A stretch of DNA of 64,000 nt from a bacterium (GTDB taxonomy: Bacteria; Electryoneota; Electryoneia; Electryoneales; Electryoneaceae), in assembly GCA_020444265.1 (NCBI GenBank), contig JAHLLH010000004.1, positions 62,001-126,000 on the forward strand, given 5' to 3'. Both the position numbers and the translations under genes were made by a program. Shown piece by piece: positions 1 through 64,000 of the stretch; position 1 is the stretch's first letter; the number at the start of each line of letters is the position of its first letter. Under the pieces are notes generated by a model. It ran no database searches and was not told the DNA's origin. It saw only the letters and a list, made by a program, of their open reading frames with translations.

Positions 1-2
1 TG

Positions 3-3000
3 AATAGTGGCCAACCCGCCTCGTTCGAGGCCGCAGCACAGGGGTTGCTCTGGTGTGGGGACCTTTATCGAAACGCCGCCAACACCGTGGATGGTGATTT
101 ATTGGGTCGCGCGATATCCTGCTACCGGGCGATCGATACACTCTCTGTGCCGAGTGAGCTGAAGGCATTGGCGCTGGACCGTCTCGCAGCGATGGACCTT
201 GTTGCGGGAGATCATCAACGGCTTCAGCGGGTACGAGCCACTGTTGACACGATACGCGCACGTTACCCTGCATCGGCAGTTCTCGCCCATGCTGATCTGC
301 TTGCGGCGGAAGCGTGGATGTCAGAGAAACGACCCCAGTATGACGACGCTCTGCTCGATCTAGAATCTGCACTCTACCGTCCGGACAATCCCTTCCGAAA
401 CGAAACCTTGTATCTGACCGGCTGGTGTGCACTGCGTCTCCATGATGTCGATCGCGAACGGGCCATTCGTGCGTTTGATCAGGCGCTGATGATAGGGGAG
501 ATGAGGGACGAACAGCGTTTACGGCAGGAGTTGATCCGTGAGCTTGCCGGTGCTTTTGCACCGCCCTTTGTCGAAAATGCAGACGCTGGCTTCGCGCTGG
601 CAGAGGAGTTCTTCCGCAGGAAATGGAAACGAGTTCCGGAGTATGGATTCGAGTTCTACTTGAAGCTGGGCGATCTCTACCTGTCTGAGCTGGGGGACGA
701 AAAGGCTGCAACACGGGCCTTCCAAATCTGCCGGACCGATTTCAGGGGCGAGGAATATCACCTCCGGCTCGATCTGACCCGAGTCCGACTTGAGGACAAG
801 GAAGACGGGAACCCGCTCGAGGCTTTCGAGCGGAGGCTTGAACTGGCAAACCAAAGCCGTGAGCTGGACCGTACCAGCCCGGAACTGGATTCGCTGTTGG
901 TGCAACGTTTGGTCGAGGCGGTCAGCCTGGCCGCATCGGAGGTGTCCAAAGGAGGCGACAGCAGCTGGGTTGGTCACTTGAACAGGGCGACGGATCTGAT
1001 GGCGAGGATGGGGAAGCCGCAGGAACGAATTGCACGAGCTCTTTTCCTGCGTGCGGCAACCCTTGAACGGTTCGCGGGGAGCAGCACGAGCTCGAAGACC
1101 CTGTTGGCCTACTACCGGACCATCGCACTGAGCTATCCCTCCAGCGAGGTTGCCAGACCATCAATGCAGCGAGCGTTTGCTCTGCTCTACGATGCGCTTG
1201 GCAAACAAAAGGGCGAGAATCCGACGCCTCTGAACCCTGCGGAATTGACTCATATCGCGCTCCTGTTGGCAGATCGTTTCCCGGATGACGCCAGGACACC
1301 CTCCCTGCTGCTCCATGCCGCCGCCAGCACCAGCGGTGGCAGCTCGGATGCATTGCTGGATACAATTGCAGTTCGATTCCCCGGCAGCGATTCTGCTTTA
1401 AACGCGAACAAGCTTTGGTTCAAGCGGAAACTCGCAGGGAAGTATTACGAAGCGGTCTCGAGACGTGCACTCGGACTGCTGGCAGAGTCGCCCGGAAGGA
1501 AGCTGAGGGAGGTGGCCGCGGGTGCCTATGCGCAAGCCAGCTACGAGTTGGCGATGCCCCATGCACAGGCAGGCAATGTGGACAAGGCACTACAGCTCTA
1601 TCGACGAGGTGCCGAGGTAGGGAAAGGGAGCGAGCTTGCGCCCACTCTGCTCTACCAGGCAGGTCTGCTGGCAGCGGAAACGGGACGCAAGGAAGAGGCC
1701 CGTGGCTTTTTCCAGGAACTGGTGGATTGGTATCCCGACAGTCCGTCGGCTGCCAGTGCATCCTTTAACCTGGCGCTGACCCTCGGGCAGCTCAAAGGGG
1801 GTGAGCTGCTTGGATCGCCCGATGAAGCAGGACCGGAAGAGATAGCCCGCGCATTTGAAGATGCCTACCGTTCCGATTCAACTTCTACCCATGCCGCCAC
1901 TTTCCTGGCGAACGCAGCGGAGAATTATCGTGTCGCTGGAATGCCTTACAACGAGCTCCGTAACCGTTTGACCTTGCTGCGCCTCTTTCCGGAGAAATCC
2001 ACGGCTTATAGTAATGCGGTGCGTTGCCTTGAACTGGCCGCGACGCAAGAGCGTGGCCCTGCGATTTCCACAAGCGCGCAGTTCCTCGTCAATCATTATC
2101 CAGACAGTGCGCAGACCATCGTCGCATGGTATCGACTCGGGATGCTCGGAGATGATCCCGCCCCGTTCCAGCATGCCATCGAGCTCCAGCAGGCGCTCGA
2201 AAAATCCTCCACTCCCGGCCTGCCTGCATTTGCAGATGCAGCTCGAGTTGCGCTGATTGACATGGACGCTGCCGCACAAATATCATGGAAGCCAAGAGGA
2301 CAATTGCTTGAAAAAGCTACAATAAACAACCAACTGGAAAATATTAACAAATTGTACGAATCATACAGGTCGTACGGAAACTTACCTTCTACTGCTGGTG
2401 TACTTGCTCGGGCTCATTTAGCCTGTCTGCTGATTGCAGAGGGGCAATCCCTGGTTAATAGTACCGGGTTTAATCCCAGTCAGCCGGGAGGGGTGGAGGC
2501 GGTTGCTGGGTACGAAGCGGCACTCGAACGTTCCTTTGTACTACACAGCGAGGCGTTGGAACACATTACCTCAGCACGTCGTCAGTTGGAGGAGTTGGAT
2601 AGGCAGCACCAGCAGCTGGCACGAAACTCACGCGTCGAGCAGCCCGAGGCGGACCCCTTCGGTTTGCGCCTGTTGGGTGAATACCTCCCCGTCGGCAAGT
2701 CAGCCGGATCTATGCTGACAGTATGGGAGGATTCGCTGCGGGCTGTCATGGCACATCGTGTGCTGGATGCGGCGTACGGGTACCACCGGATCTCGTCGAG
2801 GGTAGAGGGGGATCCGTTGGAGTCCCTTCTTGTCCAACTCGAAAGCATGCGTACGATCATCGGCCCTCGTCTTGCGATTGCTACCAGCTTGCTTGGGGAA
2901 TCTGCGAACCACGGACCTGAACCTTTTTATCACCGCTCCCTGGTCAACCGTCTCCCGGCACTCTATGCCGATTCGGTTGCCCTGGATCGTCTCGACAACT

Positions 3001-3986
3001 TCCTCGCTCCTCGACAAAATGCTTTGATCGCTGATGTGCTTTCGCCTGGACGGAAAGCGCCAGGTGTGCTGAAAGCAATGCAGCAACGAGCGGACTTCCT
3101 GAATGATTTGCAGGATGCGATCGTTTCGACTGTGGACGAGGGAACCCTATTGCTGGCCCAGGTCTACGATAGCCTCGGTCATTTGGCAGCGGTTGATTCC
3201 CTGATTCTTGATCGTGTATCGAATCTGCTGTGGATTGCGGATCGCTTCGATCGCGCGGCTGAAAGGTGCGCACGGGAACTGATTGACCTTGAGAGCAGGG
3301 CTGGGAAGAGTCCCACTAAAGCGATGAATATTGGTCAGGCTTTACTTCGTGACCAGAAACGAGCGTGGAATGACGGTGCCATTCGAGTGCTGGAATCCAT
3401 CTGGGTGTTGATCAAGCTGGAGAGCTACGCGAACAATGAACATGTGCACCGACTCGCACGAGAACTGGTGATCCATGACCCGGCGGGGTATGCCGACCTG
3501 TTTGACTTGCCACATGGCAGAACGGTTGTTCTGAGCGACAAGAGCTGGTATTTCACAGTGGATGGCAAGGGTGTGCTGGACCGTGTCGGGATCGAGCAGG
3601 GGCGCTGGCAGGAGCCTAATCCGGGCGTCCCAGTACCAAAGATGATTCAGGCCAGCTTCCCGGGCGATACGTTGGTTGCTGAAACGTCACTCGATCTTGA
3701 GGGGTTGGTTGTCGCGGCAACTCTGGAGATCACAGCATCCTGTCGCTACGAGGTCTTTGTCAATGGTTCCTATGTTGCCGAATCCCTCCATTCTCCAGAT
3801 TTGACCGGGGTTCCCGATGTATGGGAGCTTCGTACCCAACTGAGTTCAGGGCACAACAGTGTTCGAATATTACTGGAAGATGATCGACCGGTGGCGATGA
3901 TGGCCCGTATCATTTACACGACCATCCCGGAACCAAAACCGGGGATGGAGATTCGGACAGGCAGCAGCTATGGAGGACGGGAATGA
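3..3986 (+). CDS. Large TPR-repeat envelope protein (5' end outside window)
   Basis: The frame is open from the first bases of the window, so the gene starts upstream; at least 1,328 residues are visible, and the TTG at 45 is not a credible start. Nearly the whole length is alpha-helical repeat sequence of TPR type, with repeated turn signatures such as YPSS, FPDD, FPGS and YPDS between helices. The last ~130 residues (about 3540-3930) change to beta-rich sequence with FVNGSYV and LSSGHNSVRILL, resembling the galactose-binding jelly-roll of glycosidases. It overlaps the next gene by four bases (ATGA) and heads an operon with ExbB, two ExbD and an AgmX-like protein, so I infer a periplasmic or outer-membrane scaffold for that machine. 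The ligand is unknown. The TPR call is solid; the role is inferred from context. Confidence 0.8.
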   Translation, partial: NSGQPASFEAAAQGLLWCGDLYRNAANTVDGDLLGRAISCYRAIDTLSVPSELKALALDRLAAMDLVAGDHQRLQRVRATVDTIRARYPASAVLAHADLLAAEAWMSEKRPQYDDALLDLESALYRPDNPFRNETLYLTGWCALRLHDVDRERAIRAFDQALMIGEMRDEQRLRQELIRELAGAFAPPFVENADAGFALAEEFFRRKWKRVPEYGFEFYLKLGDLYLSELGDEKAATRAFQICRTDFRGEEYHLRLDLTRVRLEDKEDGNPLEAFERRLELANQSRELDRTSPELDSLLVQRLVEAVSLAASEVSKGGDSSWVGHLNRATDLMARMGKPQERIARALFLRAATLERFAGSSTSSKTLLAYYRTIALSYPSSEVARPSMQRAFALLYDALGKQKGENPTPLNPAELTHIALLLADRFPDDARTPSLLLHAAASTSGGSSDALLDTIAVRFPGSDSALNANKLWFKRKLAGKYYEAVSRRALGLLAESPGRKLREVAAGAYAQASYELAMPHAQAGNVDKALQLYRRGAEVGKGSELAPTLLYQAGLLAAETGRKEEARGFFQELVDWYPDSPSAASASFNLALTLGQLKGGELLGSPDEAGPEEIARAFEDAYRSDSTSTHAATFLANAAENYRVAGMPYNELRNRLTLLRLFPEKSTAYSNAVRCLELAATQERGPAISTSAQFLVNHYPDSAQTIVAWYRLGMLGDDPAPFQHAIELQQALEKSSTPGLPAFADAARVALIDMDAAAQISWKPRGQLLEKATINNQLENINKLYESYRSYGNLPSTAGVLARAHLACLLIAEGQSLVNSTGFNPSQPGGVEAVAGYEAALERSFVLHSEALEHITSARRQLEELDRQHQQLARNSRVEQPEADPFGLRLLGEYLPVGKSAGSMLTVWEDSLRAVMAHRVLDAAYGYHRISSRVEGDPLESLLVQLESMRTIIGPRLAIATSLLGESANHGPEPFYHRSLVNRLPALYADSVALDRLDNFLAPRQNALIADVLSPGRKAPGVLKAMQQRADFLNDLQDAIVSTVDEGTLLLAQVYDSLGHLAAVDSLILDRVSNLLWIADRFDRAAERCARELIDLESRAGKSPTKAMNIGQALLRDQKRAWNDGAIRVLESIWVLIKLESYANNEHVHRLARELVIHDPAGYADLFDLPHGRTVVLSDKSWYFTVDGKGVLDRVGIEQGRWQEPNPGVPVPKMIQASFPGDTLVAETSLDLEGLVVAATLEITASCRYEVFVNGSYVAESLHSPDLTGVPDVWELRTQLSSGHNSVRILLEDDRPVAMMARIIYTTIPEPKPGMEIRTGSSYGGRE

Positions 3987-4315
3987 AGCGCATCCCTGTT
4001 TTCACCATGATCATGCTCCTCGTTAGCGGAATTGCGTTTGCCCAGGATGCTGTCAGCTCTGATCCCGTGCTGCGGCTCGATGTAGTACGAGTCGAGGCAA
4101 AGGAAGTGTCGCCCATTGCAATTACCAGGTTGCACGAACGATTCCCCGACCAGCTGGCCACGCCGCACACCTTGCACGGAACCGTCTTGCTGGATACGCT
4201 GCGACCCGAATCCTTCCGTCGGATAGATCCGTTTCAACCAATTGATCTTCCTCCTCTTGAAGAGCTCCTCTCACCCTCTTCAGAGGAAGGCCCAAGTTTG
4301 GAACCCAACAACTGA
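3983..4315 (+). CDS. Small exported protein of unknown function
   Basis: A 110-residue product with a clear N-terminal signal peptide: basic start MKR, a hydrophobic stretch and a likely signal peptidase I site after AFA (before QDA). The mature part (~90 residues) is proline-rich and acidic towards its C-terminus (PPLEELLSPSSEEG), with no family I recognise. The start overlaps the stop of the preceding TPR gene, and the ExbB gene begins 23 bases downstream, so it is almost certainly translated within the same operon. It may be a periplasmic accessory of the ExbB/ExbD/AgmX-like machine. That role is inferred only from position. Confidence 0.7.
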   Translation: MKRIPVFTMIMLLVSGIAFAQDAVSSDPVLRLDVVRVEAKEVSPIAITRLHERFPDQLATPHTLHGTVLLDTLRPESFRRIDPFQPIDLPPLEELLSPSSEEGPSLEPNN

Positions 4316-4338
4316 CCTGAGGTCAGAACGAGGATATC

Positions 4339-4980
4339 ATGCTCAACGAGTTCTTCCGTTCCTTTCAAGCTGATTCACCCGGCTATCTCTTCATGTGGGC
4401 GCTGTTGGTCATGTTTATCTGGATGGCAGCGCTGGCGATCGAGCGGTTCATTGTGGTCTGGATTCGGGCAAATGTGAATGCCCGCCGTTTCATGGTCGAA
4501 ATTCGCAAAATGGTTCAGGCCGGCGATTTTAAGAAGGCTATCGGTTTATGTCGTGCGGCAGGCCAACGTGCCCTGCCGCGAGTCGTGATGGCCGGTCTGC
4601 AGGAAGCACAACGTCACGAGCTGATTGACTACCGAGCTGTGCAGAACGCAGTGGACGAGGCGACCCTCGAGATCATTCCTGAGTTGCAGCGACGCACCCC
4701 CTACCTGGCGACCATCGGAAATGTCGCAACCCTGACGGGGCTGATGGGAACCATTTTCGGGTTGATCATCTCATTCCGTGCTGCAGGTGGGGCGGGAGCG
4801 GGTACTGGCGAATTGGCGCAGGGCATCTCGGTCGCGATGATGACCACCCTCTCTGGCCTGATGGTCGCCATCCCGGCAATCCTCGCCCATTCATTGATCA
4901 CCCAGAAGACCAACCAGATCATCGAGGAAATCGATGAGCACGCGGTCAAACTGATCCATCTGTTGACCGGTGGTGCCTGA
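4339..4980 (+). CDS. ExbB/TolQ/MotA-family proton channel subunit
   Basis: 213 residues, close to the usual ExbB/TolQ size. There is an N-terminal membrane segment (about 17-40), a cytoplasmic helical region, and the two family membrane segments: TIGNVATLTGLMGTIFGL (about 130-150) and GISVAMMTTLSGLMVAIPA (about 165-190). Family members form the inner-membrane proton-conducting pentamer around ExbD/TolR and drive TonB, TolA or gliding machinery. A ribosome binding site (GAGG in AACGAGGATATC) precedes the ATG, and the next gene starts two bases after the stop. Two different ExbD genes follow, which recalls the AglR-AglQ-AglS arrangement of Myxococcus gliding motors. It could equally power an uncharacterised envelope system. 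Confidence 0.93.
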   Translation: MLNEFFRSFQADSPGYLFMWALLVMFIWMAALAIERFIVVWIRANVNARRFMVEIRKMVQAGDFKKAIGLCRAAGQRALPRVVMAGLQEAQRHELIDYRAVQNAVDEATLEIIPELQRRTPYLATIGNVATLTGLMGTIFGLIISFRAAGGAGAGTGELAQGISVAMMTTLSGLMVAIPAILAHSLITQKTNQIIEEIDEHAVKLIHLLTGGA

Positions 4981-4982
4981 TC

Positions 4983-5561
4983 ATGGCGTACCGTCCCTCA
5001 CGCAAACGAAAGGTGGTCACGATTGAGCCGGAGCTCAACATCACCCCGATCATGAACCTGATGGTGGTGTTGATCCCGATGCTGCTCGCCGTGGCCCAAT
5101 TCGTGCAAGTTTCGTTGCTCGAGTACCAACCACCTCCCAGTGAAGTTGCCGCAGATAGCGGTACATCTGAGGAGAAACGGCTGGATCTCGTGGTCAATGT
5201 GCTGCCGCGAGGGTATGAAGTGTCGCTTTTTGGGGCGACTTCGGGGAAGGACTATCGTTTTATCGGAAAAAAGGGGGGCGATTACAACATCCAGGAATTG
5301 CAGGACCACCTGAAGAGGCTTCATCAGAATCGTGTCGGGGTGGCGATTGACACGGTGTCGGAGGTGGACCCGGTCACAGGGACCTCGTACCGTCGACCGA
5401 TCTGGGAGTATGTCGATGCGGAGGTGGTTTCTATCGCGGCGCGTGGCGGAACACCCTTCCAGGAAGTGGTCCGTGTGATAGATGCGGCCCGCTCATGGAT
5501 GGATGAAGAGGGCGTGGTGCACCCGCTCTTTCCCATTCCACGCCTCGGGCAGATTCAGTAG
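4983..5561 (+). CDS. ExbD/TolR-family protein with Asn at the proton-carrying position
   Basis: 192 residues: a short basic cytoplasmic N-terminus, one membrane helix (about 20-44) and a periplasmic domain, the standard ExbD/TolR layout. The conserved N-terminal family motif is present as LNITPIMNLMVVLIP, but the Asp that carries protons in ExbD/TolR is Asn at residue 25 (codon AAC, 5055-5057). The second ExbD gene of the operon keeps its Asp. In known motors this Asp is essential, so this subunit is probably non-conducting or structural and would work in a heterodimer. It follows the ExbB gene by two bases and lies 9 bases before the next ExbD gene. Family assignment is firm; the mechanistic consequence is inference. 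Confidence 0.9.
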   Translation: MAYRPSRKRKVVTIEPELNITPIMNLMVVLIPMLLAVAQFVQVSLLEYQPPPSEVAADSGTSEEKRLDLVVNVLPRGYEVSLFGATSGKDYRFIGKKGGDYNIQELQDHLKRLHQNRVGVAIDTVSEVDPVTGTSYRRPIWEYVDAEVVSIAARGGTPFQEVVRVIDAARSWMDEEGVVHPLFPIPRLGQIQ

Positions 5562-5570
5562 GAGTAGCGG

Positions 5571-6098
5571 ATGGCCTTTGCACCTTCCAAACGACGTCGT
5601 CTGAAAACCACTCAGCCTGCAGGCCTGATGCTCACCTCGATGATGGACATCATGGTCATCATCCTGCTATTCCTGCTCAAGACCTATGCGGTTACAGGCG
5701 CGCTGATGCATCCCTCTGTCGCCAACCTGCCTGTTTCTACTGCGGACAAATCCCCTCGAAAGACCCTTTCGCTGGTGTTGACCAGCTCTGGCCTATATGA
5801 GGACGTCGAGGGGTTCGTTGATCTGAATGTTGCCCGGCGAGCGGAGTATCGTATTGCCCCGGTCTCCGAATTCCGTTCAGAAAAAGAGGTTACCCTGCCC
5901 TCTCTCGAGGTTTTTCTGAAAGAACGGCGTCAACTGGAGTCATCTCTCGGGAAAGCGGGGTTATCACGCGAAATGACGATCCAGGCGGAAAAAGATATTC
6001 CCTATGCCTGGATTCTACGCTTGATCAATGCCTCTTCGACATCCGGCTATGACATCCTCGAATTTGTGGTGGAAACCGACGCTGGGGGCGGGCCGTGA
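5571..6098 (+). CDS. ExbD/TolR-family protein with intact proton-carrying Asp
   Basis: 175 residues with a basic cytoplasmic head (SKRRRLKTT), one membrane helix (about 17-42) and a periplasmic C-terminal domain. The helix contains LTSMMDIMVIILLFLL, with the catalytic Asp at residue 26, as in ExbD, TolR and MotB-like stators. A ribosome binding site (GTAGGAGTAGCGG reading into the ATG) precedes it. Its stop overlaps the GTG start of the AgmX-like gene (GTGA). Together with the preceding Asn-containing paralogue it would form an asymmetric ExbD pair inside one ExbB pentamer. The periplasmic part is short and has no obvious peptidoglycan-binding motif. Confidence 0.92.
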   Translation: MAFAPSKRRRLKTTQPAGLMLTSMMDIMVIILLFLLKTYAVTGALMHPSVANLPVSTADKSPRKTLSLVLTSSGLYEDVEGFVDLNVARRAEYRIAPVSEFRSEKEVTLPSLEVFLKERRQLESSLGKAGLSREMTIQAEKDIPYAWILRLINASSTSGYDILEFVVETDAGGGP

Positions 6099-7087
6099 GT
6101 CAAGCGATCTCCCGTTTCCCAAAGCGTTTTAATGCGCACCCTATCCAGGAGTCGGACGGCACCTTCCTCTTCCTGCTCCTGTTGTTGGGTGCGATGCTGA
6201 TCCCTGTAGTGATGCATCTGCGCAGTTTGCCGCCTGCAGAATTGAGTCAAGCGGAACGGGAGAAATACCTGCGAGTCATCTACCGTGCCCCGGAGGTGAT
6301 TGTGCCTTCCCCGACAACGACTGTCGAAACACCAAGCGGCCAGACGATGGACGAAGAGGTGGAGGAAGGGCCAACGTTACCACCCGCCCGTGAGACCCTG
6401 GTGGAACGAGAACAACGCAGGCAACGGGAAGCACTGACTCGTTCGCAGCGACGAGAATCCCGCCTCAAAAAGATCCGTTCCACTGCACTGTTTACAGCCG
6501 CAGGGGCGATTCGTCCGGGATATGGTCTGCAACAGGGGGAGGGCGCCCTCGGGTTGATCGGTGGCAGCCTGGAAGGGATTGAAGCACGTAGCAAGGAGCA
6601 GATCGCGGTTCGTCCCGATGTTTCTGAGCTTGATGAGTTAAAAGCGGTTGGGCTGATACGTGATGAGGTCGCCACCCCGAGAGCGAACCTCGAGGTTCAG
6701 CTTGATTCACTCAACCTTGCTGGTGCGGAGGTCCGTCTCGATGCTCTACCGGTGCTGCGGGGACGTGCGTCGCCCGACAGTGCCAGAAGAATCGAGGTGC
6801 TGCGTAGTGCGATTGCGGTGCAGCTTGAAAGCCTGCGTGGCTGTTTTCTGGTGCAGCGGAGACGGGACCCATCCCTGCAGGGACAATTGGTCGCGAGGGT
6901 GACTGTGGCCGCAATGGGTAGCGTGGAACGAGTACAGTTCCGATCCTCCCGTTGGTCCAATCCCAGCCTGGGACGCAGGGTGGAAGCCTGCTTGGAGCAA
7001 CAGCTCCTCGGGTGGCAGTTCGATCCAGCTGAAGGAACCAGTGTGACTCTTGAGTTTCCTCTGCTGTTCGGAGGAGCGGACGACTAA
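6095..7087 (+). CDS. AgmX/PglI-like (TonB-like) energy transducer
   Basis: 330 residues starting at a GTG that overlaps the previous stop. One membrane anchor lies near the N-terminus (about 24-46, FLFLLLLLGAMLIPVV). A long charged, helical and Pro-containing linker follows (about 47-230, with EEVEEGPTLPP and many Arg/Glu), then a C-terminal globular domain (about 235-330). That domain has the pattern of AgmX/PglI and TonB C-terminal domains: a Cys in LRGCF, a GQLVARVTVAAMGSVERV beta pair, and a second Cys in ACLEQQL, ending in a beta strand. This is the layout of proteins that carry ExbB/ExbD energy across the periplasm. The operon context supports that; the outer-membrane partner is unknown. 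No good terminator is visible in the 220 bases downstream. Confidence 0.8.
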   Translation: MSQAISRFPKRFNAHPIQESDGTFLFLLLLLGAMLIPVVMHLRSLPPAELSQAEREKYLRVIYRAPEVIVPSPTTTVETPSGQTMDEEVEEGPTLPPARETLVEREQRRQREALTRSQRRESRLKKIRSTALFTAAGAIRPGYGLQQGEGALGLIGGSLEGIEARSKEQIAVRPDVSELDELKAVGLIRDEVATPRANLEVQLDSLNLAGAEVRLDALPVLRGRASPDSARRIEVLRSAIAVQLESLRGCFLVQRRRDPSLQGQLVARVTVAAMGSVERVQFRSSRWSNPSLGRRVEACLEQQLLGWQFDPAEGTSVTLEFPLLFGGADD

Positions 7088-7307
7088 CCAATCTGATTAT
7101 ATCTCAACAACTTCCTGGTGCTTTCCCAGCTTTCTCTCCCTGAAACACGTTTAAACCACAGCACCTTGTCCCTGGATGACCATGGTAAACTGTCCGGTGT
7201 CTTTATCCGGAAACCAGATTGACAGGAAAGGCTTGGCAGATTGGGGAGCTGCCAGCAGGAGGGCAGAGTTCTCCCTGACCGAGTCTCACCAGACGGGGTA
7301 GAGCATT

Positions 7308-7643
7308 TCAGCCCTGGGTCAAGGCCTGCTGCTTCTCATCCTGTTTGGCGAGTTTGTGACGCACCAGAATTCGGTTCAGCGGGATCAAGAGCATCGCCAT
7401 CAAGAAGGTGCTTAGGATGATCCAGGGATGATCGTACCACCAACTCAGCCAGCTCACACGCAGAGCACGCCCAATAATCCACACAAGCCAGGTGAGAAAG
7501 ACAGCATCGGCGAAACTGTCGAAAAAGAGGCTGCCGAATCGGAGGTGATGATTCGTGCGGGGCATGAACTTGGCTGCGATGATAGCGACTGCCATAAAAC
7601 TCAATAAAATCATTAGGGCAACAAACACTAACGTTCGTTCCAT
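7308..7643 (-). CDS. Small integral membrane protein of unknown function
   Basis: 111 residues from the ATG at 7643, chosen because GGAG sits about seven bases upstream (7650-7654 on the + strand); a longer reading frame upstream has no ribosome binding site. Three hydrophobic segments are visible (about 4-26, 40-62 and 73-95), with a cytoplasmic-type charged tail (RHKLAKQDEKQQ). I do not recognise the family. It is transcribed alone, divergently from aspS, and converges with the ExbB/ExbD operon. Nothing in the sequence indicates a function beyond membrane localisation. Confidence 0.7.
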   Translation of the reverse strand: MERTLVFVALMILLSFMAVAIIAAKFMPRTNHHLRFGSLFFDSFADAVFLTWLVWIIGRALRVSWLSWWYDHPWIILSTFLMAMLLIPLNRILVRHKLAKQDEKQQALTQG

Positions 7644-7897
7644 AATGGGCTCCTGATTTTGCGGGATAATCATTCGCCGGCTCGTCCTGATTACACGCAA
7701 TATACACTCTGGTACAGAGGCCCGCTAGCATTCTGGCGTCTGGAGGTTGATTCAATACCAGTGGAGAGCACGCTCTCGCTGACTCAAGGGGCAGAGCTGA
7801 ACTCAGCAGGTCCACGGCATGTTGCGTATATTCCGGGCTGCCGGATCGCTGCTCGGCACGTGACGGGAAGGTGTTGACTTCAGGTAGGGAGGCGTCT

Positions 7898-9664
7898 GTG
7901 TACCGGACCCATACATGCGGAGAATTACGAGGCGAACACAAAGGCCAGCGGACCACATTGGCAGGCTGGGTGGCGCGTGTTCGAGACCTGGGCGGCTTGA
8001 TTTTTATTACTGTACGTGACCGTTATGGCCGTACACAGGTCGTTTTCGATCCGGCGGACAACGCTGAACTCGCGGCGAAAGCCAAGGAGTTGCGCTCAGA
8101 ATGGGTGGTTCGATTTGAGGGTGAAGTACGGTCCCGTCCGGACGACATGATCAACAGGAATATGCCGACCGGCGAGATCGAAGTGGCAGCAGATACCCTC
8201 GAGGTACTCGCTTCCTGCGAAACTCCACCGCTCCAGCCGGAGGATGAGTTTGAGCCAAGCGAGGAGCATCGGCTTCGCTGGCGTTTCCTCGACCTGCGCC
8301 GTGATGTGATGCAGGCTAGCCTGATCAAGCGGCATGAGTTGCTGCAGTACACACGCCAATTCTTCTCGGGAGAGAAGTTTCTCGAGATCGAAACGCCATT
8401 CCTGACCAGGTCCACCCCCGAAGGTGCACGCGACTTTATTGTCCCGAGCCGTATCCATCCCGGAAACTGGTATGCGCTGCCACAATCGCCGCAGACCTAC
8501 AAGCAAATCCTGATGATTTCGGGGTATGATCGATATTTTCAGATTGTTCGCTGCTTCCGTGATGAGGACTTCCGCGCGAATCGTCAGCCTGAATTTACCC
8601 AGATTGACGTTGAAATGGCCTTCCCGCACCGTCAGGACATCATGGACGTTGTGGAGCGCTACATGAGGGGCCTCTTCGAAGAGATCATGCATGTCGATTT
8701 CCCGGCGGAGGTACCGGAGCTCAGTTATGCTGATGCGATCCGTCGATTTGGAAGCGATAAACCGGATTTGCGGATTCCGTACGAATTGGTCGATTTGTCT
8801 GATCTTCTCAAGGGTCATGGATTCGCTGTGATTGACAAAACCGTTGAAGATGGTGGGTTTGCGGTCGGCCTGCGTGTCCCGGGCTTCAAATCGGCTTCCC
8901 GTAAGCAGGTGAGTTTGTGGGAAGAGTTTGTGAAGGAGCGTGGCCTGGGTGGCCTGATGCCAATGCGAACCGGCGAGGAGGGATCGTGGACCGGGCCGCT
9001 CGGAAAGTTTGTGGCTCCGGAGGCGCTGGCGAAGGCGTCGGATGCTCTCGACCTCAACCTTGAGGATGATCTCGCCTTTGTCGCAGTCGGCAAAGCGCCC
9101 CGAGTTTTCCAGGTGATGGGCATGCTTCGCCTTGCGCTGGGTCGTGAATTTGGTTGGATTGATCCGAATCGTCATGAGCTCCTCTGGGTAACCCAGTTCC
9201 CGTTGGTAGACTACAACGAGGAGGAGAAGCGCTACGAGCCGCTCCATCATCCCTTCACGGCACCGGAGCTTGACTCCTGGAACGAGTGGGTAGATAAAGA
9301 CCCAGCCAAGATTGCAAGTCAGGCATATGACCTTGTTTGGAACGGCGAAGAAGTGGCCGGGGGAAGTATTCGTATTCACGATCGCGAGATGCAAGCGCGT
9401 CTCTTTGAGATCATCGGCTTAGATGCAGAGACGGCACGAAAACGATTCAGTTTCCTGCTGGAAGCATTGCAATATGGGGCTCCACCTCACGGTGGTATTG
9501 CCTTTGGATTTGATCGATTGGTGATGCAGATAACAGGTAAAGATTCTATCCGCGATGTTATCGCATTTCCGAAAACAACAGCGGCTGTTGCCCTGTTCGA
9601 GGGTGCGCCGGGCGAGGTGGATAGTGGTCAATTGGATGATTTGCGTCTTCGAATCTCCAAATAA
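7898..9664 (+). CDS. aspS: Aspartyl-tRNA synthetase (bacterial type)
   Basis: About 588 residues, normal for the bacterial enzyme, which charges tRNA-Asp with aspartate. The order is: N-terminal OB-fold anticodon-binding domain (about 1-105), class II catalytic core with motif 2 (FRDEDFRANRQPEFTQID), the bacterial GAD insertion (about 280-410), and motif 3 (GIAFGFDRLVMQITG) near the C-terminus. I chose the GTG at 7898 because AGGGAGG lies seven bases upstream and the product then begins at the conserved VYRTHTCGEL; the frame extends nine codons further upstream. It is monocistronic by context: divergent from the small membrane protein, with a promoter-bearing gap downstream. Whether it is discriminating or also makes Asp-tRNA-Asn cannot be decided here. 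Confidence 0.98.
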   Translation: MYRTHTCGELRGEHKGQRTTLAGWVARVRDLGGLIFITVRDRYGRTQVVFDPADNAELAAKAKELRSEWVVRFEGEVRSRPDDMINRNMPTGEIEVAADTLEVLASCETPPLQPEDEFEPSEEHRLRWRFLDLRRDVMQASLIKRHELLQYTRQFFSGEKFLEIETPFLTRSTPEGARDFIVPSRIHPGNWYALPQSPQTYKQILMISGYDRYFQIVRCFRDEDFRANRQPEFTQIDVEMAFPHRQDIMDVVERYMRGLFEEIMHVDFPAEVPELSYADAIRRFGSDKPDLRIPYELVDLSDLLKGHGFAVIDKTVEDGGFAVGLRVPGFKSASRKQVSLWEEFVKERGLGGLMPMRTGEEGSWTGPLGKFVAPEALAKASDALDLNLEDDLAFVAVGKAPRVFQVMGMLRLALGREFGWIDPNRHELLWVTQFPLVDYNEEEKRYEPLHHPFTAPELDSWNEWVDKDPAKIASQAYDLVWNGEEVAGGSIRIHDREMQARLFEIIGLDAETARKRFSFLLEALQYGAPPHGGIAFGFDRLVMQITGKDSIRDVIAFPKTTAAVALFEGAPGEVDSGQLDDLRLRISK

Positions 9665-9719
9665 CCGGAAGATGCCCGATGTTACCTTCTCAAATGGATT
9701 GATCAATGAGAAGATTGCC

Positions 9720-9748
9720 TTGACATTGAAACGCATGTGAAGTATTTT
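9720..9748 (+). promoter_or_regulatory. Sigma-70-type promoter for the lipoprotein/LysM operon
   Basis: TTGACA (9720-9725), a 17-base spacer and TATTTT (9743-9748) lie about 115 bases upstream of the coiled-coil lipoprotein start. The -35 box is a perfect consensus and the spacing is optimal. It was found by reading the sequence and has not been tested. Confidence 0.5.
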
Positions 9749-9863
9749 TCGGTCGATAGTAAAAAACTGCGGGGTCCCGACTTCTCAGAGGGAAACAGCT
9801 GGAAGCGGGGACCGTACATAGGAAAACGGGTTTTTGATACGTGCCCAAACGGCGAGGATTAGG

Positions 9864-10217
9864 ATGAAACGTCCAGGTATGCGGAGAACCTTGATGGTTC
9901 TCACAGCTGCCCTCCTGCTGGTGGCACTTGGGTCGGGATGTACCAAGTATGCCAGTGAGGAAGACCTTCAGAATCTTGAGCGCCAGAAACAGGCGGCTCT
10001 TTCAGCTGAAAAGAAGGTCGAGCAGTTGAAGGCGGAAAAGTCCGATCTCGAAAAAACCGTGGCGCAAAAAGAAGCCGAACTGCAGAAGGTTGAGGCTGAA
10101 AAGGTAGCGGTCACCGAGCGCAAGCAGCAGAAGATGGAGATGATGCAGGGTGACGATGCCATGATGGGCGCCAAGGATGAGAAGAAGATGAAGGACAACA
10201 TGAAGGGAGACAAGTGA
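9864..10217 (+). CDS. Coiled-coil lipoprotein
   Basis: 117 residues from the ATG at 9864 (GAGG seven to ten bases upstream; the frame also opens at a TTG at 9834). The N-terminus is basic, then hydrophobic, then has a lipobox-like LGSGC, so the mature protein would be lipid-anchored at Cys. The rest is nearly uninterrupted Lys/Glu/Ala/Leu heptad-like sequence (about 30-95, with AEKKVEQLKAEKSDLEKT), a predicted long coiled coil. It ends in a Met/Asp/Lys-rich tail. Layout and size recall Lpp-like or OmpA-associated spacer lipoproteins. The stop overlaps the start region of the LysM protein, so the two are probably made together and may bridge membrane and peptidoglycan (inference). Confidence 0.75.
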   Translation: MKRPGMRRTLMVLTAALLLVALGSGCTKYASEEDLQNLERQKQAALSAEKKVEQLKAEKSDLEKTVAQKEAELQKVEAEKVAVTERKQQKMEMMQGDDAMMGAKDEKKMKDNMKGDK

Positions 10218-11059
10218 TGAAAAGGACTGGAATCGTCCTTGGCTTGGCTGCTGCCCTCATGTTTTCGTTCTTTATGGCAGCTCCGGCAGCCGCCCAGGAC
10301 AAGATGACCTTCGAAGAGTACCAGGCTGATCTCGATCGATGGGCCCAGCGTGAGCAAGCTGCCCAGACCCAGATCGCCACTCTGCAGGGCGAGATTGATG
10401 CTCTCAAGCAGAGGATCAAAGGACTCGACGATCAGATTGCCGCTGTCTGGCAGTCGATCTATGACATGCTCGGTCTGACCAAGGCTGACCTTGAAGAGTA
10501 CTCGGGCAAGCTGGACATGCTTTCAGGTGACATCGCCAACTTTGGCCGCTTGACACCGGAAGAGATCTACCAGCAGAGTGCCAAGCTTGACATGCTGTAC
10601 GAAATGCATGGGAAGCTTGCCGGGCACCCGGCGGCATTGCTGAGCCAGTACAAGGATGTGCTGGATCGTCTGGCCGCGCAGCTTGATTCGATCAAGGCCC
10701 GGATGGCGAAACCGCGTGTGATCAATTACACCGTGGTTCGTGGCGACTACCTCTGGAAGATTGCGAAGATGAAGGATCATTACGGCGACGGGATGAAGTG
10801 GATGCGTATCTACTCCGTCAACCGTGAGCAGATTGACAATCCTGATCTCATCTTCCCGGACCAGAACTTCAGCATTCCGCTGGATATCGACAAGAACTCC
10901 CAGTATCTCGTACAGCGGGGTGACCACCTGTACGGTATCGCGGAGTCCTTGTACAACGATCCTTTCCAGTGGCGGAAGCTGTACGAAGCCAACAAGGATC
11001 TCGTTGAAGATCCTGGCTATATCGTACCGGAGATGATTCTCACCACACCTGGGCGTTGA
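10217..11059 (+). CDS. Exported coiled-coil protein with two LysM domains
   Basis: 280 residues. The ATG at 10217 overlaps the upstream stop (TGATG); a GTG one codon earlier is an alternative. A signal peptide ends near APAAAQ. A helical, coiled-coil region follows (about 30-165). Then come two LysM-type repeats: YTVVRGDYLWKIAK to about residue 225, and YLVQRGDHLYGIAE to the end, each with the family pattern of a W/Y-K-I-A helix and an N-P-D-x-I-x-P turn. LysM domains bind N-acetylglucosamine in peptidoglycan. It is co-transcribed with the coiled-coil lipoprotein and followed by a strong terminator. The catalytic role, if any, is not visible, and no peptidase or amidase domain is present. Confidence 0.88.
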   Translation: MKRTGIVLGLAAALMFSFFMAAPAAAQDKMTFEEYQADLDRWAQREQAAQTQIATLQGEIDALKQRIKGLDDQIAAVWQSIYDMLGLTKADLEEYSGKLDMLSGDIANFGRLTPEEIYQQSAKLDMLYEMHGKLAGHPAALLSQYKDVLDRLAAQLDSIKARMAKPRVINYTVVRGDYLWKIAKMKDHYGDGMKWMRIYSVNREQIDNPDLIFPDQNFSIPLDIDKNSQYLVQRGDHLYGIAESLYNDPFQWRKLYEANKDLVEDPGYIVPEMILTTPGR

Positions 11060-11133
11060 CCCTGGTATGGTAGGGATGATGTTGCGGCATCATGTGGCTG
11101 CAACACTCTTTCTGGATGAACTTCTATAGCGGC

Positions 11134-11170
11134 CCCTCGCCCCATCATGGGGCGAGGGACCGTTTTCTTT
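11134..11170 (+). terminator. Rho-independent terminator of the lipoprotein/LysM operon
   Basis: A perfect 11-bp stem (CCCTCGCCCCA, 11134-11144, with its complement at 11148-11158) and a three-base loop are followed by CGTTTTCTTT. Confidence 0.85.
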
Positions 11171-11184
11171 ACTGAAGAGATGAG

Positions 11185-12162
11185 TTGAAGATCGAATACA
11201 CCATCAAACTCGATCCGGGGCTTGTCCCACGGATTGTTGGCCCGCAAGACGTACTGCTACGCAGAATATCGTCGATGGTTGCTTCGCAGATTGTCCTGCG
11301 CGGTAATCAGTTATTCGTGGAGGGTCCGGACGAGGAAAAAGTGAAGCTCAAAGCCTTATTCCGTGACCTTGAGGGAATGGCGAAACGACACCACCTCGAT
11401 GACTCCGGCCTTGATGCGGCGCTGACACTCGCGGGTTTTTCTGCAGCGGATCGTGGGTCTGGCAAGAATGATTCGGGCGAAGGATTGGTCGTTTTCGAAC
11501 GGCCTGGCTTCACGATAAAAACCCGTAGCGAGAACCAGGAAGACTACATCCAGTCGACGCGTGAAGCGGATCTGGTCTTTGCCGTTGGACCGGCGGGGAC
11601 TGGGAAAACCTTCCTTGCGGTGGCGGTTGCTGTGCGTGCCCTGCTTGACGACCTTGTGGACAGGATGATCCTTGTCCGGCCCGCTGTGGAGGCAGGGGAG
11701 CACCTTGGCTATCTCCCTGGTGACCTGAAAGACAAGGTAGAGCCTTATTTTCGACCGATTTATGATGCCCTGATGGACATGTTGACTCCGGAGAAGCTCC
11801 GGAGGTTCATGGACCAGGGAAGAATAGAGATCGCCCCCCTCGCCTACATGCGAGGCCGTACCTTGAACAACGCCTACGTGCTTCTGGACGAGGCGCAGAA
11901 TACGACGGGGGAACAGCTAAAAATGTTCCTCACTCGTCTTGGGGCACGGTCCAGGGCGATTGTGACTGGCGATCTAACCCAGATCGACCTGGTCGACAAG
12001 ACCGCCAGCGGCCTGGCGGAGGCAATGGTGATCCTGCGGGGGATCAAAGGGATACGCTTTGTGAACCTCGATCACCGTGATGTGGTCCGTCACAACCTGG
12101 TCAAGGAGATCGTTCAGGCTTATGAACGAGAACGGCGAGAAAGACCCACAGACGAATCCTGA
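11185..12162 (+). CDS. phoH: PhoH-family ATPase
   Basis: 325 residues, typical for PhoH/PhoL proteins. An N-terminal RNA-binding-like region (about 1-110, with IVGPQDVLLRRIS) precedes a helicase-like ATPase core with Walker A GPAGTGKT (about 135-142), a conserved AGEHLGYLPGDL segment and Walker B-type VLLDEAQN. The start is a TTG at 11185; the nearby ATG is out of frame. It is the first gene of the conserved group phoH - 7TM-HD - ybeY, whose members are linked to RNA and ribosome maturation in other bacteria. The downstream gene overlaps its 3' end by 41 bases, indicating coupling. The precise substrate of PhoH is not established in general. Confidence 0.95.
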   Translation: MKIEYTIKLDPGLVPRIVGPQDVLLRRISSMVASQIVLRGNQLFVEGPDEEKVKLKALFRDLEGMAKRHHLDDSGLDAALTLAGFSAADRGSGKNDSGEGLVVFERPGFTIKTRSENQEDYIQSTREADLVFAVGPAGTGKTFLAVAVAVRALLDDLVDRMILVRPAVEAGEHLGYLPGDLKDKVEPYFRPIYDALMDMLTPEKLRRFMDQGRIEIAPLAYMRGRTLNNAYVLLDEAQNTTGEQLKMFLTRLGARSRAIVTGDLTQIDLVDKTASGLAEAMVILRGIKGIRFVNLDHRDVVRHNLVKEIVQAYERERRERPTDES

Positions 12163-14452
12163 GCAGGGCAAGGGAAAGAAAAAGCGTTCGGTTAAGCTTT
12201 ATCCCACTCTTCCGCTCAGTTTACTGGTTGTGATCATTGCGGTCACCGTCTTCCTCTTCCCCCATCAAGGGGGCTTTCGCTACTCGGACTACTCGTTGGG
12301 CTCCATCAGCCGCGAAGAGGTGCTGGCGCCTTTTACCTTCGAAGTTCTGAAGAACGAGGATCAGCTTACTGAGGAGCGTGAAGCGGCTCGCAAGGCAGTA
12401 GAGCCGGTTTATGTGCGCACCGATTCTGTGCGCCGTGACCAGTTGAACAACCTGCGCGGCACCTTCCGAGCAGCGGATCGTGCGCGTGATTCGCTCCGTG
12501 TGTATGCACGAGTGAATGACCCTTCCCTGATTGAGCGACGGCGCGAACTCCTTTCCGACGTACGAGATACCTACAACGCCAAGATCAATGAAAGCGCCTG
12601 GGCGTTTATGATTGGCGACCCGAAACGGCGTTCTGTGCAGGATGACAAGCTTCTCACTCCGGAGTTGCTTGAAGCCATTTTGCGTGACATCTACGCACGC
12701 GGAGTGATTGATCGAGTACGTGACGAAGCTGACGCTACACGTGGGCAGATACGTGTTATTACGGATGGTGAGGAGCGATCTGTTCCTTTAACGGCCGTCT
12801 ATGACCTCGCCCGGGGGCGCAATGAAGCACTGACCGCGCTCAATGCCGAGCTGGCCGAAGAGGTGGCCCCTGGTGATTCCGTGGTCAAGGTCGGCTACGA
12901 ACTTCTCGTTTCGTTCCTCGTCCCGAACTTGCTGTATGATCAGGAAGAAACCGAATCGCGTCGTGAGGCGGCCGTCGCAAAGGTGGCTATTGTTGATGGG
13001 ATCGTGCTCAAGGATGAGCGCATCATCGATTCGAACGAACGCATCACCCAGCATCACCTCGAAGTGTTGCGTTCGATGGAGATTAAACGATCGGAGCTGG
13101 CGCGCGAAGGCGGTGGCTGGAACCGTATCCTGCCCTGGGTAGGCCGGGTGCTGCTCGCCGGTTTGATTTATACCTTCTTCGGTTTCTGGCTCTATCGATT
13201 CCGTCCCGATATTTACCGTAAACCGAACCGTCTCCTCCTTTTCTGGGTGATGGTGCTGCTGATGGTGCTCTTGTACGGCACCGTCTTCCTCAACGAAACG
13301 GCGAACCCCTATCTCTTCCCGGCGGCGTTGGGAACAGTAATCCTGACCATTGTATTCGATGCGCCCGCCGCATTGATTTATGCCATCACCATGGCACTGG
13401 TCATCGGTGGGCTGGGTGGCAATGAGCTCTTTACGGTACTCGGTGTCTTTGTACCGGCTGTTCTGGCAGTCTTTGCTGTACTGCGTGTCCGGACACGTGT
13501 ACAGATCATGCGCGCCTCCCTCTTGATTGAAGCGGGCTATCTGCTTGTGATTGTGATGCGCCGGATGCTGACCTACCAGCTGGATGCCACCATCCTCAGC
13601 GATGTGATGTATGCGACGATCAATGCCTTCGCGACACCATTGCTCGCCTTGGGCATGCTGATCGCAATTGAGCTGATCTTTCGTGTTACGTCCGATCTGA
13701 CGCTGCTCGAGCTTGCTGATCTCAACCGTCCCCTGCTGAAACGACTTTCGCTGGAAGCGCCCGGGACCTACCACCACAGCATCATGGTCGGCAACCTGGC
13801 CGAGGCTGCGGCGGAAGCGATTGAGGCCAACCCACTGCTGGTCCGTGCCGGAGCCTATTACCACGATATCGGCAAGATGGTTCGACGGGAATACTTTGTC
13901 GAAAACCAGCTTGGCCAGGGGAATATCCACGATACCCTTGAACCGGAAGAGTCGGCGCAGATGCTTGCCGATCATGTGATCCAGGGTGTTAAAATCGCAG
14001 AACAGTACCACCTGCCCGAGGCGATCAAGGCTTTTATCCGGGAGCATCATGGTACCGGCATGATGATGTTCTTCTTCAACAAGGCGCTTGAAATTCGTCC
14101 TGAAGGCAAAGTTGAGGAATCGACTTTCCGTTATCCGGGACCAAAACCGCAGTCGAAGGAAACCGGCATTCTGATGCTGGCGGACTCGGCAGAAGCGGCG
14201 ACACGATCCCTCGGCGAGCCGAGCGAAGAGAAAATTCGTGAGGCGGTACGGAATGTGATCATCAACAAGTACCGCGACGAGGAGATGGATGAGTGTCCGC
14301 TGACCCTGCATGATCTACGGATCATCATGGAAGCGTTTGTCCCGATTCTGCAAGGCATCCATCATCACCGTATCCGCTATCCCTCGCGTGAGGAGCTGGA
14401 GAAGAAACGTCACCGCAGCACGACGGCTTCGGCTAACGAGGAAAAGGAATGA
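12122..14452 (+). CDS. 7TM-HD membrane phosphohydrolase (PgpH family, likely c-di-AMP hydrolase)
   Basis: 776 residues from the ATG at 12122, inside the end of phoH. The order is: basic cytoplasmic head, membrane helix (about 28-46), a large extracytoplasmic 7TMR-HDED-type domain (about 60-330), a block of membrane helices (about 345-530), and a C-terminal HD domain with the metal ligands in TYHHSIMVGNLAE (about 550) and AGAYYHDIGKM (about 575-585). The Listeria PgpH and Bacillus YqfF relatives hydrolyse cyclic di-AMP, so this enzyme probably does too; no c-di-AMP synthase lies in the window. The order phoH - HD protein - ybeY is strongly conserved. Its stop overlaps the ybeY start (ATGA). 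Confidence 0.93.
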   Translation: MNENGEKDPQTNPEQGKGKKKRSVKLYPTLPLSLLVVIIAVTVFLFPHQGGFRYSDYSLGSISREEVLAPFTFEVLKNEDQLTEEREAARKAVEPVYVRTDSVRRDQLNNLRGTFRAADRARDSLRVYARVNDPSLIERRRELLSDVRDTYNAKINESAWAFMIGDPKRRSVQDDKLLTPELLEAILRDIYARGVIDRVRDEADATRGQIRVITDGEERSVPLTAVYDLARGRNEALTALNAELAEEVAPGDSVVKVGYELLVSFLVPNLLYDQEETESRREAAVAKVAIVDGIVLKDERIIDSNERITQHHLEVLRSMEIKRSELAREGGGWNRILPWVGRVLLAGLIYTFFGFWLYRFRPDIYRKPNRLLLFWVMVLLMVLLYGTVFLNETANPYLFPAALGTVILTIVFDAPAALIYAITMALVIGGLGGNELFTVLGVFVPAVLAVFAVLRVRTRVQIMRASLLIEAGYLLVIVMRRMLTYQLDATILSDVMYATINAFATPLLALGMLIAIELIFRVTSDLTLLELADLNRPLLKRLSLEAPGTYHHSIMVGNLAEAAAEAIEANPLLVRAGAYYHDIGKMVRREYFVENQLGQGNIHDTLEPEESAQMLADHVIQGVKIAEQYHLPEAIKAFIREHHGTGMMMFFFNKALEIRPEGKVEESTFRYPGPKPQSKETGILMLADSAEAATRSLGEPSEEKIREAVRNVIINKYRDEEMDECPLTLHDLRIIMEAFVPILQGIHHHRIRYPSREELEKKRHRSTTASANEEKE

Positions 14453-14979
14453 AGCTCTTCTTCGACGTCGAAGGATGGAAGCTGGAGGGCGAGGAACCAT
14501 TCCTCGCCTGGCTTCGTAATGAGTTCCTGCGTGAAGGTGCTGAAGGGGATGTAAACCTCGTCCTGGTGGACAATGAGGTGATTGAGGAGCTGAATGTTGC
14601 CTATCTCGGTCACGAAGGTCCGACGGATGTCATCTCGTTCAATTTGGACGATGAGAACGAGGATGAGTTCGTTGTGGTAGAGGACGAAGAAAGTGATGAA
14701 AACGAGACGGATTCGGGGGAAATAGCTTTCCCTGCCGGAGAAGTCTATGTAAGTTTGGAAATGGCCGACCCGCAGGCGCGTGAATACCAGGTCAGCCTGA
14801 CCGACGAGGTGTCCCGCCTTATGCTGCACGGTGTGCTGCATATTGCAGGATGGCTTGACGACAGCGATGAGAACCGCGCCGTAATGTCTCGTCGTGAAGA
14901 TGAAGGTTTGGCCCGCGCACGGGGGGAGGGTGGAATATTGCCCTGGAACCTGCGTGGACCAGCCGCAATGGAGGGGTAA
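14449..14979 (+). CDS. ybeY: Endoribonuclease YbeY (rRNA maturation factor)
   Basis: 176 residues. YbeY processes 16S rRNA ends and takes part in ribosome quality control. The motif normally has three zinc-binding histidines (H-x3-H-x5-H). Here it is HGVLHIAGWLDD: His127 and His131 are present, but the third position is Asp137 (codon GAC, 14857). The same replacement (GYKD) is usual in Bacteroidota YbeY, so it is a lineage feature and not a loss of function. Between the GPTDVISFN motif and GEVYVSLE there is an unusually long, strongly acidic insertion (about residues 65-92, rich in Glu and Asp). It overlaps the preceding HD gene by four bases. Confidence 0.92.
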   Translation: MKLFFDVEGWKLEGEEPFLAWLRNEFLREGAEGDVNLVLVDNEVIEELNVAYLGHEGPTDVISFNLDDENEDEFVVVEDEESDENETDSGEIAFPAGEVYVSLEMADPQAREYQVSLTDEVSRLMLHGVLHIAGWLDDSDENRAVMSRREDEGLARARGEGGILPWNLRGPAAMEG

Positions 14980-14986
14980 ACCTAGG

Positions 14987-16318
14987 GTGGACCCAAACAG
15001 TATCATGACAGAGGTCCTGGTCTTTGTAGGGCTTCTGTTGCTTTCCGCGTTTTTTTCCGGTAGCGAAACCGCATTTTTCTCCCTTTCCAAAGCTCAGATG
15101 CGGACGTTGCGTTCTCGGACTGATCCGGGAGCCAAACGTGTTGTGTCGTTGCTTGACCATCCTCGACAACTCCTCGTGGGCATCCTGGTCGGCAACACGG
15201 TGGTCAACACGGCGGCAGCCAGCATCTCCGCCATTGCGGTCAATCGAATTGCCCTGGCAGCTGGGTTCAACCCAACCATTGCACTTGTCCTGCAGATTGT
15301 CACAGTCACCTTTGTCCTGATTGTCGCTGTCGAAATTTCGCCGAAGGTGTTTGCCCTAAGGAACAATGAGTCCTGGGCCATCCGGGTTTCCTGGCTGGTC
15401 CGAGTCCTCCTCTTCATCCTATGGCCGTTAACCCGCCTACTGGTCGGGATTGTCAACGGCATGGCCAAGATGTTCGGAGTCGAGGCAACACGTGTCCTCT
15501 TCAGCGAAGAAGAGTTGCGCACCCTCGCGGAAGTGAGCGAGGAGCATGGCGTGCTGGAAGAAGACGAGCGCGAGATGATCCACTCTATTTTTGAGTTCGG
15601 TGAAACCGAAGTGAGTGAGATCATGGTTCCCAGGATTGACATGGCTGCGATCGGGGAAGACGCGTCGATAGATGAAGCGATCGAACTGGTCCGTGAACGC
15701 GGGCATTCCCGCATTCCGGTTTATCGAAATGATGTAGACCACATCGTTGGTATCCTGTACGCCAAGGATCTGATCGGGCACAACGGGAATGGGTCCCCTT
15801 CACCGACCCTGCCCGCTGTGATGCGCGAGGCCTTTTTTGTGCCGGAATCAAAGCGCATCAGCCTGCTGCTGAAAGAATTCCAGCAGCACAAGGTCCACAT
15901 GGCGATTGTGGTGGATGAGTACGGCGGCACCGAAGGATTGGTGACCCTCGAGGACATAATCGAGGAGATCGTCGGCGAGATCCATGACGAATTCGATACC
16001 GAAGAGGTGGTGTTGCGCCGTCTGGATGACGGCGATTTCCACGTCCTTGCCAAGATGGAAGCTTCGGATTTTAACCGGGCGATCGGCGAGGCTATTGTAC
16101 CCACCGAGGATGATTATGAAACTCTCGGTGGCTTCATCTTCTCCCTCGCCGGAGAAGTCCCCTCCCCCGGTCAAACCTTCTTGAGCGAAGGCTGGTCGTT
16201 TACGGTGAAGGCGGTGGAGGGCAATCGTGTGGTTTCGGTACGGGTACACCCGCCCGCGGATGTAGAGGAAGAATCATCTGCGGAACCAACCGACCGCACC
16301 ATGCGGGGGCCGGCCTAG
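14987..16318 (+). CDS. CorC/HlyC-type (CNNM) transporter or hemolysin-family protein
   Basis: About 443 residues. The domain order is DUF21/CNNM membrane domain (about 10-200, beginning FFSGSETAFFSLSKA), a CBS domain pair (about 215-340, with IMVPRIDM and SRIPVYRND), and the CorC/HlyC C-terminal domain (about 350-430, with DDYETLGGFIF). Family members act in Mg2+ (or Co2+) efflux or magnesium homeostasis. I took the GTG at 14987, with GAGGGG ten bases upstream; the ATG at 15005 is a good alternative and would remove six residues. It is the fourth gene of the phoH - HD - ybeY operon, as in many bacteria. Confidence 0.9.
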   Translation: MDPNSIMTEVLVFVGLLLLSAFFSGSETAFFSLSKAQMRTLRSRTDPGAKRVVSLLDHPRQLLVGILVGNTVVNTAAASISAIAVNRIALAAGFNPTIALVLQIVTVTFVLIVAVEISPKVFALRNNESWAIRVSWLVRVLLFILWPLTRLLVGIVNGMAKMFGVEATRVLFSEEELRTLAEVSEEHGVLEEDEREMIHSIFEFGETEVSEIMVPRIDMAAIGEDASIDEAIELVRERGHSRIPVYRNDVDHIVGILYAKDLIGHNGNGSPSPTLPAVMREAFFVPESKRISLLLKEFQQHKVHMAIVVDEYGGTEGLVTLEDIIEEIVGEIHDEFDTEEVVLRRLDDGDFHVLAKMEASDFNRAIGEAIVPTEDDYETLGGFIFSLAGEVPSPGQTFLSEGWSFTVKAVEGNRVVSVRVHPPADVEEESSAEPTDRTMRGPA

Positions 16319-16386
16319 GGGTCGAGTCTCCGGCAACCACTACCGCCGGGTTGCGGATACCCGGGGGTGGAAGCAGATAGAAGCTC

Positions 16387-18978
16387 ATGGTATATGCTGC
16401 ACCGTCGACCATTGTCGACAGGGACATACTTCCGTTCGTGCAACGGCCCCAGCGGTATGCTGGACTGGAGCTGAATCGGACGGTGAAACCGGATGCTGAG
16501 CTGCGCTGGGCCCTGGCCTTCCCCGATCTCTATGAAATCGGGATGAGCTGGCTCGGTATGCAGATTCTCTATCATCGCATCAATAGCCAGTTTCGCGAGG
16601 TCGCTGCGGAACGTGTCTTCCTCCCCGAGGAGGATGCCATTGCACGGTTCCGTGCAGCCAAGCTGCCGTTAACCACCCTCGAAACCCGAACCCCGCTCAA
16701 AGACGTTGATCTGCTCGGATTTACCCTCTCCTACGAGATGGCTATGCCCGGCGTGCTGGAGATGCTCGATCTGGCAGGTATTCCGATTCATACAGCTGAG
16801 CGACGGGAGCAGGATCCAATCGTGCTCGCGGGTGGTCCAGTGATGTTCAACCCTGAACCCCTCGCTGATTTTCTTGATCTAGTTGTCGTCGGTGAAGGCG
16901 AAGAAGTCGTCCTCGAGATCAGTCGGATCGCATTGCGTGGGAAACGGGAGGGGTGGTCACGTGATCGCACAATCCGTGAGCTCGCCGATCTGGAGGGCCT
17001 CTATCGACCATCGGCGTATACCCCGACCGTGGGGCCCGATGGTCGTCTGGTTGTCAGCAGCGATCCAAAAGCACCACCCCTGGTCCGTGGATTGACTGTC
17101 CCGGAACTGCTTCCCGAATATTATCCCGACAAACCCTTGCTGCCCTTAGCGGAGGTGACCTTTGACCGCGTTTCGCTCGAAGTGATGCGCGGTTGTACAC
17201 GAGGGTGTCGTTTCTGTCAGGCGGGGACGCTGTATCGTCCGGTCCGTGAACGATCTGTTGACGATATCCTCGCCCAGGCAATCGCAAATATCGCGGCGAC
17301 GGGGCATGAAGAGATAAGCCTGACCTCGCTTTCGACGTCGGATTATGGACCCCTTCCTGAGCTGATCCCAGCCCTGCGTGACACCTTCCGCGGTAAGGGG
17401 ATTTCGCTGGCGTTTCCTTCGCTCCGACCTGATTCGTTCACCCCGGAAATGGCACGTGCCTTCCCGGATGGACGCAAGGGTGGGATCACCTTCGCGCCGG
17501 AAGCGGGTACACAGCGTTTACGGGACATCATCAATAAAAACTCCCGTGAAGAGGATTTACTTCGGGCGACCACTCTTGCATTTGGCGAGGGGTACAATTC
17601 GGTCAAGCTCTACTTTATGGTTGGCTTACCGGGGGAACGAGACGAGGATCTCGCGGGCATCGCCGATCTCGCGAGAAAGGTGGCCAAGACAAGGACTCGG
17701 AACGGGCAAAAGGTGACCGTATCGGTCAGCCCCTTCGCGCCAAAGCCATTCACGCCATTCCAACGCATCCCGCAGAACAGTACCGAAGAATTCCAGCGGA
17801 AACTGGATTACCTGCGGCAACAGTTCCGCGGTGTGCAGGCCCGGTACAATGGGCATGATCCTTCCAGCGCCCTCTTCGAAAGCGCGTTGGCGCGCGGTGA
17901 TCGTCGCCTGGGCGAGGTAATCGAACGAGTCTGGCGCAATGGTGGTATGCTGGAAGCATGGAATGACCGTTTTAACCCGGAACGGTGGCACCAGGCGTAC
18001 CGAGACAGCAACCTCGATCCAACGGCCTATGTGGCCGCGATTCCGGGAGGTGCTGCCCTTCCATGGGGACACATCTCAAAGGGCGTGACCGAGCGTTTCC
18101 AGGAAGTTGAAATGACTCGTTCGCTCAAGCTGCGAACAACCCCCGATTGCCGCCAGGGCCGTTGCCAGGGTTGTGGTCTGGAACGTTTCATCCCCGAGGC
18201 ACAAAAGGTTTGCAACATCTACCCGGCCAGCAGTACCCCGCCTTCGCCTGCGGAGGAGCACCAGAATCCGGCTGAGGTGGTGAATACGGCACGGTTGCGG
18301 TACCGTCGTGGCGCGTCCATGCGCTGGACGGGTCACCTTGACCTGGTTCGTATCTGGACACGGCTTTTGCGCCGTGCTGAAGTACCGGTTGCCTTTTCCC
18401 AGGGATTTCATCCACATCCAAGAATATCCTTCTCGCCTCCGCTGCCTGTTGGCATGCTGAGCGAGGATGAATACATCGATATCGATCTCGCTGTGGAAAT
18501 CACAGCGGACGAACTGTTTGAACGGTTGTGTCGTGCCGCACCTGACGATCTTGAGCCGGTCGAGGTGGTGCTGTCCAGCAAGCGGCTGGAGTCGCTGGCA
18601 GGACGTGTACGGCGTATGGAGTATCTCCTCCCGGTAGAGGGCAATGGAAGCCGCACCGGGAAGCTGAAGTCTTTCCTCGCTTCAGAAAGTGTGCCGATCC
18701 GGCGTGTACGGGGGAACAAGGTGCGTGATGTCGATTTGCGTCCCCTTGTTGAACAGGTCGACCCCGAAGAAACACCCGGCTGGTGGCGTGTCCGTCTTGT
18801 CGTGGACAACGGTGCCACCGCACGCTTGGAAGAGCTCGGCGAAGCGTGGGGACTTGAAGAGGATGTGCGTGCGCAAGCAGTACGCGCCGCCATGCTCGTG
18901 GAAAGTGATGAGGGATGGTGTCGCCCGATCGATGCCATCCAGAACGAAGTGTCTAGGGCGAAAGGGGTGGTGAGGTGA
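16387..18978 (+). CDS. Fused radical-SAM protein (TIGR03960-type plus DUF2344)
   Basis: 863 residues combining two families that are often separate neighbours. The N-terminal part (about 1-620) is a B12-binding-like and radical SAM protein with the cluster motif CTRGCRFCQAG (about 269-277) and a conserved start (LPFVQRPQRYAGLELN). A Cys-rich link (CRQGRCQGCG, about 590-600) precedes the C-terminal DUF2344 region (about 635-860, starting RLRYRRGASMRWTGHLD). The biochemical reaction is unknown. The family is typically encoded next to RNase E/G, as here, where the stop overlaps the RNase G start; a role in RNA or ribosome modification is a plausible inference. The 68 bases upstream hold no gene. 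Confidence 0.9.
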   Translation: MVYAAPSTIVDRDILPFVQRPQRYAGLELNRTVKPDAELRWALAFPDLYEIGMSWLGMQILYHRINSQFREVAAERVFLPEEDAIARFRAAKLPLTTLETRTPLKDVDLLGFTLSYEMAMPGVLEMLDLAGIPIHTAERREQDPIVLAGGPVMFNPEPLADFLDLVVVGEGEEVVLEISRIALRGKREGWSRDRTIRELADLEGLYRPSAYTPTVGPDGRLVVSSDPKAPPLVRGLTVPELLPEYYPDKPLLPLAEVTFDRVSLEVMRGCTRGCRFCQAGTLYRPVRERSVDDILAQAIANIAATGHEEISLTSLSTSDYGPLPELIPALRDTFRGKGISLAFPSLRPDSFTPEMARAFPDGRKGGITFAPEAGTQRLRDIINKNSREEDLLRATTLAFGEGYNSVKLYFMVGLPGERDEDLAGIADLARKVAKTRTRNGQKVTVSVSPFAPKPFTPFQRIPQNSTEEFQRKLDYLRQQFRGVQARYNGHDPSSALFESALARGDRRLGEVIERVWRNGGMLEAWNDRFNPERWHQAYRDSNLDPTAYVAAIPGGAALPWGHISKGVTERFQEVEMTRSLKLRTTPDCRQGRCQGCGLERFIPEAQKVCNIYPASSTPPSPAEEHQNPAEVVNTARLRYRRGASMRWTGHLDLVRIWTRLLRRAEVPVAFSQGFHPHPRISFSPPLPVGMLSEDEYIDIDLAVEITADELFERLCRAAPDDLEPVEVVLSSKRLESLAGRVRRMEYLLPVEGNGSRTGKLKSFLASESVPIRRVRGNKVRDVDLRPLVEQVDPEETPGWWRVRLVVDNGATARLEELGEAWGLEEDVRAQAVRAAMLVESDEGWCRPIDAIQNEVSRAKGVVR

Positions 18979-20507
18979 AGAAAGAGATTGTGATCAACAC
19001 CTCCACCGCGGAAACACGCATCGCCCTGCTCGAGGACGGTCAACTGGCGGAAGTTTTCGTCGAACGTCCCGAGAATGAGCGTCATGTCGGAGATATTTAT
19101 CTCGGACGGGTACGGAAGGTGCTCAATGGCATCTCGGCAGCGTTTGTCGACATCGGGTGGGAGCAAGATGGCTTCCTCCATTTCAACGATGTAGGCAGTC
19201 TGTACGAGATGGACGATGCGGAGGAGGAAGGGAACGGCAATGGGTCCGGAAATGGCGGACGCAGCCGAAGCCCTGCCCAGGTGAATCTGCGGGCTGGCCA
19301 GGAAATCCTGGTCCAGATTACAAAGGAGCCGATTGGCGGCAAAGGACCTCGTGTTACCAGCCAGGTCTCGCTGCCGGGACGATTTGTCGTTCTCGTGCCA
19401 AACGAAGAGCTTATCGGCGTATCAAGGAAAATTGCCGACCCGAAGGAGAAACGTCGGCTTAAGAAGCTCGGGAAGGAGCTGAAGGAGTACGGTTACGGAT
19501 TGATCATCCGGACAGTGGCGCAAGAGAAAGATGATCCCACTCTTCGGATGGACATTGAAAAACTGGTTGACACCTGGAAACGGATCGAGAAAAAGATGAA
19601 GGGTGCTTCCGCACCCAGCATGATCTACAAGGAAATGTCGCTTGCAAGCAGTGTCATCCGTGACCTATTCGGTCCTGATATTGACCGGGTTGTTGTCGAC
19701 TCCAAGCCGCTCTTCAAAGAGCTTGTGCAGTACCTGGAGAGTGTCTCACCGACGTTGGTAGATCGTGTCGAGCATTACAAGGAGAAGATCCCGCTTTTCG
19801 ATCACTACAAGATCGAATCAGAAATCGAAAAAGGGATTCGTCGGAAAGTATTCCTTCCAGGAGGCGGGTACATCATCATTGAGCACACCGAAGCAATGGT
19901 GGTGGTCGATGTAAACAGCGGACGGTTTGTCGGGAAGCAGAACCACGAGGAGAACAGCCTCAAGGTCAATCTGCGTGCAGCACGGGAAATCTGCCGTCAG
20001 CTTCGCCTGCGCGACATCGGCGGAATCATTGTCATCGACTTCATTGACCTCTGGGACGAGAAGAACCGGAAGAAGATTTACGATGAAGTGAAGAAGGAAC
20101 TGAAAAAGGATCGTGCGAAAGTCGATGTTGCACCGATTGCCCATTTCGGCCTGATGATGATGACCCGTCAGCGGATCAAACCGTCCCTACTCTTCACCTT
20201 CAAGGAGCCCTGCCCAACCTGTCATGGTACCGGGATGATCCCCTCGAAGGAGACCGTGGTCACCGAGCTGGAGAGGTGGATTGCACGTTACATGAATCGG
20301 ACTGGGAAACGACGGTTGCGTCTGGTGGTCCATCCTGATCTGAACGCATTCCTGACACATGGCGGGCTTAAGAGCAGATTAAACAAAATCATGCTCCAGA
20401 AACGTATTCTAATCCGGATGAAGGTGGATGGTGGCTTGCCACCAACCGAATTCAAAGGGTTCTCTGTGAGTGATGGTGTGGATGTGACCGATCAGTATCG
20501 GCAATGA
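18975..20507 (+). CDS. rng: Ribonuclease E/G family endoribonuclease
   Basis: 510 residues, RNase G size (no long C-terminal degradosome scaffold). The start is a GTG overlapping the previous stop. The N-terminus KEIVINTSTAETRIALLEDG matches the family. The S1 RNA-binding domain (about 35-125) is interrupted by a Gly/Asn/Ser-rich insertion (about 78-98). The catalytic DNase I-like domain has the metal-binding pattern VVDVNSGRFVGK and VIDFIDLWD. The zinc-link motif is CPTC (413-416), followed by a C-terminal small domain. It would cleave single-stranded AU-rich RNA and help mature 16S rRNA. The coupling to the radical-SAM gene is a recurring arrangement. Confidence 0.96.
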   Translation: MKKEIVINTSTAETRIALLEDGQLAEVFVERPENERHVGDIYLGRVRKVLNGISAAFVDIGWEQDGFLHFNDVGSLYEMDDAEEEGNGNGSGNGGRSRSPAQVNLRAGQEILVQITKEPIGGKGPRVTSQVSLPGRFVVLVPNEELIGVSRKIADPKEKRRLKKLGKELKEYGYGLIIRTVAQEKDDPTLRMDIEKLVDTWKRIEKKMKGASAPSMIYKEMSLASSVIRDLFGPDIDRVVVDSKPLFKELVQYLESVSPTLVDRVEHYKEKIPLFDHYKIESEIEKGIRRKVFLPGGGYIIIEHTEAMVVVDVNSGRFVGKQNHEENSLKVNLRAAREICRQLRLRDIGGIIVIDFIDLWDEKNRKKIYDEVKKELKKDRAKVDVAPIAHFGLMMMTRQRIKPSLLFTFKEPCPTCHGTGMIPSKETVVTELERWIARYMNRTGKRRLRLVVHPDLNAFLTHGGLKSRLNKIMLQKRILIRMKVDGGLPPTEFKGFSVSDGVDVTDQYRQ

Positions 20508-20699
20508 GACCCGTCTCGCTCGGCTTGCGGGACGTACATTTGCACCTTACCTTTTAGCGGTTTGTTAGCTGGGCCTATCGGTTCGGCAGAGGTAACAGAT
20601 CACATCGGTGCCGTCTTATCGGGGCAGCGCCCGTAAAGTCATCAGCCGGTACTGGGGGGCTACCCGGACCGGGGTCACGCAGTGCTCGGAGGAAGCAGG

Positions 20700-21143
20700 A
20701 TGTCGCCACATAAGCCGAGAAAGACCGAGCTTAGTTCGAATATGGAGGACTACCTCGAGACGATCTATTTGCAGGACCTCGAAGGTCAGGCCGCCAAGGT
20801 GAAGAATATCGCCGATGCGATGGGTGTCTCCAAGCCATCTGTTACCGAGGCGCTCAGTGTGCTTCAGGATCGCGGCCTCGTACTGCACCAGAAGTACGGC
20901 GATATTGAGCTGACCGAAAAAGGTCGTGTGACAGCAGAGGACATTTACTACCGTCATCAACTCTTCCATGACTTCTTCCTCAACATCCTTGGGGTGTCTG
21001 AAGAACAAGCGGAAGATGACGCCTGCAAGGTCGAGCACCTGGTCAGCGATGAGACGACAAAGCGGGTCGAAGCACTGCTGGAGTACCTGAAGGGTTCAAA
21101 CGATCTGGTTCAGAAGTTCCATGCGAAGCTGGGTGTGAAGTAA
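20700..21143 (+). CDS. DtxR/MntR-family metal-dependent regulator
   Basis: 147 residues from the ATG at 20700, which has GGAGG about seven bases upstream; a GTG at 20682 opens the frame earlier. The N-terminus SNMEDYLETIYLQDLEGQ and the winged helix with KNIADAMGVSKPSVTEAL are characteristic of DtxR/MntR/IdeR. The second domain has metal-site residues (Cys in DDACKVEHLVSDET and neighbouring His and Glu). It stops after domain 2, lacking the SH3-like third domain, so it is MntR-like in size. It probably represses iron or manganese genes. Its direct neighbours (RNase G, flgB) are not metal genes. A strong terminator follows. Confidence 0.92.
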   Translation: MSPHKPRKTELSSNMEDYLETIYLQDLEGQAAKVKNIADAMGVSKPSVTEALSVLQDRGLVLHQKYGDIELTEKGRVTAEDIYYRHQLFHDFFLNILGVSEEQAEDDACKVEHLVSDETTKRVEALLEYLKGSNDLVQKFHAKLGVK

Positions 21144-21171
21144 ACCACCGCATCGATTTTAGAGTCATAAC

Positions 21172-21202
21172 AAACGCGCACGAGAATCGTGCGCGTTTTT
21201 CT
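21172..21202 (+). terminator. Terminator after the DtxR-type regulator
   Basis: A 12-bp perfect stem (AAACGCGCACGA and its complement, 21172-21183 and 21187-21198) and a GAA loop run into TTTTTCT. It separates the regulator from the convergent flgB. Confidence 0.88.
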
Positions 21203-21230
21203 ATTCAATCGACTAACCTCAAGGGGCATA

Positions 21231-21671
21231 TCAGCCCATGGAGCGTCCAATGATTGCACTCTTGATCATCCTGTAACGGGTGGCCAAGAGCTTTGATGCC
21301 ATGGAGAACATGATCTGGTTGGTCGCCATTTCTGCCATCTCTGTGTCGATGTCAACATTGTTAATGCCGTTCAGGTTTGGTGCGTCACTGACACGGATCT
21401 CCGGGGTGACACGTTCCAGGTTGCGAAGCCCACCATGCAGTGGTACATGGTCTCGATTGGTCCGAATCATTGACGATCCCTTACGGTCAATGGCACGGGT
21501 CAACGCCTCTTCAAAATCTACCTTCCGTGACTGGTAGCCAGGGGTTTCCGAGTTGGCGATGTTGGCGGCTTGAACCTTTTGACGCAGAGCGTACGCATCG
21601 AGCCCTTTCCGCAGCTCGATCATGGCATCCATTCTGTTGAAAATGTAGTTGTGTACTTTGTTTGCGGACAT
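21231..21671 (-). CDS. flgB: Flagellar basal-body rod protein FlgB (isolated)
   Basis: 146 residues from the ATG at 21671, chosen for the GGAGAG six bases upstream. It has the family pattern: an N-terminal heptad region, the signature NIANSETPGYQSRKVDFE (about 38-55), and a C-terminal helix (NQIMFSMASKLLATRYRMIKSAI) that packs in the rod. FlgB is the innermost proximal rod subunit and is exported by the flagellar type III system. No flgC, fliE or any other flagellar gene is beside it: the downstream side is the regulator's terminator and the upstream side is a non-flagellar gene. The operon is therefore split in this genome or the gene is a relic; the intact sequence argues for function. Confidence 0.92.
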   Translation of the reverse strand: MSANKVHNYIFNRMDAMIELRKGLDAYALRQKVQAANIANSETPGYQSRKVDFEEALTRAIDRKGSSMIRTNRDHVPLHGGLRNLERVTPEIRVSDAPNLNGINNVDIDTEMAEMATNQIMFSMASKLLATRYRMIKSAIIGRSMG

Positions 21672-21871
21672 GAGCAGCTCTCCGAACAGATCCTTCTCAC
21701 AGCAATCACCAACAAACAAAGCAACTCCTGTGCCTCCAGGTGATGATCACAGCAAGGGCGGGAGACTCCTGCGCTTCTCGGAAGTATGTAGTTGTATTTT
21801 CTTCATATAAGTATCGATAGGGGTAGAACTCTATTCCAGAAGGAGGGCAAGTCCGGTAAGCTGTGGGGTAT

Positions 21872-21904
21872 AAAAAAATGCCGGGACGGTAATTCTGTCC
21901 CGGC
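21872..21904 (-). terminator. Terminator of the small basic protein gene
   Basis: GCCGGGAC and its complement (21897-21904 and 21880-21887) form an 8-bp stem; read on the minus strand it is followed within one base by seven T residues (21872-21878). Confidence 0.85.
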
Positions 21905-21923
21905 AACAATCAGGAAAAAGAGC

Positions 21924-22148
21924 TTACTTGGAAGCCTTCTTTTTACGGGGGCCACGCCGACGGTCCTTTTTGGACTTCTTCATCTCGGCGAGCTTCTCAT
22001 TGAGCTCGTCCCCGTCGAACATGTAAACCATGCTGTCGCCCTTGCCGCTTGAGAAAAACGCGATGTCAAGGCGCTTGATCATCTTGCGGACCTGGGCAAC
22101 ATCCAGCCCCATGGTCTCAGCATACTTCCGATCACTGATGTGTGCCAT
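21924..22148 (-). CDS. Small basic protein with a helix-turn-helix-like N-terminus
   Basis: 74 residues, preceded by GGGAGG at good spacing and followed by its own terminator, so the gene is real. The first ~52 residues (SDRKYAETMGLDVAQVRKMI) resemble a small winged-helix or excisionase-like DNA-binding unit. The last 22 are almost all Lys, Arg, Ser and Gly, a nucleic-acid-binding tail. I do not recognise a named family. It lies upstream of, and divergent from, a Xer recombinase gene across a 383-base AT-rich gap. An excisionase-like partnership is possible, but the recombinase looks like a housekeeping Xer, so a nucleoid or RNA-binding role is equally likely. Confidence 0.75.
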   Translation of the reverse strand: MAHISDRKYAETMGLDVAQVRKMIKRLDIAFFSSGKGDSMVYMFDGDELNEKLAEMKKSKKDRRRGPRKKKASK

Positions 22149-22531
22149 CGAATCATCCTCCCACAGGTACGTTATGTGTTAATATCATTCATATTTTCTT
22201 CATTGATAAACTATGTTCTCAAGCGAATCGAGTCAAGAGGTTTATGAGTGATTAGATGCAATCAATAGCACTGAGACATCTATTTGTCTTGTTCGAGAGA
22301 GTGATGTTGTCTCTTCACGAGCGGCTTTGAGACATTGGTAAGTATCAAGCCTGCTTTTCAAGCTATGTGAACTCAGAAAACGTTGCCACGCTCATTCTTG
22401 TTGATCATAAGAGCATTTCGAATACAAGAGGCTCATAAGCCCTCAAAGAATACCGCTTGCATTTCGTGACCAACGATAAACATCTTGCAGAGAAGGTTTT
22501 ATGGGTGGTTTGAAGGGGTCGAAAGGACGTG
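22149..22531 (+). other. AT-rich divergent intergenic region
   Basis: 383 bases, clearly AT-richer than the genes around it, between the divergent small basic protein and the Xer recombinase. It must hold two promoters, but no -35/-10 pair is convincing by eye. No hairpin, repeat or short gene with a ribosome binding site was seen. Confidence 0.6.
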
Positions 22532-23452
22532 ATGGAGCAGAACAAGACGCCTTTAAAGGATGAACTGGAAGAATTTCTCTCCCACCTTCGTCTGGAACGG
22601 TCGTACAGCGATAACACCCTCCTTTCCTACCGGCGAGATCTGGAACGTTACTTGCTGGATATGGGGGAGCAGGATGTCTCTGTGCCAAAGGATATCACTC
22701 GGCAGATGGTGACGGGTCATCTTGGCTTGCTGCGTGATCTCGACCTTGCAGACACCTCTGTCGCACGTTCGGCTTCAGCTATTCGTCACTTCCACCGCTT
22801 CCTGTTGCGAGAAAACCTGGCTTCTGCTGACCCAACGACTCATCTGAAACAACCAAGACGCGCCCAGCGTCTTCCCACCTACCTGACCGTCACCGATGCG
22901 GAAAGGATGATGGATGCACCGGATACCTCCACGGAGTACGGTATACGAGATCGTGCGATGCTCGAGCTGCTCTGGGCATGCGGACTGCGTGTGAGTGAGC
23001 TGATCGGGATCCGACTTGTGGACGGTTTCTGGGAAGATGGCTTTCTTCGGGTTTTCGGCAAAGGGTCCAAAGAACGCCTCGTTCCGGTCGGGTCTTCTGC
23101 AGTCCATTGGGTCCGATCAGAATACATGGGAAAAGGGGTCCGCGCCAGCCTGGCGGCGGGACGAGGTCGGGACGATAATGTTCTCTTTCTTTCCCGCACG
23201 GGTCGTCCCCTGACACGTGACATGGTCTACAAAATGATCCGTAGCTATGCGGAAAAGCTACGTTTGTCCGTCCACGTCACCCCCCACGTATTCCGTCATA
23301 CCTTCGCTACACATCTGGTTGAGGCGGGAGCGGATCTGCGTGCCGTCCAGGAGATGCTGGGCCATGCCGATATTTCGACCACCCAGGTCTACACGCATGT
23401 CGAACGACAAACCCTTCAGCAGGAACATCGCGACTTCCACCCACGCGGTTAA
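22532..23452 (+). CDS. Site-specific tyrosine recombinase, XerC/XerD type
   Basis: 306 residues, the usual Xer length. The N-terminal SAM-like core-binding domain (about 8-95, with FLSHLRLERSYSDNTLLSYRRDL) precedes the catalytic domain. Its residues are visible in order: Arg in CGLRVSEL, Lys in GKGSKERLVPV, His-x-x-Arg in HVFRHTFATHL, His in LGHADISTTQVYTH, and the nucleophile Tyr in the same segment. Xer proteins resolve chromosome dimers at dif. The ATG at 22532 has AAGGA four bases upstream; GTG at 22529 is the alternative. No dif site was recognised nearby. Whether it is XerC or XerD cannot be settled from this sequence alone. Confidence 0.93.
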   Translation: MEQNKTPLKDELEEFLSHLRLERSYSDNTLLSYRRDLERYLLDMGEQDVSVPKDITRQMVTGHLGLLRDLDLADTSVARSASAIRHFHRFLLRENLASADPTTHLKQPRRAQRLPTYLTVTDAERMMDAPDTSTEYGIRDRAMLELLWACGLRVSELIGIRLVDGFWEDGFLRVFGKGSKERLVPVGSSAVHWVRSEYMGKGVRASLAAGRGRDDNVLFLSRTGRPLTRDMVYKMIRSYAEKLRLSVHVTPHVFRHTFATHLVEAGADLRAVQEMLGHADISTTQVYTHVERQTLQQEHRDFHPRG

Positions 23453-23546
23453 TGTACCCCTTCCAGCTCAACCTTGACGGTCATACAAACACAAAAACCA
23501 CACACTTCTAACGCAATCCTCACATTAGCCCCCCTCGAGCTTACAA

Positions 23547-23575
23547 TTGTTAGAGCCATTCTTAGCGTGTATAAA
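23547..23575 (+). promoter_or_regulatory. Possible promoter upstream of the 134-residue lipoprotein
   Basis: TTGTTA (23547-23552), a 17-base spacer and TATAAA (23570-23575) lie in AT-rich DNA. It would give a leader of roughly 145 bases before the lipoprotein gene. Confidence 0.4.
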
Positions 23576-23727
23576 GTTTTAAGATATTGATAAGAAACGA
23601 AATAGAGATCACCAAGCGCTAGATTGTGAACTCTTGACACAAGTTTGTTAAGATTGTGTGAGACTTCTGTTGGGGTTATGTTATTGACAGAGAGGTTGGT
23701 AAGGTCCAACCAAAGGAGGGTCCGACA

Positions 23728-24132
23728 ATGATGCGCAAAGCGACAATTCTGATTCTGTCCGCGCTTCTGATGGCGCTGAGCATGGGATGCGCCGGGACTC
23801 TCCAGCAGGCATCGACGGATGAAGCAGGTCCGCTCGAGTTGCACTACGATATCCAATATGTCGACAACACGGCAATCGGTATTGAAGTGCTTGTAATGTC
23901 GCCCGAACTCCCCTTCAAAATTGAATCATTCGAACGCGGAATGGATCGTGCGTTCGAGCAGGTCGCCTACCGTCTTCCAAAGAGCACCATTCTGGAGCGC
24001 CAAGCGGATTTTCGTGACGTTCTCGCAGCCACTTTCAAAGCAGAAACCGGGATTGATGAGGCGAGTCTTTTCTTGATGAACATCTACCAGACCACATGGG
24101 ATGAACGTGGGACGGTTTTGACATTGAAGTAG
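23728..24132 (+). CDS. Small lipoprotein of unknown function
   Basis: 134 residues, strongly initiated (AAGGAGG eight bases before two consecutive ATG codons). The signal peptide ends in the lipobox LSMGC, giving a lipid-anchored mature protein of about 115 residues. The mature sequence is an alternating beta/alpha pattern with no repeats (LHYDIQYVDNTAIGIEVLV, then a helix around ERGMDRAFEQVAYRLP). No family is recognised. It stands alone, with its own promoter candidate and terminator. Confidence 0.78.
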   Translation: MMRKATILILSALLMALSMGCAGTLQQASTDEAGPLELHYDIQYVDNTAIGIEVLVMSPELPFKIESFERGMDRAFEQVAYRLPKSTILERQADFRDVLAATFKAETGIDEASLFLMNIYQTTWDERGTVLTLK

Positions 24133-24175
24133 GGTAGGGGCCCGAGGGCCTCTGATAGCAGCAGGAACCAGGGTC

Positions 24176-24208
24176 AACCGCCCGGCATTCGCCGGGCGGT
24201 TGTTTTTT
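24176..24208 (+). terminator. Terminator after the 134-residue lipoprotein
   Basis: An 11-bp perfect stem (AACCGCCCGGC with its complement, 24176-24186 and 24191-24201) and a four-base loop are followed by GTTTTTT. Confidence 0.9.
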
Positions 24209-24221
24209 GGTTAGGTGGGTA

Positions 24222-24355
24222 TCGTTGCGAGGAATGGTCATGGCCTGACGAAGCAATCTCGTATCTCTCATCTGGTTTCCCTGCGCGCTTTGCGCGCAGC
24301 TTCGAGCGGGTGAGGGATGTGAGACTGCTTCGTCACGTTGTTCCTCGCCGCGACA
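24222..24355. repeat. Long palindromic repeat, copy 1
   Basis: 134 bases bounded by imperfect terminal inverted repeats. The left end reads TCGTTGCGAGGAA...GAAGCAATCTC; the right end reads GAGACTGCTTC...TTCCTCGCCGCGACA. A central perfect hairpin is CTGCGCGC-TTT-GCGCGCAG. Together with copy 4 it forms the longer subtype, which has ATGGCCTGA in the left arm. No coding potential. Confidence 0.85.
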
Positions 24356-24375
24356 CACCCCATTGTACTTCCTCG

Positions 24376-24499
24376 TGTCGTTGCGAACGAAGTGAAGCAA
24401 TCTCGTATCTCTTATCTGGTTTCCCTGCGCGCTTTGCGCGCAGCTAGGAGAGGATGAGTGGTGTGAGACTGCTTCGTCACGTTGTTCCTCGCCGCGACA
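24376..24499. repeat. Long palindromic repeat, copy 2
   Basis: 124 bases, nearly identical to copy 3 and starting 144 bases before it. The same terminal arms (TGTCGTTGCGAACGAAG and its imperfect complement) and the same central GCGCGC hairpin are present. It is joined to copies 1 and 3 by the same 20-base spacer (24356-24375 and 24500-24519), so the three form a tandem array. Confidence 0.85.
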
Positions 24500-24519
24500 C
24501 ACCCCATTGTACTTCCTCG

Positions 24520-24643
24520 TGTCGTTGCGAACGAAGTGAAGCAATCTCGTATCTCTTATCTGGTTTCCCTGCGCGCTCTGCGCGCAGCTTCGAGCTGGAG
24601 AGGGATGTGAGACTGCTTCGTCACGTTGTTCCTCGCAGCGACA
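24520..24643. repeat. Long palindromic repeat, copy 3 (abuts the GIY-YIG gene)
   Basis: 124 bases, same layout as copy 2, with one change in the central hairpin loop region (CTGCGCGC-TCT-GCGCGCAG). Its right end is only three bases from the stop codon of the GIY-YIG gene. Confidence 0.85.
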
Positions 24644-24646
24644 CTT

Positions 24647-24934
24647 CTATCCTGCTTCAGAAAGGTCAACCCATTTAGGGTTAACAGACTGAATCAGCTC
24701 GATCTTCTTTCTGCGAGATCCACCCTTAATACGTTTTTCCTCGTTGATGGCATCTCTTACTTCGCTGAATTCTCTATAATAAAGGAGCTTGCACAGTTTA
24801 TACTTCTTTGAGAATGCTCCCCCAACACCATGTTTGTGTTCCTCAACGCGTCGCAGAAGATTGCTGGTGACACCTGTGTATAACACAGTATTATTCCGAT
24901 TTGTCATGATGTAGACATAGTAGGTTTTTTTCAT
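24647..24934 (-). CDS. Small GIY-YIG nuclease enclosed by palindromic repeats
   Basis: 95 residues, preceded by GGAGA at seven bases. It is a stand-alone GIY-YIG domain: the GIY-equivalent YVYIMTN (about 6-12), the YIG-equivalent LYTGVTSNLLRR (about 18-29, with the catalytic Arg), His in EEHKHG, and the metal-binding Glu in INEEKRIKGGSRRKK (about 64-78). Such proteins cut DNA and are usually annotated as UvrC-like or UPF0213-like without known function. Here the gene sits exactly between repeat copies 3 and 4. This suggests that it acts on, or was carried in with, the repeats, much as RAYT transposases act on REP sequences. That relationship is inference. It is AT-richer than the neighbouring genes. 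Confidence 0.88.
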   Translation of the reverse strand: MKKTYYVYIMTNRNNTVLYTGVTSNLLRRVEEHKHGVGGAFSKKYKLCKLLYYREFSEVRDAINEEKRIKGGSRRKKIELIQSVNPKWVDLSEAG

Positions 24935-24978
24935 TTTGTTGTCTCCATTTGTATCTGTCGCAAGGTAATACGTCAGTT

Positions 24979-25112
24979 TCGATGCGAGGAAGACCTATGG
25001 CCTGATGAAGCAATCTCGTCTCTCTTATCTGGTTTCCCTGCGCGCTTTGCGCGCAGCTAGGAACGGGTGAGTGGTACGAGACTGCTTCGTCACGTTGTTC
25101 CTCGCAGCGACA
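24979..25112. repeat. Long palindromic repeat, copy 4
   Basis: 134 bases, same orientation and subtype as copy 1 (left arm TCGATGCGAGGAAG...ATGGCCTGATGAAGC; right arm GAGACTGCTTCGTCACG through CGCAGCGACA). Copies 3 and 4 flank the GIY-YIG gene on both sides. The central hairpin is conserved. Confidence 0.85.
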
Positions 25113-25148
25113 CACCAAACGCCCGGCTGAAGCCGGGCGTTTGGTGTG
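25111..25148 (-). terminator. 17-bp perfect hairpin downstream of the PIN-PhoH gene
   Basis: CACACCAAACGCCCGGC (25111-25127), loop TGAA and its exact complement (25132-25148) begin inside the last bases of repeat copy 4, 18 bases beyond the stop of the PIN-PhoH gene. There is no long T-tract on either strand, so termination is likely but the signal is not canonical. Confidence 0.5.
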
Positions 25149-25165
25149 AATCGCTCCCAATGCCG

Positions 25166-26824
25166 CTACAGAAGCGAGGAAGCGAGATCCGACAACTCGC
25201 TGCGTTCCCCCTTCTCAAGGGTGACATGGGCGTAAATATCCTGCCCCTTCATCCGGTCGATCAGGCGTGTGAGGCCATTGGACCGGCTGTCAAGGTAGGG
25301 GCTGTCGATTTGGTGCGGATCGCCGGTGAGGACGATTTTGGTTCCTTCGCCGGCACGGGTGATGATCGTCTTCACTTCGTGTGGGGTCAGGTTTTGGGCC
25401 TCATCGACGATAAAGAAAATCCGGTTCAAGCTTCGGCCACGGATATAGGCGAGTGCGTTGATCTTCAGCTTCTCCGTCTCCAGCATCTTCAGGATCGCCT
25501 GGTAGGAGGAATCACTGTGTTTATACTGGCCACGGATCACTGCGAGGTTGTCCCAGAGTGGTTGCATGTAGGGGTCAAGCTTTTCGCTTATGTCACCGGG
25601 GAGGTAGCCAAGCTCCTGCCGCCCGAGCGGAACAACAGGTCGTGCCAGGTAAACTTGCTCGTATTTTCGTCGGGTTTCGAGGGCACCCGCCAACGCGAGC
25701 AGGGTTTTCCCTGTACCGGCTTTGCCGGAAAGAGTCAGCAGTTTGATGTCAGGGTTGGTCAGAGCATCAATGGCGAAGGTTTGTTCGCTGTTACGCGGCA
25801 TGATCCCGTAGCCGCTGCGTTTCTCGATGCGAACGAGGCAGGCGCTCAGACGATCATACCTAGCCAGTGCGCTTTTGCCATCACCCTTCAGAACGAAATA
25901 GGCATTCGGGTGTGGGGTTTCGATACCGAATTCTTCCACCGGCACTTCGAAAGGAGGCTGGTAAAAGCGATCAATCAAGCCGCCATCCAGGTGTTCCAGC
26001 TCGAACCGTCCCTTGTAGAGTTTGTCGAGCTCTGGCACCTTGTCGTTTTCGTAATCTTCCGACAGCATTCCCAGCGCACGTGCTTTTAATCGCAGGGAGA
26101 CATCCTTGCTGACAAGGACCACTTCACGGCTTGGGTTGGCATCCCGCACCTTGCAGGCGGTGGAAAGAATACGATGGTCAGGAGAATCCTGGAGGAAGGT
26201 GGCTTTTACCGCTGGATGCAGCGCACCACCGACCATCACACGCAATCGTCCACGGCCATCTCCGAGCGAGACTCCTTCGTCACTCGTCAATCCACCGGAC
26301 GGTGCGAGATCATCGAGGTGACGGGCCACTTCACGGGCATGGAAGTTGAGCGTATCGGGACCTTTTTTGAAACGATCCACCTCTTCCAATACGGTGATCG
26401 GGATGGCGAGATCGTGCTCCTCAAACCGATTGATCGCGGTCGGATCATGCAGTAAAACATTGGTGTCTAGCACGAACAACTTGGTGTCTACCTCACGCGG
26501 GGTTAACCGCAGGCTTTCAACCGCCCCCTTGGAGAGGGGTGGAGTGGTCGGGGCATGAACACCATTGCCGTTGGTTTTTCCGGTTCCGTTTCCTCCCTTG
26601 ACTGAAACGATATCGATGGAAGGTTGGGTCGATTTTCTGCTGGCAGCCTTAGAAGGAGTGGAAGCTGCTTTTGTAGTGGATGCAGGTGTGCTCTGTTTGT
26701 TCGTTTTCGTCTTTTTGGTCAGCGCTTTTTCTTCGTTGGCCAGGGCTTCTTTGGCCACCTTTGCGGCACTCTTGGGTGCCGAGCGCTTTTTCGAGCCTGA
26801 AGAAGGTGTGCGTGATGGACTCAT
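25166..26824 (-). CDS. PIN-PhoH (PhoH2/YlaK-type) ATPase with long disordered head
   Basis: 552 residues. The first ~105 residues are low-complexity Lys, Ser, Thr, Ala and Pro, probably disordered and basic. A PIN-like ribonuclease domain follows (about 112-270; LFVLDTNVLLHDP, LEEVDRFKK, LVSKDVSLRLKA). The PhoH ATPase core follows (about 340-552), with Walker A SGKAGTGKT (about 365-373), RQELGYLPGD and Walker B FIVDEAQN. In mycobacteria PhoH2 is an RNA helicase and ribonuclease. AGGAAGG lies upstream of the ATG. A different PhoH protein is encoded at 11185-12162. It is transcribed alone and ends next to the repeat island. Confidence 0.93.
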   Translation of the reverse strand: MSPSRTPSSGSKKRSAPKSAAKVAKEALANEEKALTKKTKTNKQSTPASTTKAASTPSKAASRKSTQPSIDIVSVKGGNGTGKTNGNGVHAPTTPPLSKGAVESLRLTPREVDTKLFVLDTNVLLHDPTAINRFEEHDLAIPITVLEEVDRFKKGPDTLNFHAREVARHLDDLAPSGGLTSDEGVSLGDGRGRLRVMVGGALHPAVKATFLQDSPDHRILSTACKVRDANPSREVVLVSKDVSLRLKARALGMLSEDYENDKVPELDKLYKGRFELEHLDGGLIDRFYQPPFEVPVEEFGIETPHPNAYFVLKGDGKSALARYDRLSACLVRIEKRSGYGIMPRNSEQTFAIDALTNPDIKLLTLSGKAGTGKTLLALAGALETRRKYEQVYLARPVVPLGRQELGYLPGDISEKLDPYMQPLWDNLAVIRGQYKHSDSSYQAILKMLETEKLKINALAYIRGRSLNRIFFIVDEAQNLTPHEVKTIITRAGEGTKIVLTGDPHQIDSPYLDSRSNGLTRLIDRMKGQDIYAHVTLEKGERSELSDLASSLL

Positions 26825-26992
26825 GCCGCCTTCCTGTTGATAGGTGGTCTGGGAAACGCCCCTGCGTTTCCTCCGGGTTGCGTCTTGAATGGAGAGAGAG
26901 GACGGCGGGCCGCAACGACCCCGCCGCAGGTGGTCCGTCCCTTCACCGGACCTTGGGAATCACGATGTCTGGGCTTGCTGATCCGCTCTGTC

Positions 26993-29398
26993 TCAGCGGA
27001 TCAGCACGACTTTCTGAGTATTCACGAACTCGCCGGCGGACAGCCGGACGAAATAGACGCCACTTCCGACCTTCGAGGCATCCCAGGCCAGCATATGCTG
27101 ACCCGCAGCCAAGGTGCCGGGTGTCAACCGGTCAACCAGGCGACCGATGGGATCATAGATGTTAATTGTTACACGTTCATGTTGTGGGAGGGCCACCTGG
27201 AGACGGAGGGTAGCGTTGAACGGATTGGGATAGCTACCCAACGAGAACTCCTGTGGCACGTCGGGCTCATCCACTGCGCTGTCCGTCTGCACGAGAATGT
27301 GCCATGTGTGGGAGACACTTCTCGATTCCCCGCCCTCACCATACCAGGCGACCACTTCGAGATCAAATTCGCCGACCTCATCGAAACGATGGGCAAAGTC
27401 CTGGAATTCGGAGAGGGGTTCGCCGCCAACAAAGTGGTACTCATAAGAAATTGGCCACCCGCCTGGCCCGGACGCCTCGACGTAGAAATTGACCAGTTCC
27501 TGCAGGGTGACCGTCAGTTCCCCGGTGTCAGGGACGATCTCTTCCAGCTCTGGCGGGGTTGGTTCGACAACGTTTATCGTCCACGTGTTGGATGCCTGCC
27601 CGATCCCCGCTTCCGATTCGTACCAGACATAGGCCGTGATCTCTTCCACGGCGGGGTCGTCGAAGAAAACGGTCACCGATTCTTCTTCGGCGATGGTTGC
27701 CCCATTGCGTTCGAAACGGTAGAAGAGGTCATAGCGCCCGTTGACATCCCCGACATATTCAAAGTCCAGTCCAGAACCCGCTTCGATGGTAAGCTCATTA
27801 ATCGAAGGTTCCTGGGTGACAATGGTCGGCGGCGGCTGGTCTAGCAGGGTGATGTACCAGATAAACCGTGAATTGCCGCCCGCTTCGTCGGTGACAACAG
27901 CTGCGATTTCCAAGGGAGTTGGATCGGTAGGCCCAAATGAAAACTCGACGGAATCGGTACCCACAACAACCGCCTCACCATCCTGGAACCATTCCCATTC
28001 CAACAGGTTATCGTCCCCATCCGGATCGGTCCCGAGGGCTGCGAAGAGGAAGGTCTGGCCACGGATGATCGAAGGGTGATCGTTCTCCGGCAGGATGCCG
28101 CTTAACACTGGTGCGAAATTGACTTCGTCGCCATTCCAGAGAGGCTGAATGGTAACTGCGCCGTACATCTCGATCTCATCGTCGTCTACGATCCAACTGT
28201 CGATTTCGAGCGGATCATCCGATCCCCAGTAGTTGTTCTGGGCGGAGACAGCGTGCGGGCTGAAATTTTCGATGGCGACGATGTTGCCATCGTAGCCGTT
28301 CTCGACGAAACGATTGTACCCGCGCGCAAGGGGATCCTCTGAGCCGGAGGTGCCTAGTTGAAGCGCGAGGGGTTGGTCGATGGTTTGCTGGAGACGGACA
28401 CCGACGGCATTGCCGACAAAGACATTGCCCGCAGCACGAACACTCGCGCCCGATTCGACACGCAGGCCTTCGCCGGAGGAGGCGAGATCATCAAGGGCAG
28501 TGTTGGTGCGCAGAGTGCATGCCTCGACATCCATCGTGGAATAAGCACCGGAAATCCAGATGCCGTAGGCACAATTTTCAATCACCGAGCCGTTGATGCT
28601 GATCGCCTGATCCTGTTCGCCGATGTTGTCGATCCGGATGCCTCCGGACTGGTTGTTGTCCGATCCCTCGATGATGCAGTTCTCGATCTCGACAAGGGTT
28701 GCACTGGTGGTCGGGATGGTGATGGCGGCGTTGTCCAGGTTTGCGGAGGCCTGGTTAAAGCGGAGGATGGTTGTGTTGTGGACCGAGGCAATACCATTGA
28801 GGATCAGGCCGCCCTCGTGAAGATCATGAAGGAAGCAGCCATCCAGTTCGAGGGTTCCGCCCGCTGTCGCCTGTGCGCCGCTCCCGATCCAGTCGAAAAT
28901 GCGGCATCCATTCAGGTCCGCATAGCCGCCATCTACCCAGACAGCATGGTTCAGGCCCCACATGCCGCCCCCTTCAAGGATGGCACGGATGAGGTGGAGA
29001 CGGCCGGTTGATGAGACACGAAAACCGCCGGGACCATCATCGAACCCCTCTTGCGGCTCGCCGCTGACGATGACAGAATCGGTCGGCTCCCCCTCCGGCA
29101 GACCGATCAACAGGGAACCATGAACCAGGTAATCCTGCTCACCATTGTCGTCAACGTGGATATTTCCAAGGATCGCAAGGGAATCTGTCTGGGAAATGAC
29201 CAGGGTCTCGGTCGATTCCCACCGTGCCTGCTCGGCGTTCCAGCTGACCACCCCATCCGAATGGGTTACCAGGCTGTCGGCGGTCCAGGAAACACCTGTG
29301 CCAGGTGTGGTATAAGCAACGCTTACAGATGGCACGAGTAGAGCAAGTGCAACGAAGACCCAGAAATGCGGGATAAATGCGTGGTGAGCCGGTCTCAT
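26993..29398 (-). CDS. Secreted beta-helix protein with type IX-style sorting domain
   Basis: 801 residues starting after AAGGAG. The signal peptide is residues 1-28 (cleavage near VSVAYT). A right-handed parallel beta-helix region (about 45-400) is rich in Asn and Gly turns such as SSTGRLHLIRAILEGGG, NGCRIFDW and NNYWGSDDPLE. PKD/Ig-like beta domains follow (about 405-690), then a C-terminal sorting domain with SYPNPFNATLRLQVALP and ending GVYFVRLSAGE...KVVLIR. Such domains direct export and surface anchoring by type IX secretion or FlgD-like assembly in FCB phyla. No pectate-lyase catalytic residues are evident. It is paralogous to the next minus-strand gene (shared PEGEPTDSV and TPGTGV motifs). 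A 12-bp inverted repeat (26976-27006) spans its stop codon. Confidence 0.85.
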   Translation of the reverse strand: MRPAHHAFIPHFWVFVALALLVPSVSVAYTTPGTGVSWTADSLVTHSDGVVSWNAEQARWESTETLVISQTDSLAILGNIHVDDNGEQDYLVHGSLLIGLPEGEPTDSVIVSGEPQEGFDDGPGGFRVSSTGRLHLIRAILEGGGMWGLNHAVWVDGGYADLNGCRIFDWIGSGAQATAGGTLELDGCFLHDLHEGGLILNGIASVHNTTILRFNQASANLDNAAITIPTTSATLVEIENCIIEGSDNNQSGGIRIDNIGEQDQAISINGSVIENCAYGIWISGAYSTMDVEACTLRTNTALDDLASSGEGLRVESGASVRAAGNVFVGNAVGVRLQQTIDQPLALQLGTSGSEDPLARGYNRFVENGYDGNIVAIENFSPHAVSAQNNYWGSDDPLEIDSWIVDDDEIEMYGAVTIQPLWNGDEVNFAPVLSGILPENDHPSIIRGQTFLFAALGTDPDGDDNLLEWEWFQDGEAVVVGTDSVEFSFGPTDPTPLEIAAVVTDEAGGNSRFIWYITLLDQPPPTIVTQEPSINELTIEAGSGLDFEYVGDVNGRYDLFYRFERNGATIAEEESVTVFFDDPAVEEITAYVWYESEAGIGQASNTWTINVVEPTPPELEEIVPDTGELTVTLQELVNFYVEASGPGGWPISYEYHFVGGEPLSEFQDFAHRFDEVGEFDLEVVAWYGEGGESRSVSHTWHILVQTDSAVDEPDVPQEFSLGSYPNPFNATLRLQVALPQHERVTINIYDPIGRLVDRLTPGTLAAGQHMLAWDASKVGSGVYFVRLSAGEFVNTQKVVLIR

Positions 29399-29560
29399 CT
29401 GGAGAACTCCTTGTAATCCTACGGCCCTCTCTCAAACTATGGGAACCGCTGGAGCCTGCACAAGCGAGACCATGCAGCTCCTTGAATTGGATGAAATGTT
29501 CTCTGCTTTCACAAAGATTGCCCGAAACAGAGGTATGGTGAGGTTTCGGAGGGTTTACGC

Positions 29561-29598
29561 GTACAAAAGAAAAGACGGAACCCTCTCAGGGCTCCGCC
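29561..29598 (-). terminator. Terminator after the second beta-helix gene
   Basis: On the minus strand an 11-pair stem with GU wobbles (GGCGGAGCCCT / AGGGTTCCGTC, loop GAG) runs directly into TTTTCTTTTGT, 44 bases past the stop. Confidence 0.8.
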
Positions 29599-29641
29599 TT
29601 TTGACAGATGTTATTTCAAACCGCGGGTGGTTAAGCAGGCT

Positions 29642-31783
29642 TTATTTCAGCAGGGTCACCTTGCGGATATCATGCCACTGGCCGGCATCCACCTTGAGGA
29701 AGTAGAGGCCGCTGGGCAGTTCGCGAGCGTTGAAGCTCCAGCTATGGGTGCCGGGCTGCACGAGGCCGGGCGTGAACTGCGCGACCTGACGTCCCAGTAG
29801 ATCATAGACCGCGATCTGCACCTGGGAAGCGGTCGGCAGGGCATAGCGGACGCTCATCTCGGCGTTGAAAGGGTTCGGATAGGTCGAAACAGAGTAGGCG
29901 ATGGGGAGCGTTGGTTCTTCCCCAGCCGAATTGGTGCTGACAATCACCGTCCACGCATGATCGTCCCACGGCGTTTCACCAGGGGTTTCATACCAAGCGG
30001 TGGTGTTAACGATGTACGTCCCCTCAGCGTTAAACGTGTAGTTCAGCTCGTTCGTGTCCTCGCCGGCGAGTTCTTCTCCGTCCAGTTCCCATGAGTAAAG
30101 GAGCTCGGCTGGTTCACCTTCGAGGGTTGCGGTGATCGAGAAATTGACTTCCGAGCCTTCGACCACCCGGACCGTGTCCTCTTCGGGCGACCAGTCGGTG
30201 ATTTCCGGCCAGGCAGGACTTTGGACCGTGATCCCCCAAGTATGGTCGACGCTGTCACCCTCGGTATCGAAGACCACGACACGCAAGGTGGTTTCAGTAG
30301 TATTGTCGTGGCCGAATGAGAGCGTGATGCTCGATTCTGTACCGACGGGCTGTTCTGGGCCTTGCGTCGGGTCGTACCACGCATAGCTAAGGGTTTCGTC
30401 GTTGCCGTCGGGATCGGATGCTGTCACAGAGAAGGTGTAAGGGTAGAAACGAATAACGTCGACCGTCGCCAAGTCTGGATCATACGAGTCGATCACTGGC
30501 GGCTGATTATCTCCACCACCCTCGCCGTCCCAGATCGGCTCGTAGGTGACCAGGCCTTTCGAAGCGTCGTCGGATTCATCGTAAATAACTTCGGCGACTT
30601 CGGCAAGGTCGGTGGTGCCCCAGTAGTTGTTCTGTGCGGAAATATCAACAGAGACGTTGTTGTAAAGTGCCCAGGTGGTGCCACCATTGCCGTTGTCGAA
30701 GATCCGGTTGTAGCCTTCGTCATAGTCGTTTTCAGCATCTTCCACACCTAGGACAAGGACCGAAGTTTCACCAGCGGGAACCGTAATGCCCCAAAGGTTG
30801 CCGGAAATGACATTGTGGCTCGCGTGCGCTTCACCGCCGTAGACCGAAATCCCGGAACCTGCGGCATTGGGAACGTTGTACGCGGTATTGTTGATCAACT
30901 GGCAGTTGGTGATTTCTGCATAGGCACCGTCCGACTGCACCACGATTCCGAATGCACAATTTTCGACCGTCGTATTGGTAATGACGGCTGACTGCGATGT
31001 GCCGGTAAAGTTCCAGACCGAAATCCCACCGGAACGGTTGTCAGGTACACCGGAGAGATAGCAGGAATCGATGATGGCGAAGTTTTCGCCCTGGGTTCCG
31101 ACCGAAAGCGCTGTCTTGCCGCTGCCTGGAGTTGCCAGGTTATTCCGGACGAGGCTCGAACCGCGAATCTCAAGGGTTGTGCCGGAATTGGCGGAGAGAG
31201 TGTACTCATGGTTATCGTGAAAGAGTGTGTTCAGGATGACGGCATCGGCACCACTGAGGCGTGCGCCATAACCCGCCCAGTTGGTAACTCGGCATCCATC
31301 CATCCGCAGGGTGCCGTCCAGCACACGGACGCCATCGTCAATCGCGTCCGCCCCGTGACCTTCGATAACGACACGGTTCAGGTAGAGTCTGCCACCATCC
31401 TGAGCATAGACACCACCGGCACCGTCTCCACGACTTAAATCTTCACCTACAATGAAGACCGAGTCTGTCGGTTCACCCTCGGGGTCGCCGATCAACAGGC
31501 TTCCACGGACATGGATGTCATACCCTTCGTCACTGGAGGCCTGAACATAAAAGTTATCAAAGATGTAAACACTGTCTGTGGCAGCAATAAAAATGGTATC
31601 GGTGGCTGTCCACCGCTCTGCCACATCATTCCAGGTAATCACATCACCAGCATCCGCCGCGAGATCTTCCACCGACCAGACAACTCCGGTGCCTGGCGTG
31701 CTGTACGCGAAGGCCGATATTGGCAGAATCAAAGCCAGGATGAACAGGGATGCGAGAACCGTACGATAGCGAACCGTTTGCAT
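29642..31783 (-). CDS. Secreted beta-helix protein with type IX-style sorting domain (paralogue)
   Basis: 713 residues from the ATG at 31783, chosen because GGAGGG lies four bases upstream and a signal peptide follows at once (TVLASLFILALILPISAFA). A parallel beta-helix region (about 40-420; VRGSLLIGDPEGEPTDSV, NNYWGTTDLAE) is followed by PKD/Ig-like domains (about 435-620), and a C-terminal sorting domain with YPNPFNAEMSVRYALP, ending LYFLKVDAG...KVTLLK. It is clearly homologous to the 801-residue neighbour throughout. Surface location is inferred from the sorting domain. The Asn-rich helix rungs suggest binding to, or cleavage of, polysaccharide, but no active site can be pointed to. Confidence 0.85.
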   Translation of the reverse strand: MQTVRYRTVLASLFILALILPISAFAYSTPGTGVVWSVEDLAADAGDVITWNDVAERWTATDTIFIAATDSVYIFDNFYVQASSDEGYDIHVRGSLLIGDPEGEPTDSVFIVGEDLSRGDGAGGVYAQDGGRLYLNRVVIEGHGADAIDDGVRVLDGTLRMDGCRVTNWAGYGARLSGADAVILNTLFHDNHEYTLSANSGTTLEIRGSSLVRNNLATPGSGKTALSVGTQGENFAIIDSCYLSGVPDNRSGGISVWNFTGTSQSAVITNTTVENCAFGIVVQSDGAYAEITNCQLINNTAYNVPNAAGSGISVYGGEAHASHNVISGNLWGITVPAGETSVLVLGVEDAENDYDEGYNRIFDNGNGGTTWALYNNVSVDISAQNNYWGTTDLAEVAEVIYDESDDASKGLVTYEPIWDGEGGGDNQPPVIDSYDPDLATVDVIRFYPYTFSVTASDPDGNDETLSYAWYDPTQGPEQPVGTESSITLSFGHDNTTETTLRVVVFDTEGDSVDHTWGITVQSPAWPEITDWSPEEDTVRVVEGSEVNFSITATLEGEPAELLYSWELDGEELAGEDTNELNYTFNAEGTYIVNTTAWYETPGETPWDDHAWTVIVSTNSAGEEPTLPIAYSVSTYPNPFNAEMSVRYALPTASQVQIAVYDLLGRQVAQFTPGLVQPGTHSWSFNARELPSGLYFLKVDAGQWHDIRKVTLLK

Positions 31784-31890
31784 GAAACCCTCCAAAAGTG
31801 TGTTGTGGCTCAATCGTAAGAAGGTAGGAAACCTTCTACAAAACGGCAATGCTGACAGGAGGTTTGTGCCCGCAGGGTCGTCCCTCCGTT

Positions 31891-31922
31891 AAACAGAAAA
31901 ACCCGGCATCGCTGCCGGGTTT
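31891..31922 (-). terminator. Terminator of the 217-residue lipoprotein
   Basis: On the minus strand a 10-bp perfect stem (AAACCCGGCA / TGCCGGGTTT) with loop GCGA is followed by TTCTGTTT. Confidence 0.85.
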
Positions 31923-31943
31923 CAGACAGATTGAAATCGTGGA

Positions 31944-32597
31944 TCAGTGACCCATTCCTACATATTGCATCTGCTTGAAAAAGGTCTGGAAGTTCTCCAC
32001 ATGGGCTTCCATCGTCTTCTCAGGGCCATAGCCCTTGAAGAACCAGGGACCGTCCGGGCTGAGCACGATTCCGGAGATGTTCATGTAGTCCGGCATCATC
32101 GGGGTTGGCGTCATACCGGGCATGGATGATGGCTTTTGGTTTCCCCGGAACTGCACCATCGTGATTGGCATGCCGGTCACCTCGATCTTGGAGCGCTTCA
32201 CCATCTCTTCGGTGATCGGGTTGCCATCCTTCGTGGTGAACTGGTTCATCCAGCGTGTGATGTTTGCCTCGACACTGCCTGCATCGGGCCCGAAGTAGAA
32301 GACCGTGAGGTCGCCGGGTTCGCTGCCTTCTGCGGCAGGAATCTTGAACTGTGCTTTACGCATCGAGGAGGCAGGTTGTACCGATTCCCAGCCTTCGGGC
32401 AGGGTGGTCTTGAGCGGTCCTACCTTGATGGTTCCATCTCCGAGGTCGGTCACACCGCTCGCAGCAGCAGAGGGTACTCGGGTGGTCGGAGTCGGTACCT
32501 CATTCGAGCCTTTAGGCGGCTTTTTTTCACAGCCTGTCCCCGCAATCAATATCAGCGTCAGAGCGGAGGGCAGGATCAAACGTATCATGGTTCTCAT
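31944..32597 (-). CDS. Lipoprotein of unknown function
   Basis: 217 residues with GAAGGGA upstream of the ATG. The signal peptide ends in the lipobox IAGTGC, and a Pro/Thr/Ser-rich linker (about 24-50) follows. The globular part contains LPEGWESV, LTVFYFGPDAGSVEANITRWMNQF and SPDGPWFFKGYGPEKTME, a pattern shared by small periplasmic proteins annotated only as hypothetical. There is a Met/Pro-rich stretch around residues 155-170 (SSMPGMTPTPMMPDYM). A gene for a DUF1858 protein is divergently transcribed upstream. No function can be assigned. Confidence 0.78.
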   Translation of the reverse strand: MRTMIRLILPSALTLILIAGTGCEKKPPKGSNEVPTPTTRVPSAAASGVTDLGDGTIKVGPLKTTLPEGWESVQPASSMRKAQFKIPAAEGSEPGDLTVFYFGPDAGSVEANITRWMNQFTTKDGNPITEEMVKRSKIEVTGMPITMVQFRGNQKPSSMPGMTPTPMMPDYMNISGIVLSPDGPWFFKGYGPEKTMEAHVENFQTFFKQMQYVGMGH

Positions 32598-32785
32598 CGT
32601 AGTTCCCTTCTCGGTCCTGGACGATAAGACGTCCGAAATTTGCTAACGCGCAAAAGATGGCTTATCCGCTTCCCGCAGGCAACCGGGAAACAGGGCTCCC
32701 AACGATCAACCGAGTGCAACCCTGACGGGGGTGATGCATCCTACATGTACAAGAGATAGGTGCAACAATTGCCTGTGAGGGATGT

Positions 32786-33001
32786 ATGGCTGGTTCAATC
32801 ACACGTGAGATGGACTTGGAAGACCTGGTTGCCCAGGCCCCGAAAGCGGTTCGCTCGCTGACACGGCGAAACATCATCTGCATTCAGTGCGGGACCCCGC
32901 TCTGGAAGACGGTAGAGGAAGCGATTCGCGACGCGGGGTATGAAGAGGGTGAGGTGGATGGTATTGTCGCCGAGGTGAACCAGGAACTGCTGGATGCTTG
33001 A
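32786..33001 (+). CDS. DUF1858-type small CxxC protein
   Basis: 71 residues with GAGGG before the ATG. The sequence DLEDLVAQAPKAVRSLTRRN followed by CIQCGTPLWKTVEEAIRDAG fits the DUF1858 / ScdA N-terminal-like fold: a short helical domain with a conserved Cys pair (here C-x2-C) near the middle. Relatives are associated with redox, iron-sulfur repair or hybrid-cluster proteins. It lies 322 bases upstream of the iron-uptake operon. A redox or metal-binding role is plausible but not shown. Confidence 0.75.
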   Translation: MAGSITREMDLEDLVAQAPKAVRSLTRRNIICIQCGTPLWKTVEEAIRDAGYEEGEVDGIVAEVNQELLDA

Positions 33002-33323
33002 CAGCTGAAGTGTGTACCTCTCACTTTTGTGACCACATCTGGTTATCTCGCATCGAGCGAACGGGGTGATCGAGCAAAGAAGCTTCCTCTCATTCTCTTC
33101 AAACAAATCTGCCCCGGTGGCATCTCTGGAGTACTCGCCCAACAAATTCCAGAGCGGTTTGGGCAGACTTTGCAAGAGAAGTAATAGACACCGGTTTGTC
33201 CTACAAATTCATTACGTTTTAACCCTTCCGCATTCTCGGCTCTTGAGGATGCAATGATTGTGAACCTTGCCGCGTTCTGGAAAACATCGTTAGATTTGAT
33301 AGACAAGTCTACCAGGTGTGCCC
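33002..33323 (+). other. Intergenic region upstream of the iron-uptake operon
   Basis: 322 bases without a gene. Towards its end is a weak -35/-10 pair (TTGCCG 33267-33272, 17 bases, TTAGAT 33290-33295), and immediately after it the palindrome described separately. Nothing else was recognised. Confidence 0.5.
33300..33311. promoter_or_regulatory. Possible operator for a DtxR-type repressor
   Basis: TAGAC-AA-GTCTA is a 12-base palindrome placed just downstream of a weak -10 and 12 bases before the DtxR-FeoA fusion start, the position expected for autoregulation. It does not match the classical DtxR box closely. A similar palindrome was not looked for systematically elsewhere. Confidence 0.25.
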
Positions 33324-34313
33324 ATGCAGATCGGTTTTCTCTCCGAAAGCCTTGAAGATTATCTCGAGGTCATCTTTCGCCTGCTGCAAAAACAGAAGGT
33401 TGCACGGGTTCGTGACATCGCGAATCTGAAGGACGTGAAAACGTCCAGTGTGGTCTCCGCATTGCAGCGTCTCGCGAAAGAAGGGCTCGTAGACTACAAA
33501 GCGCGCGAGTATGTCGATCTGACTCCGGCTGGGCGTCAACTCGCGTTCCGCCTTTACCAACGGCACACCTTCCTGAAGCGATTCCTGACCGATTTCCTCC
33601 AGGTGGATCACGAAACCGCTGAAACCGACGCCTGCTCGATGGAGCATGCGATCAGTGTGACCACTCTCGATCGCATCACAGCGATGAGCGAATTCCTCTC
33701 CTACAGCCCGGATGTTGAAAAGGATCTGATTGACGGGTTCCGTGACCGTTGGTTGGCACATCTACACAAGCAGAAGCAGGGGCACAAGGATTCCGATGGC
33801 GAGAACGGGAAGGATGGCATCGTTGCCCTGAGCAGTTTGAAAGCGGGGCAGAGCGGGTACATCATCCGGATTGCAGCTGCAGATGATTTGCGCCTGTCGC
33901 TGATTCGCCGTGGCGTGCTGCCTGGAGCCTCCATCCACCTGCTCGAGAAACTGGCGAGCGGTTCGCTGATGGTACGGCTTGCCGGGGAACGGATGGAGTT
34001 GCAAAAAGGGGATGCGAAAGCGGTCCTGATTCGTCCCCAGGTGGAACGATCATCCGATACAGCGGAGAACGGTGAGACAGTTCGCACGCTTGCCGACATG
34101 ACGCCAGGTTGTGCGTTCCGTGTGAAGCGAGTGACCTCCAGCGGGGAAATTCGTGCAAGGATGAATGATATGGGGTTTATCCGAGGTGCGGAGGGACGCA
34201 TCCTGCGTGAAGCCCTGCTTCGTGACCCCATCGAGGTCGAGCTGGCAGGCACTCTTCTTTCGTTGAGACGACTGGAAGCGACTACGATTGTGGTGGAGGA
34301 ACTGGATGCGTGA
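33324..34313 (+). CDS. DtxR-type repressor fused to two FeoA-like domains
   Basis: 329 residues from the ATG at 33324 (GTG at 33318 possible). The order is: DtxR winged helix (about 1-65; SLEDYLEVIFRLLQKQ, IANLKDVKTSSVVSALQRL), dimerisation and metal domain (about 66-150; QVDHETAETDACSMEH), a charged linker, a FeoA/SH3-like domain (about 172-235; SLKAGQSGYIIRIAA, RLSLIRRGVLPGASI), and a second FeoA domain (about 255-328; LADMTPGCAFRVKRV, RARMNDMGFIRGAE). The first SH3-like domain could be the normal third domain of DtxR, and the second a captured FeoA. The gene overlaps feoB by eight bases, so sensing and transport are made from one message. Iron-dependent autoregulation is expected. Confidence 0.9.
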   Translation: MQIGFLSESLEDYLEVIFRLLQKQKVARVRDIANLKDVKTSSVVSALQRLAKEGLVDYKAREYVDLTPAGRQLAFRLYQRHTFLKRFLTDFLQVDHETAETDACSMEHAISVTTLDRITAMSEFLSYSPDVEKDLIDGFRDRWLAHLHKQKQGHKDSDGENGKDGIVALSSLKAGQSGYIIRIAAADDLRLSLIRRGVLPGASIHLLEKLASGSLMVRLAGERMELQKGDAKAVLIRPQVERSSDTAENGETVRTLADMTPGCAFRVKRVTSSGEIRARMNDMGFIRGAEGRILREALLRDPIEVELAGTLLSLRRLEATTIVVEELDA

Positions 34314-36546
34314 CCGAACTCGCCACCGCAACCGTTTCCATCACACGATGAAACGGGATCTGCTCCATCGGGATCGTCCACAGGGGGGGAGACGGTCTGG
34401 GAAGGTCTTTCGGATTGCCCTCGCGGGAAACCCCAATGCGGGTAAGACCAGCCTCTTCAACGCTCTGACCGGGCAGCACCAGCACATCGGTAACTACCCC
34501 GGTGTGACGGTCGAGAAGAAGATCGGGTTTTTTAATACCCAGGACATCAGTCTCGAGATCACCGACCTGCCCGGCACCTACAGCCTGACCGCCTATTCGA
34601 TTGAAGAGGTTGTAGCACGTGACTTTGTCATGTATGAGCAGCCCGACCTGATTGTCGATGTGATCGACTCGACCAACATCGAACGAAATCTCTATCTCCT
34701 GCTTCAATTCCGTGAGCTTGGTGTCCCAGTGGTGGGGGTGCTGAACATGATGGACGAGGCCGAAGAAAAGGGCATCCAGATCGACCATGAGCAGCTTGGA
34801 ACGATCTTAGGAATCCCATTTGTAAAAACGGTCGGCCATCGTGGCACGGGAGTCCAGGAGCTGGTAGATCTATTGCTCTCCCTCGCACGTGGCGAGGAGA
34901 CCATTGAGGGACGGCCTGTTAATTATGGCCGGGAGCTGGAAGGCCAGCGTGAAGACCTGGTCGCAGAACTGGCCCTGGACCCCAGCTTCTCCTCACAGTT
35001 CAGCCTTGACTGGATGGCGATTAAACTTCTCGAAGAGGATGAAGATGCGATCGCGAAGGTCAAAGGGAGTCATTTCCAGGCCGAACAGATCATCGAACAT
35101 GCGGCACGCGCCCGGACATGGATCAAACGCCACTTCAACGAAGAGGCCGGGGTGGTGGTTGCCGAGCAACGCTATGCCTACATCCACGGTGCGGTGCGTG
35201 AGACGGTCAAGAAGAAACGACCTCGTCATCGGATTACTACAACCGAACGAATCGATCGGATCGCCTTGAACCGTTTTGGTGGCCTCTTTGTTTTCTTCGC
35301 CATGATGTTCCTCGTCTACCAGTTTACCTTCGCCATCGGCAACCCCCTTTCCGACCTGATTGATGCCGGGTTTGGTGCACTTGGGCAACTTGTGACCACT
35401 CTACTGCCAGCCAGTTTGCTGCGTGACCTGGTTGTCGATGGGATCATCGGGGGTGTGGGTGGGGTGCTCGTCTTTTTCCCTCTGGTCATGCTGCTTTTCT
35501 TCGGGTTGGCATTCCTCGAGGATACGGGCTACATGGCTCGTGCCGCCTTTGTGATGGACCATTTTTTCCATCTATTCGGGCTGCATGGACGGTCCTTTAT
35601 CCCTTTCATGATTGCTACCGGGTGCGCAGTGCCAGCGGTCATGTCTGCAAGGACGCTCGTCAACCCCCGTGACCGGATCATCACCGTGCTGGTCACTCCG
35701 CTGCTGATGTGTGGCGCAAAGTCTCCGGTGATCGCGATGCTCGCAGCCGCCTTCTTCCCGGAAAAATCAGCGTTGATTTTCTGGCTGGTCTGGTTGGCCG
35801 GTTGGTTGATTGCCTTCACCATCGCGCTGGTGTTCCGCCGTACCCTCTTCAAGGGCGAGGCGGCACCCTTTGTAATGGAATTGCCACCCTACCGGATGCC
35901 GACTTTCCGGGCCATGGTGCAGCACATGTGGGAACGAGGTGTCCTTTACCTGCGCAAAGCGGGAACAATCATTCTCGCGGCGAGCATTGTCCTCTGGTTC
36001 CTGCTCAACTTCCCCCAGCGAACTGCCGACACCCTGCCGGTCTCCGACCCGCAGATGGCGCAAGTTGAGCAGACGGTTGCTGTGGACACAGCAATGGACG
36101 AAAACAAAGCGCTCCAGGATGACCTGGTCTACAGCTATGCGGGCCGTATCGGGCACGCCATGGAGCCGATCCTCCGTCCCGCCGGTTTCGACTGGAAGAT
36201 TGGAGTTGCCCTGCTCAGCGGTGCGGCGGCAAAGGAAGTGATTGTGTCGACCATGGGCATTGTCTACGGTGTCGGGGAGGCCGATCCCGACCAGGAAGCC
36301 TCCGCCGAACGTGCACCATTGCGTGAACGCATCGCCTCCGACCCGACTTACTCACGCGCCACAGCACTGGCCCTGATGTTCTTCGTTCTGATCTACTTCC
36401 CCTGCATCGCCACCCTGGCGGTGGTCAAGAAGGAGCTTGGTAGCTGGAAGTGGTCAGCTTTCCTCGCAGTCTACACGGTTATTGTCGCATGGGCGTTGGC
36501 AGTGACTGTCTACCAGACGGGAGTGCTGTTTGGGTTGGGGGCGTAA
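34306..36546 (+). CDS. feoB: Ferrous iron transporter FeoB
   Basis: 746 residues from the ATG at 34306 (GGAGGA six bases upstream, overlapping the previous stop). After a basic ~30-residue head comes the G domain with G1 GNPNAGKTS (about 40-48), switch region NYPGVTVEKK, G3 DLPGTYSL and G4 NMMD, then a helical GDI region. The membrane part (about 320-745) contains the family Cys and gate motifs in FIPFMIATGCAVPAVMSAR and YFPCIATLAVVKKELG. FeoB imports Fe2+ across the inner membrane. FeoA function is supplied by the fused upstream protein. A terminator follows 42 bases after the stop. Confidence 0.97.
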   Translation: MRDRTRHRNRFHHTMKRDLLHRDRPQGGRRSGKVFRIALAGNPNAGKTSLFNALTGQHQHIGNYPGVTVEKKIGFFNTQDISLEITDLPGTYSLTAYSIEEVVARDFVMYEQPDLIVDVIDSTNIERNLYLLLQFRELGVPVVGVLNMMDEAEEKGIQIDHEQLGTILGIPFVKTVGHRGTGVQELVDLLLSLARGEETIEGRPVNYGRELEGQREDLVAELALDPSFSSQFSLDWMAIKLLEEDEDAIAKVKGSHFQAEQIIEHAARARTWIKRHFNEEAGVVVAEQRYAYIHGAVRETVKKKRPRHRITTTERIDRIALNRFGGLFVFFAMMFLVYQFTFAIGNPLSDLIDAGFGALGQLVTTLLPASLLRDLVVDGIIGGVGGVLVFFPLVMLLFFGLAFLEDTGYMARAAFVMDHFFHLFGLHGRSFIPFMIATGCAVPAVMSARTLVNPRDRIITVLVTPLLMCGAKSPVIAMLAAAFFPEKSALIFWLVWLAGWLIAFTIALVFRRTLFKGEAAPFVMELPPYRMPTFRAMVQHMWERGVLYLRKAGTIILAASIVLWFLLNFPQRTADTLPVSDPQMAQVEQTVAVDTAMDENKALQDDLVYSYAGRIGHAMEPILRPAGFDWKIGVALLSGAAAKEVIVSTMGIVYGVGEADPDQEASAERAPLRERIASDPTYSRATALALMFFVLIYFPCIATLAVVKKELGSWKWSAFLAVYTVIVAWALAVTVYQTGVLFGLGA

Positions 36547-36588
36547 AAGGGGGAGTATCTCATTAGGATGCATGAGGTTGTAATGTGC

Positions 36589-36619
36589 CCCGGCTTGTCT
36601 TGCCAAGCCGGGTTTCTTT
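36589..36619 (+). terminator. Terminator of the iron-uptake operon
   Basis: A 9-bp perfect stem (CCCGGCTTG / CAAGCCGGG, loop TCTTGC) followed by TTTCTTTA. Confidence 0.85.
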
Positions 36620-36631
36620 AAGGAGCAAAAC

Positions 36632-36659
36632 GCCCCGGTTTGACATGTCAAACCGGGGC
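36632..36659 (-). terminator. Terminator of the glycosyltransferase gene
   Basis: A 28-base perfect palindrome (GCCCCGGTTTGACA and its complement). Read on the minus strand it is followed by GTTTTGC, 20 bases beyond the glycosyltransferase stop. It may also back up feoB termination. Confidence 0.7.
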
Positions 36660-36679
36660 ATCCTTTTGTATGTCAAGTG

Positions 36680-37804
36680 TTACCCCAACCGCTCGACCAA
36701 CTCCTTTACATCACCCCAGTGGAAGAACCGTTCCTTCGGCAAGGCGCGCAGGTTTTCTCGCCATCCTTCGACATCCGAACGTGTGACCGCAAGGATCTTG
36801 TTCGCTGCATCAGATGGGGATTCGTAGGGAATGGTCAGCCCAAGCCGCTCACGCTTGATGACTTCGCTATTCGCTGAACCCTGGTTGTCGAGCATCGGGA
36901 CACGATAGGCGCAGGCTTCGTAGAAACGGTTGGTACGTGGCCAGTTACGCACGGGTCCGGGGAGCTCATAATCCGCGGTGGTGAAGACAAGATCAAGGCC
37001 ATCATACATGCCCGCGAGATCGGTGCGCGGGTCGTATCGCCCCTCGAGGCTGATATTGTCGAACTGGGCGGCTTCTCGCTCGAGTACCGGTTCGAGCAGG
37101 TAGTCGGGGATGCCACGGACCCGGATGTGGACACGGTCTCCGCCCTGGAGAGCCGTCTGCTTGATAATCTCCCACGTCCTGCGGCAGCGCAGCACACCGA
37201 AATAGCCGATGGTGAGGCGATCGCCAGTGGCAGGGGAAGTGTTGACCCCATTTCTTGGCGCGACACGGTCTTCGTACAACTTGTTTTCGTACAGCAGCAC
37301 CTTTTCATCCTCCACGCCGAGGTAGGGTCCGAAGTAGTGGTCTGTGAAGGCTTGAGAGGTGACGACAATATTGCTGGCACGGCGGACCATCCAGCGCTCA
37401 AAGCCACGCAGGATGCGACTGACCAGACTGTCGCCCGCCTGTGCTGTGCGAATATCGGCGACATGGTACACCAGGGTCGGGCTGTTAGGGGTGAAGAGCA
37501 GCGCGAGACGGGCCAGCAGCATCAGATCAAACCCCATGGCATAAATGACATCCGCTTTACGGAAGGCATAACTCAGCCTGGGCAGGCTGAACAGCAGAGG
37601 GAGGATGCGTGCGGCGTAGCGGCGATGTCCAAATCTTGCTTGTACGGTCTGGGAGACTTCGGCAGAAGGAAGCTGGCCATCACGCACAAAAAGATGCGCA
37701 TGGAGCTGGATCCCGGTTCGCTGCACCTCTTCCGTGAAACGGACAAAATGCGGATCTCGTACCACGGGTACGAGCATCTGCATCCGTTGCATTTCGAGGT
37801 TCAT
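36680..37804 (-). CDS. Glycosyltransferase family 4-like protein
   Basis: 374 residues from the ATG at 37804. The two-domain GT-B layout is visible: an N-terminal half with DVIYAMGFDLMLLARL and LVYHVADIRT, and a C-terminal half beginning about residue 190 with RLTIGYFGVLR, then GRYDPRTDLAGMYDGLDLVF and the family's RTNRFYEACAYRVPMLDNQGSANSEVI. The second half resembles the sugar-nucleotide-binding E-x7-E region of GT4 enzymes (FYEACAYRVPM). The substrate is unknown. It is transcribed alone, divergently from the dehydrogenase-like gene, and is not inside a polysaccharide cluster. Confidence 0.82.
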   Translation of the reverse strand: MNLEMQRMQMLVPVVRDPHFVRFTEEVQRTGIQLHAHLFVRDGQLPSAEVSQTVQARFGHRRYAARILPLLFSLPRLSYAFRKADVIYAMGFDLMLLARLALLFTPNSPTLVYHVADIRTAQAGDSLVSRILRGFERWMVRRASNIVVTSQAFTDHYFGPYLGVEDEKVLLYENKLYEDRVAPRNGVNTSPATGDRLTIGYFGVLRCRRTWEIIKQTALQGGDRVHIRVRGIPDYLLEPVLEREAAQFDNISLEGRYDPRTDLAGMYDGLDLVFTTADYELPGPVRNWPRTNRFYEACAYRVPMLDNQGSANSEVIKRERLGLTIPYESPSDAANKILAVTRSDVEGWRENLRALPKERFFHWGDVKELVERLG

Positions 37805-38065
37805 CACGGCCAGACTCCAGGCATGGTGGCAGCCACATCAACGGTGCATTGTAGCCAGCAGGTAGCGATCCTGCAAGAAGATTTTGCGAATTGGACATTA
37901 CACTCTGCTGGTCGCTCGTGGGTGCTGACTCGCCCCTGTCGGCTGGTAGAAGGTGCGCTATTGCGGGAGAAGGGACATCTCGGCAATCTTTACACACATG
38001 CCCGGCTCGAACCTGTTCGCAGAGGTGTAAAAACGTCCGGCACAGTCCGTGAATTTGGAGAAAAG

Positions 38066-38860
38066 ATGGATCTCGGCATTCGAAACCGTGTAGCGTTGGT
38101 CACCGCAAGCAGTGCAGGGTTGGGTTTCGCCGCAGCGAAAGCACTGTCGATGGAAGGTGCTCGTGTTGCGATCTGCGGACGGACCGCTGAGACGCTCGAG
38201 TGGGCGGCGGAAACGATCCGTGCAGCAACCGATGGGGAGGTGGTTTCCTTTATCGCCGATGTCTCCAGGAAAGAAGATTGTGCTGAACTGGTGAAGAACG
38301 TGAAGGATGAGCTTGGGCCGATTGAGATCCTGGTCAACAACTCCGGAGGTCCTCGTCCCGGTCAGTTTGAATCCCTCGAGGATGAGGATTGGCGAGCGGG
38401 GCTCGATTCAACCTTGATGAATGTGGTTCAGCTGGTCCGTCTCGTGTTGCCCGATATGAAAGAAGCGAGGTGGGGACGGATTGTGACCATCACCTCCTCC
38501 TCGGCGAAGGAGCCGGTCGGAACCCTACTGCTCTCGAACACCATTCGCCCTGCCGTGCATGGCTTGACCAAATCCCTCGCACGTGAACTTGGCCCGCACA
38601 ACATCACCATCAACACCGTCCAGCCCGGGTATTACCTGACTGAACGGCTGCGAGAGGTGGCGCTGATCAATGCGGAGAAACAGGGTATCAGCGAGGATGA
38701 TGCGTTGAAAAACATGGCGGGGGACACACCGCTGGGACGTCTTGGAAAGCCTGACGAACTCGGCGAAGCCATTGCCTTCCTTTGCAGCAAACGTGCTTCC
38801 TACATCACAGGGACCACTCTTCTTGCCGATGGGGGCCGTACCCTCGGGACGAGTTACTGA
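38066..38860 (+). CDS. Divergent SDR-family oxidoreductase (BKR-like)
   Basis: 264 residues from the ATG at 38066 (GGAGA four bases upstream); the frame is open much further upstream but that part is antisense to the glycosyltransferase. It has the SDR fold: TASSAGLGFAAAKAL in place of the usual TGxxxGxG, VNNSGGPRPG, and a C-terminal GTTLLADGGRTL. The catalytic Tyr-x3-Lys is missing: the positions are Ser157 and Arg161 (LLLSNTIRPAV). This matches a known SDR subgroup described as resembling beta-ketoacyl-ACP reductase but lacking the canonical nucleotide and catalytic motifs. Its reaction is therefore uncertain, and FabG should not be assumed. Confidence 0.9.
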   Translation: MDLGIRNRVALVTASSAGLGFAAAKALSMEGARVAICGRTAETLEWAAETIRAATDGEVVSFIADVSRKEDCAELVKNVKDELGPIEILVNNSGGPRPGQFESLEDEDWRAGLDSTLMNVVQLVRLVLPDMKEARWGRIVTITSSSAKEPVGTLLLSNTIRPAVHGLTKSLARELGPHNITINTVQPGYYLTERLREVALINAEKQGISEDDALKNMAGDTPLGRLGKPDELGEAIAFLCSKRASYITGTTLLADGGRTLGTSY

Positions 38861-39011
38861 CCCGTTTCTATTACTTGTGTACGCAAGAGGCATCCTGCTG
38901 ACCGGGAGGCATGTTGTCTCTTTGTGATTTGGGTCAAGTCTATTCGAGCACAGTGGTTATACACTGAGTGAGTTGGTGTACGCAATACAGAATGACCGTG
39001 GAGAAGCTGAG

Positions 39012-40895
39012 ATGAATCGTCAAGCCCCCCTCTTCCTGGTTCTGACTCTGTCGCTTCTGGTAGCAGGACCTCTCGTCGCCCAACCCTCCCAAGATTGTCA
39101 GCTCGGAGTCGGAACCAACATTGCTGGGCCGGTGGACTACGGCAGCGAATGGCCCTTTGTAAATGCCTTTAAGTATTCGCGCACCTGGACCATCCAGAAC
39201 TCAGTCTGGGTCGGGGGTGGGGAAAATCCATGGGACTATGAAGCGTTACATGATTCCCTTCAGGTGGATATGGATGGTTACCCGCTTTACCTGCCGCAGA
39301 GCTTCGCTTCTGCCGAAACATCCGTGGTGGTGGCGGCAGTATTCGCCAATCCAGTGGTGATGCCGCAGGGGGATTATGTGATGCTCTATGAAGGTGTAGG
39401 CACGTTCGAAACCTACTCCGCCTTCACTATCACCAGCAGCGAACCAGGTCGTCTGGTCATCCATGTGGATGCTGATCCGAACGATAATATTGGCACCATC
39501 CGTATCCTCACCTCGGACGAGAGCGATCCCGTGCGCAACATTCGCTTCATTATGCCGGGCCACGAGGAAACCTACGCCAGCGAACCCTTTGAGCCGAACT
39601 GGCTGGAGAAGCTGGAACCCTTCAACAGCATTCGTTTCATGGACTGGGGCATCACGAACAACAGCATCCTGAGCAGCTGGGAGGAGCGTCCCCACGTCGA
39701 TGACTACACCTGGACCCGGCACGGTGTGCCCTACGAGTGGATGGTCCGTTTATGCAACATGACCCAGAAAGACATGTGGATCTGTGTGCCGCACCTTGCG
39801 GACGATACTTACATCGAGAACCTCGCAATCCTCGTACGTGACAGTCTCGACACAAATCTGGAGGTCTATGTCGAATATTCCAATGAGACCTGGAACTGGA
39901 TGTTCGAACAGACCCACTATCTGAATGACAATGGCGATCAGGACGTCCCCTGGCCGGAACGAACCGTTCCCTATATCCAGAACACTCTCGACATCTGGAG
40001 TGGGGTCTTTGAGGGGCAGATGGACCGTCTGACACGAGTCGTTGGTGTGCAGGGCGGCTACTTCGATGTTGCAAATCGTGTCGCCTCCAACCTGCGTGAG
40101 GGCAGTGTCGATGCCCTGTCCCCTGCCGCCTATTTCCACTTTACCAGCGAGGGCTATGAGGCGCTTGAAACGGCAGGTGAGGATGCGACGGTGGAGATGG
40201 TGCTCGAATGGGCAGAATATGGGATGGACCATGAATCCTATCCTGCGATGGTTGAGATGGCAGGACTCGCGGAAACATTAGGGCTGGAGCTGCTTTTCTA
40301 CGAGGGTGGTCAGCACTTGACTCCGAACCCATTTGGGAGTGTGCAACCCTATAACCAGGCTTTGGTGGATGCTCAGTTGGACGATGGCATGTACGACCTT
40401 TATGCAGATTGGCTGGATCGTCTCAGAAACCTCTCCGACGACCCCAAGCTGCTGATGAATTTCTCCTTCATGTCACCACTCTCGGGACGCTACGGTAGCT
40501 GGGGAGCGCTGACGAGTGTCGATCTGCAACCGCCTTACATCGAGACCGCTCCCAAGTACCAGGCCCTACTCGAGGCGATTGTACTCTGTGAGGAAACCGG
40601 GATAGGCGAAGGGGGGCGGGCGCACATGCCATCGGAGGTGAAGCTACTGCCCAACCAGCCAAACCCTTTTAACCCTGTCTCTTTGATTACCTATCAGCTT
40701 CCCGCCGATCAGCCGGTGAGCTTGAGCTTGTTTAATGTGATGGGGCAACGGGTGATGGTGCTCGACGAGGGCCATCGTCGTGCCGGTCTGCACCAGGTAC
40801 AACTCGATGCTTCCGGCCTGGCGAGTGGGGTTTATCTCTACCAACTCGAAGCAGGTAACCGGAAACTAACCCGAAAGTTGATGCTGTTGAAATAG
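39012..40895 (+). CDS. Secreted glycosidase-like protein with type IX-style sorting domain
   Basis: 627 residues from the ATG at 39012 (GGAG upstream). A signal peptide (to about LVAQP) is followed by a beta-rich region (to about 195) and then a TIM-barrel-like region (about 195-530). Two acidic residues fit a clan GH-A retaining glycosidase: Glu292 in VEYSNETWNWMF (acid/base, after Asn) and Glu431 in LLFYEGGQHL (nucleophile). The C-terminal ~80 residues are a sorting domain (LPNQPNPFNPVSLITYQLP, ending in VYLYQLEAG...KLMLLK). It probably acts on a polysaccharide at the cell surface. Similar proteins are often annotated only as cellulose-binding or hypothetical. The enzyme class is inferred from the two motifs. 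Confidence 0.75.
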   Translation: MNRQAPLFLVLTLSLLVAGPLVAQPSQDCQLGVGTNIAGPVDYGSEWPFVNAFKYSRTWTIQNSVWVGGGENPWDYEALHDSLQVDMDGYPLYLPQSFASAETSVVVAAVFANPVVMPQGDYVMLYEGVGTFETYSAFTITSSEPGRLVIHVDADPNDNIGTIRILTSDESDPVRNIRFIMPGHEETYASEPFEPNWLEKLEPFNSIRFMDWGITNNSILSSWEERPHVDDYTWTRHGVPYEWMVRLCNMTQKDMWICVPHLADDTYIENLAILVRDSLDTNLEVYVEYSNETWNWMFEQTHYLNDNGDQDVPWPERTVPYIQNTLDIWSGVFEGQMDRLTRVVGVQGGYFDVANRVASNLREGSVDALSPAAYFHFTSEGYEALETAGEDATVEMVLEWAEYGMDHESYPAMVEMAGLAETLGLELLFYEGGQHLTPNPFGSVQPYNQALVDAQLDDGMYDLYADWLDRLRNLSDDPKLLMNFSFMSPLSGRYGSWGALTSVDLQPPYIETAPKYQALLEAIVLCEETGIGEGGRAHMPSEVKLLPNQPNPFNPVSLITYQLPADQPVSLSLFNVMGQRVMVLDEGHRRAGLHQVQLDASGLASGVYLYQLEAGNRKLTRKLMLLK

Positions 40896-40910
40896 GCCCT
40901 GTTTTCATGG

Positions 40911-40957
40911 AAACCGGCAGGCAACTATCCACACGGAATCGTTGCCTGCCGGTTTTT
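40911..40957 (+). terminator. Terminator after the glycosidase-like gene
   Basis: A 15-bp perfect stem (AAACCGGCAGGCAAC and complement, 40911-40925 and 40941-40955), a 15-base loop and a T-tract ending TTTTTC. Confidence 0.9.
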
Positions 40958-41023
40958 CGTTGTTGCGCAAGTGAAACAGGAGGTTTAGTATAAGAGAGGC
41001 CCTATGATCATCATGAGGTGACT

Positions 41024-41761
41024 ATGAAACACATCTACTTATCCCTGCTTGCCATCACCCTGTTTATGGGGTGCGCTGCTACCTACCGTTACCCGGACAC
41101 CCCCCAGCCGAAAATGGACGGGGGAGAAATCGTCCGATACCGTTTTGAAGGGTCAGGGGAAGCCGTTGTTCTTTTCCCGGAAAATGGTAGCCGCGAGGAT
41201 GCGCTACGCTTCAAATCTGGTGCTCAGCTTAGCGTGCGGACAGGAATCCTGACGGATCCCGAAACACGAGTCTCGGGCAACTTCAGCTTTGAGGACAAGG
41301 TGACGGGTGAAAAACTCTCGATCCTGGCCAGCGCACGTTACCCGGAAGCATTTTTCAGCGAAGGACACGATGATCTTGTTCGCGCGAATGGGGATTTTGC
41401 CTTGCTCGATGGCGAAATCCCAAGGGGGCTTCTTTCATACGATCTCAGTCGTACCACCAACCAGTCCTTTGGTGAAATGGAAGGATGGAAATACACATGT
41501 GGGGTTGAACGTGGATCGGAAGGGGTTGTACTGCGCGACAAGATCGGTGTTGTTGCTCGAATCGCTATGAATCGGACGAGGATCACCACACAGTATCGAC
41601 CGGGCACGTCCGATAGCGAGATGCGTCGTGCAATGAAGGCTTTCCTGTTGACCAGGATGCTCAGTCGTTTTGTCCTTTCGCAACGGCCAAACCGTGTTGA
41701 CATCCCTGATCGTACCGTTCCCTGGATAACCTGGCCCCCGGTCCAAATCGGCAGCAGGTAG
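41024..41761 (+). CDS. Lipoprotein of unknown function
   Basis: 245 residues from the ATG at 41024 (GAGG five bases upstream). The signal peptide carries a lipobox-like LFMGC. The mature protein is beta-rich in its first two thirds (GEIVRYRFEGSGEAVVLF, SVRTGILTDPETRVSGNFSF, LSYDLSRTTNQSF), followed by a basic helical C-terminus (EMRRAMKAFLLTRMLSRFVL). No family was recognised. It sits alone between the glycosidase terminator and the oligopeptidase gene. Confidence 0.75.
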   Translation: MKHIYLSLLAITLFMGCAATYRYPDTPQPKMDGGEIVRYRFEGSGEAVVLFPENGSREDALRFKSGAQLSVRTGILTDPETRVSGNFSFEDKVTGEKLSILASARYPEAFFSEGHDDLVRANGDFALLDGEIPRGLLSYDLSRTTNQSFGEMEGWKYTCGVERGSEGVVLRDKIGVVARIAMNRTRITTQYRPGTSDSEMRRAMKAFLLTRMLSRFVLSQRPNRVDIPDRTVPWITWPPVQIGSR

Positions 41762-41817
41762 CTCCAGGGCAAACGTCCCGATGGTTGCTGTGACCGATGA
41801 TCCGCACGTATCCTGTA

Positions 41818-41845
41818 AATCCCGACACCCAGTGGTGGCGGGATT
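41818..41845 (+). terminator. Probable terminator between the lipoprotein and pepF
   Basis: AATCCCG and CGGGATT enclose a second short stem (CACC/GGTG). It is followed by CTTCATCT, which is only weakly T-rich. Confidence 0.4.
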
Positions 41846-41875
41846 CTTCATCTGGCGTGGCAAAGAGAGGATTTC

Positions 41876-43723
41876 ATGGGTACCACCCAAGCTGGCTTTA
41901 AACCGGATACACGTGTCCGGAATGAAATTCCCGACGAGTATCGTTGGAAACTGAACGACATTTTCTCTTCGTGGGACGAGTGGCAGGAGGCCTACGATCA
42001 GCTGGAGGGGATGATAGGAGAACTGGCTGGGTACAAAGGGACCCTGAACACCGGGGCGTCTAACCTGCATGATTACCTTGCCCTTGGGGACAAGGCGGGC
42101 GAACTCTCCTACAAGGTGTGGTACTACCCAATGCTGACCTTTGATCAGGATCAGCGAAAAAATGAAATCGATTCGAAACGTCAGGAAGTACAGATTCTCT
42201 TTGCCCGTTTCTCGACTGAAACCGCATGGTTTACCCCGGAGCTGCTGGCGCTGGGATGGGAGACAGTGGATAGCTGGCTGAACGAGCACGAGGGATTGGC
42301 AGTCTACCGTTTCCACCTCTCCGAACAGTTCCGTATGCAGGAACATGTCCTCGATGAAGCGGGCGAGCACCTCTTGTCGTTGGCAAGCCGTTTTGGCGGC
42401 ACGCCGAACAGCATTTACTCGATGTTGAAGACGGCCGATGCCAAGCACCCGGAGGTGACGCTGTCCGATGGATCAACAGTCACTGTATCGCCCGGTTCTT
42501 ACGGCTCGATGCTGCATACTTTGACCAAACAGGCAGACCGTCACGCAGTTTTCGAAGCCCACTACAAGGGGTATGAAGGGTACGCCAACACCTACGCAGC
42601 TGTTTACAATGGCGTCCTCCAGCGTGGATGGTTCTATGCGCAGGCTCGTAAACATGAGACCGTCCTTGAAGCAAAACTCGAGGGCAATGCGATTCCTCGG
42701 ACGGTGGTTGAAACCCTGATCGATACTGCCAGGCAGGGTACAGCTCCTCTTCAGCGGTATCACACCCTGCGTAAACGGCTTCTGGGCCTGGAGAACTATC
42801 ACCTCTACGATGGCTTCGTTACCCTTTTCGATTTCGATCGCAAGTATGCTTATAGCGATGTCCAGGAATTGATTCTGGAATCGGTATCCGTATTAGGCGA
42901 CACGTATGTCCAAAAAATGAAAGAGGCGTTTTCGGGTCGTTGGATTGATGTGTACGAGAACGAGGGGAAACGGTCTGGAGCATATTCGGCAAGTGTTTAC
43001 GGTATCCACCCTTACATGCTGTTGAACTACCAGGATACGCTCGATGATGTCTTCACCCTGGCGCATGAGCTGGGGCATACGATGCATTCGATCCTCTCCG
43101 ATGAATCGCAGCCTTTTGCCTATTCGGACTACACCATCTTTGTCGCAGAGGTCGCCAGCACACTGAACGAGGCGCTACTTCTACGTACGATGCTGGAGCG
43201 CAGTGAGGATCCACTGGAACGTGCCGAGTTATTGCAGCACGCGATCGACAGCATTGCCGGGACTTTCTACACCCAGGCACTCTTTGCTAACTACGAGCTG
43301 GAAGCGCACAAGCGCGTTGAGACGGGTCAGCCGGTGACGGCGGATGATCTGAATAAGCTCTACTTCGGCTTCCTGAAAGAGTATTACGGTGAAGCGGTGG
43401 ACCATGATGAACTCTATCGCGTCACCTGGGCACGCATCCCCCACTTTTTCAACAGCCCCTACTATGTCTACCAGTACGCCACCTGTTTCGCCTCGTCCGC
43501 CCAGATCATGAAGGGCATCCTGACAGAAGATGAAGCAGAACGTAAGGAGGCCGTGGATCGATACCTCAACCTGCTTCGTGCCGGTGGCAGTGATCATCCA
43601 ATGGAACTGCTGAAACGAGCCGGGGTGGACCTGAGCCAGCCGGAACCAGTTCAGGCGGTGGTCAAACAGCTTGATGAGCTGATCAATCAGCTCGAGCTGG
43701 AAGTGGAAAAGCTGGGGCGGTAG
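41876..43723 (+). CDS. pepF: Oligoendopeptidase F (M3 family)
   Basis: 615 residues, the usual PepF length, with GAGAGGA four bases before the ATG. The zinc-binding HELGH motif is at residues 397-401 with the third ligand Glu in FVAEVASTLNE (about 425), and the conserved IHPYMLLNYQDTLDDVFTLAHE segment precedes it. The C-terminal half has the M3B signature HFFNSPYYVYQYATCFASSAQI. It is a cytosolic metallopeptidase that degrades short peptides. No signal peptide is present. It is likely monocistronic. Confidence 0.97.
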   Translation: MGTTQAGFKPDTRVRNEIPDEYRWKLNDIFSSWDEWQEAYDQLEGMIGELAGYKGTLNTGASNLHDYLALGDKAGELSYKVWYYPMLTFDQDQRKNEIDSKRQEVQILFARFSTETAWFTPELLALGWETVDSWLNEHEGLAVYRFHLSEQFRMQEHVLDEAGEHLLSLASRFGGTPNSIYSMLKTADAKHPEVTLSDGSTVTVSPGSYGSMLHTLTKQADRHAVFEAHYKGYEGYANTYAAVYNGVLQRGWFYAQARKHETVLEAKLEGNAIPRTVVETLIDTARQGTAPLQRYHTLRKRLLGLENYHLYDGFVTLFDFDRKYAYSDVQELILESVSVLGDTYVQKMKEAFSGRWIDVYENEGKRSGAYSASVYGIHPYMLLNYQDTLDDVFTLAHELGHTMHSILSDESQPFAYSDYTIFVAEVASTLNEALLLRTMLERSEDPLERAELLQHAIDSIAGTFYTQALFANYELEAHKRVETGQPVTADDLNKLYFGFLKEYYGEAVDHDELYRVTWARIPHFFNSPYYVYQYATCFASSAQIMKGILTEDEAERKEAVDRYLNLLRAGGSDHPMELLKRAGVDLSQPEPVQAVVKQLDELINQLELEVEKLGR

Positions 43724-43925
43724 AGGTCAGCTCTTCAGTACGTGGCGGATACCGGTCGGCGAACTATTCAGCATGAAAAGATGGATTTTCCAGCGCAAAC
43801 AGGGATTCCATCTTGTACTTGATTCACCGTTTTCTCGTCTTGCATGTAGCAAAGTCTGATTTTACTCAGGCTGACCATGCAAACAGTATCCACATGATCC
43901 GGGGGAGAAAGGTAGCGTTTTTTGT

Positions 43926-44381
43926 ATGCCAGCTTTTGAACCGTTGACCAAAGAAACCCTGCCCACATATCACAGTCGTATTGAAGCCATCCAACCCGAT
44001 GCCACCCCGTTGTGGGGGACGATGAATACGGCATCTATGTTCCAGCATCTCCGTTTCTACAGCGAATCCTCCCTTGGTATCAGGACCATGACCGACAAGT
44101 CAAATGCCTTGACTCGGTTTCTGCTGAAACGGTGGTTCAGGTCTACACTTGGTATGGGCAAGGGCATGCCAACCCTTGATATCATGCGTCCTTCCGACCC
44201 TGCGGAAGCAGAAGTGGAACGCGCCAAGTTATTGGACCTTCTGGAAAAGTTTGTTGAGACGGTGGCTGAACAACCAGATCGAATGGAGATCAATGAAATG
44301 ATGGGACCGTTACCGATGACCGAGTGGTCCATCTATGCCGGCAAACATATGGATCACCATCTTCGGCAATTTGGCGTATAA
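43926..44381 (+). CDS. DUF1569 (DinB-like) protein
   Basis: 151 residues. It matches the DUF1569 pattern of a four-helix bundle with a putative metal triad: a His early in TASMFQHLRFYSE (about 40), and the C-terminal GKHMDHHLRQFGV with two further histidines. Such proteins belong to the DinB/YfiT superfamily, some of which are thiol-dependent metal enzymes, but DUF1569 itself is uncharacterised. Initiation is weak: the ATG at 43926 has only AGAAAGG about 12 bases upstream. It converges with the homocysteine methyltransferase gene, with 17 bases between the stops. The 200 bases upstream hold no recognisable element. Confidence 0.8.
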   Translation: MPAFEPLTKETLPTYHSRIEAIQPDATPLWGTMNTASMFQHLRFYSESSLGIRTMTDKSNALTRFLLKRWFRSTLGMGKGMPTLDIMRPSDPAEAEVERAKLLDLLEKFVETVAEQPDRMEINEMMGPLPMTEWSIYAGKHMDHHLRQFGV

Positions 44382-44398
44382 AAGAGGTCGGTATCCGA

Positions 44399-45355
44399 TT
44401 ATAATACAGATGAAGAAATCCACGTCGCGATTTCACGGATATGGCGTGCGTCGGTCCCGCAGCAGCCGCCCAACAAGGTGCAACGGTTGGAGGATGCAGC
44501 TTCGGCCATTGCCCGTCCAAAGGGTTCCGGATCCTCCCCTTCCAGGTGATCCAGACCATCCAGCTCTTCCGGACTTCTGGCGGAGGTATTCGCCTGCAAC
44601 CCGATGATACGGTCGGTCAAGTCGTAGCCCTGTTGACGTTCCGCTTCCATTGCTTTCAGGAAGACGGATGGATGGACACAGTTGACAAGGTGAGTGACAG
44701 GCTTTGGACTGACTGTGTTGTCGATTGTGGTCACGATCTCATGAAGTGGGGTGCCGTCCAGCAGAGTGCCCTCGGGACGAATAACATAGCTGATGATATA
44801 GGGGGTGCCGGTTGCAGCAAAGGCATTTGCAAGGCCGACCGCTTCGCTTGCGGCTGGAACGGTCGAGGCGATCAAAAAATCAACCCCGGCATCGGTTAAT
44901 TGGGTTGCCTGCACGCGATGAAATTCGGTAGCATCCTTCTCGCTGAGCGCTTCAGCAGGAGCATAAGCATCCCCTTTCACACCCATCAGCCCACCGATGT
45001 AGATCCGTTGCGCATACTCCCCTTGTTCATCCCGCAGTTTTTTCAGGTAGTCCACCGCAACTGCATTCAGATTTGAGTCGCCAGGCACACCTGCCGCCTC
45101 GAGTCGCTCCGGATTTGCTCGCCAAGTAGGGGTCAGCAGGACCAGCGGGAGGCTGGCTTCTCGTCCGATCCCGATATACTCCGACTGCAATGCAGCCAGC
45201 TGCGCACGTCCCTGATCCGTCAGCAACAGCGAAGCATTGGAGATATGCGGGTCGAGCTCATGGCCCAGTTCCCGGGTCAATCGTTCGACCAGTGATCCTT
45301 CCATCAGGATCGGGTGACGTGCCCGGATCAACGATTCGAAGCTTGTTTCCTGCAT
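44399..45355 (-). CDS. Homocysteine S-methyltransferase family protein
   Basis: 318 residues from the ATG at 45355 (AAGGAAGG upstream), ten bases after the preceding gene's stop. It has a TIM-barrel methyltransferase fold with the zinc ligands in NCVHPSV (Cys) and GGCCGTDARHI (two Cys), as in BHMT, MmuM and MetH N-terminal domains. It would transfer a methyl group from betaine, S-methylmethionine or a related donor to homocysteine or another thiol; the donor is not predictable. It is co-transcribed with an HMGL-like protein that has lost its metal site, an unusual partnership suggesting a side pathway and not core methionine synthesis. Confidence 0.88.
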   Translation of the reverse strand: MQETSFESLIRARHPILMEGSLVERLTRELGHELDPHISNASLLLTDQGRAQLAALQSEYIGIGREASLPLVLLTPTWRANPERLEAAGVPGDSNLNAVAVDYLKKLRDEQGEYAQRIYIGGLMGVKGDAYAPAEALSEKDATEFHRVQATQLTDAGVDFLIASTVPAASEAVGLANAFAATGTPYIISYVIRPEGTLLDGTPLHEIVTTIDNTVSPKPVTHLVNCVHPSVFLKAMEAERQQGYDLTDRIIGLQANTSARSPEELDGLDHLEGEDPEPFGRAMAEAASSNRCTLLGGCCGTDARHIREIATWISSSVL

Positions 45356-45365
45356 CACACCTTCC

Positions 45366-46535
45366 TTAGTCAAGCAATCCTGCGGAGTGGATTTTAGGTT
45401 CGAGCTCAGCCCAGCAGACCGGCTGTTGCCGTCCCTCGGCGAATTCCTGTTCGAATTGTTTGCTGATCTCGAGGCTACGCGGATCGTCGCTCTCGAAGTG
45501 ACGTTCCGGGAAGTGACGGTGCATCAGATGGAGCAGGCCGGCGTGCCCGGATAGGGGAGTCAGCAGCGGCGGCGGGCTGATCCCAAGTCGTTTCTTCGGG
45601 TCAAACCCAAACAGGCTATCGCTCTTCTGATGCAGTGCCTCCGGGGTCGTGTCGGATGGTACTTCCCAGGCATCCGTACCGGAAAATGCACGGGCGGAAG
45701 CGTTCATCCGGTCCGCAGCGAGGGTCTCACGCAGGCTGATCAGGCCGCGAATATCCATTTCGGGGTCAGTGTGGAAGAGCATCGCTTCAGTTGAACCCCA
45801 TCCGGCGCCCATACCGAGTCCAAAGAGGGAACTGGCTGCCCCGGCGCCTTCCTGGATTCCGGAGAGCAGGTTCGCGAGACCAAGCCCCATTCGGTCGCTG
45901 GCCTGTACCGAAAATCGATCCAGCGGAAGATCTGTCGAACGATGCAGCGTGCGTACCCAACCAGCCAGGGAACGTGGAACCCGTTTCACAGCAACGGGTG
46001 AGGCGAACCCGGTGGAATCGACAAGACGGTACCGTGTCGCTTGCCCACGTGCAATCCCCTCGCGTTCGCAAAGGGCGATCAGCTCTTCCACATCACTCAA
46101 CCTTGCTCGTGCGATGTCCTGCAGCGCTACCTCGCTGCATATACCAAGCAGGGCCGCGTCCCGTACTCCCTGTGCCGCTGCTTCGATGGCACGGCCCGGA
46201 CCGTGAGGCAGGTAACGAACCCCGGCAGTCTGTGGCGAGATCGGGATGTCGAAGACGATCCGTTTCACACCGAGTTTCGCGAGATCCTTGAGACGATCGT
46301 TGCGGGGCTCGAGACGGACAACTGGTACCACCGGGAAGCCCTCTGTCGCAAGGGCCAGCAGGTGGGTCAGCGTGGCACGGTCCCGTTGCCATTCGCTATA
46401 GACTTCGAGCTCGAGTGTCAGGTCTGCTCGTTTCGCGAAGCGTGCGAGATGGTCGCAAACCTCGATGATACTCTCTTCGCAAGGCGGCGCGACTCCCCAT
46501 GTGCCGAGGGTCAGGGCCAGTTCTGTCAAATGCAC
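45366..46535 (-). CDS. Degenerate HMGL-like (DRE-TIM) protein without metal ligands
   Basis: 389 residues from the GTG at 46535, chosen for GGGAG seven bases upstream; the frame opens ten codons earlier at a TTG with no ribosome binding site. The overall layout follows isopropylmalate/homocitrate synthases: ALTLGTWG where DxTLRDG is expected, LVDSTGFASP at the expected strand, SDRMGLGLANLLSGIQEGA in place of HxHNDxGxAxAN, and a C-terminal PLSGHAGLLHLMH resembling the synthase C-terminus. The Asp and both His that bind the divalent metal are replaced, so aldol or Claisen chemistry of the usual kind is unlikely. It may be regulatory or have a new activity. It is followed by the homocysteine methyltransferase gene. 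Confidence 0.72.
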   Translation of the reverse strand: MHLTELALTLGTWGVAPPCEESIIEVCDHLARFAKRADLTLELEVYSEWQRDRATLTHLLALATEGFPVVPVVRLEPRNDRLKDLAKLGVKRIVFDIPISPQTAGVRYLPHGPGRAIEAAAQGVRDAALLGICSEVALQDIARARLSDVEELIALCEREGIARGQATRYRLVDSTGFASPVAVKRVPRSLAGWVRTLHRSTDLPLDRFSVQASDRMGLGLANLLSGIQEGAGAASSLFGLGMGAGWGSTEAMLFHTDPEMDIRGLISLRETLAADRMNASARAFSGTDAWEVPSDTTPEALHQKSDSLFGFDPKKRLGISPPPLLTPLSGHAGLLHLMHRHFPERHFESDDPRSLEISKQFEQEFAEGRQQPVCWAELEPKIHSAGLLD

Positions 46536-46757
46536 CAGAGTACTCCCGTTGCTTTCCTGCGCCAATATACCGAAACGGGTCGGCAGGATGGAGTACCCAG
46601 GCAGTAGACATCTCCTCCAATAAAGGCTATTGCCATCGCCATTTTATGGAACAGGGATAACTGCCGAGCGTACATACCACTAAAAGGGAGAGGGTCCACG
46701 TGACAAGAGTTGAGGACCCTTGGACTGACCAATCATTTACCTACATACGAGGACTTT

Positions 46758-47645
46758 ATGTCAAACGCTACACTGTTTGTTTCCGGCGCGTCGGGGAAGC
46801 TTGGACGGCGTGTTGTGGAACTTCTGCTCGAGGCTGGAGAAAGCAACGTGATCGCGGGGTCACGTTCCACCGATAAATTGATTGAGTTTGCGAACAAAGG
46901 TGTCGATCTGCGTCCCGCGGATTTTGACAATCCCGATCAGCTCGCCGAATCGCTTCAGGGGGTTGATCGTTTTCTGCTCATCAGCACGGATGCGCTCGGC
47001 CAGCCGGGGAAACGTCTTGAACAGCACAAAAAGGCTATCGAGGCTGCGAAGAAGGCCGGGGTGAAACACGTGGTCTACACCTCGCTGGCTCGTGCCGAAG
47101 CGGACAACCCGGTTTTGATCGCCCCGGACCATCATGGCACCGAAGTGGCACTGAAGGCTTCCGGCCTTGGTTCGACCTTTCTGCGTAACAATATGTACAC
47201 CGATGTCCTGCTGATGGGTCTTCCGGGTGCGGTGGCCCGTGGCCAGCATTTCAGCGCCACCAAGGGTGGGAAAGCGGCCTATGTGACCCGTGAGGATTGC
47301 GCACGAGTTGCTGCGGCGGCCCTGGCTGATGATTTCGAGGGGCAGCGCACCCTCGAGGTGTCCGGTCCCGAAGCGATCACCCAGGAGGAACTGGTGGCGA
47401 TTGCCTCCGATGTGACCGGTAAACCGGTCCAGCATATTGAGATCAGCAACGAAGAGTTGACCAGGGCGATGGCGGGAGCAACAGGGATGCCGGAAGCACT
47501 GGCGAAGCTCTTTACATCCTTCGACGAGGGCATTGCCCAAGGCTACCACGAGCTGGTGACCGATGTGGTCGAATCTTTGACGGGGAAGAAGCCGCAGACA
47601 GTTCGCGACTTCCTCTCCGCCAACAAGGAGGCTCTGCTGGGCTGA
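46758..47645 (+). CDS. NmrA-type NAD(P)-binding protein / quinone oxidoreductase-like
   Basis: 295 residues from the ATG at 46758 (GAGGA four bases upstream). An atypical SDR of the NmrA/QOR2 group: GASGKLGRRVVELLL near the N-terminus binds NAD(P), then HVVYTSLARAEADNP and a C-terminal substrate domain with LEVSGPEAITQEELVAIASD. QorB-like members reduce quinones with NADPH; others are redox sensors. It is expressed alone, with a strong terminator. The exact substrate cannot be read from sequence. Confidence 0.87.
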   Translation: MSNATLFVSGASGKLGRRVVELLLEAGESNVIAGSRSTDKLIEFANKGVDLRPADFDNPDQLAESLQGVDRFLLISTDALGQPGKRLEQHKKAIEAAKKAGVKHVVYTSLARAEADNPVLIAPDHHGTEVALKASGLGSTFLRNNMYTDVLLMGLPGAVARGQHFSATKGGKAAYVTREDCARVAAAALADDFEGQRTLEVSGPEAITQEELVAIASDVTGKPVQHIEISNEELTRAMAGATGMPEALAKLFTSFDEGIAQGYHELVTDVVESLTGKKPQTVRDFLSANKEALLG

Positions 47646-47674
47646 CCGGCAGTTGGTATGGATGACAGAGATGG

Positions 47675-47707
47675 CCCGGGCAAGCTTCGTTGCCCGGGTT
47701 TCTTTTG
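47675..47707 (+). terminator. Terminator of the NmrA-type gene
   Basis: A 9-bp perfect stem (CCCGGGCAA / TTGCCCGGG) and loop GCTTCG are followed by TTTCTTTTG. Confidence 0.88.
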
Positions 47708-47737
47708 TCTGCGAGGAGGGTAAGGTTTTCGGACCAT

Positions 47738-47907
47738 GCTGTCATCCCCAGCGCACAAGGGTGTGGGAACACCCTTGTGGCCAAAGGCCACCCCGTGCGC
47801 GTCGGGGATCCCCCATGGATTCGCACCCGGAAGGGGATCCCCGACGCTCGCGGGTTCCCTGCGGTCACGACATGGCTGACGCCATGTTGCGAGCTGGGGA
47901 TGACAGC
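47738..47907. repeat. Palindromic element with GTCATCCCC-type ends
   Basis: 170 bases bounded by a perfect 15-bp inverted repeat (GCTGTCATCCCCAGC at 47738-47752 and its complement at 47893-47907). Inside are a perfect 11-bp hairpin (CACAAGGGTGT / ACACCCTTGTG) and a perfect 14-bp inverted pair (CGTCGGGGATCCCC at 47800-47813, complement at 47833-47846). No coding potential. It has the layout of a MITE-like or REP-like mobile palindrome and differs in sequence from the 24-kb repeats. It lies in the 427-base gap between the NmrA-type gene and the LeuD-type gene; the rest of that gap holds terminators and hairpins listed separately. Confidence 0.75.
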
Positions 47908-47923
47908 TGAGTCATGCAGAGAG

Positions 47924-47952
47924 AAAAAGCGGCAGGTCAGGAGACCTGCCGC
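47924..47952 (-). terminator. Terminator (minus strand) downstream of the LeuD-type gene
   Basis: A 10-bp perfect stem (GCGGCAGGTC / GACCTGCCGC) and four-base loop run, on the minus strand, into TTTTTCTC. It lies about 120 bases beyond the LeuD-type stop. Confidence 0.8.
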
Positions 47953-47987
47953 AACAGTTTATCGATCACACGGTTTTTTGACGGGTT

Positions 47988-48021
47988 CTGTCAGGTCCTT
48001 AGCGAAGCGGAGACCTGACAG
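47988..48021. repeat. Hairpin with CAGGTC/GACCTG core
   Basis: CTGTCAGGTC (47988-47997) and its exact complement GACCTGACAG (48012-48021) enclose a 14-base loop. It shares its core with the terminator stem at 47929-47952 and with a hairpin at 55675-55700. Confidence 0.6.
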
Positions 48022-48072
48022 ATAATCGCGCCTCGGAGCGGGAGACTAGACCCGTAGGCCCATGCCACCTAT

Positions 48073-48576
48073 TTACGCGTCGATCCCGAGACGTTTCCGT
48101 GTGTAGGGGATCAGGCCGCCTGCATCCATGATGCCAAAAACAAAGTCGCTGAAGGCGGGGAAGCTCCATTCGCCCTTCGCGCCCTTGATGACACCCTTGT
48201 CGAAATCAATCTCAATCTCGTCGCCGCTCTCGAAGTGTTCCTGCACCTCCTTCGAGGTGATGAGCGGCAGACCGGTGTTGACCCCGTTCCGGAAGTAAAT
48301 GCGGCTGTAGGAGGGCGCGATCACCGCCCCGACACCCTTGACCTTGAGGCAGACCGCCGCCTGCTCACGGCTACTACCACAGCCGAAATTTTTTCCTGCG
48401 ATGATCACATCGCCCGGCTGCACCTTGGTGGCGAAGTCCGGATCGAGATCCTCCATCGCATGCTCGCCCATCTCAGCGGGATCGTTCACCGTGTACGTGT
48501 ACTTGCCCGGGAAGATGACATCCGTGTTGACATCATCGCCGTACTTCCACACCCGTCCCTTGACCACCTTATCCAT
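48073..48576 (-). CDS. LeuD-type aconitase-family small subunit (3-isopropylmalate dehydratase-like)
   Basis: 167 residues from the ATG at 48576 (GAGG five bases upstream); the frame is open much further upstream without support. It matches the short, archaeal/thermophile-type small subunit: GRVWKYGDDVNTDVIFPGKY at the N-terminus, GKNFGCGSSREQAAVCLK, and SYSRIYFRNGVNTGLPL. With a LeuC partner it would isomerise 2- and 3-isopropylmalate in leucine synthesis, or a related acid in homoaconitase-like enzymes. No large subunit or other leu gene lies in the window, so the substrate is uncertain. Confidence 0.9.
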   Translation of the reverse strand: MDKVVKGRVWKYGDDVNTDVIFPGKYTYTVNDPAEMGEHAMEDLDPDFATKVQPGDVIIAGKNFGCGSSREQAAVCLKVKGVGAVIAPSYSRIYFRNGVNTGLPLITSKEVQEHFESGDEIEIDFDKGVIKGAKGEWSFPAFSDFVFGIMDAGGLIPYTRKRLGIDA

Positions 48577-48988
48577 GCTCGCCTCGTCGTCATATCCGAT
48601 TTGGCAAAGATACAATAAGGAACCATCGTGGTGAAAGGGCGCCGGGAGGGACTGGATACTCGCTGCGACCTGCACCTCGACACCGATCATGCTCAGACGT
48701 GGTTTGTCAGGAGAGCGGCAGCAATGGTAAACCCGCTGCAGTCCTAATCGTATGGTTACGATGGACTCCATGCGTGATCCACAATTGATCACGCGCTCTG
48801 CCGAGAGCCTTGGAGACAAGGTATCAAATCCAGAAATCGTATGTATTTTACGGATTATCTTTGCATATCGACTTCCAACTCTGGACGTATAACCCACCTG
48901 ATTGAACCAGATTCACAACCGCGATTGAGGATACCCCCTCTCACGGCTGTCAACTCCTACGGGTGCCGGGGGGCACCAAGGGGTAAAG
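48577..48988 (+). other. Divergent intergenic region
   Basis: 412 bases between the LeuD-type gene and the six-repeat lipoprotein gene. It is mixed in composition and AT-richer in the middle (about 48820-48880). It must carry two promoters, but none is clear by eye. No repeat, RNA gene or short gene with a ribosome binding site was recognised. Confidence 0.55.
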
Positions 48989-51007
48989 ATGAGTGCAATG
49001 CGTGCTGGTCTTGTGATGGCGGCTGTTCTTTTTTCCACCATCCTCTGTTTTGTTTCATGCGAAGAAAATCCTGCTGACACGGAGGAGCCGGATACCACCG
49101 CCTCCCTGTTTCTTGGTACCTGGCTTCGTTCAGAACGACAAACGGGTGGCGTGAACGCCTTTTTCCCGATGACTGTCGTGTTTGATCAAGACAGTGTCGG
49201 CTCTCTCACCATGATGCGTGAAGAAGGGGTAGAGAACCAGGATTTCTCGTGGTGGTCGACCTCGGATTCCCTGTTTGTTCAGGGAGAAGATGAAGATCAA
49301 CCGATGCGTTTCCGCTACACCCTCAGCGGGTCGAACAACCTTACCCTCTCCTATACGGACGACGGCACAGGATATATCGATCGATATGTCCGATGGGGCA
49401 GCGCGAAAGACCCACAGGTGGCCGGGGATTGGGATCAGGTCTCGGTCACGAGGGATGGCGTTGCGGTGGAAAGCGGTCCCATCCGTGTGACAATCCATAC
49501 AGATGGTACCGGCACCCTCGCAATGAGTGGACAGCAGGCGACTTTCACATGGTGTACGGTTGAATCACGTTTTCTTTCGCTGAACAACAGCCACATCGGC
49601 TCCGTGGGGGATTGGAACCGAAACGGAGATGTATTCACTGTGGGACAGCAACGTGAAGACGGCTACTACCTTCAGACCTTTCAACCCTACCAGATCAATC
49701 CAGGTCTGGACGAGGAGTTGGTCGGATCGTGGGTGATGGAATCTTTCACCATCGGGGGAGAATACCAGCGGGTGGAGGGAATTGTTGCCTTCTTCGGAGA
49801 TGGTACTGGGAATGCGCATTACGCATCCGAGTTTGGTGTCACGTTCGAGGAGTTCGGATGGACTACGGAAAATGATACGCTGACCTATATGGTCATAGAA
49901 CCGTACGACACGACGATGTACCTCTGGTACGATATTGAAGGGTCACGTGCCGAGTTCCACAACTCCAATGATGGCGAGGCTGTGGTTGAGGTGTTTTGGA
50001 AAGACGGTGGAGTGGTGGACGAAGAGATGGTGGGGACCTGGATTCTGACACATCCCTATTCCGGGGACGGTTTTGTTCAGATGGCAGCCACCAGTGTTCT
50101 TAATTCAGATGGAACCTGCCAAATGTCCCAGCGGATGTTCAATCAAGACCCATTCAACCCGGGTTGGATGGAACATATCGAAATGGAAAACTACACCTGG
50201 ACGGCAGTCGGAAATCGGATTCTCGTTCGACAGACCGATAGCCCGACAGGGTTTGTCATTCCATTTACGATGGACGGGAATGTGGGCACATTCAGCATTC
50301 CATGGGCCGGAGAACGGGATTTTCACCTCTTCACCGGCAGTTTCCCGGAGAATCAACTTGGAACGTGGGTGAATGTCGAAGTACGCATCGCTGGCTATCC
50401 CCAGGCCATGAGGGGTAGTGAGGCAAAGTTCTACAACGATGGAACCGGGTCGATTTCAACCGTAACGGATTGGGATGACGACAACCGCATGATTGTCCAG
50501 CGTGACTCGATCAATTGGTTTGTGGATCAGGATTACTTGCTCATCCTGTCGCGAGAAACAGGATTCGGTGAAGTAATCGCAGTCGAGTCCACAGGTGATG
50601 TGGCATCCGTCGAACGGTTTGAGTTCTTTCCCGATTATGGTACGGTGATGACGATGTCCATCATCGAAGTTCGAGATACCGGTGGTCTGGATGACAACGC
50701 TGCCGGGTATTGGATTCAGGTTTCTGAGACGCGCAATGGTGCTGATAATCCCGATTTTGATCCTTCAACAGTCTCGCTTAACCTGGATGGAACAGGTTCA
50801 CATACGAATGATAATGGGGAAGAGACATTTACCTGGAGCAGCAATGCCGCGTATATCTTCATCCGATTTGCTGGATTGGATTTTATTCCACCCGCGATGG
50901 CGATCGGGTATTCGATCAGCGGGACTTCCCTGAATCTGACCATGTACGAACGGGACGAAGGATCACCCGGCGCAGTTGCAGTGGTGGAGACCTATACTCG
51001 ACAATAA
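48989..51007 (+). CDS. Lipoprotein with six lipocalin-like repeats
   Basis: 672 residues with AAGGGG six bases before the ATG. The lipobox-like end of the signal peptide is CFVSC. The mature part is six tandem beta-barrel-like units of about 95-110 residues. Each opens with a G-[TDSY]-W motif (LGTW about 43, AGDW 146, VGSW 246, VGTW 348, LGTW 458, AGYW 576), followed by a D/N-G-T-G turn and an F-x-W segment (FSWWST, FTWCTV, FGWTTE, YTWTAV, INWFVD, FTWSSN). This is the pattern of small lipocalin-like domains found singly in many lipoproteins. The repeated copies suggest several ligand sites or a rigid stalk. It is surface- or periplasm-exposed; the ligand is unknown. Confidence 0.78.
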   Translation: MSAMRAGLVMAAVLFSTILCFVSCEENPADTEEPDTTASLFLGTWLRSERQTGGVNAFFPMTVVFDQDSVGSLTMMREEGVENQDFSWWSTSDSLFVQGEDEDQPMRFRYTLSGSNNLTLSYTDDGTGYIDRYVRWGSAKDPQVAGDWDQVSVTRDGVAVESGPIRVTIHTDGTGTLAMSGQQATFTWCTVESRFLSLNNSHIGSVGDWNRNGDVFTVGQQREDGYYLQTFQPYQINPGLDEELVGSWVMESFTIGGEYQRVEGIVAFFGDGTGNAHYASEFGVTFEEFGWTTENDTLTYMVIEPYDTTMYLWYDIEGSRAEFHNSNDGEAVVEVFWKDGGVVDEEMVGTWILTHPYSGDGFVQMAATSVLNSDGTCQMSQRMFNQDPFNPGWMEHIEMENYTWTAVGNRILVRQTDSPTGFVIPFTMDGNVGTFSIPWAGERDFHLFTGSFPENQLGTWVNVEVRIAGYPQAMRGSEAKFYNDGTGSISTVTDWDDDNRMIVQRDSINWFVDQDYLLILSRETGFGEVIAVESTGDVASVERFEFFPDYGTVMTMSIIEVRDTGGLDDNAAGYWIQVSETRNGADNPDFDPSTVSLNLDGTGSHTNDNGEETFTWSSNAAYIFIRFAGLDFIPPAMAIGYSISGTSLNLTMYERDEGSPGAVAVVETYTRQ

Positions 51008-51037
51008 GATGGTTTGAGATTTGGAAGATGAATAATC

Positions 51038-51075
51038 AGACAACCCGGCAGACCATCGTCTGTCGGGTTGTCTTT
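51038..51075 (+). terminator. Terminator of the six-repeat lipoprotein
   Basis: A 16-bp stem with one mismatch (AGACAACCCG-G-CAGAC and complement), a four-base loop and a T-rich end (TTGTCTTT). Confidence 0.85.
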
Positions 51076-51120
51076 CGAGGGGAACAACGTTCTCGTAAAT
51101 CGGCGATCAGTGCTGCGCGA

Positions 51121-52911
51121 TTAAAACCTTGCCGCCACCCGCGCATGAACCACTGTCGCGCTCCAGCCTTCACTGGTCGGCAATGCGGTGGCGACGGTTA
51201 GCAGGCCGATGCCGGTGTCGATCTGGGCGCCGATGCCGTAAGAGGATTCCGTGCGAGTGGTGCCGCTATTGTCGAGCACGGTACCGTCCAGCAGGACGAA
51301 GAGGCGGCTACGTGGACCGACGAGCCGCCTCGCCTCCAGGGTCATCCAGCCGGCACGAGGGGCCAAGAGCGAACGTTCCGCGAAGCCGCGCATGGTGCTC
51401 GCGCCGCCGATCCGGCTCCACTCGGCGATGGGGGGAAGACCTCCTTCGAGCGCACGTACTTCTGAAGCATGCACCCCGATAAAACCGACCCAGCCCGGCG
51501 ACACTTCCACCGTATGCTCGAGGTCGAGTGTGGTGCGCAGCAGTTGGCCGGGGGAGGTGTCCGAATTGCCCCAGGGCCAGAGACGTTCTGAGCTGGCGCG
51601 GTAGATCCCGCCGGTCCGTGGGTTCTCAGCACGGTCCCGTGTGTCGAGCGACAGCGCCGCTGTCGCGCCGACCAGGCTGTAGGTCAAGCTGTCCGGGCCG
51701 CTGGCGAGGCTGTCGGCGGAGACCGATCGAGTTCGAGCGCCGAGGGTCGCCGTCCACCCCTGTGCGAACTGGGCATCGGCCGAAAGTCGCCCTTCGAGCG
51801 CCACATACTGCGAGTCCGCCACATCTTGTGCCAAGCCGATCTCGGCGCTGATCGGAGAGCCTGCGATCCACGGTTCACGGTACCCCAAAGCGAAGCTGGT
51901 GAGACGTGGGTTATCCCGTCGCCAGCTTAAATCGAATGAACGACCTGTCCCAAGCAAGTTGCTGAGGTGGATGTCGATCACACCCGCGATTCCGCCACTG
52001 TTGTTTTCTTCCGGGGCATAGCCGAGTGCGCCTGAAACGCTGCTGGTGCTCTGCTCCTGCACCCGGTAGAGTAGCCCATAGCCGCCCGCATGATCACGGA
52101 ACAGTTCGCCCTCGCCCACCGTTGCGAACCACCCGGTCCGTTGCAGGTTCCGCCGCGCTCGTTCCACATCACGACGATCATACCGCTCACCGGTAGGGTA
52201 CTGTGCCAAACGGTTCAGCACCTCGGTTCGGGTCCGTTTGTTTCCTGCGAACTCAATCCGTTTGACCGTCACTGCCACGCCCGGGGTCACCTCCATGCCG
52301 AGACGAATGCCGATGGTCTCCTCGCGGAACTCCGGTACGAGGGGTCGTGTCACCACTCGTGCGAAGGGGAAGCCGTTCTCCTCGTAGGTGGTGGCGATAA
52401 TGTCGAGGTCGCTGTTCCAGGTGGCAGGTTGAAAGGTCTCGCCCGGTTGGGTGCGCAGCCGGGCGAGGATCTCATCGGACGAGGAGGAACCTGGGCCGCT
52501 GATGGCGATGGTGTCCACCTGCATTTCTGGGCCTGGATCAATGGTAAAGAGGAGCTCGGCAAATCGTCCACGAGGGCCGTAGAGCAGCTCAATCCTGTCG
52601 AGTTCGGCGAGGGGATAGCTGGTCAGGGTGGAGACTCGGCGTCGGATTGTATCGGCAGTCGCGTGCAAACGATCAATCGAAACCCGTTCCCCTTCCTCGA
52701 GGCCGGTGAGGTGGACCAGCTGGCTTCGTCCGAGGGTCGGGGGGCCTTCGGGTGCGATGCGTCGCACTCGCACATCACTGCCGGGAGCAGGGGGAGTATG
52801 GGTCAGAGAGGACGTTCCACAGCCAAGGCAGAGCAGTACGTTCGCGGCGAGGAGCAGTCCCAGCCACCTACCCCGAATCCAACTTCTGGTGCCTTTTTCT
52901 CCAGGAATCAT
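51121..52911 (-). CDS. Omp85/BamA-TamA-like outer-membrane protein with a lipobox
   Basis: 596 residues from the ATG at 52911; the frame extends 24 codons further. The N-terminus ends a hydrophobic stretch with LLCLGC, a lipoprotein-type site, which is unusual for Omp85 proteins. POTRA-like regions follow (about 45-260; VDTIAISGPGSSSSDEIL, VKRIEFAGNKRTRTEVLN with RRDVERARRNLQRTGWF). The C-terminal half is a 16-strand beta-barrel-type sequence with the loop-6 motif in GGASTMRGFAERSLL and a final Phe (VAARF). Omp85 proteins insert barrels or move proteins across the outer membrane. No bam or tam partner gene is adjacent. The exact class (BamA-like or TamA-like) is uncertain. Confidence 0.85.
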   Translation of the reverse strand: MIPGEKGTRSWIRGRWLGLLLAANVLLCLGCGTSSLTHTPPAPGSDVRVRRIAPEGPPTLGRSQLVHLTGLEEGERVSIDRLHATADTIRRRVSTLTSYPLAELDRIELLYGPRGRFAELLFTIDPGPEMQVDTIAISGPGSSSSDEILARLRTQPGETFQPATWNSDLDIIATTYEENGFPFARVVTRPLVPEFREETIGIRLGMEVTPGVAVTVKRIEFAGNKRTRTEVLNRLAQYPTGERYDRRDVERARRNLQRTGWFATVGEGELFRDHAGGYGLLYRVQEQSTSSVSGALGYAPEENNSGGIAGVIDIHLSNLLGTGRSFDLSWRRDNPRLTSFALGYREPWIAGSPISAEIGLAQDVADSQYVALEGRLSADAQFAQGWTATLGARTRSVSADSLASGPDSLTYSLVGATAALSLDTRDRAENPRTGGIYRASSERLWPWGNSDTSPGQLLRTTLDLEHTVEVSPGWVGFIGVHASEVRALEGGLPPIAEWSRIGGASTMRGFAERSLLAPRAGWMTLEARRLVGPRSRLFVLLDGTVLDNSGTTRTESSYGIGAQIDTGIGLLTVATALPTSEGWSATVVHARVAARF

Positions 52912-53180
52912 CCTGTAAGATACGCTCCCATGCCGTCTCAGGATCCCGGAGAGCCCCCGTTCAGGGACAAAAACAACTTCCATGGACGGGGATGTGGATA
53001 AAGGGAGCGTGGAGAGCGGTCTCGAACCGGTTCGTTACCAGGAGTGAGGCTCTGGTGCAAATGGTACTTGGGATCGCGAGAAAACTCGAGTATTTTTGCG
53101 TTTGATTTTCCAACTCTCCGTGACAGCCTCGTTTTAGGGTTGCCAGCGGGATCTGTCCAACCTCACAGTGTGATACCACC

Positions 53181-54269
53181 ATGAGTCGAAAACGCATCGC
53201 AGTCACCACAGGCGGTGGGGATGCCCCAGGCCTGAATGCCGTTATCCGCGCCGTCGTCAAAGCCGCTCGCAACCGATTCAACATGGAAGTCATCGGGATC
53301 GAGGATGGTTTCGAAGGCTTGATCAATACACGCCGAATTGTCGACCTCGACCGTGAAGCGGTCAGTGGCATTCTGCCGAAGGGTGGGACCATTCTCGGCA
53401 CGACGAACCGTGGCAACCCCTTCGAGTATGAGCTGAAGGATGCAGAGGGGACCGTCAAGACGGTTGACCTCTCCGACAAATGCATGGAGAACTTCGAGGC
53501 ACTTGGTCTCGATGCCCTGGTCGCTATCGGCGGCGATGGCTCGATGCACATCGCTCAACGTTTCTACGAAAAGGGCATGCCGGTTGTCGGGGTGCCGAAG
53601 ACGATTGATAATGATCTGCTCGCCACGGATGTCACCTTCGGTTTCAACACCGCTGTAACTGTCGCAACCGAAGCGATTGACCGTCTGCATACCACCGCCG
53701 AATCGCACCGTCGTACGATGGTGCTCGAGGTGATGGGACGTGATGCAGGTTGGATCGCATTGGAGGCGGGCATCGCCGGTGGCGCTGACCTGATCCTGAT
53801 CCCTGAAATCCCCTACGATGTCGATACAGCGTTGAAGTATATCAAACGCCGTTACGCGCGCGGCAGCAACTTCAGCATCGCGGTTGTTGCGGAAGCGGCC
53901 AAGCCGTTGCCGCACGAGCATGATAATCTGAACCGTCGGCGCAAGAGCGACACACCAGGCACCTGGTTCGCAGGGATGGTGCAGAAAAACCTCGGCGTAG
54001 AGGTCCGTCACCTGATCCTCGGCCATTTGCAGCGCGGTGGCAGCCCGACCACGCTGGACCGTATGCTGGGCACCCGTTTCGGTGTTCGCGCGGCCGAGCT
54101 GGTGGCCGAACAGGCGTTTGGACGGATGGTTGCTCTGCAGGGAACCGAAGTTGTCGATGTGCCAATTGAAGATGCGATTGGTAAGCAGAAGTTTGTCGAT
54201 CCGGATGGTCAGCTTGTACGCACCGCCGAGTCGATGGGCATTTTCTGCGGACGCAAAATGGATTACTAA
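53181..54269 (+). CDS. 6-phosphofructokinase (mixed-substrate type signature)
   Basis: 362 residues; phosphorylates fructose 6-phosphate in glycolysis. Motifs in order: GGGDAPGLNAVIR (phosphate donor site), GGDGS at 117-121, PKTIDND at 139-145 (catalytic Asp), and MGRDAGWIA. Gly at the residue that is Asp in PPi-dependent enzymes points to ATP, whereas Lys in PKTIDND is the PPi-type residue (ATP enzymes of the E. coli type have PGTIDND). That combination marks the mixed-substrate group of PFKs, so the phosphate donor should be tested and not assumed. No clear ribosome binding site precedes the ATG. A strong terminator follows. Confidence 0.96.
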   Translation: MSRKRIAVTTGGGDAPGLNAVIRAVVKAARNRFNMEVIGIEDGFEGLINTRRIVDLDREAVSGILPKGGTILGTTNRGNPFEYELKDAEGTVKTVDLSDKCMENFEALGLDALVAIGGDGSMHIAQRFYEKGMPVVGVPKTIDNDLLATDVTFGFNTAVTVATEAIDRLHTTAESHRRTMVLEVMGRDAGWIALEAGIAGGADLILIPEIPYDVDTALKYIKRRYARGSNFSIAVVAEAAKPLPHEHDNLNRRRKSDTPGTWFAGMVQKNLGVEVRHLILGHLQRGGSPTTLDRMLGTRFGVRAAELVAEQAFGRMVALQGTEVVDVPIEDAIGKQKFVDPDGQLVRTAESMGIFCGRKMDY

Positions 54270-54301
54270 GGTCGCAACCGCTTCCAACCAGAGACAAATC
54301 G

Positions 54302-54334
54302 ACGGGCCTTCCTGCACGGGGAGGCCCGTTTTTT
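54302..54334 (+). terminator. Terminator of the phosphofructokinase gene
   Basis: An 11-bp stem with one GU pair (ACGGGCCTTCC / GGGAGGCCCGT) is followed by six T residues. Confidence 0.88.
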
Positions 54335-54483
54335 GTTGTCCTGCTTCATGATTTTACTGACAGTCTGTTACCAGCCCACGCTCCGGCCTGAAGTTGCCTG
54401 TCGATTCGTCCGCCGCTACTTTGAAAGAAAAGGGGAGGCGTCCGCCCTCCGTACTGTGGACAAATCGAGGAAGCACTCCGACA

Positions 54484-55581
54484 ATGAAGGTACCTCAAGC
54501 TCCCGATCACATTCAGGCGTTGAAGCCCTACCAACCAGGTCGGTCTGTTGCGGAAATTCGTGAACAACTCGGACTGGAGAAGATTGTTAAACTGGCCAGC
54601 AATGAGAACCCGCTGGGCCCGTCGCCTGTGGCAATGGAACGGATTCGGAACGTGCTGCTCGGTCTCGCCACCTATCCGACAGGTGGCTTGACCCTGCGTC
54701 AGGAGTTGGCGAAAACGTTGGGTGTCGGCCTCGAGAATGTGGTGGTTGGTTCTGGCAGTGAAGGGGTTCTCGCCTCGGCGATGCGTTCCTACCTGCAACC
54801 GGGTGATGAGGTGGTGACCGCCGAGGGAACGTTCATTGGCTTCTATGTACTCGCCAATGCCCAGAATCTGGCGCTGAAGACGGTCCCGTTGACCGAGGAG
54901 TATGCCTTCGATCTGGACGCGATCGCGGATGCGATTTCGCCGAAGACGAAGATGGTCTACCTCGCCAACCCCAACAACCCGACCGGTACCGCCTTCTCGA
55001 AGGAGCAGTATGACGCCTTCCTGAAGAAGCTGCCCGAGGGGGTCCTGGCGATTATGGATGAGGCCTACTACGAGTTCGCCGGGGAAGCATGGGTCAACTA
55101 TCCAGACAGCCTGCAATACAAGCACGACCAAGTGCTTACCCTGCGTACTTTCTCTAAGGCGTATGGGCTGGCCGGGTCGAGGATCGGATACGGGATCGGT
55201 CATCCCGATTTAATCCTCAACCTGCTGAAGGTGAAACTCCCCTTCGAACCCTCCGCGACCGCTGAAGCGGCAGGGCTTGGAGCGCTCGAGGACGAGCAGT
55301 TCCTCAGGCGGACCCTCGAAGTGAACCGTGTCGGAAGGCGGCGTCTCCGTGCCAAGTTGGATGAATTGGGACTGGCCTATACGCAGAGTGTGGCGAATTT
55401 TGAGCTGATCCCGATGGAGAGCGCAGAACGTGCCGACTGGTTCAGCGATCAGCTGCTGCACCGGGGTATCATCGCCCGTCCCATGGTCCCCTTCCGTCTG
55501 CCGCATTGTGTACGTATCACGATCGGCAAGGAAGACGAGATGGATATGTTGCTCGAAGCGCTGGACGATATTTTCGGGTAG
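54484..55581 (+). CDS. hisC: Histidinol-phosphate aminotransferase
   Basis: 365 residues from the ATG at 54484 (GAGGAAG ten bases upstream); an ATG 30 codons earlier exists but lacks support. It is a fold-type I PLP enzyme of the HisC group: LKPYQPGRS near the start, LASNENPLGPSP, NPNNPTGT, MDEAYYEFAG, the PLP-lysine in TFSKAYGLAGSRIGY and a C-terminal arginine in HCVRITIG. It would convert imidazole acetol phosphate plus glutamate to histidinol phosphate. No other his gene is adjacent. Related enzymes also transaminate aromatic amino acids, so the assignment is to family with HisC most likely. Confidence 0.92.
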   Translation: MKVPQAPDHIQALKPYQPGRSVAEIREQLGLEKIVKLASNENPLGPSPVAMERIRNVLLGLATYPTGGLTLRQELAKTLGVGLENVVVGSGSEGVLASAMRSYLQPGDEVVTAEGTFIGFYVLANAQNLALKTVPLTEEYAFDLDAIADAISPKTKMVYLANPNNPTGTAFSKEQYDAFLKKLPEGVLAIMDEAYYEFAGEAWVNYPDSLQYKHDQVLTLRTFSKAYGLAGSRIGYGIGHPDLILNLLKVKLPFEPSATAEAAGLGALEDEQFLRRTLEVNRVGRRRLRAKLDELGLAYTQSVANFELIPMESAERADWFSDQLLHRGIIARPMVPFRLPHCVRITIGKEDEMDMLLEALDDIFG

Positions 55582-55593
55582 GGCAAAGGCTGG

Positions 55594-55612
55594 CCCGGGC
55601 CTGCGGCCCGGG
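55594..55612 (+). terminator. Hairpin after hisC
   Basis: CCCGGGCC / GGCCCGGG, an 8-bp perfect stem with a three-base loop; the following bases (TCTATTC) are only weakly T-rich. Confidence 0.45.
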
Positions 55613-55674
55613 TCTATTCATTCTTCACATCTTCCCGCGCTCAATGGCCAACATTGATCACCCCACAAAACGGT

Positions 55675-55700
55675 TGCGTCAGGCCCGAAGACCTGACGCA
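55675..55700. repeat. Hairpin with GTCAGG/CCTGAC core
   Basis: TGCGTCAGG and CCTGACGCA (9-bp perfect stem, 8-base loop). A second, smaller hairpin (CCGACTTG / CAAGTCGG, 55720-55739) follows. The core matches hairpins near 47.9-48.0 kb. Confidence 0.5.
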
Positions 55701-55778
55701 TTAGTCTCGAAGAATGATTCCGACTTGCGAACAAGTCGGGCTCCCCGTTTATGCGAGTAGACAGTACAAACAGATGGC

Positions 55779-55822
55779 AAAGGGAACCGGCATGGGCCAG
55801 GGGTGGTCATGCCGGACCCTTT
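55779..55822 (-). terminator. Probable terminator of the STAS gene
   Basis: On the minus strand a long stem (AAAGGG and CCGGCATG paired with their complements, one internal bulge) lies about 30 bases past the STAS stop, ending in CCCTTTGCC. Confidence 0.5.
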
Positions 55823-55849
55823 ACCACCCATCCAAGAAAGAGGCGACCC

Positions 55850-56239
55850 TCACCCCGGAATCATCCCCGTCGGAAGGGAGTTCAGGTCGATTTTGAGACG
55901 TTCTGCTCGTTCTACAGTCTGGGCATTGGGCACGATGGCGAAACGGTGTAGCATACCGAGATCGTTTAACGTCTGCTCGACAAACCAGGGGACTTCTGCG
56001 AGTACGAGGTCGCCCTTTTTCGCCTGCAACCGTTTCTCGGTCGCCAACAGTCCGGCGAAGAGGGTGTAGTGAAAAAACTTCATATCACCAAGGGTTAACA
56101 CGACACGCTTGGCGCCCTCTTCAATCCTCGCTTCCAACAGCTCTTCCAACCCGCCTTCGAGGTCCATGTCGAGGGCACGGCCCCCAAATACAAAGAGGGT
56201 GGTACCCGAGCGACGGGTGGCATAGGAGGTAAACTTCAT
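55850..56239 (-). CDS. STAS-domain protein (anti-sigma-factor-antagonist-like)
   Basis: 129 residues from the ATG at 56239 (GGAG nine bases upstream); a TTG five codons earlier is less likely. A single STAS-like domain: GTTLFVFGGRALDMDLEGGLEELL as the first beta/alpha unit, KRVVLTLGDMKFFHYTLFAGLLATEKRLQAKKGDLVLAEV as the phosphorylation-site region, and a C-terminal helix. The usual phosphorylated Ser after D-x-S appears here as His-Tyr-Thr (KFFHYTL), so canonical switching is not assured. There is no adjacent anti-sigma kinase or phosphatase. Confidence 0.72.
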   Translation of the reverse strand: MKFTSYATRRSGTTLFVFGGRALDMDLEGGLEELLEARIEEGAKRVVLTLGDMKFFHYTLFAGLLATEKRLQAKKGDLVLAEVPWFVEQTLNDLGMLHRFAIVPNAQTVERAERLKIDLNSLPTGMIPG

Positions 56240-56450
56240 CTGTCCCAACTCCAATTGTACCAGCTTCGCTCTTTAGATTGGCAAGGGGCGTGCCGGGTTG
56301 GAAGTCTAAAAGAAACAATAACTAGAAGTTTGAAGAAACGGCAAATTCTTCCTGATCCTGGTTCGGGAGTGCCGGGTGAGACACAGGATTCAGTTGCAAG
56401 TAAAGTTTGTTTAAGCTAACCTCTGGGGAAGAGTAGCCACCGGAGCCCCC

Positions 56451-58601
56451 ATGTCACACAACGTCTCCTACCACATCGCTGAGATGTGCTGTGCGGATGA
56501 AGTTCGTCAGTTGAAGGATGTTTTGCTTCCCCTTGTCAGGGACGAAGAGAATCTCTTCTTCGACCTGATGCGTACCAAGCTGACCATCCAGGCGCCGGAC
56601 GAGGTGGAAGAAAGCCAGCTTCGGGACGCGATTCGAACTACGGGAATGCATGCCGACCCGTGGGTCGAGGGGGGAGTTGTTGAAGAGGGCGGCTGGTGGA
56701 AACAGCATGGAAGAACTATTCTGACCCTGCTCGGGACTGCGTTGGTTCTCGTAGGCTTTCTGTTGCATGCCCTCTCTTCAGGTGTCGTGAACGCGCTCAC
56801 CGCTGAGGGCTTCACACCCCTCTCCGCCATCCTCCTCTATAGCGCGGCAGCAATCGCTGGCGGCTGGTACATCCTGCCGAAGGCGTGGATTTCGCTTCGC
56901 CGATTTTCTCCGGATATGAACCTGCTGATGACCCTCGCGGTGATCGGGGCGATGCTGCTCGGCGCCTGGCTGGAAGCGGCCTCGGTGGCAGTCCTCTTTG
57001 CTTTCTCGCTATTGCTGGAAAGCTGGAGTGTCAGCCGTGCGAGACGTGCGGTCGAAGCACTTCTCAACCTCGCACCGGACACGGCCCTCCTGCTCACTCC
57101 GGGCGGCGAGAGTGTTGAACTTCCGGTGGGAGATATCCTTCCGGGCCAGCGTGTACGAGTTCGTCCCGGAGATCGTGTTCCGCTCGATGGCGAGATTGTC
57201 CACGGCAGCACCTCGCTGAACCAGGCGCCGATTACGGGAGAATCGATGCCAGTAGATGCCGGGGTGGGGGATCAGGCGTACGCGGGCTCGATCAACGGCG
57301 AGGGGGTGATCGACCTGCGTGTCAGCCACCCGGCGGACCGTACGACCCTCGCACGCATCATTCGATTGGTGGAGGAGGCGCGCAGCAAACGAGCAGCCAG
57401 CGAAAAATGGGTGGACCGTTTCGCACGAGTCTACACCCCGGCGATGTTCGGTTTGGCGGCCATGGTGGCGCTCGTCGGACCTTTGCTTGGAGGCGGCGAG
57501 TGGGCGACCTGGGCCTATCGGGCATTGGTTGTGCTGGTGATTGCCTGCCCCTGTGCGCTGGTGATCTCGACCCCGGTTGCGGTGGTTGCCGGGATGACCG
57601 CGGCCAGCCGTCGCGGGCTGTTGATCAAGGGTGGCGTGTTCCTCGAAGCGCCGGCACGCTTAAAGGCGATTGCCTTTGACAAGACCGGAACCTTGACTCA
57701 CGGGGAGCCGGAGGTAGTTGCGTTCCAATCCTTGAGTGGTGAATCCGAGGAATCGCTGCTGAATGTCGCGGTGGCGCTGGAAAAGGACAGCACTCATCCC
57801 CTCGCGCAGGCGATTGTTGCCTTTGGCAAGGAGAAAAGTCGGACCACGACAACAGCCTCTTACATACGCAACCATACCGGCCTCGGCATCGAGGGAGAAG
57901 TGCTGGGCGCGAGCTGGCGCATTGGACGAGAACATTTCCTGCAACAGGTTGGCGTGGACCTCGAGTCGGTACAGGGGGAGATCGAAGCCCTCGAACAGGA
58001 GGGAGCGACGGTGGTCCTGCTGGCACGCGATGCCACCCCCCTTGCCATCTTTGGTCTGCGGGACAGCCTACGCGAAGAGGCGAAACCAGCCATCGCCGCG
58101 CTGAAGCAGACCGGCATCGAGCACCTGGTGATGCTCACCGGGGACCGTGAGACAGTTGCTCGTAACCTCGCTGCTTCCATTGGAATCGAGGAGGTCGAAG
58201 CCGATCTGATGCCGGAACAAAAAGTGGATGCCATCCAGAAATTGGTCGACCGGTATCAGCATGTGGCGATGGTTGGAGATGGGGTCAACGATGCGCCTGC
58301 GCTGGCGACCGCGTCCTTCGGAATTGCGATGGGGGCCTCCGCTACTGATGCTGCTCTTGAAACAGCGGACATCGCGCTGCTCGGTGACGATTTGAATCGT
58401 CTCCCCTGGCTGATCCATCACTCGCGGCGCTCGCTGGGAATTATCCGTGCAAACATCGGCTTCGCGATCGGGATCAAAGCGCTCTTCCTGGTCTTGGCTG
58501 CCTTCAATCTCGCCACCCTCTGGATGGCGATTGCCGCTGACATGGGCGCCAGCCTTGCGGTGACCTTCAATGCACTTCGGCTCCTGCACACAAGGGACTA
58601 G
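56451..58601 (+). CDS. Zn2+/Cd2+-type P1B ATPase (ZntA/CadA-like)
   Basis: 716 residues. The N-terminal HMA-like domain (about 1-70) carries MCCADEV (Cys13, Cys14), a CCxxE-type metal site in place of the usual CxxC. Membrane helices, the actuator segment TGES, ACPCALV (Cys366 and Cys368), the phosphorylation motif DKTGTLT with Asp410, GDGVNDAPALATA and a C-terminal ADMGASLAVTFNALRL follow. CPC with the C-terminal Asp-x-Gly points to zinc, cadmium or lead export across the inner membrane. A weak promoter-like pair is present upstream, and no metal-responsive regulator gene is adjacent. Confidence 0.94.
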   Translation: MSHNVSYHIAEMCCADEVRQLKDVLLPLVRDEENLFFDLMRTKLTIQAPDEVEESQLRDAIRTTGMHADPWVEGGVVEEGGWWKQHGRTILTLLGTALVLVGFLLHALSSGVVNALTAEGFTPLSAILLYSAAAIAGGWYILPKAWISLRRFSPDMNLLMTLAVIGAMLLGAWLEAASVAVLFAFSLLLESWSVSRARRAVEALLNLAPDTALLLTPGGESVELPVGDILPGQRVRVRPGDRVPLDGEIVHGSTSLNQAPITGESMPVDAGVGDQAYAGSINGEGVIDLRVSHPADRTTLARIIRLVEEARSKRAASEKWVDRFARVYTPAMFGLAAMVALVGPLLGGGEWATWAYRALVVLVIACPCALVISTPVAVVAGMTAASRRGLLIKGGVFLEAPARLKAIAFDKTGTLTHGEPEVVAFQSLSGESEESLLNVAVALEKDSTHPLAQAIVAFGKEKSRTTTTASYIRNHTGLGIEGEVLGASWRIGREHFLQQVGVDLESVQGEIEALEQEGATVVLLARDATPLAIFGLRDSLREEAKPAIAALKQTGIEHLVMLTGDRETVARNLAASIGIEEVEADLMPEQKVDAIQKLVDRYQHVAMVGDGVNDAPALATASFGIAMGASATDAALETADIALLGDDLNRLPWLIHHSRRSLGIIRANIGFAIGIKALFLVLAAFNLATLWMAIAADMGASLAVTFNALRLLHTRD

Positions 58602-58860
58602 CATCTGGCCTGAAGACCCTTCCCTGTTGTGCCTGGGAACGATATTGCGGGAACTCGCCCGTAACCCTCCTCGTACAACGAGAGCGATGCATGGGAGAGT
58701 CGGGCGAGGTGTGAAAAACGTCCCCAAAGCGTTGAGCCACCCCGTCCGGCTCCCTATTTTACTGGTAACCTAAAACAGTATCCCTAGATAGACGGCTTTT
58801 ACGACCTCACTCCGTTCCGGGGGGAAGGCAGTTTCTGTCAGACCAAACCGGGAGGTGATC

Positions 58861-59043
58861 ATGGATCGTGTCAACGTCTCCTTTCTCATCACCGCCGAGG
58901 ACAACATTCGTCTCACCGCCCTCGCGGAAGCCCTTCATGTCAGTGAAGATGAAGTCATTCATCAACTCCTCGCCAAGGAATACTCATCCTGGCAGCAGGA
59001 GGTGATTACGGGCGAGTCGCCCGATCCGGATGAAGCAGTCTGA
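58861..59043 (+). CDS. Short ribbon-helix-helix-like protein
   Basis: 60 residues with GGGAGG five bases before the ATG at 58861 (the frame also opens at a GTG two codons earlier). The sequence VNVSFLITAEDNIRLTALAEALHVSEDEVIHQLLAKEY has the strand-helix-helix rhythm of CopG/Arc-type DNA-binding proteins. A polar tail follows. Family assignment is tentative because the domain is too short for certainty. The 259 bases upstream hold no recognised element, and a hairpin follows the stop. Confidence 0.6.
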   Translation: MDRVNVSFLITAEDNIRLTALAEALHVSEDEVIHQLLAKEYSSWQQEVITGESPDPDEAV

Positions 59044-59067
59044 CCGGATCGAGGCAAAGGAACCTGA

Positions 59068-59102
59068 GCAAACCCGGGTGCGAAGCATCCGGGTTTGCTT
59101 TA
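59068..59102 (+). terminator. Terminator of the short RHH-like gene
   Basis: A 14-bp stem with one wobble (GCAAACCCGGGTGC / GCATCCGGGTTTGC, loop GAA) followed by TTTACCTT. Confidence 0.6.
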
Positions 59103-59129
59103 CCTTCCCCACGACCCATCAACCAACAT

Positions 59130-59999
59130 ATGAACGAGATCATGAGCCCGACCCTCCTCGACCTTGACACCCTGCGCGCGTCCATTGAAGAGATGGATGG
59201 TTTGCCAACTGAACAGCCTAACGAGCTCAGCGCTCGCCTCGATACGCTAACGACTGCCGAGATCCTCGGTGTGATCCACGGCGAAGACCGGACGGTTTCC
59301 GATGCGGTTGAAGCGGCGATTCCGGCGCTGACCGAGGTGGTCGAGGCGGCGGTGACGTCAATTCGCAACGGGGGACGGTTGGTCTATGTCGGGGCGGGAA
59401 CTTCCGGACGGCTTGGTGTACTCGACGCCGCCGAATGCCCGCCGACTTATGGTGTGCCGCCAACCATGGTGGTTGGGATTATTGCCGGCGGCGAAAAGGC
59501 GCTGACAATCGCCCAGGAGGGGGCGGAGGATGATGAGCAGCAGGCGATTCGTGACCTGGAAGCGCACAGCATCAGCGAGAAGGATACCGTCCTCGGCATC
59601 ACCGCGCGTGGCAAAACACCCTGGGTGCGCAGCTTTCTGCGTGAGGCAAATCGTCTAGGCGCATGGACCGGCCTCCTCACCTGCAACCCTGTGGATAAAA
59701 CCGAGGAGCTGGCCACCCTGGTCACCCTCGAGGTCGGGCCGGAGGTGGTGACCGGATCGACACGGATGAAGGCGGGTCTCGCGACTAAAATGGCTCTCAC
59801 CATGATCTCGACGGCAACGATGGTGCGTCTCGGGCGTGTCAAAGGGAACAGAATGGTTCATTTGATGCCCAACAGCACCAAGTTGCAGGCACGGCAAGTC
59901 CGTATGATCATGGAGGAGCGCGGGATCAGCCTGGAAACGGCGTACGACTTGTTGAAACGCGCCGATGGTGACCTGGAACGCGCGCTCAGGGGGGACTAA
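59130..59999 (+). CDS. murQ: N-acetylmuramic acid 6-phosphate etherase
   Basis: 289 residues. It cleaves the D-lactyl ether of MurNAc-6-P to give GlcNAc-6-P in cell-wall recycling. The SIS-domain signature VYVGAGTSGRLGVLDAAECPP (with the catalytic Glu in AAECPP) and the family C-terminus with VVTGSTRMKAGLATKMALTMIST are present. The ATG at 59130 has no clear ribosome binding site; ATG at 59142 is an alternative. Its stop overlaps the start of the next gene (TAATG). No anmK or MurNAc transporter lies in the window. Confidence 0.97.
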   Translation: MNEIMSPTLLDLDTLRASIEEMDGLPTEQPNELSARLDTLTTAEILGVIHGEDRTVSDAVEAAIPALTEVVEAAVTSIRNGGRLVYVGAGTSGRLGVLDAAECPPTYGVPPTMVVGIIAGGEKALTIAQEGAEDDEQQAIRDLEAHSISEKDTVLGITARGKTPWVRSFLREANRLGAWTGLLTCNPVDKTEELATLVTLEVGPEVVTGSTRMKAGLATKMALTMISTATMVRLGRVKGNRMVHLMPNSTKLQARQVRMIMEERGISLETAYDLLKRADGDLERALRGD

Positions 60000-60769
60000 T
60001 GGGACGTGGGCGATCCACGATCCGTCACCAGTTCAATCGTCTCCCGAAACGACTTCGGGACCGTGAATCCGACGACCTCTCCTCGACAGAGATCGAGGTC
60101 GGTGATGGTGCGACTCGAGACACCATCGCACGTGGGCTGGTCGCCCTCGCTCTGGTCGCTATTGCCGCGCTGATCATGATCCAGTTGTTCAACCGTCCCG
60201 CAGTCGAATCCACCGCCACCTCCCAAGAGTTGCAGTCCATCCGTGACCTCGGCAGCGGAGTGACCACCCTGATGATCGAAGAGTTTCACCGGGATGGCTG
60301 GCAACGGTACCACTTCTCCCTGGATACCAGTCAGTCCGTAGACGGTTTGCAGCAGATTGCCTCCCAGCTTCACCTGCCAACTCTCGTCCGTGATGTCATC
60401 GAGAACAAACGGCTGCGGGTTTTTGTCACCACTGGCGGCGCATTGCCGGTTGCGATGGCGGATGAGATCGCGCGCCGTTACGGCAGTTATGCACGGGATG
60501 TTTTCGAAGTCTCCTGCCTGCTCAGTTGGATTTCGCTGCAAGGGGCGGTGGTGCCCCAGTATTTTGGGGAGATGGAAGAGCAACTGCAGGATGCCTATCT
60601 CGCCAGTTATCCCAAGGTGGCGAAACGGATCAATCACCTGCTGGGACGGTGCGGGATGGAAGGGACGATGAGCGAGGCCTATCCCGGCGATCCGAACGAT
60701 GTGCTGGAACAGAGCTTTGTCCTGTTTGAACAACTTGATGAACTGATTCGCAGGACATCGCGGGAGTAG
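59999..60769 (+). CDS. Membrane-anchored protein of unknown function, coupled to murQ
   Basis: 256 residues starting inside the murQ stop (TAATG). A basic cytoplasmic head (about 1-40, rich in Arg and Asp) leads to one membrane helix (about 44-65, ARGLVALALVAIAALIMIQLF). A soluble region of about 190 residues follows, with SLDTSQSVDGLQQIASQLHLP and RVFVTTGGALPVAMADEIARRYG. I recognise no family. The overlap with murQ implies linked expression, so a role in cell-wall recycling or periplasmic muropeptide handling is possible but not shown. Confidence 0.7.
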   Translation: MGRGRSTIRHQFNRLPKRLRDRESDDLSSTEIEVGDGATRDTIARGLVALALVAIAALIMIQLFNRPAVESTATSQELQSIRDLGSGVTTLMIEEFHRDGWQRYHFSLDTSQSVDGLQQIASQLHLPTLVRDVIENKRLRVFVTTGGALPVAMADEIARRYGSYARDVFEVSCLLSWISLQGAVVPQYFGEMEEQLQDAYLASYPKVAKRINHLLGRCGMEGTMSEAYPGDPNDVLEQSFVLFEQLDELIRRTSRE

Positions 60770-60847
60770 GGAGCTTTCTTCGCGGTTTGTTCCTATATTC
60801 TAAGTACTATCAGCATCCCCGTAATGAATCGTATGGAGGGGGCAGGT

Positions 60848-61762
60848 ATGAATACTTTTGCACGACACTGGACACTGGGCGCCATCCTCGTCTCAGTTCT
60901 CCTCGGCACCATCTCCTGTAGTTCGGACAATCCGGTGGATACCGAGCCTCCGACTGATCCACCTGCACACGACACCCGTTCACCATTCATTCACATCGTC
61001 GTTGAGTCGAGCAACACGGCGGAGGGGTACTCTGTGGATAAGGTTGGCGTCTACCCGACCTACGGCGCCCCTTGGAATCCCAATGGCGGACCAGTACCGA
61101 TGGTCATAGTCGGGATAGATGGGTGTGATTTTCGGTTAAACGGCAAGGGCCCGCTTTCCTTGGTAGAGGACAACAACTTCAGCAAAAGCACCTACTTGAT
61201 GGAACCGTTGACAGGGTTTGGCTATCAGCCTCCTGACCCGATTCATTTTTGCGCGTCGCTTCCTTCTGAGGAAGAAAATTACCCGGGTGGTTATCCCGCA
61301 TTCAGTATCGAACTCCCCACAGAAGCAGTCGAGGTGGAGGTTCCAAATCTGACCCCGCTTGATCCAAGTGGATCTGTGGTCTGGCCGCCGACATACCATA
61401 CCAGTCCAGATGGAGAGTGGATGATCCGATTCACTCTGCACCGGGACCCCGAGATGGATCCTTCCATCGCCACCGTCGTGGTTGACGAAGAGTATATCTG
61501 GACCGACGGCTCCTTCGAAGATGAAATCTGGTCGCAAGTCCGTTTTACCCAGCCGGATGCAGAAGGGAATGTGGATATTGTCATCAGGCATGAGCTTCGG
61601 AGTGAGGCCAATGTGATCCGTGTAACCCTTCGCTACTCAGCCTATTCAATCGCTGAAACGGTGGACATTGTAGAGGGGAAAACGGCCCTGATCTGGGTAG
61701 AAGAAGAGGCCACATTGACACGTGACTGCGCAATCGATACATCAGCCCCTGTAATCTGGTGA
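60848..61762 (+). CDS. Lipoprotein, paralogous to the next gene
   Basis: 304 residues from the ATG at 60848, chosen for the GGAGGGGG run directly upstream; two earlier in-frame ATGs are poorer. The lipobox is LLGTISC. The mature protein is beta-rich, with GVYPTYGAPWNPNGGPVPMVIVGIDGCDF, which is recognisably similar to GASYSSPWNPDGGAVPAVVVDINGCGI in the next gene. No family was recognised. It starts a run of related lipoproteins that continues to the window end. Confidence 0.75.
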   Translation: MNTFARHWTLGAILVSVLLGTISCSSDNPVDTEPPTDPPAHDTRSPFIHIVVESSNTAEGYSVDKVGVYPTYGAPWNPNGGPVPMVIVGIDGCDFRLNGKGPLSLVEDNNFSKSTYLMEPLTGFGYQPPDPIHFCASLPSEEENYPGGYPAFSIELPTEAVEVEVPNLTPLDPSGSVVWPPTYHTSPDGEWMIRFTLHRDPEMDPSIATVVVDEEYIWTDGSFEDEIWSQVRFTQPDAEGNVDIVIRHELRSEANVIRVTLRYSAYSIAETVDIVEGKTALIWVEEEATLTRDCAIDTSAPVIW

Positions 61763-61791
61763 TGCATGACGTTACCTGGAGACTGCTCGTG

Positions 61792-62634
61792 ATGAAAAGC
61801 AAACCGATCTCACTTGTCCTCCTGCTGCAGGTGTTGCTGGCTGGCTGTGGGGTGGAACCGCAACCCTTTGATGGCCGACGTGCAAACTTCGATGTGGAGA
61901 TCTACACAACCTTCGAGCAGCTGATGCCGGCAGGATTCACGACGGAACCTGTTTATGTCGGTGCCAGCTACTCGAGTCCGTGGAATCCGGATGGTGGCGC
62001 CGTGCCAGCCGTGGTGGTGGATATTAATGGCTGCGGCATCACCGTGAATGGTGCGGCGATGCAGGATAACGGAGAAAATCCTCGAAGTGATGGCTATCGC
62101 CGTTACATCAATGCGGAACCTGTGCTGGTCTACCAGACTATGGGTGGTTTGTCGAGCAGCCTGGAACCGGTGACAATTGCCATCGACCTGCCAAGCGAAG
62201 ACAGCTACCACTACCCGGATGGGTATCCCCGCCTTGAAACGACCCTTGCACTCCCTGATTTTCAGTTTGAGGAATGGTATATGGGGGCGACGGTTGCCGA
62301 AGGGGATACGATCCGCTATGGGTGGACACGTGAGCCCGACTTACTCCCATCCTGGTCGCTGGAGAACGATCCCGACGATGCCCACCTGATCCGCACCTAC
62401 CGGGCAGCGGGGGAGGTCGTACGGACGGATACCCTCTGGGTGGATGCAACCGCTAATGAACTCGAGGTCGTGGTCGGTGAATTTGGTGCGGGCCAATCGA
62501 ACCGTTCCCTGGAACTTCGTTTTCAGCTCACAACCGGGACAAATTCCACCATCACAGAAGTGGTCCCGGGTAAACAGGCTTCCATTGGATTGCGTGAAAT
62601 CCGGGAGTACAATCGAATCTATGCCATCCAATAA
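61792..62634 (+). CDS. Lipoprotein, paralogous to the previous gene
   Basis: 280 residues from the ATG at 61792, where MKSKPISLVLLLQVLLAGC is a textbook lipoprotein signal; the frame also opens at a GTG at 61759 that overlaps the previous stop. Shares the PWNPDGG and DINGCG motifs and overall length with the 304-residue neighbour. Its mature N-terminus CGVEPQPFDGRRANF recurs in the truncated gene at 63747 (EFDGRRADI). Beta-rich, unknown function, presumably in the outer membrane or periplasm. Confidence 0.75.
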   Translation: MKSKPISLVLLLQVLLAGCGVEPQPFDGRRANFDVEIYTTFEQLMPAGFTTEPVYVGASYSSPWNPDGGAVPAVVVDINGCGITVNGAAMQDNGENPRSDGYRRYINAEPVLVYQTMGGLSSSLEPVTIAIDLPSEDSYHYPDGYPRLETTLALPDFQFEEWYMGATVAEGDTIRYGWTREPDLLPSWSLENDPDDAHLIRTYRAAGEVVRTDTLWVDATANELEVVVGEFGAGQSNRSLELRFQLTTGTNSTITEVVPGKQASIGLREIREYNRIYAIQ

Positions 62635-62816
62635 ATGTGCAAAAAAATGATCCAGCACATAGTGTCTGCGCTCACCGTCCTGCCCGTCTTTGAAATGATC
62701 GGTATCCCGGCTGAAGGAGCGACGAGGCAGGCTGGCAACTGCAGGATTTTCCGTGTCGAGCACTACGACAGCGGAGCCATTCTGACTGCAAATAATCCTC
62801 CATCAGGGAGAGAGAG

Positions 62817-63641
62817 ATGAACCGCGAAAAGCATCACATTCTTTCACTGATCGCCGCGCTGATCGTTTTCTCTCTCGGCATTGGGCTGGTGGGTTGCAAC
62901 ACGGAAGAGGAACCCGGGGAGAAACACCTTGCACCCGAATCCGTTGACTACAGGGTTCACATCGATTTCGCCGTTGTCGGCGATAGCTTGGCCCCGCCAG
63001 AAGCGACAGTCTCTCTGAACTATATCCATTCAGAGATGTTTACGCTGCATGAGTGGGAAGGGATTGCATCGGGGTGCTTTGGTTCTGAGCCAAGTTCCAG
63101 TCCAACGATCTACTATGACCAGTTTGATTGGGCACCGTTGCGGGATGCGCGTGTGACCCTGAATAGTATTGTCCTGGATTTTCAAGAGAATCAGTCCATA
63201 CTCCCGGATAGCAGTTTTTATGGTGGTTTTGCTAAGTTCGACCTGCCAGATGTTCCCGGGTTCAATCCGCAACCAGGGGACTCAACTCATCTGAGGGTCC
63301 AGGTTGAGGGTTACGACATGACCTATCAGGATACCTATGAGCCAGTAACCCTTTTGCCCATTGTTCCCTTGGATCTTCCCGAGGAGATGGCAGTCTATTC
63401 CCCGGGGGATACAATTGTTTTAACCAGTTCTGCAGCTATTTCTGCGCGAATAACCGCACGGCTCTTTGAGGATTCAACGCTCACCAGACAGCAAGCGTAT
63501 GCCTGGTTCAGTTCCGAACAGCCGGTGGTTGAGTTGCCGATCTGGCAAGGGTACAGTGAAGGAACCATCTATCTCGTTTGTACCCAGGAAGGACCATACG
63601 GCAGAAATTACGTTCACAAACGCACCTTTGTGATTCAGTAA
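62817..63641 (+). CDS. Lipoprotein of unknown function in the same cluster
   Basis: 274 residues with GGGAGAGAGAG before the ATG. The lipobox is GLVGC, after a long hydrophobic stretch. The mature part is beta-rich (YRVHIDFAVVGDSLAPPEATVSLNY, VTLNSIVLDF, THLRVQVEGYDM, TIYLVCTQEG). It is not obviously homologous to the two preceding lipoproteins but has the same size and style. No function can be inferred. Confidence 0.72.
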   Translation: MNREKHHILSLIAALIVFSLGIGLVGCNTEEEPGEKHLAPESVDYRVHIDFAVVGDSLAPPEATVSLNYIHSEMFTLHEWEGIASGCFGSEPSSSPTIYYDQFDWAPLRDARVTLNSIVLDFQENQSILPDSSFYGGFAKFDLPDVPGFNPQPGDSTHLRVQVEGYDMTYQDTYEPVTLLPIVPLDLPEEMAVYSPGDTIVLTSSAAISARITARLFEDSTLTRQQAYAWFSSEQPVVELPIWQGYSEGTIYLVCTQEGPYGRNYVHKRTFVIQ

Positions 63642-63746
63642 AGGGAAAATGGGAATGTTGTGTCCTGGTCCCAGCGCGAGTGTCGCCTGAGAACCCAGAT
63701 GTGATCAAGTGAGCCATGAGATTAAAGTCAATTGGAGATTCGAACG

Positions 63747-63887
63747 ATGAAAATGATTCCTTCAGTTCTGCTGCTCGTCTTCGTGCTCACTGCGCTGGTC
63801 GGCTGCTCGGAGGGCCCACCCGAATTTGATGGCCGTCGGGCAGACATCACAACATGCGTCCAAAAAAGAGGGTCTTTCATTTCCTGA
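63747..63887 (+). pseudogene. Truncated copy of the cluster's lipoprotein gene
   Basis: Starts at an ATG with GGAG nine bases upstream and encodes a full lipoprotein signal (LTALVGC) followed by SEGPPEFDGRRADI, which matches the beginning of the mature 280-residue paralogue (EPQPFDGRRANF). The similarity ends after about 33 residues, and a stop follows 12 codons later, at 63885. The signal and start are intact but the domain is missing, so this is a recent deletion or frameshift remnant, or a lipopeptide-like short product. It could be re-purposed, but truncation is the simplest reading. Confidence 0.7.
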
Positions 63888-63939
63888 CGAGTCATTTATA
63901 ACATTGACAAGATAGACGAAGGTGTGACAGGAGACTAAG

Positions 63940-64000
63940 ATGCAACATCGAATGAAAGCAGGACCATTTATCGCAGGTAGCGCGCTCTTGATTTGGATGA
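63940..64000 (+). CDS. Start of a further exported protein (cut by window end)
   Basis: An ATG at 63940 with AGGAG six bases upstream opens a frame that continues to the end of the window. The visible residues are MQHRMKAGPFIAGSALLIWM, a basic then hydrophobic stretch that looks like the beginning of a signal peptide. Nothing more can be said. Confidence 0.5.
   Translation, partial: MQHRMKAGPFIAGSALLIWM

Follow-up and report, generated by a model that had tools for sequence, protein, structure and literature searches.

REP palindromes are among the commonest repeats of bacteria. Di Nocera et al. (2013) split them into GTAG and CGTC superfamilies, classing Neisseria dRS3 and Rickettsia RPE-4/RPE-6 as CGTC-REPs and naming S. 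meliloti and A. lipoferum among the hosts of the latter (PMC3733652). HUH enzymes are thought to move GTAG-REPs (PMC3733652, PMC3116915); the CGTC-REPs are said to "apparently lack a dedicated transposase," no tie to transposase genes having been found (PMC3733652).

The window analyzed here is a stretch of 64,000 nucleotides from contig JAHLLH010000004.1 of a bacterium in the Electryoneaceae, and it contains a small GIY-YIG nuclease gene lying among palindromic repeats. Judged by their sequence, these repeats are assigned to a named superfamily, the CGTC-tagged REPs, with which the small GIY-YIG loci described below have in common the tag, a stem starting with AT, a CCA/CTC-type tail, and inverted dimers. 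In alphaproteobacterial loci the hairpins display the CGTC-REP pattern itself (8–9 bp stem starting A, T; 4–5 nt loop; CCA-like tail), whereas the window family departs from the canonical form in its GT/AT first pairs, its 5-bp outer stem, and its longer self-complementary loop. No enzyme was reported for the CGTC-REPs in PMC3733652, whereas here a GIY-YIG gene is found between them; in S. meliloti and A. lipoferum such genes also lie between CGTC-REP repeats, and a gonococcal record carries one inside a dRS3 cluster. The first-pass annotation of the locus knew of no named system. The repeats do have a name, but the link to a nuclease is absent from the open literature searched (subscription papers and preprints fell outside it): no paper tying GIY-YIG genes to such repeats was found there, and queries combining "GIY-YIG" with "extragenic palindrom," or using sequence motifs, returned unrelated matches only.

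The GTAG-REP/REPIN and RAYT systems offer a close parallel. They too possess a tetranucleotide tag with an imperfect hairpin, inverted pairs with a spacer, numerous copies that lack a gene, a small enzyme gene set between repeats of its own kind, class-specific pairing, and compensatory stem changes (PMC3116915, PMC3733652). However, the RAYT enzyme is an HUH Y1 single-strand transposase and its repeats are tagged GTAG, whereas here the protein is a GIY-YIG nuclease (PF01541) and the tag is TGTC/CGTC. The locus appears to work like REP/RAYT yet is no member of it, for it lacks both the HUH enzyme and the GTAG tag.

Free-standing GIY-YIG homing endonucleases (I-TevI, Seg-type) resemble the present genes in fold, in catalytic residues, and in that the gene interrupts its presumed target. 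That target is a unique gene for I-TevI and Seg-type enzymes and a dispersed hairpin repeat here, and the ~95 aa of the present proteins hold no separate DNA-binding domain. MITEs and their parent insertion sequences are similar in that short gene-less derivatives share their ends with a gene-bearing element, but the elements considered here lack a DDE/HUH transposase and total 350–500 bp including the gene. A target-site duplication, as in MITE/IS elements, was not seen, the flanks of filled and empty sites being too diverged to define insertion ends or such a duplication.

The palindrome island and its nuclease

The features of the island and its border are as follows.

24220..24355, + strand: palindromic element copy 1, long subtype, 136 bp; left tag degenerate (TATC), right tag GACA
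24356..24375, no strand: spacer CACCCCATTGTACTTCCTCG, 20 bp, between copies 1 and 2; identical to 24500–24519
24376..24499, + strand: palindromic element copy 2, short subtype, 124 bp; TGTC...GACA
24500..24519, no strand: spacer CACCCCATTGTACTTCCTCG, 20 bp, between copies 2 and 3; identical to 24356–24375
24520..24643, + strand: palindromic element copy 3, short subtype, 124 bp; ends 3 bp from the GIY-YIG stop codon
24647..24934, − strand: GIY-YIG nuclease gene, 95 aa, intact; PF01541 at 1.8e-13
24977..25112, + strand: palindromic element copy 4, long subtype, 136 bp; left tag degenerate (TTTC), right tag GACA
25111..25148, no strand: terminator-like inverted repeat, 18-bp arms, 100%; between the island and a PhoH-like gene

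All four copies share one orientation, with copies 1–3 in tandem at a 144 bp register, and each consists of two tagged hairpin arms in inverted order (a head-to-head dimer). The CGTC/TGTC end tag appears as TGTC in copies 2 and 3 and as a terminal GACA in copies 1–4. Folding as single-stranded DNA gave z values of −7.7, −3.8, −4.0, and −6.2 for copies 1, 2, 3, and 4, respectively, and 0 of 200 shuffles folded as well as any of them. An Rfam scan of the window yielded no match.

The first-pass annotation had described an island of four palindromes in one orientation, the first three in tandem with an identical 20-base spacer and the outer copies longer than the inner; all of this stands, and some 30 relatives of the copies exist elsewhere in the genome. 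Its copy lengths were 124–134 bases; those read here are 124 bp for copies 2 and 3 and 136 bp for copies 1 and 4. The gene does sit between copies 3 and 4, but the flanking, called exact, is so only on the stop side (three bases, 24644–24646); the ATG lies 42 bp from copy 4. Nor are the tags uniform, given the degenerate left tags of the outer copies, which have TATC and TTTC for TGTC. The island had also been extended to 25148. The perfect inverted repeat at 25111–25148 is a separate, intrinsic-terminator-like structure that belongs neither to copy 4 nor to the element.

Residues Y8, Y19, R29, E66, and N85 of the window protein are conserved among its relatives, and the catalytic Tyr, Arg, Glu, and Asn (Y19, R29, E66, N85) are invariant across 63 sequences. 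Modeling with AlphaFold2 gave a confident GIY-YIG fold (pLDDT 93.8) with little beyond the fold itself, and this predicted fold, the catalytic residues, and the PF01541 match place the protein in the GIY-YIG nuclease superfamily. The closest solved structures are those of the UPF0213 (YhbQ-like) and Slx1 proteins (1zg2, 7cq3) and UvrC-N, with I-TevI also among the nearest; Z values are modest (maximum 7.7), and the fold therefore speaks for family and not for function. Slx1 is a nuclease that cuts branched DNA; no link of the Slx1/UPF0213 proteins to repeats is known. No relatives of the window protein were found in phage records.

Within the source genome GAAGCAATCTC occurs 23 times, versus 0 for a reversed control pattern, and BLAST located the palindrome family at 31 places (E<0.01). 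In the 41 arms read genome-wide the closing stem pair is T-A in 19, C-G in 20, and broken in 2, which means that it was preserved through a double change in 39; nearly all elements for which both arms were read combine one T-A arm with one C-G arm. The inner loop stem of the arms (L028–L057) varies in sequence and keeps its self-complementarity, e.g., AATCCGGC..GCCGGATG. Because the inner loops differ between copies yet remain self-complementary, structure appears to be conserved more than sequence. A rough ORF-based look placed many copies close to gene ends. Plain terminators were rejected as the identity of the repeats, which are tagged, dispersed, and covarying.

Four GIY-YIG genes were detected in this genome with PF01541, namely UvrC and three small ones. 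Each of the latter lies between palindromes, and the three families differ: TGTCG[T/C]TGCGA..GAAGCA[A/G]TCTC at the window gene, GTCATTCCGGGCTTGACCCGGAATCC at locus L001, and GTCATCCCCAGCCCACAAGCC..GGGGATCC at locus L002. The L001 family is small genome-wide; the other two are multicopy, with 31 matches each (E<0.01). A chance landing of the gene in a repeat island was ruled out by these three families in one genome together with the cross-phylum statistics given below.

Small GIY-YIG genes and hairpins across phyla

A protein search with one genome per species, unbiased by flanks, returned at least 549 relatives, and the best 80, from many phyla, were analyzed. Under a strict rule, TGTC/CGTC-tagged hairpins lay within 400 bp of the gene in 69 of these 80 loci and on both sides in approximately 40, in line with the belief of the first-pass annotation that similar repeats occur near such genes elsewhere. 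The flanks of these 80 carry TGTCAT..ATGACA hairpins; the stems among the relatives include ATTGC/GCAAT, ATTCT/AGAAT, ATCCT/AGGAT, ATTCC/GGAAT, ATCCC/GGGAT, ATGTT/AACAT, and others. Hairpin density beside the relatives' GIY-YIG genes is 4.6/kb within 300 bp versus 0.12–0.44/kb beyond 600 bp on the same contigs.

For comparison with uvrC, all GIY-YIG genes were listed in 45 related genomes and the window's own (46). The strict hairpin rule was satisfied by 33 of 61 small GIY-YIG genes versus 7 of 31 uvrC genes, and tagged hairpins on both sides accompanied 23 small genes and no uvrC. With a density of 0.52/kb beside uvrC in the same genomes, the repeats are much rarer there than next to the small GIY-YIG genes, contrary to the first-pass annotation's refuting case of repeats equally common beside unrelated genes. 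With no motif imposed, each upstream flank was also compared with its reverse-complemented downstream counterpart, tRNA-associated small genes being set aside; inverted repeats matching across both flanks scored above threshold in 31 of 46 small GIY-YIG genes versus 0 of 27 uvrC genes (p=1.8e-10). The hairpins nearest the genes point mostly outward (L/R 38 vs R/L 10), and at 36 of 139 loci gene and two flanking hairpins together make up a unit of 346–506 bp. The association of small GIY-YIG genes with palindromes, and its generality, are well supported and in our judgment almost certain.

Other small GIY-YIG genes have a tRNA gene on one side and a second copy of the tRNA 3′ part on the other (L209, L221, L222, L229, L235, L238, L242, and L244, in each of which the gene lies about midway). 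These look as if they were tRNA-targeting free-standing homing nucleases that restore the tRNA gene upon insertion. On a plasmid of Planktothrix agardhii (L182:1498–1782) a gene-bearing element adjoins drmA of a DISARM defence system, and a related plasmid has different genes and repeats at that place.

Pairing of nuclease with hairpin class, and polymorphic sites

Gene and hairpins form a unit across many phyla, and the gene goes together with the class of its hairpin. Among 106 proteins, nearest neighbors had a common stem class in 56% of cases versus 20% by permutation. For nearest relatives from different phyla the figures were 51% versus 20% (p=0.002; p=0.004 with labels shuffled inside phyla), and the protein tree required 36 stem-class changes versus a shuffled-label mean of 62.6 (minimum 54). 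After subtraction of the copies beside nuclease genes, the copy number of a repeat class was higher where its cognate nuclease is present (p=5e-4, 2e-4, and 8e-5). Five of the six non-cognate comparisons were not significant; the sixth, of ATTGC repeats with TCC-type nucleases, was (p=0.004), from which it follows that shared ancestry contributes, and neither the pairing nor the copy-number tests fully remove it. Some genomes are rich in one repeat class and yielded no nuclease to match it (e.g., G012, G003, and G016 for ATTGC), a state for which loss, assembly gaps, or cross-recognition is needed. Gene-bearing copies may be missing since some assemblies have copies at the ends of contigs. The 5.3-Mb genome G026 has 413 copies of GTCATTCC..GGAATCCAG; many of these are paired in inverted orientation, and many sit where a contig ends.

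The genomes concerned contain dispersed palindromes of matching class that lack the gene, and sites are polymorphic. In Azospirillum lipoferum 4B a REP pair, the gene, and a second REP pair lie between sufB and sufC; the element is absent from A. ramasamyi, A. oryzae, and Azospirillum sp. B510, which are 95–96% identical around the site. Beside gltA, S. meliloti Ak57 carries two tandem units (L177:1119–1977), REP-gene fragment-REP followed by REP-gene-REP, the first of which has intact REPs and a nuclease gene cut down to its 3′ part. At the same site Sinorhizobium sp. K101 has a single palindrome with the outer bases of S. meliloti Ak57. On pSymB of S. medicae ml20 (L293), a REP and approximately 31 first codons of the nuclease gene are followed by unrelated sequence, and several strains of S. 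medicae show this truncated match again. In 50 kb of pSymB from S. meliloti 1021, the hairpins present were all of the chance sort.

Three states exist at one site on Sphingobium plasmids. Seven strains have the gene-bearing element, of the form CGTCACCCCGGGCTTGACCCGGGGTCCC-gene-GGGACCCCGGGTCAAGCCCGGGGTGACG in TomMM7A. TYG64 has at this position the lone palindrome CGTCACCCCGGGTCAAGCCCGGGGTGACG, also present with two mismatches in TYG74; its sequence is that of the left REP's left half followed directly by the right REP's right half. In TYG72 and TYG65 both gene element and palindrome are absent. Break repair that places the gene in a lone REP would account for these states, and slippage between the REPs that removes the gene would do so equally well. 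More generally, the difference between lone and gene-bearing sites can also come from gene loss by slippage between inverted REPs. The lone palindrome is a putative recognition site of the nuclease.

The insertion-site polymorphism anticipated at the outset is accordingly present in Azospirillum, Sinorhizobium, and Sphingobium but not in the window's own lineage, where the PhoH locus of relatives is without the GIY-YIG gene, mostly without hairpins, and too diverged for junctions. Together with repeat density, site polymorphism favors the initial suggestion of a REP/RAYT-style system in which a GIY-YIG nuclease replaces the transposase.

A candidate minimal mobile element

We consider it probable that these loci represent a selfish element of minimal size, in which action of the nuclease on its cognate hairpins spreads both gene-bearing and gene-less palindromes. 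Such an element would comprise a GIY-YIG gene of ~95 aa between TGTC/CGTC-tagged imperfect hairpins (REPs). The nuclease would recognize and cut the cognate hairpin, whether in single-stranded DNA of the lagging strand or extruded as a cruciform. If the break were then repaired from another copy, a lone palindrome would become gene-bearing, in a homing-like manner, and such repair would homogenize the repeat family. Occasionally a cut hairpin or hairpin pair might be captured at a new site, spreading gene-less palindromes much as RAYTs are supposed to act on GTAG-REPs/REPINs. Hairpin cleavage and the mode of insertion we infer. The weakest step is the carriage of copies to unrelated sites by a hydrolytic nuclease with no recombinase partner, for which host repair is assumed; because GIY-YIG enzymes hydrolyze DNA and do not join strands, the nuclease leaves insertion at new sites unexplained. 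That the GIY-YIG nuclease alone is the mobility enzyme of this cross-phylum hairpin DNA (the CGTC-REPs: dRS3, RPE-4/6, and others) is proposed tentatively, our doubt slightly exceeding our belief.

The rival that survives best, though we think it unlikely, is that the gene simply homes into pre-existing REP palindromes that are spread by other means. The three Sphingobium states, with a lone palindrome made of the outer halves of the flanking REPs, speak for such homing, and Sinorhizobium presents the same picture; I-TevI among the fold relatives and the small GIY-YIG genes adjoining tRNA genes also agree with it. Against it stands the rise of repeat copy number with the cognate nuclease, which suggests that the nuclease drives the gene-less repeats as well, although homing nucleases could instead persist where targets are common.

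Still less probable is that an unrelated enzyme acting in trans, e.g., an HUH/Y1 transposase, moves the repeats, with the GIY-YIG gene carried along as cargo or settling there secondarily. Movement of the analogous GTAG-REPs is attributed to HUH enzymes (PMC3733652, PMC3116915), and the source genome does encode three HUH Y1_Tnp genes, but within 1.5 kb of these no tagged hairpins or window-family motifs were found (0 of 3). Moreover, Di Nocera et al. report CGTC-REPs to be unassociated with transposase genes (PMC3733652), and cargo would not be expected to follow hairpin class across phyla. One Y1 gene (L300) is bounded by a separate palindrome of its own, TTATTAGTGACAGTTACTAATT.

A domesticated nuclease that serves the host by trimming REP hairpins or keeping them in check, with little mobility, whether in palindrome maintenance or in mRNA-end or replication-block processing, accords with the Slx1-like fold and the many copies near gene ends but is very improbable in any of these forms, given patchy, polymorphic presence of selfish appearance, several differing genes per genome, wide scatter across phyla, and decayed copies such as the Sinorhizobium gene fragment. 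Support for a host role would come from a conserved locus and a deletion phenotype independent of REP copy number, and none was seen.

A selfish element of gene and cognate hairpins, as preferred here, would provide a candidate enzyme for the CGTC-REPs, one of the two large REP superfamilies, described in 2013 as without a dedicated transposase. With a matching nuclease gene in dRS3 islands of Neisseria as well as in rhizobia and many uncultured lineages, this candidate would be open to direct testing. At 350–500 bp it would be one of the smallest gene-bearing mobile elements, and it would suggest a route for the co-evolution of homing-type nucleases and hairpin repeats. If the nuclease alone is indeed the mobility enzyme, these elements would spread by structure-directed cutting and host repair, unlike transposases and classical homing.
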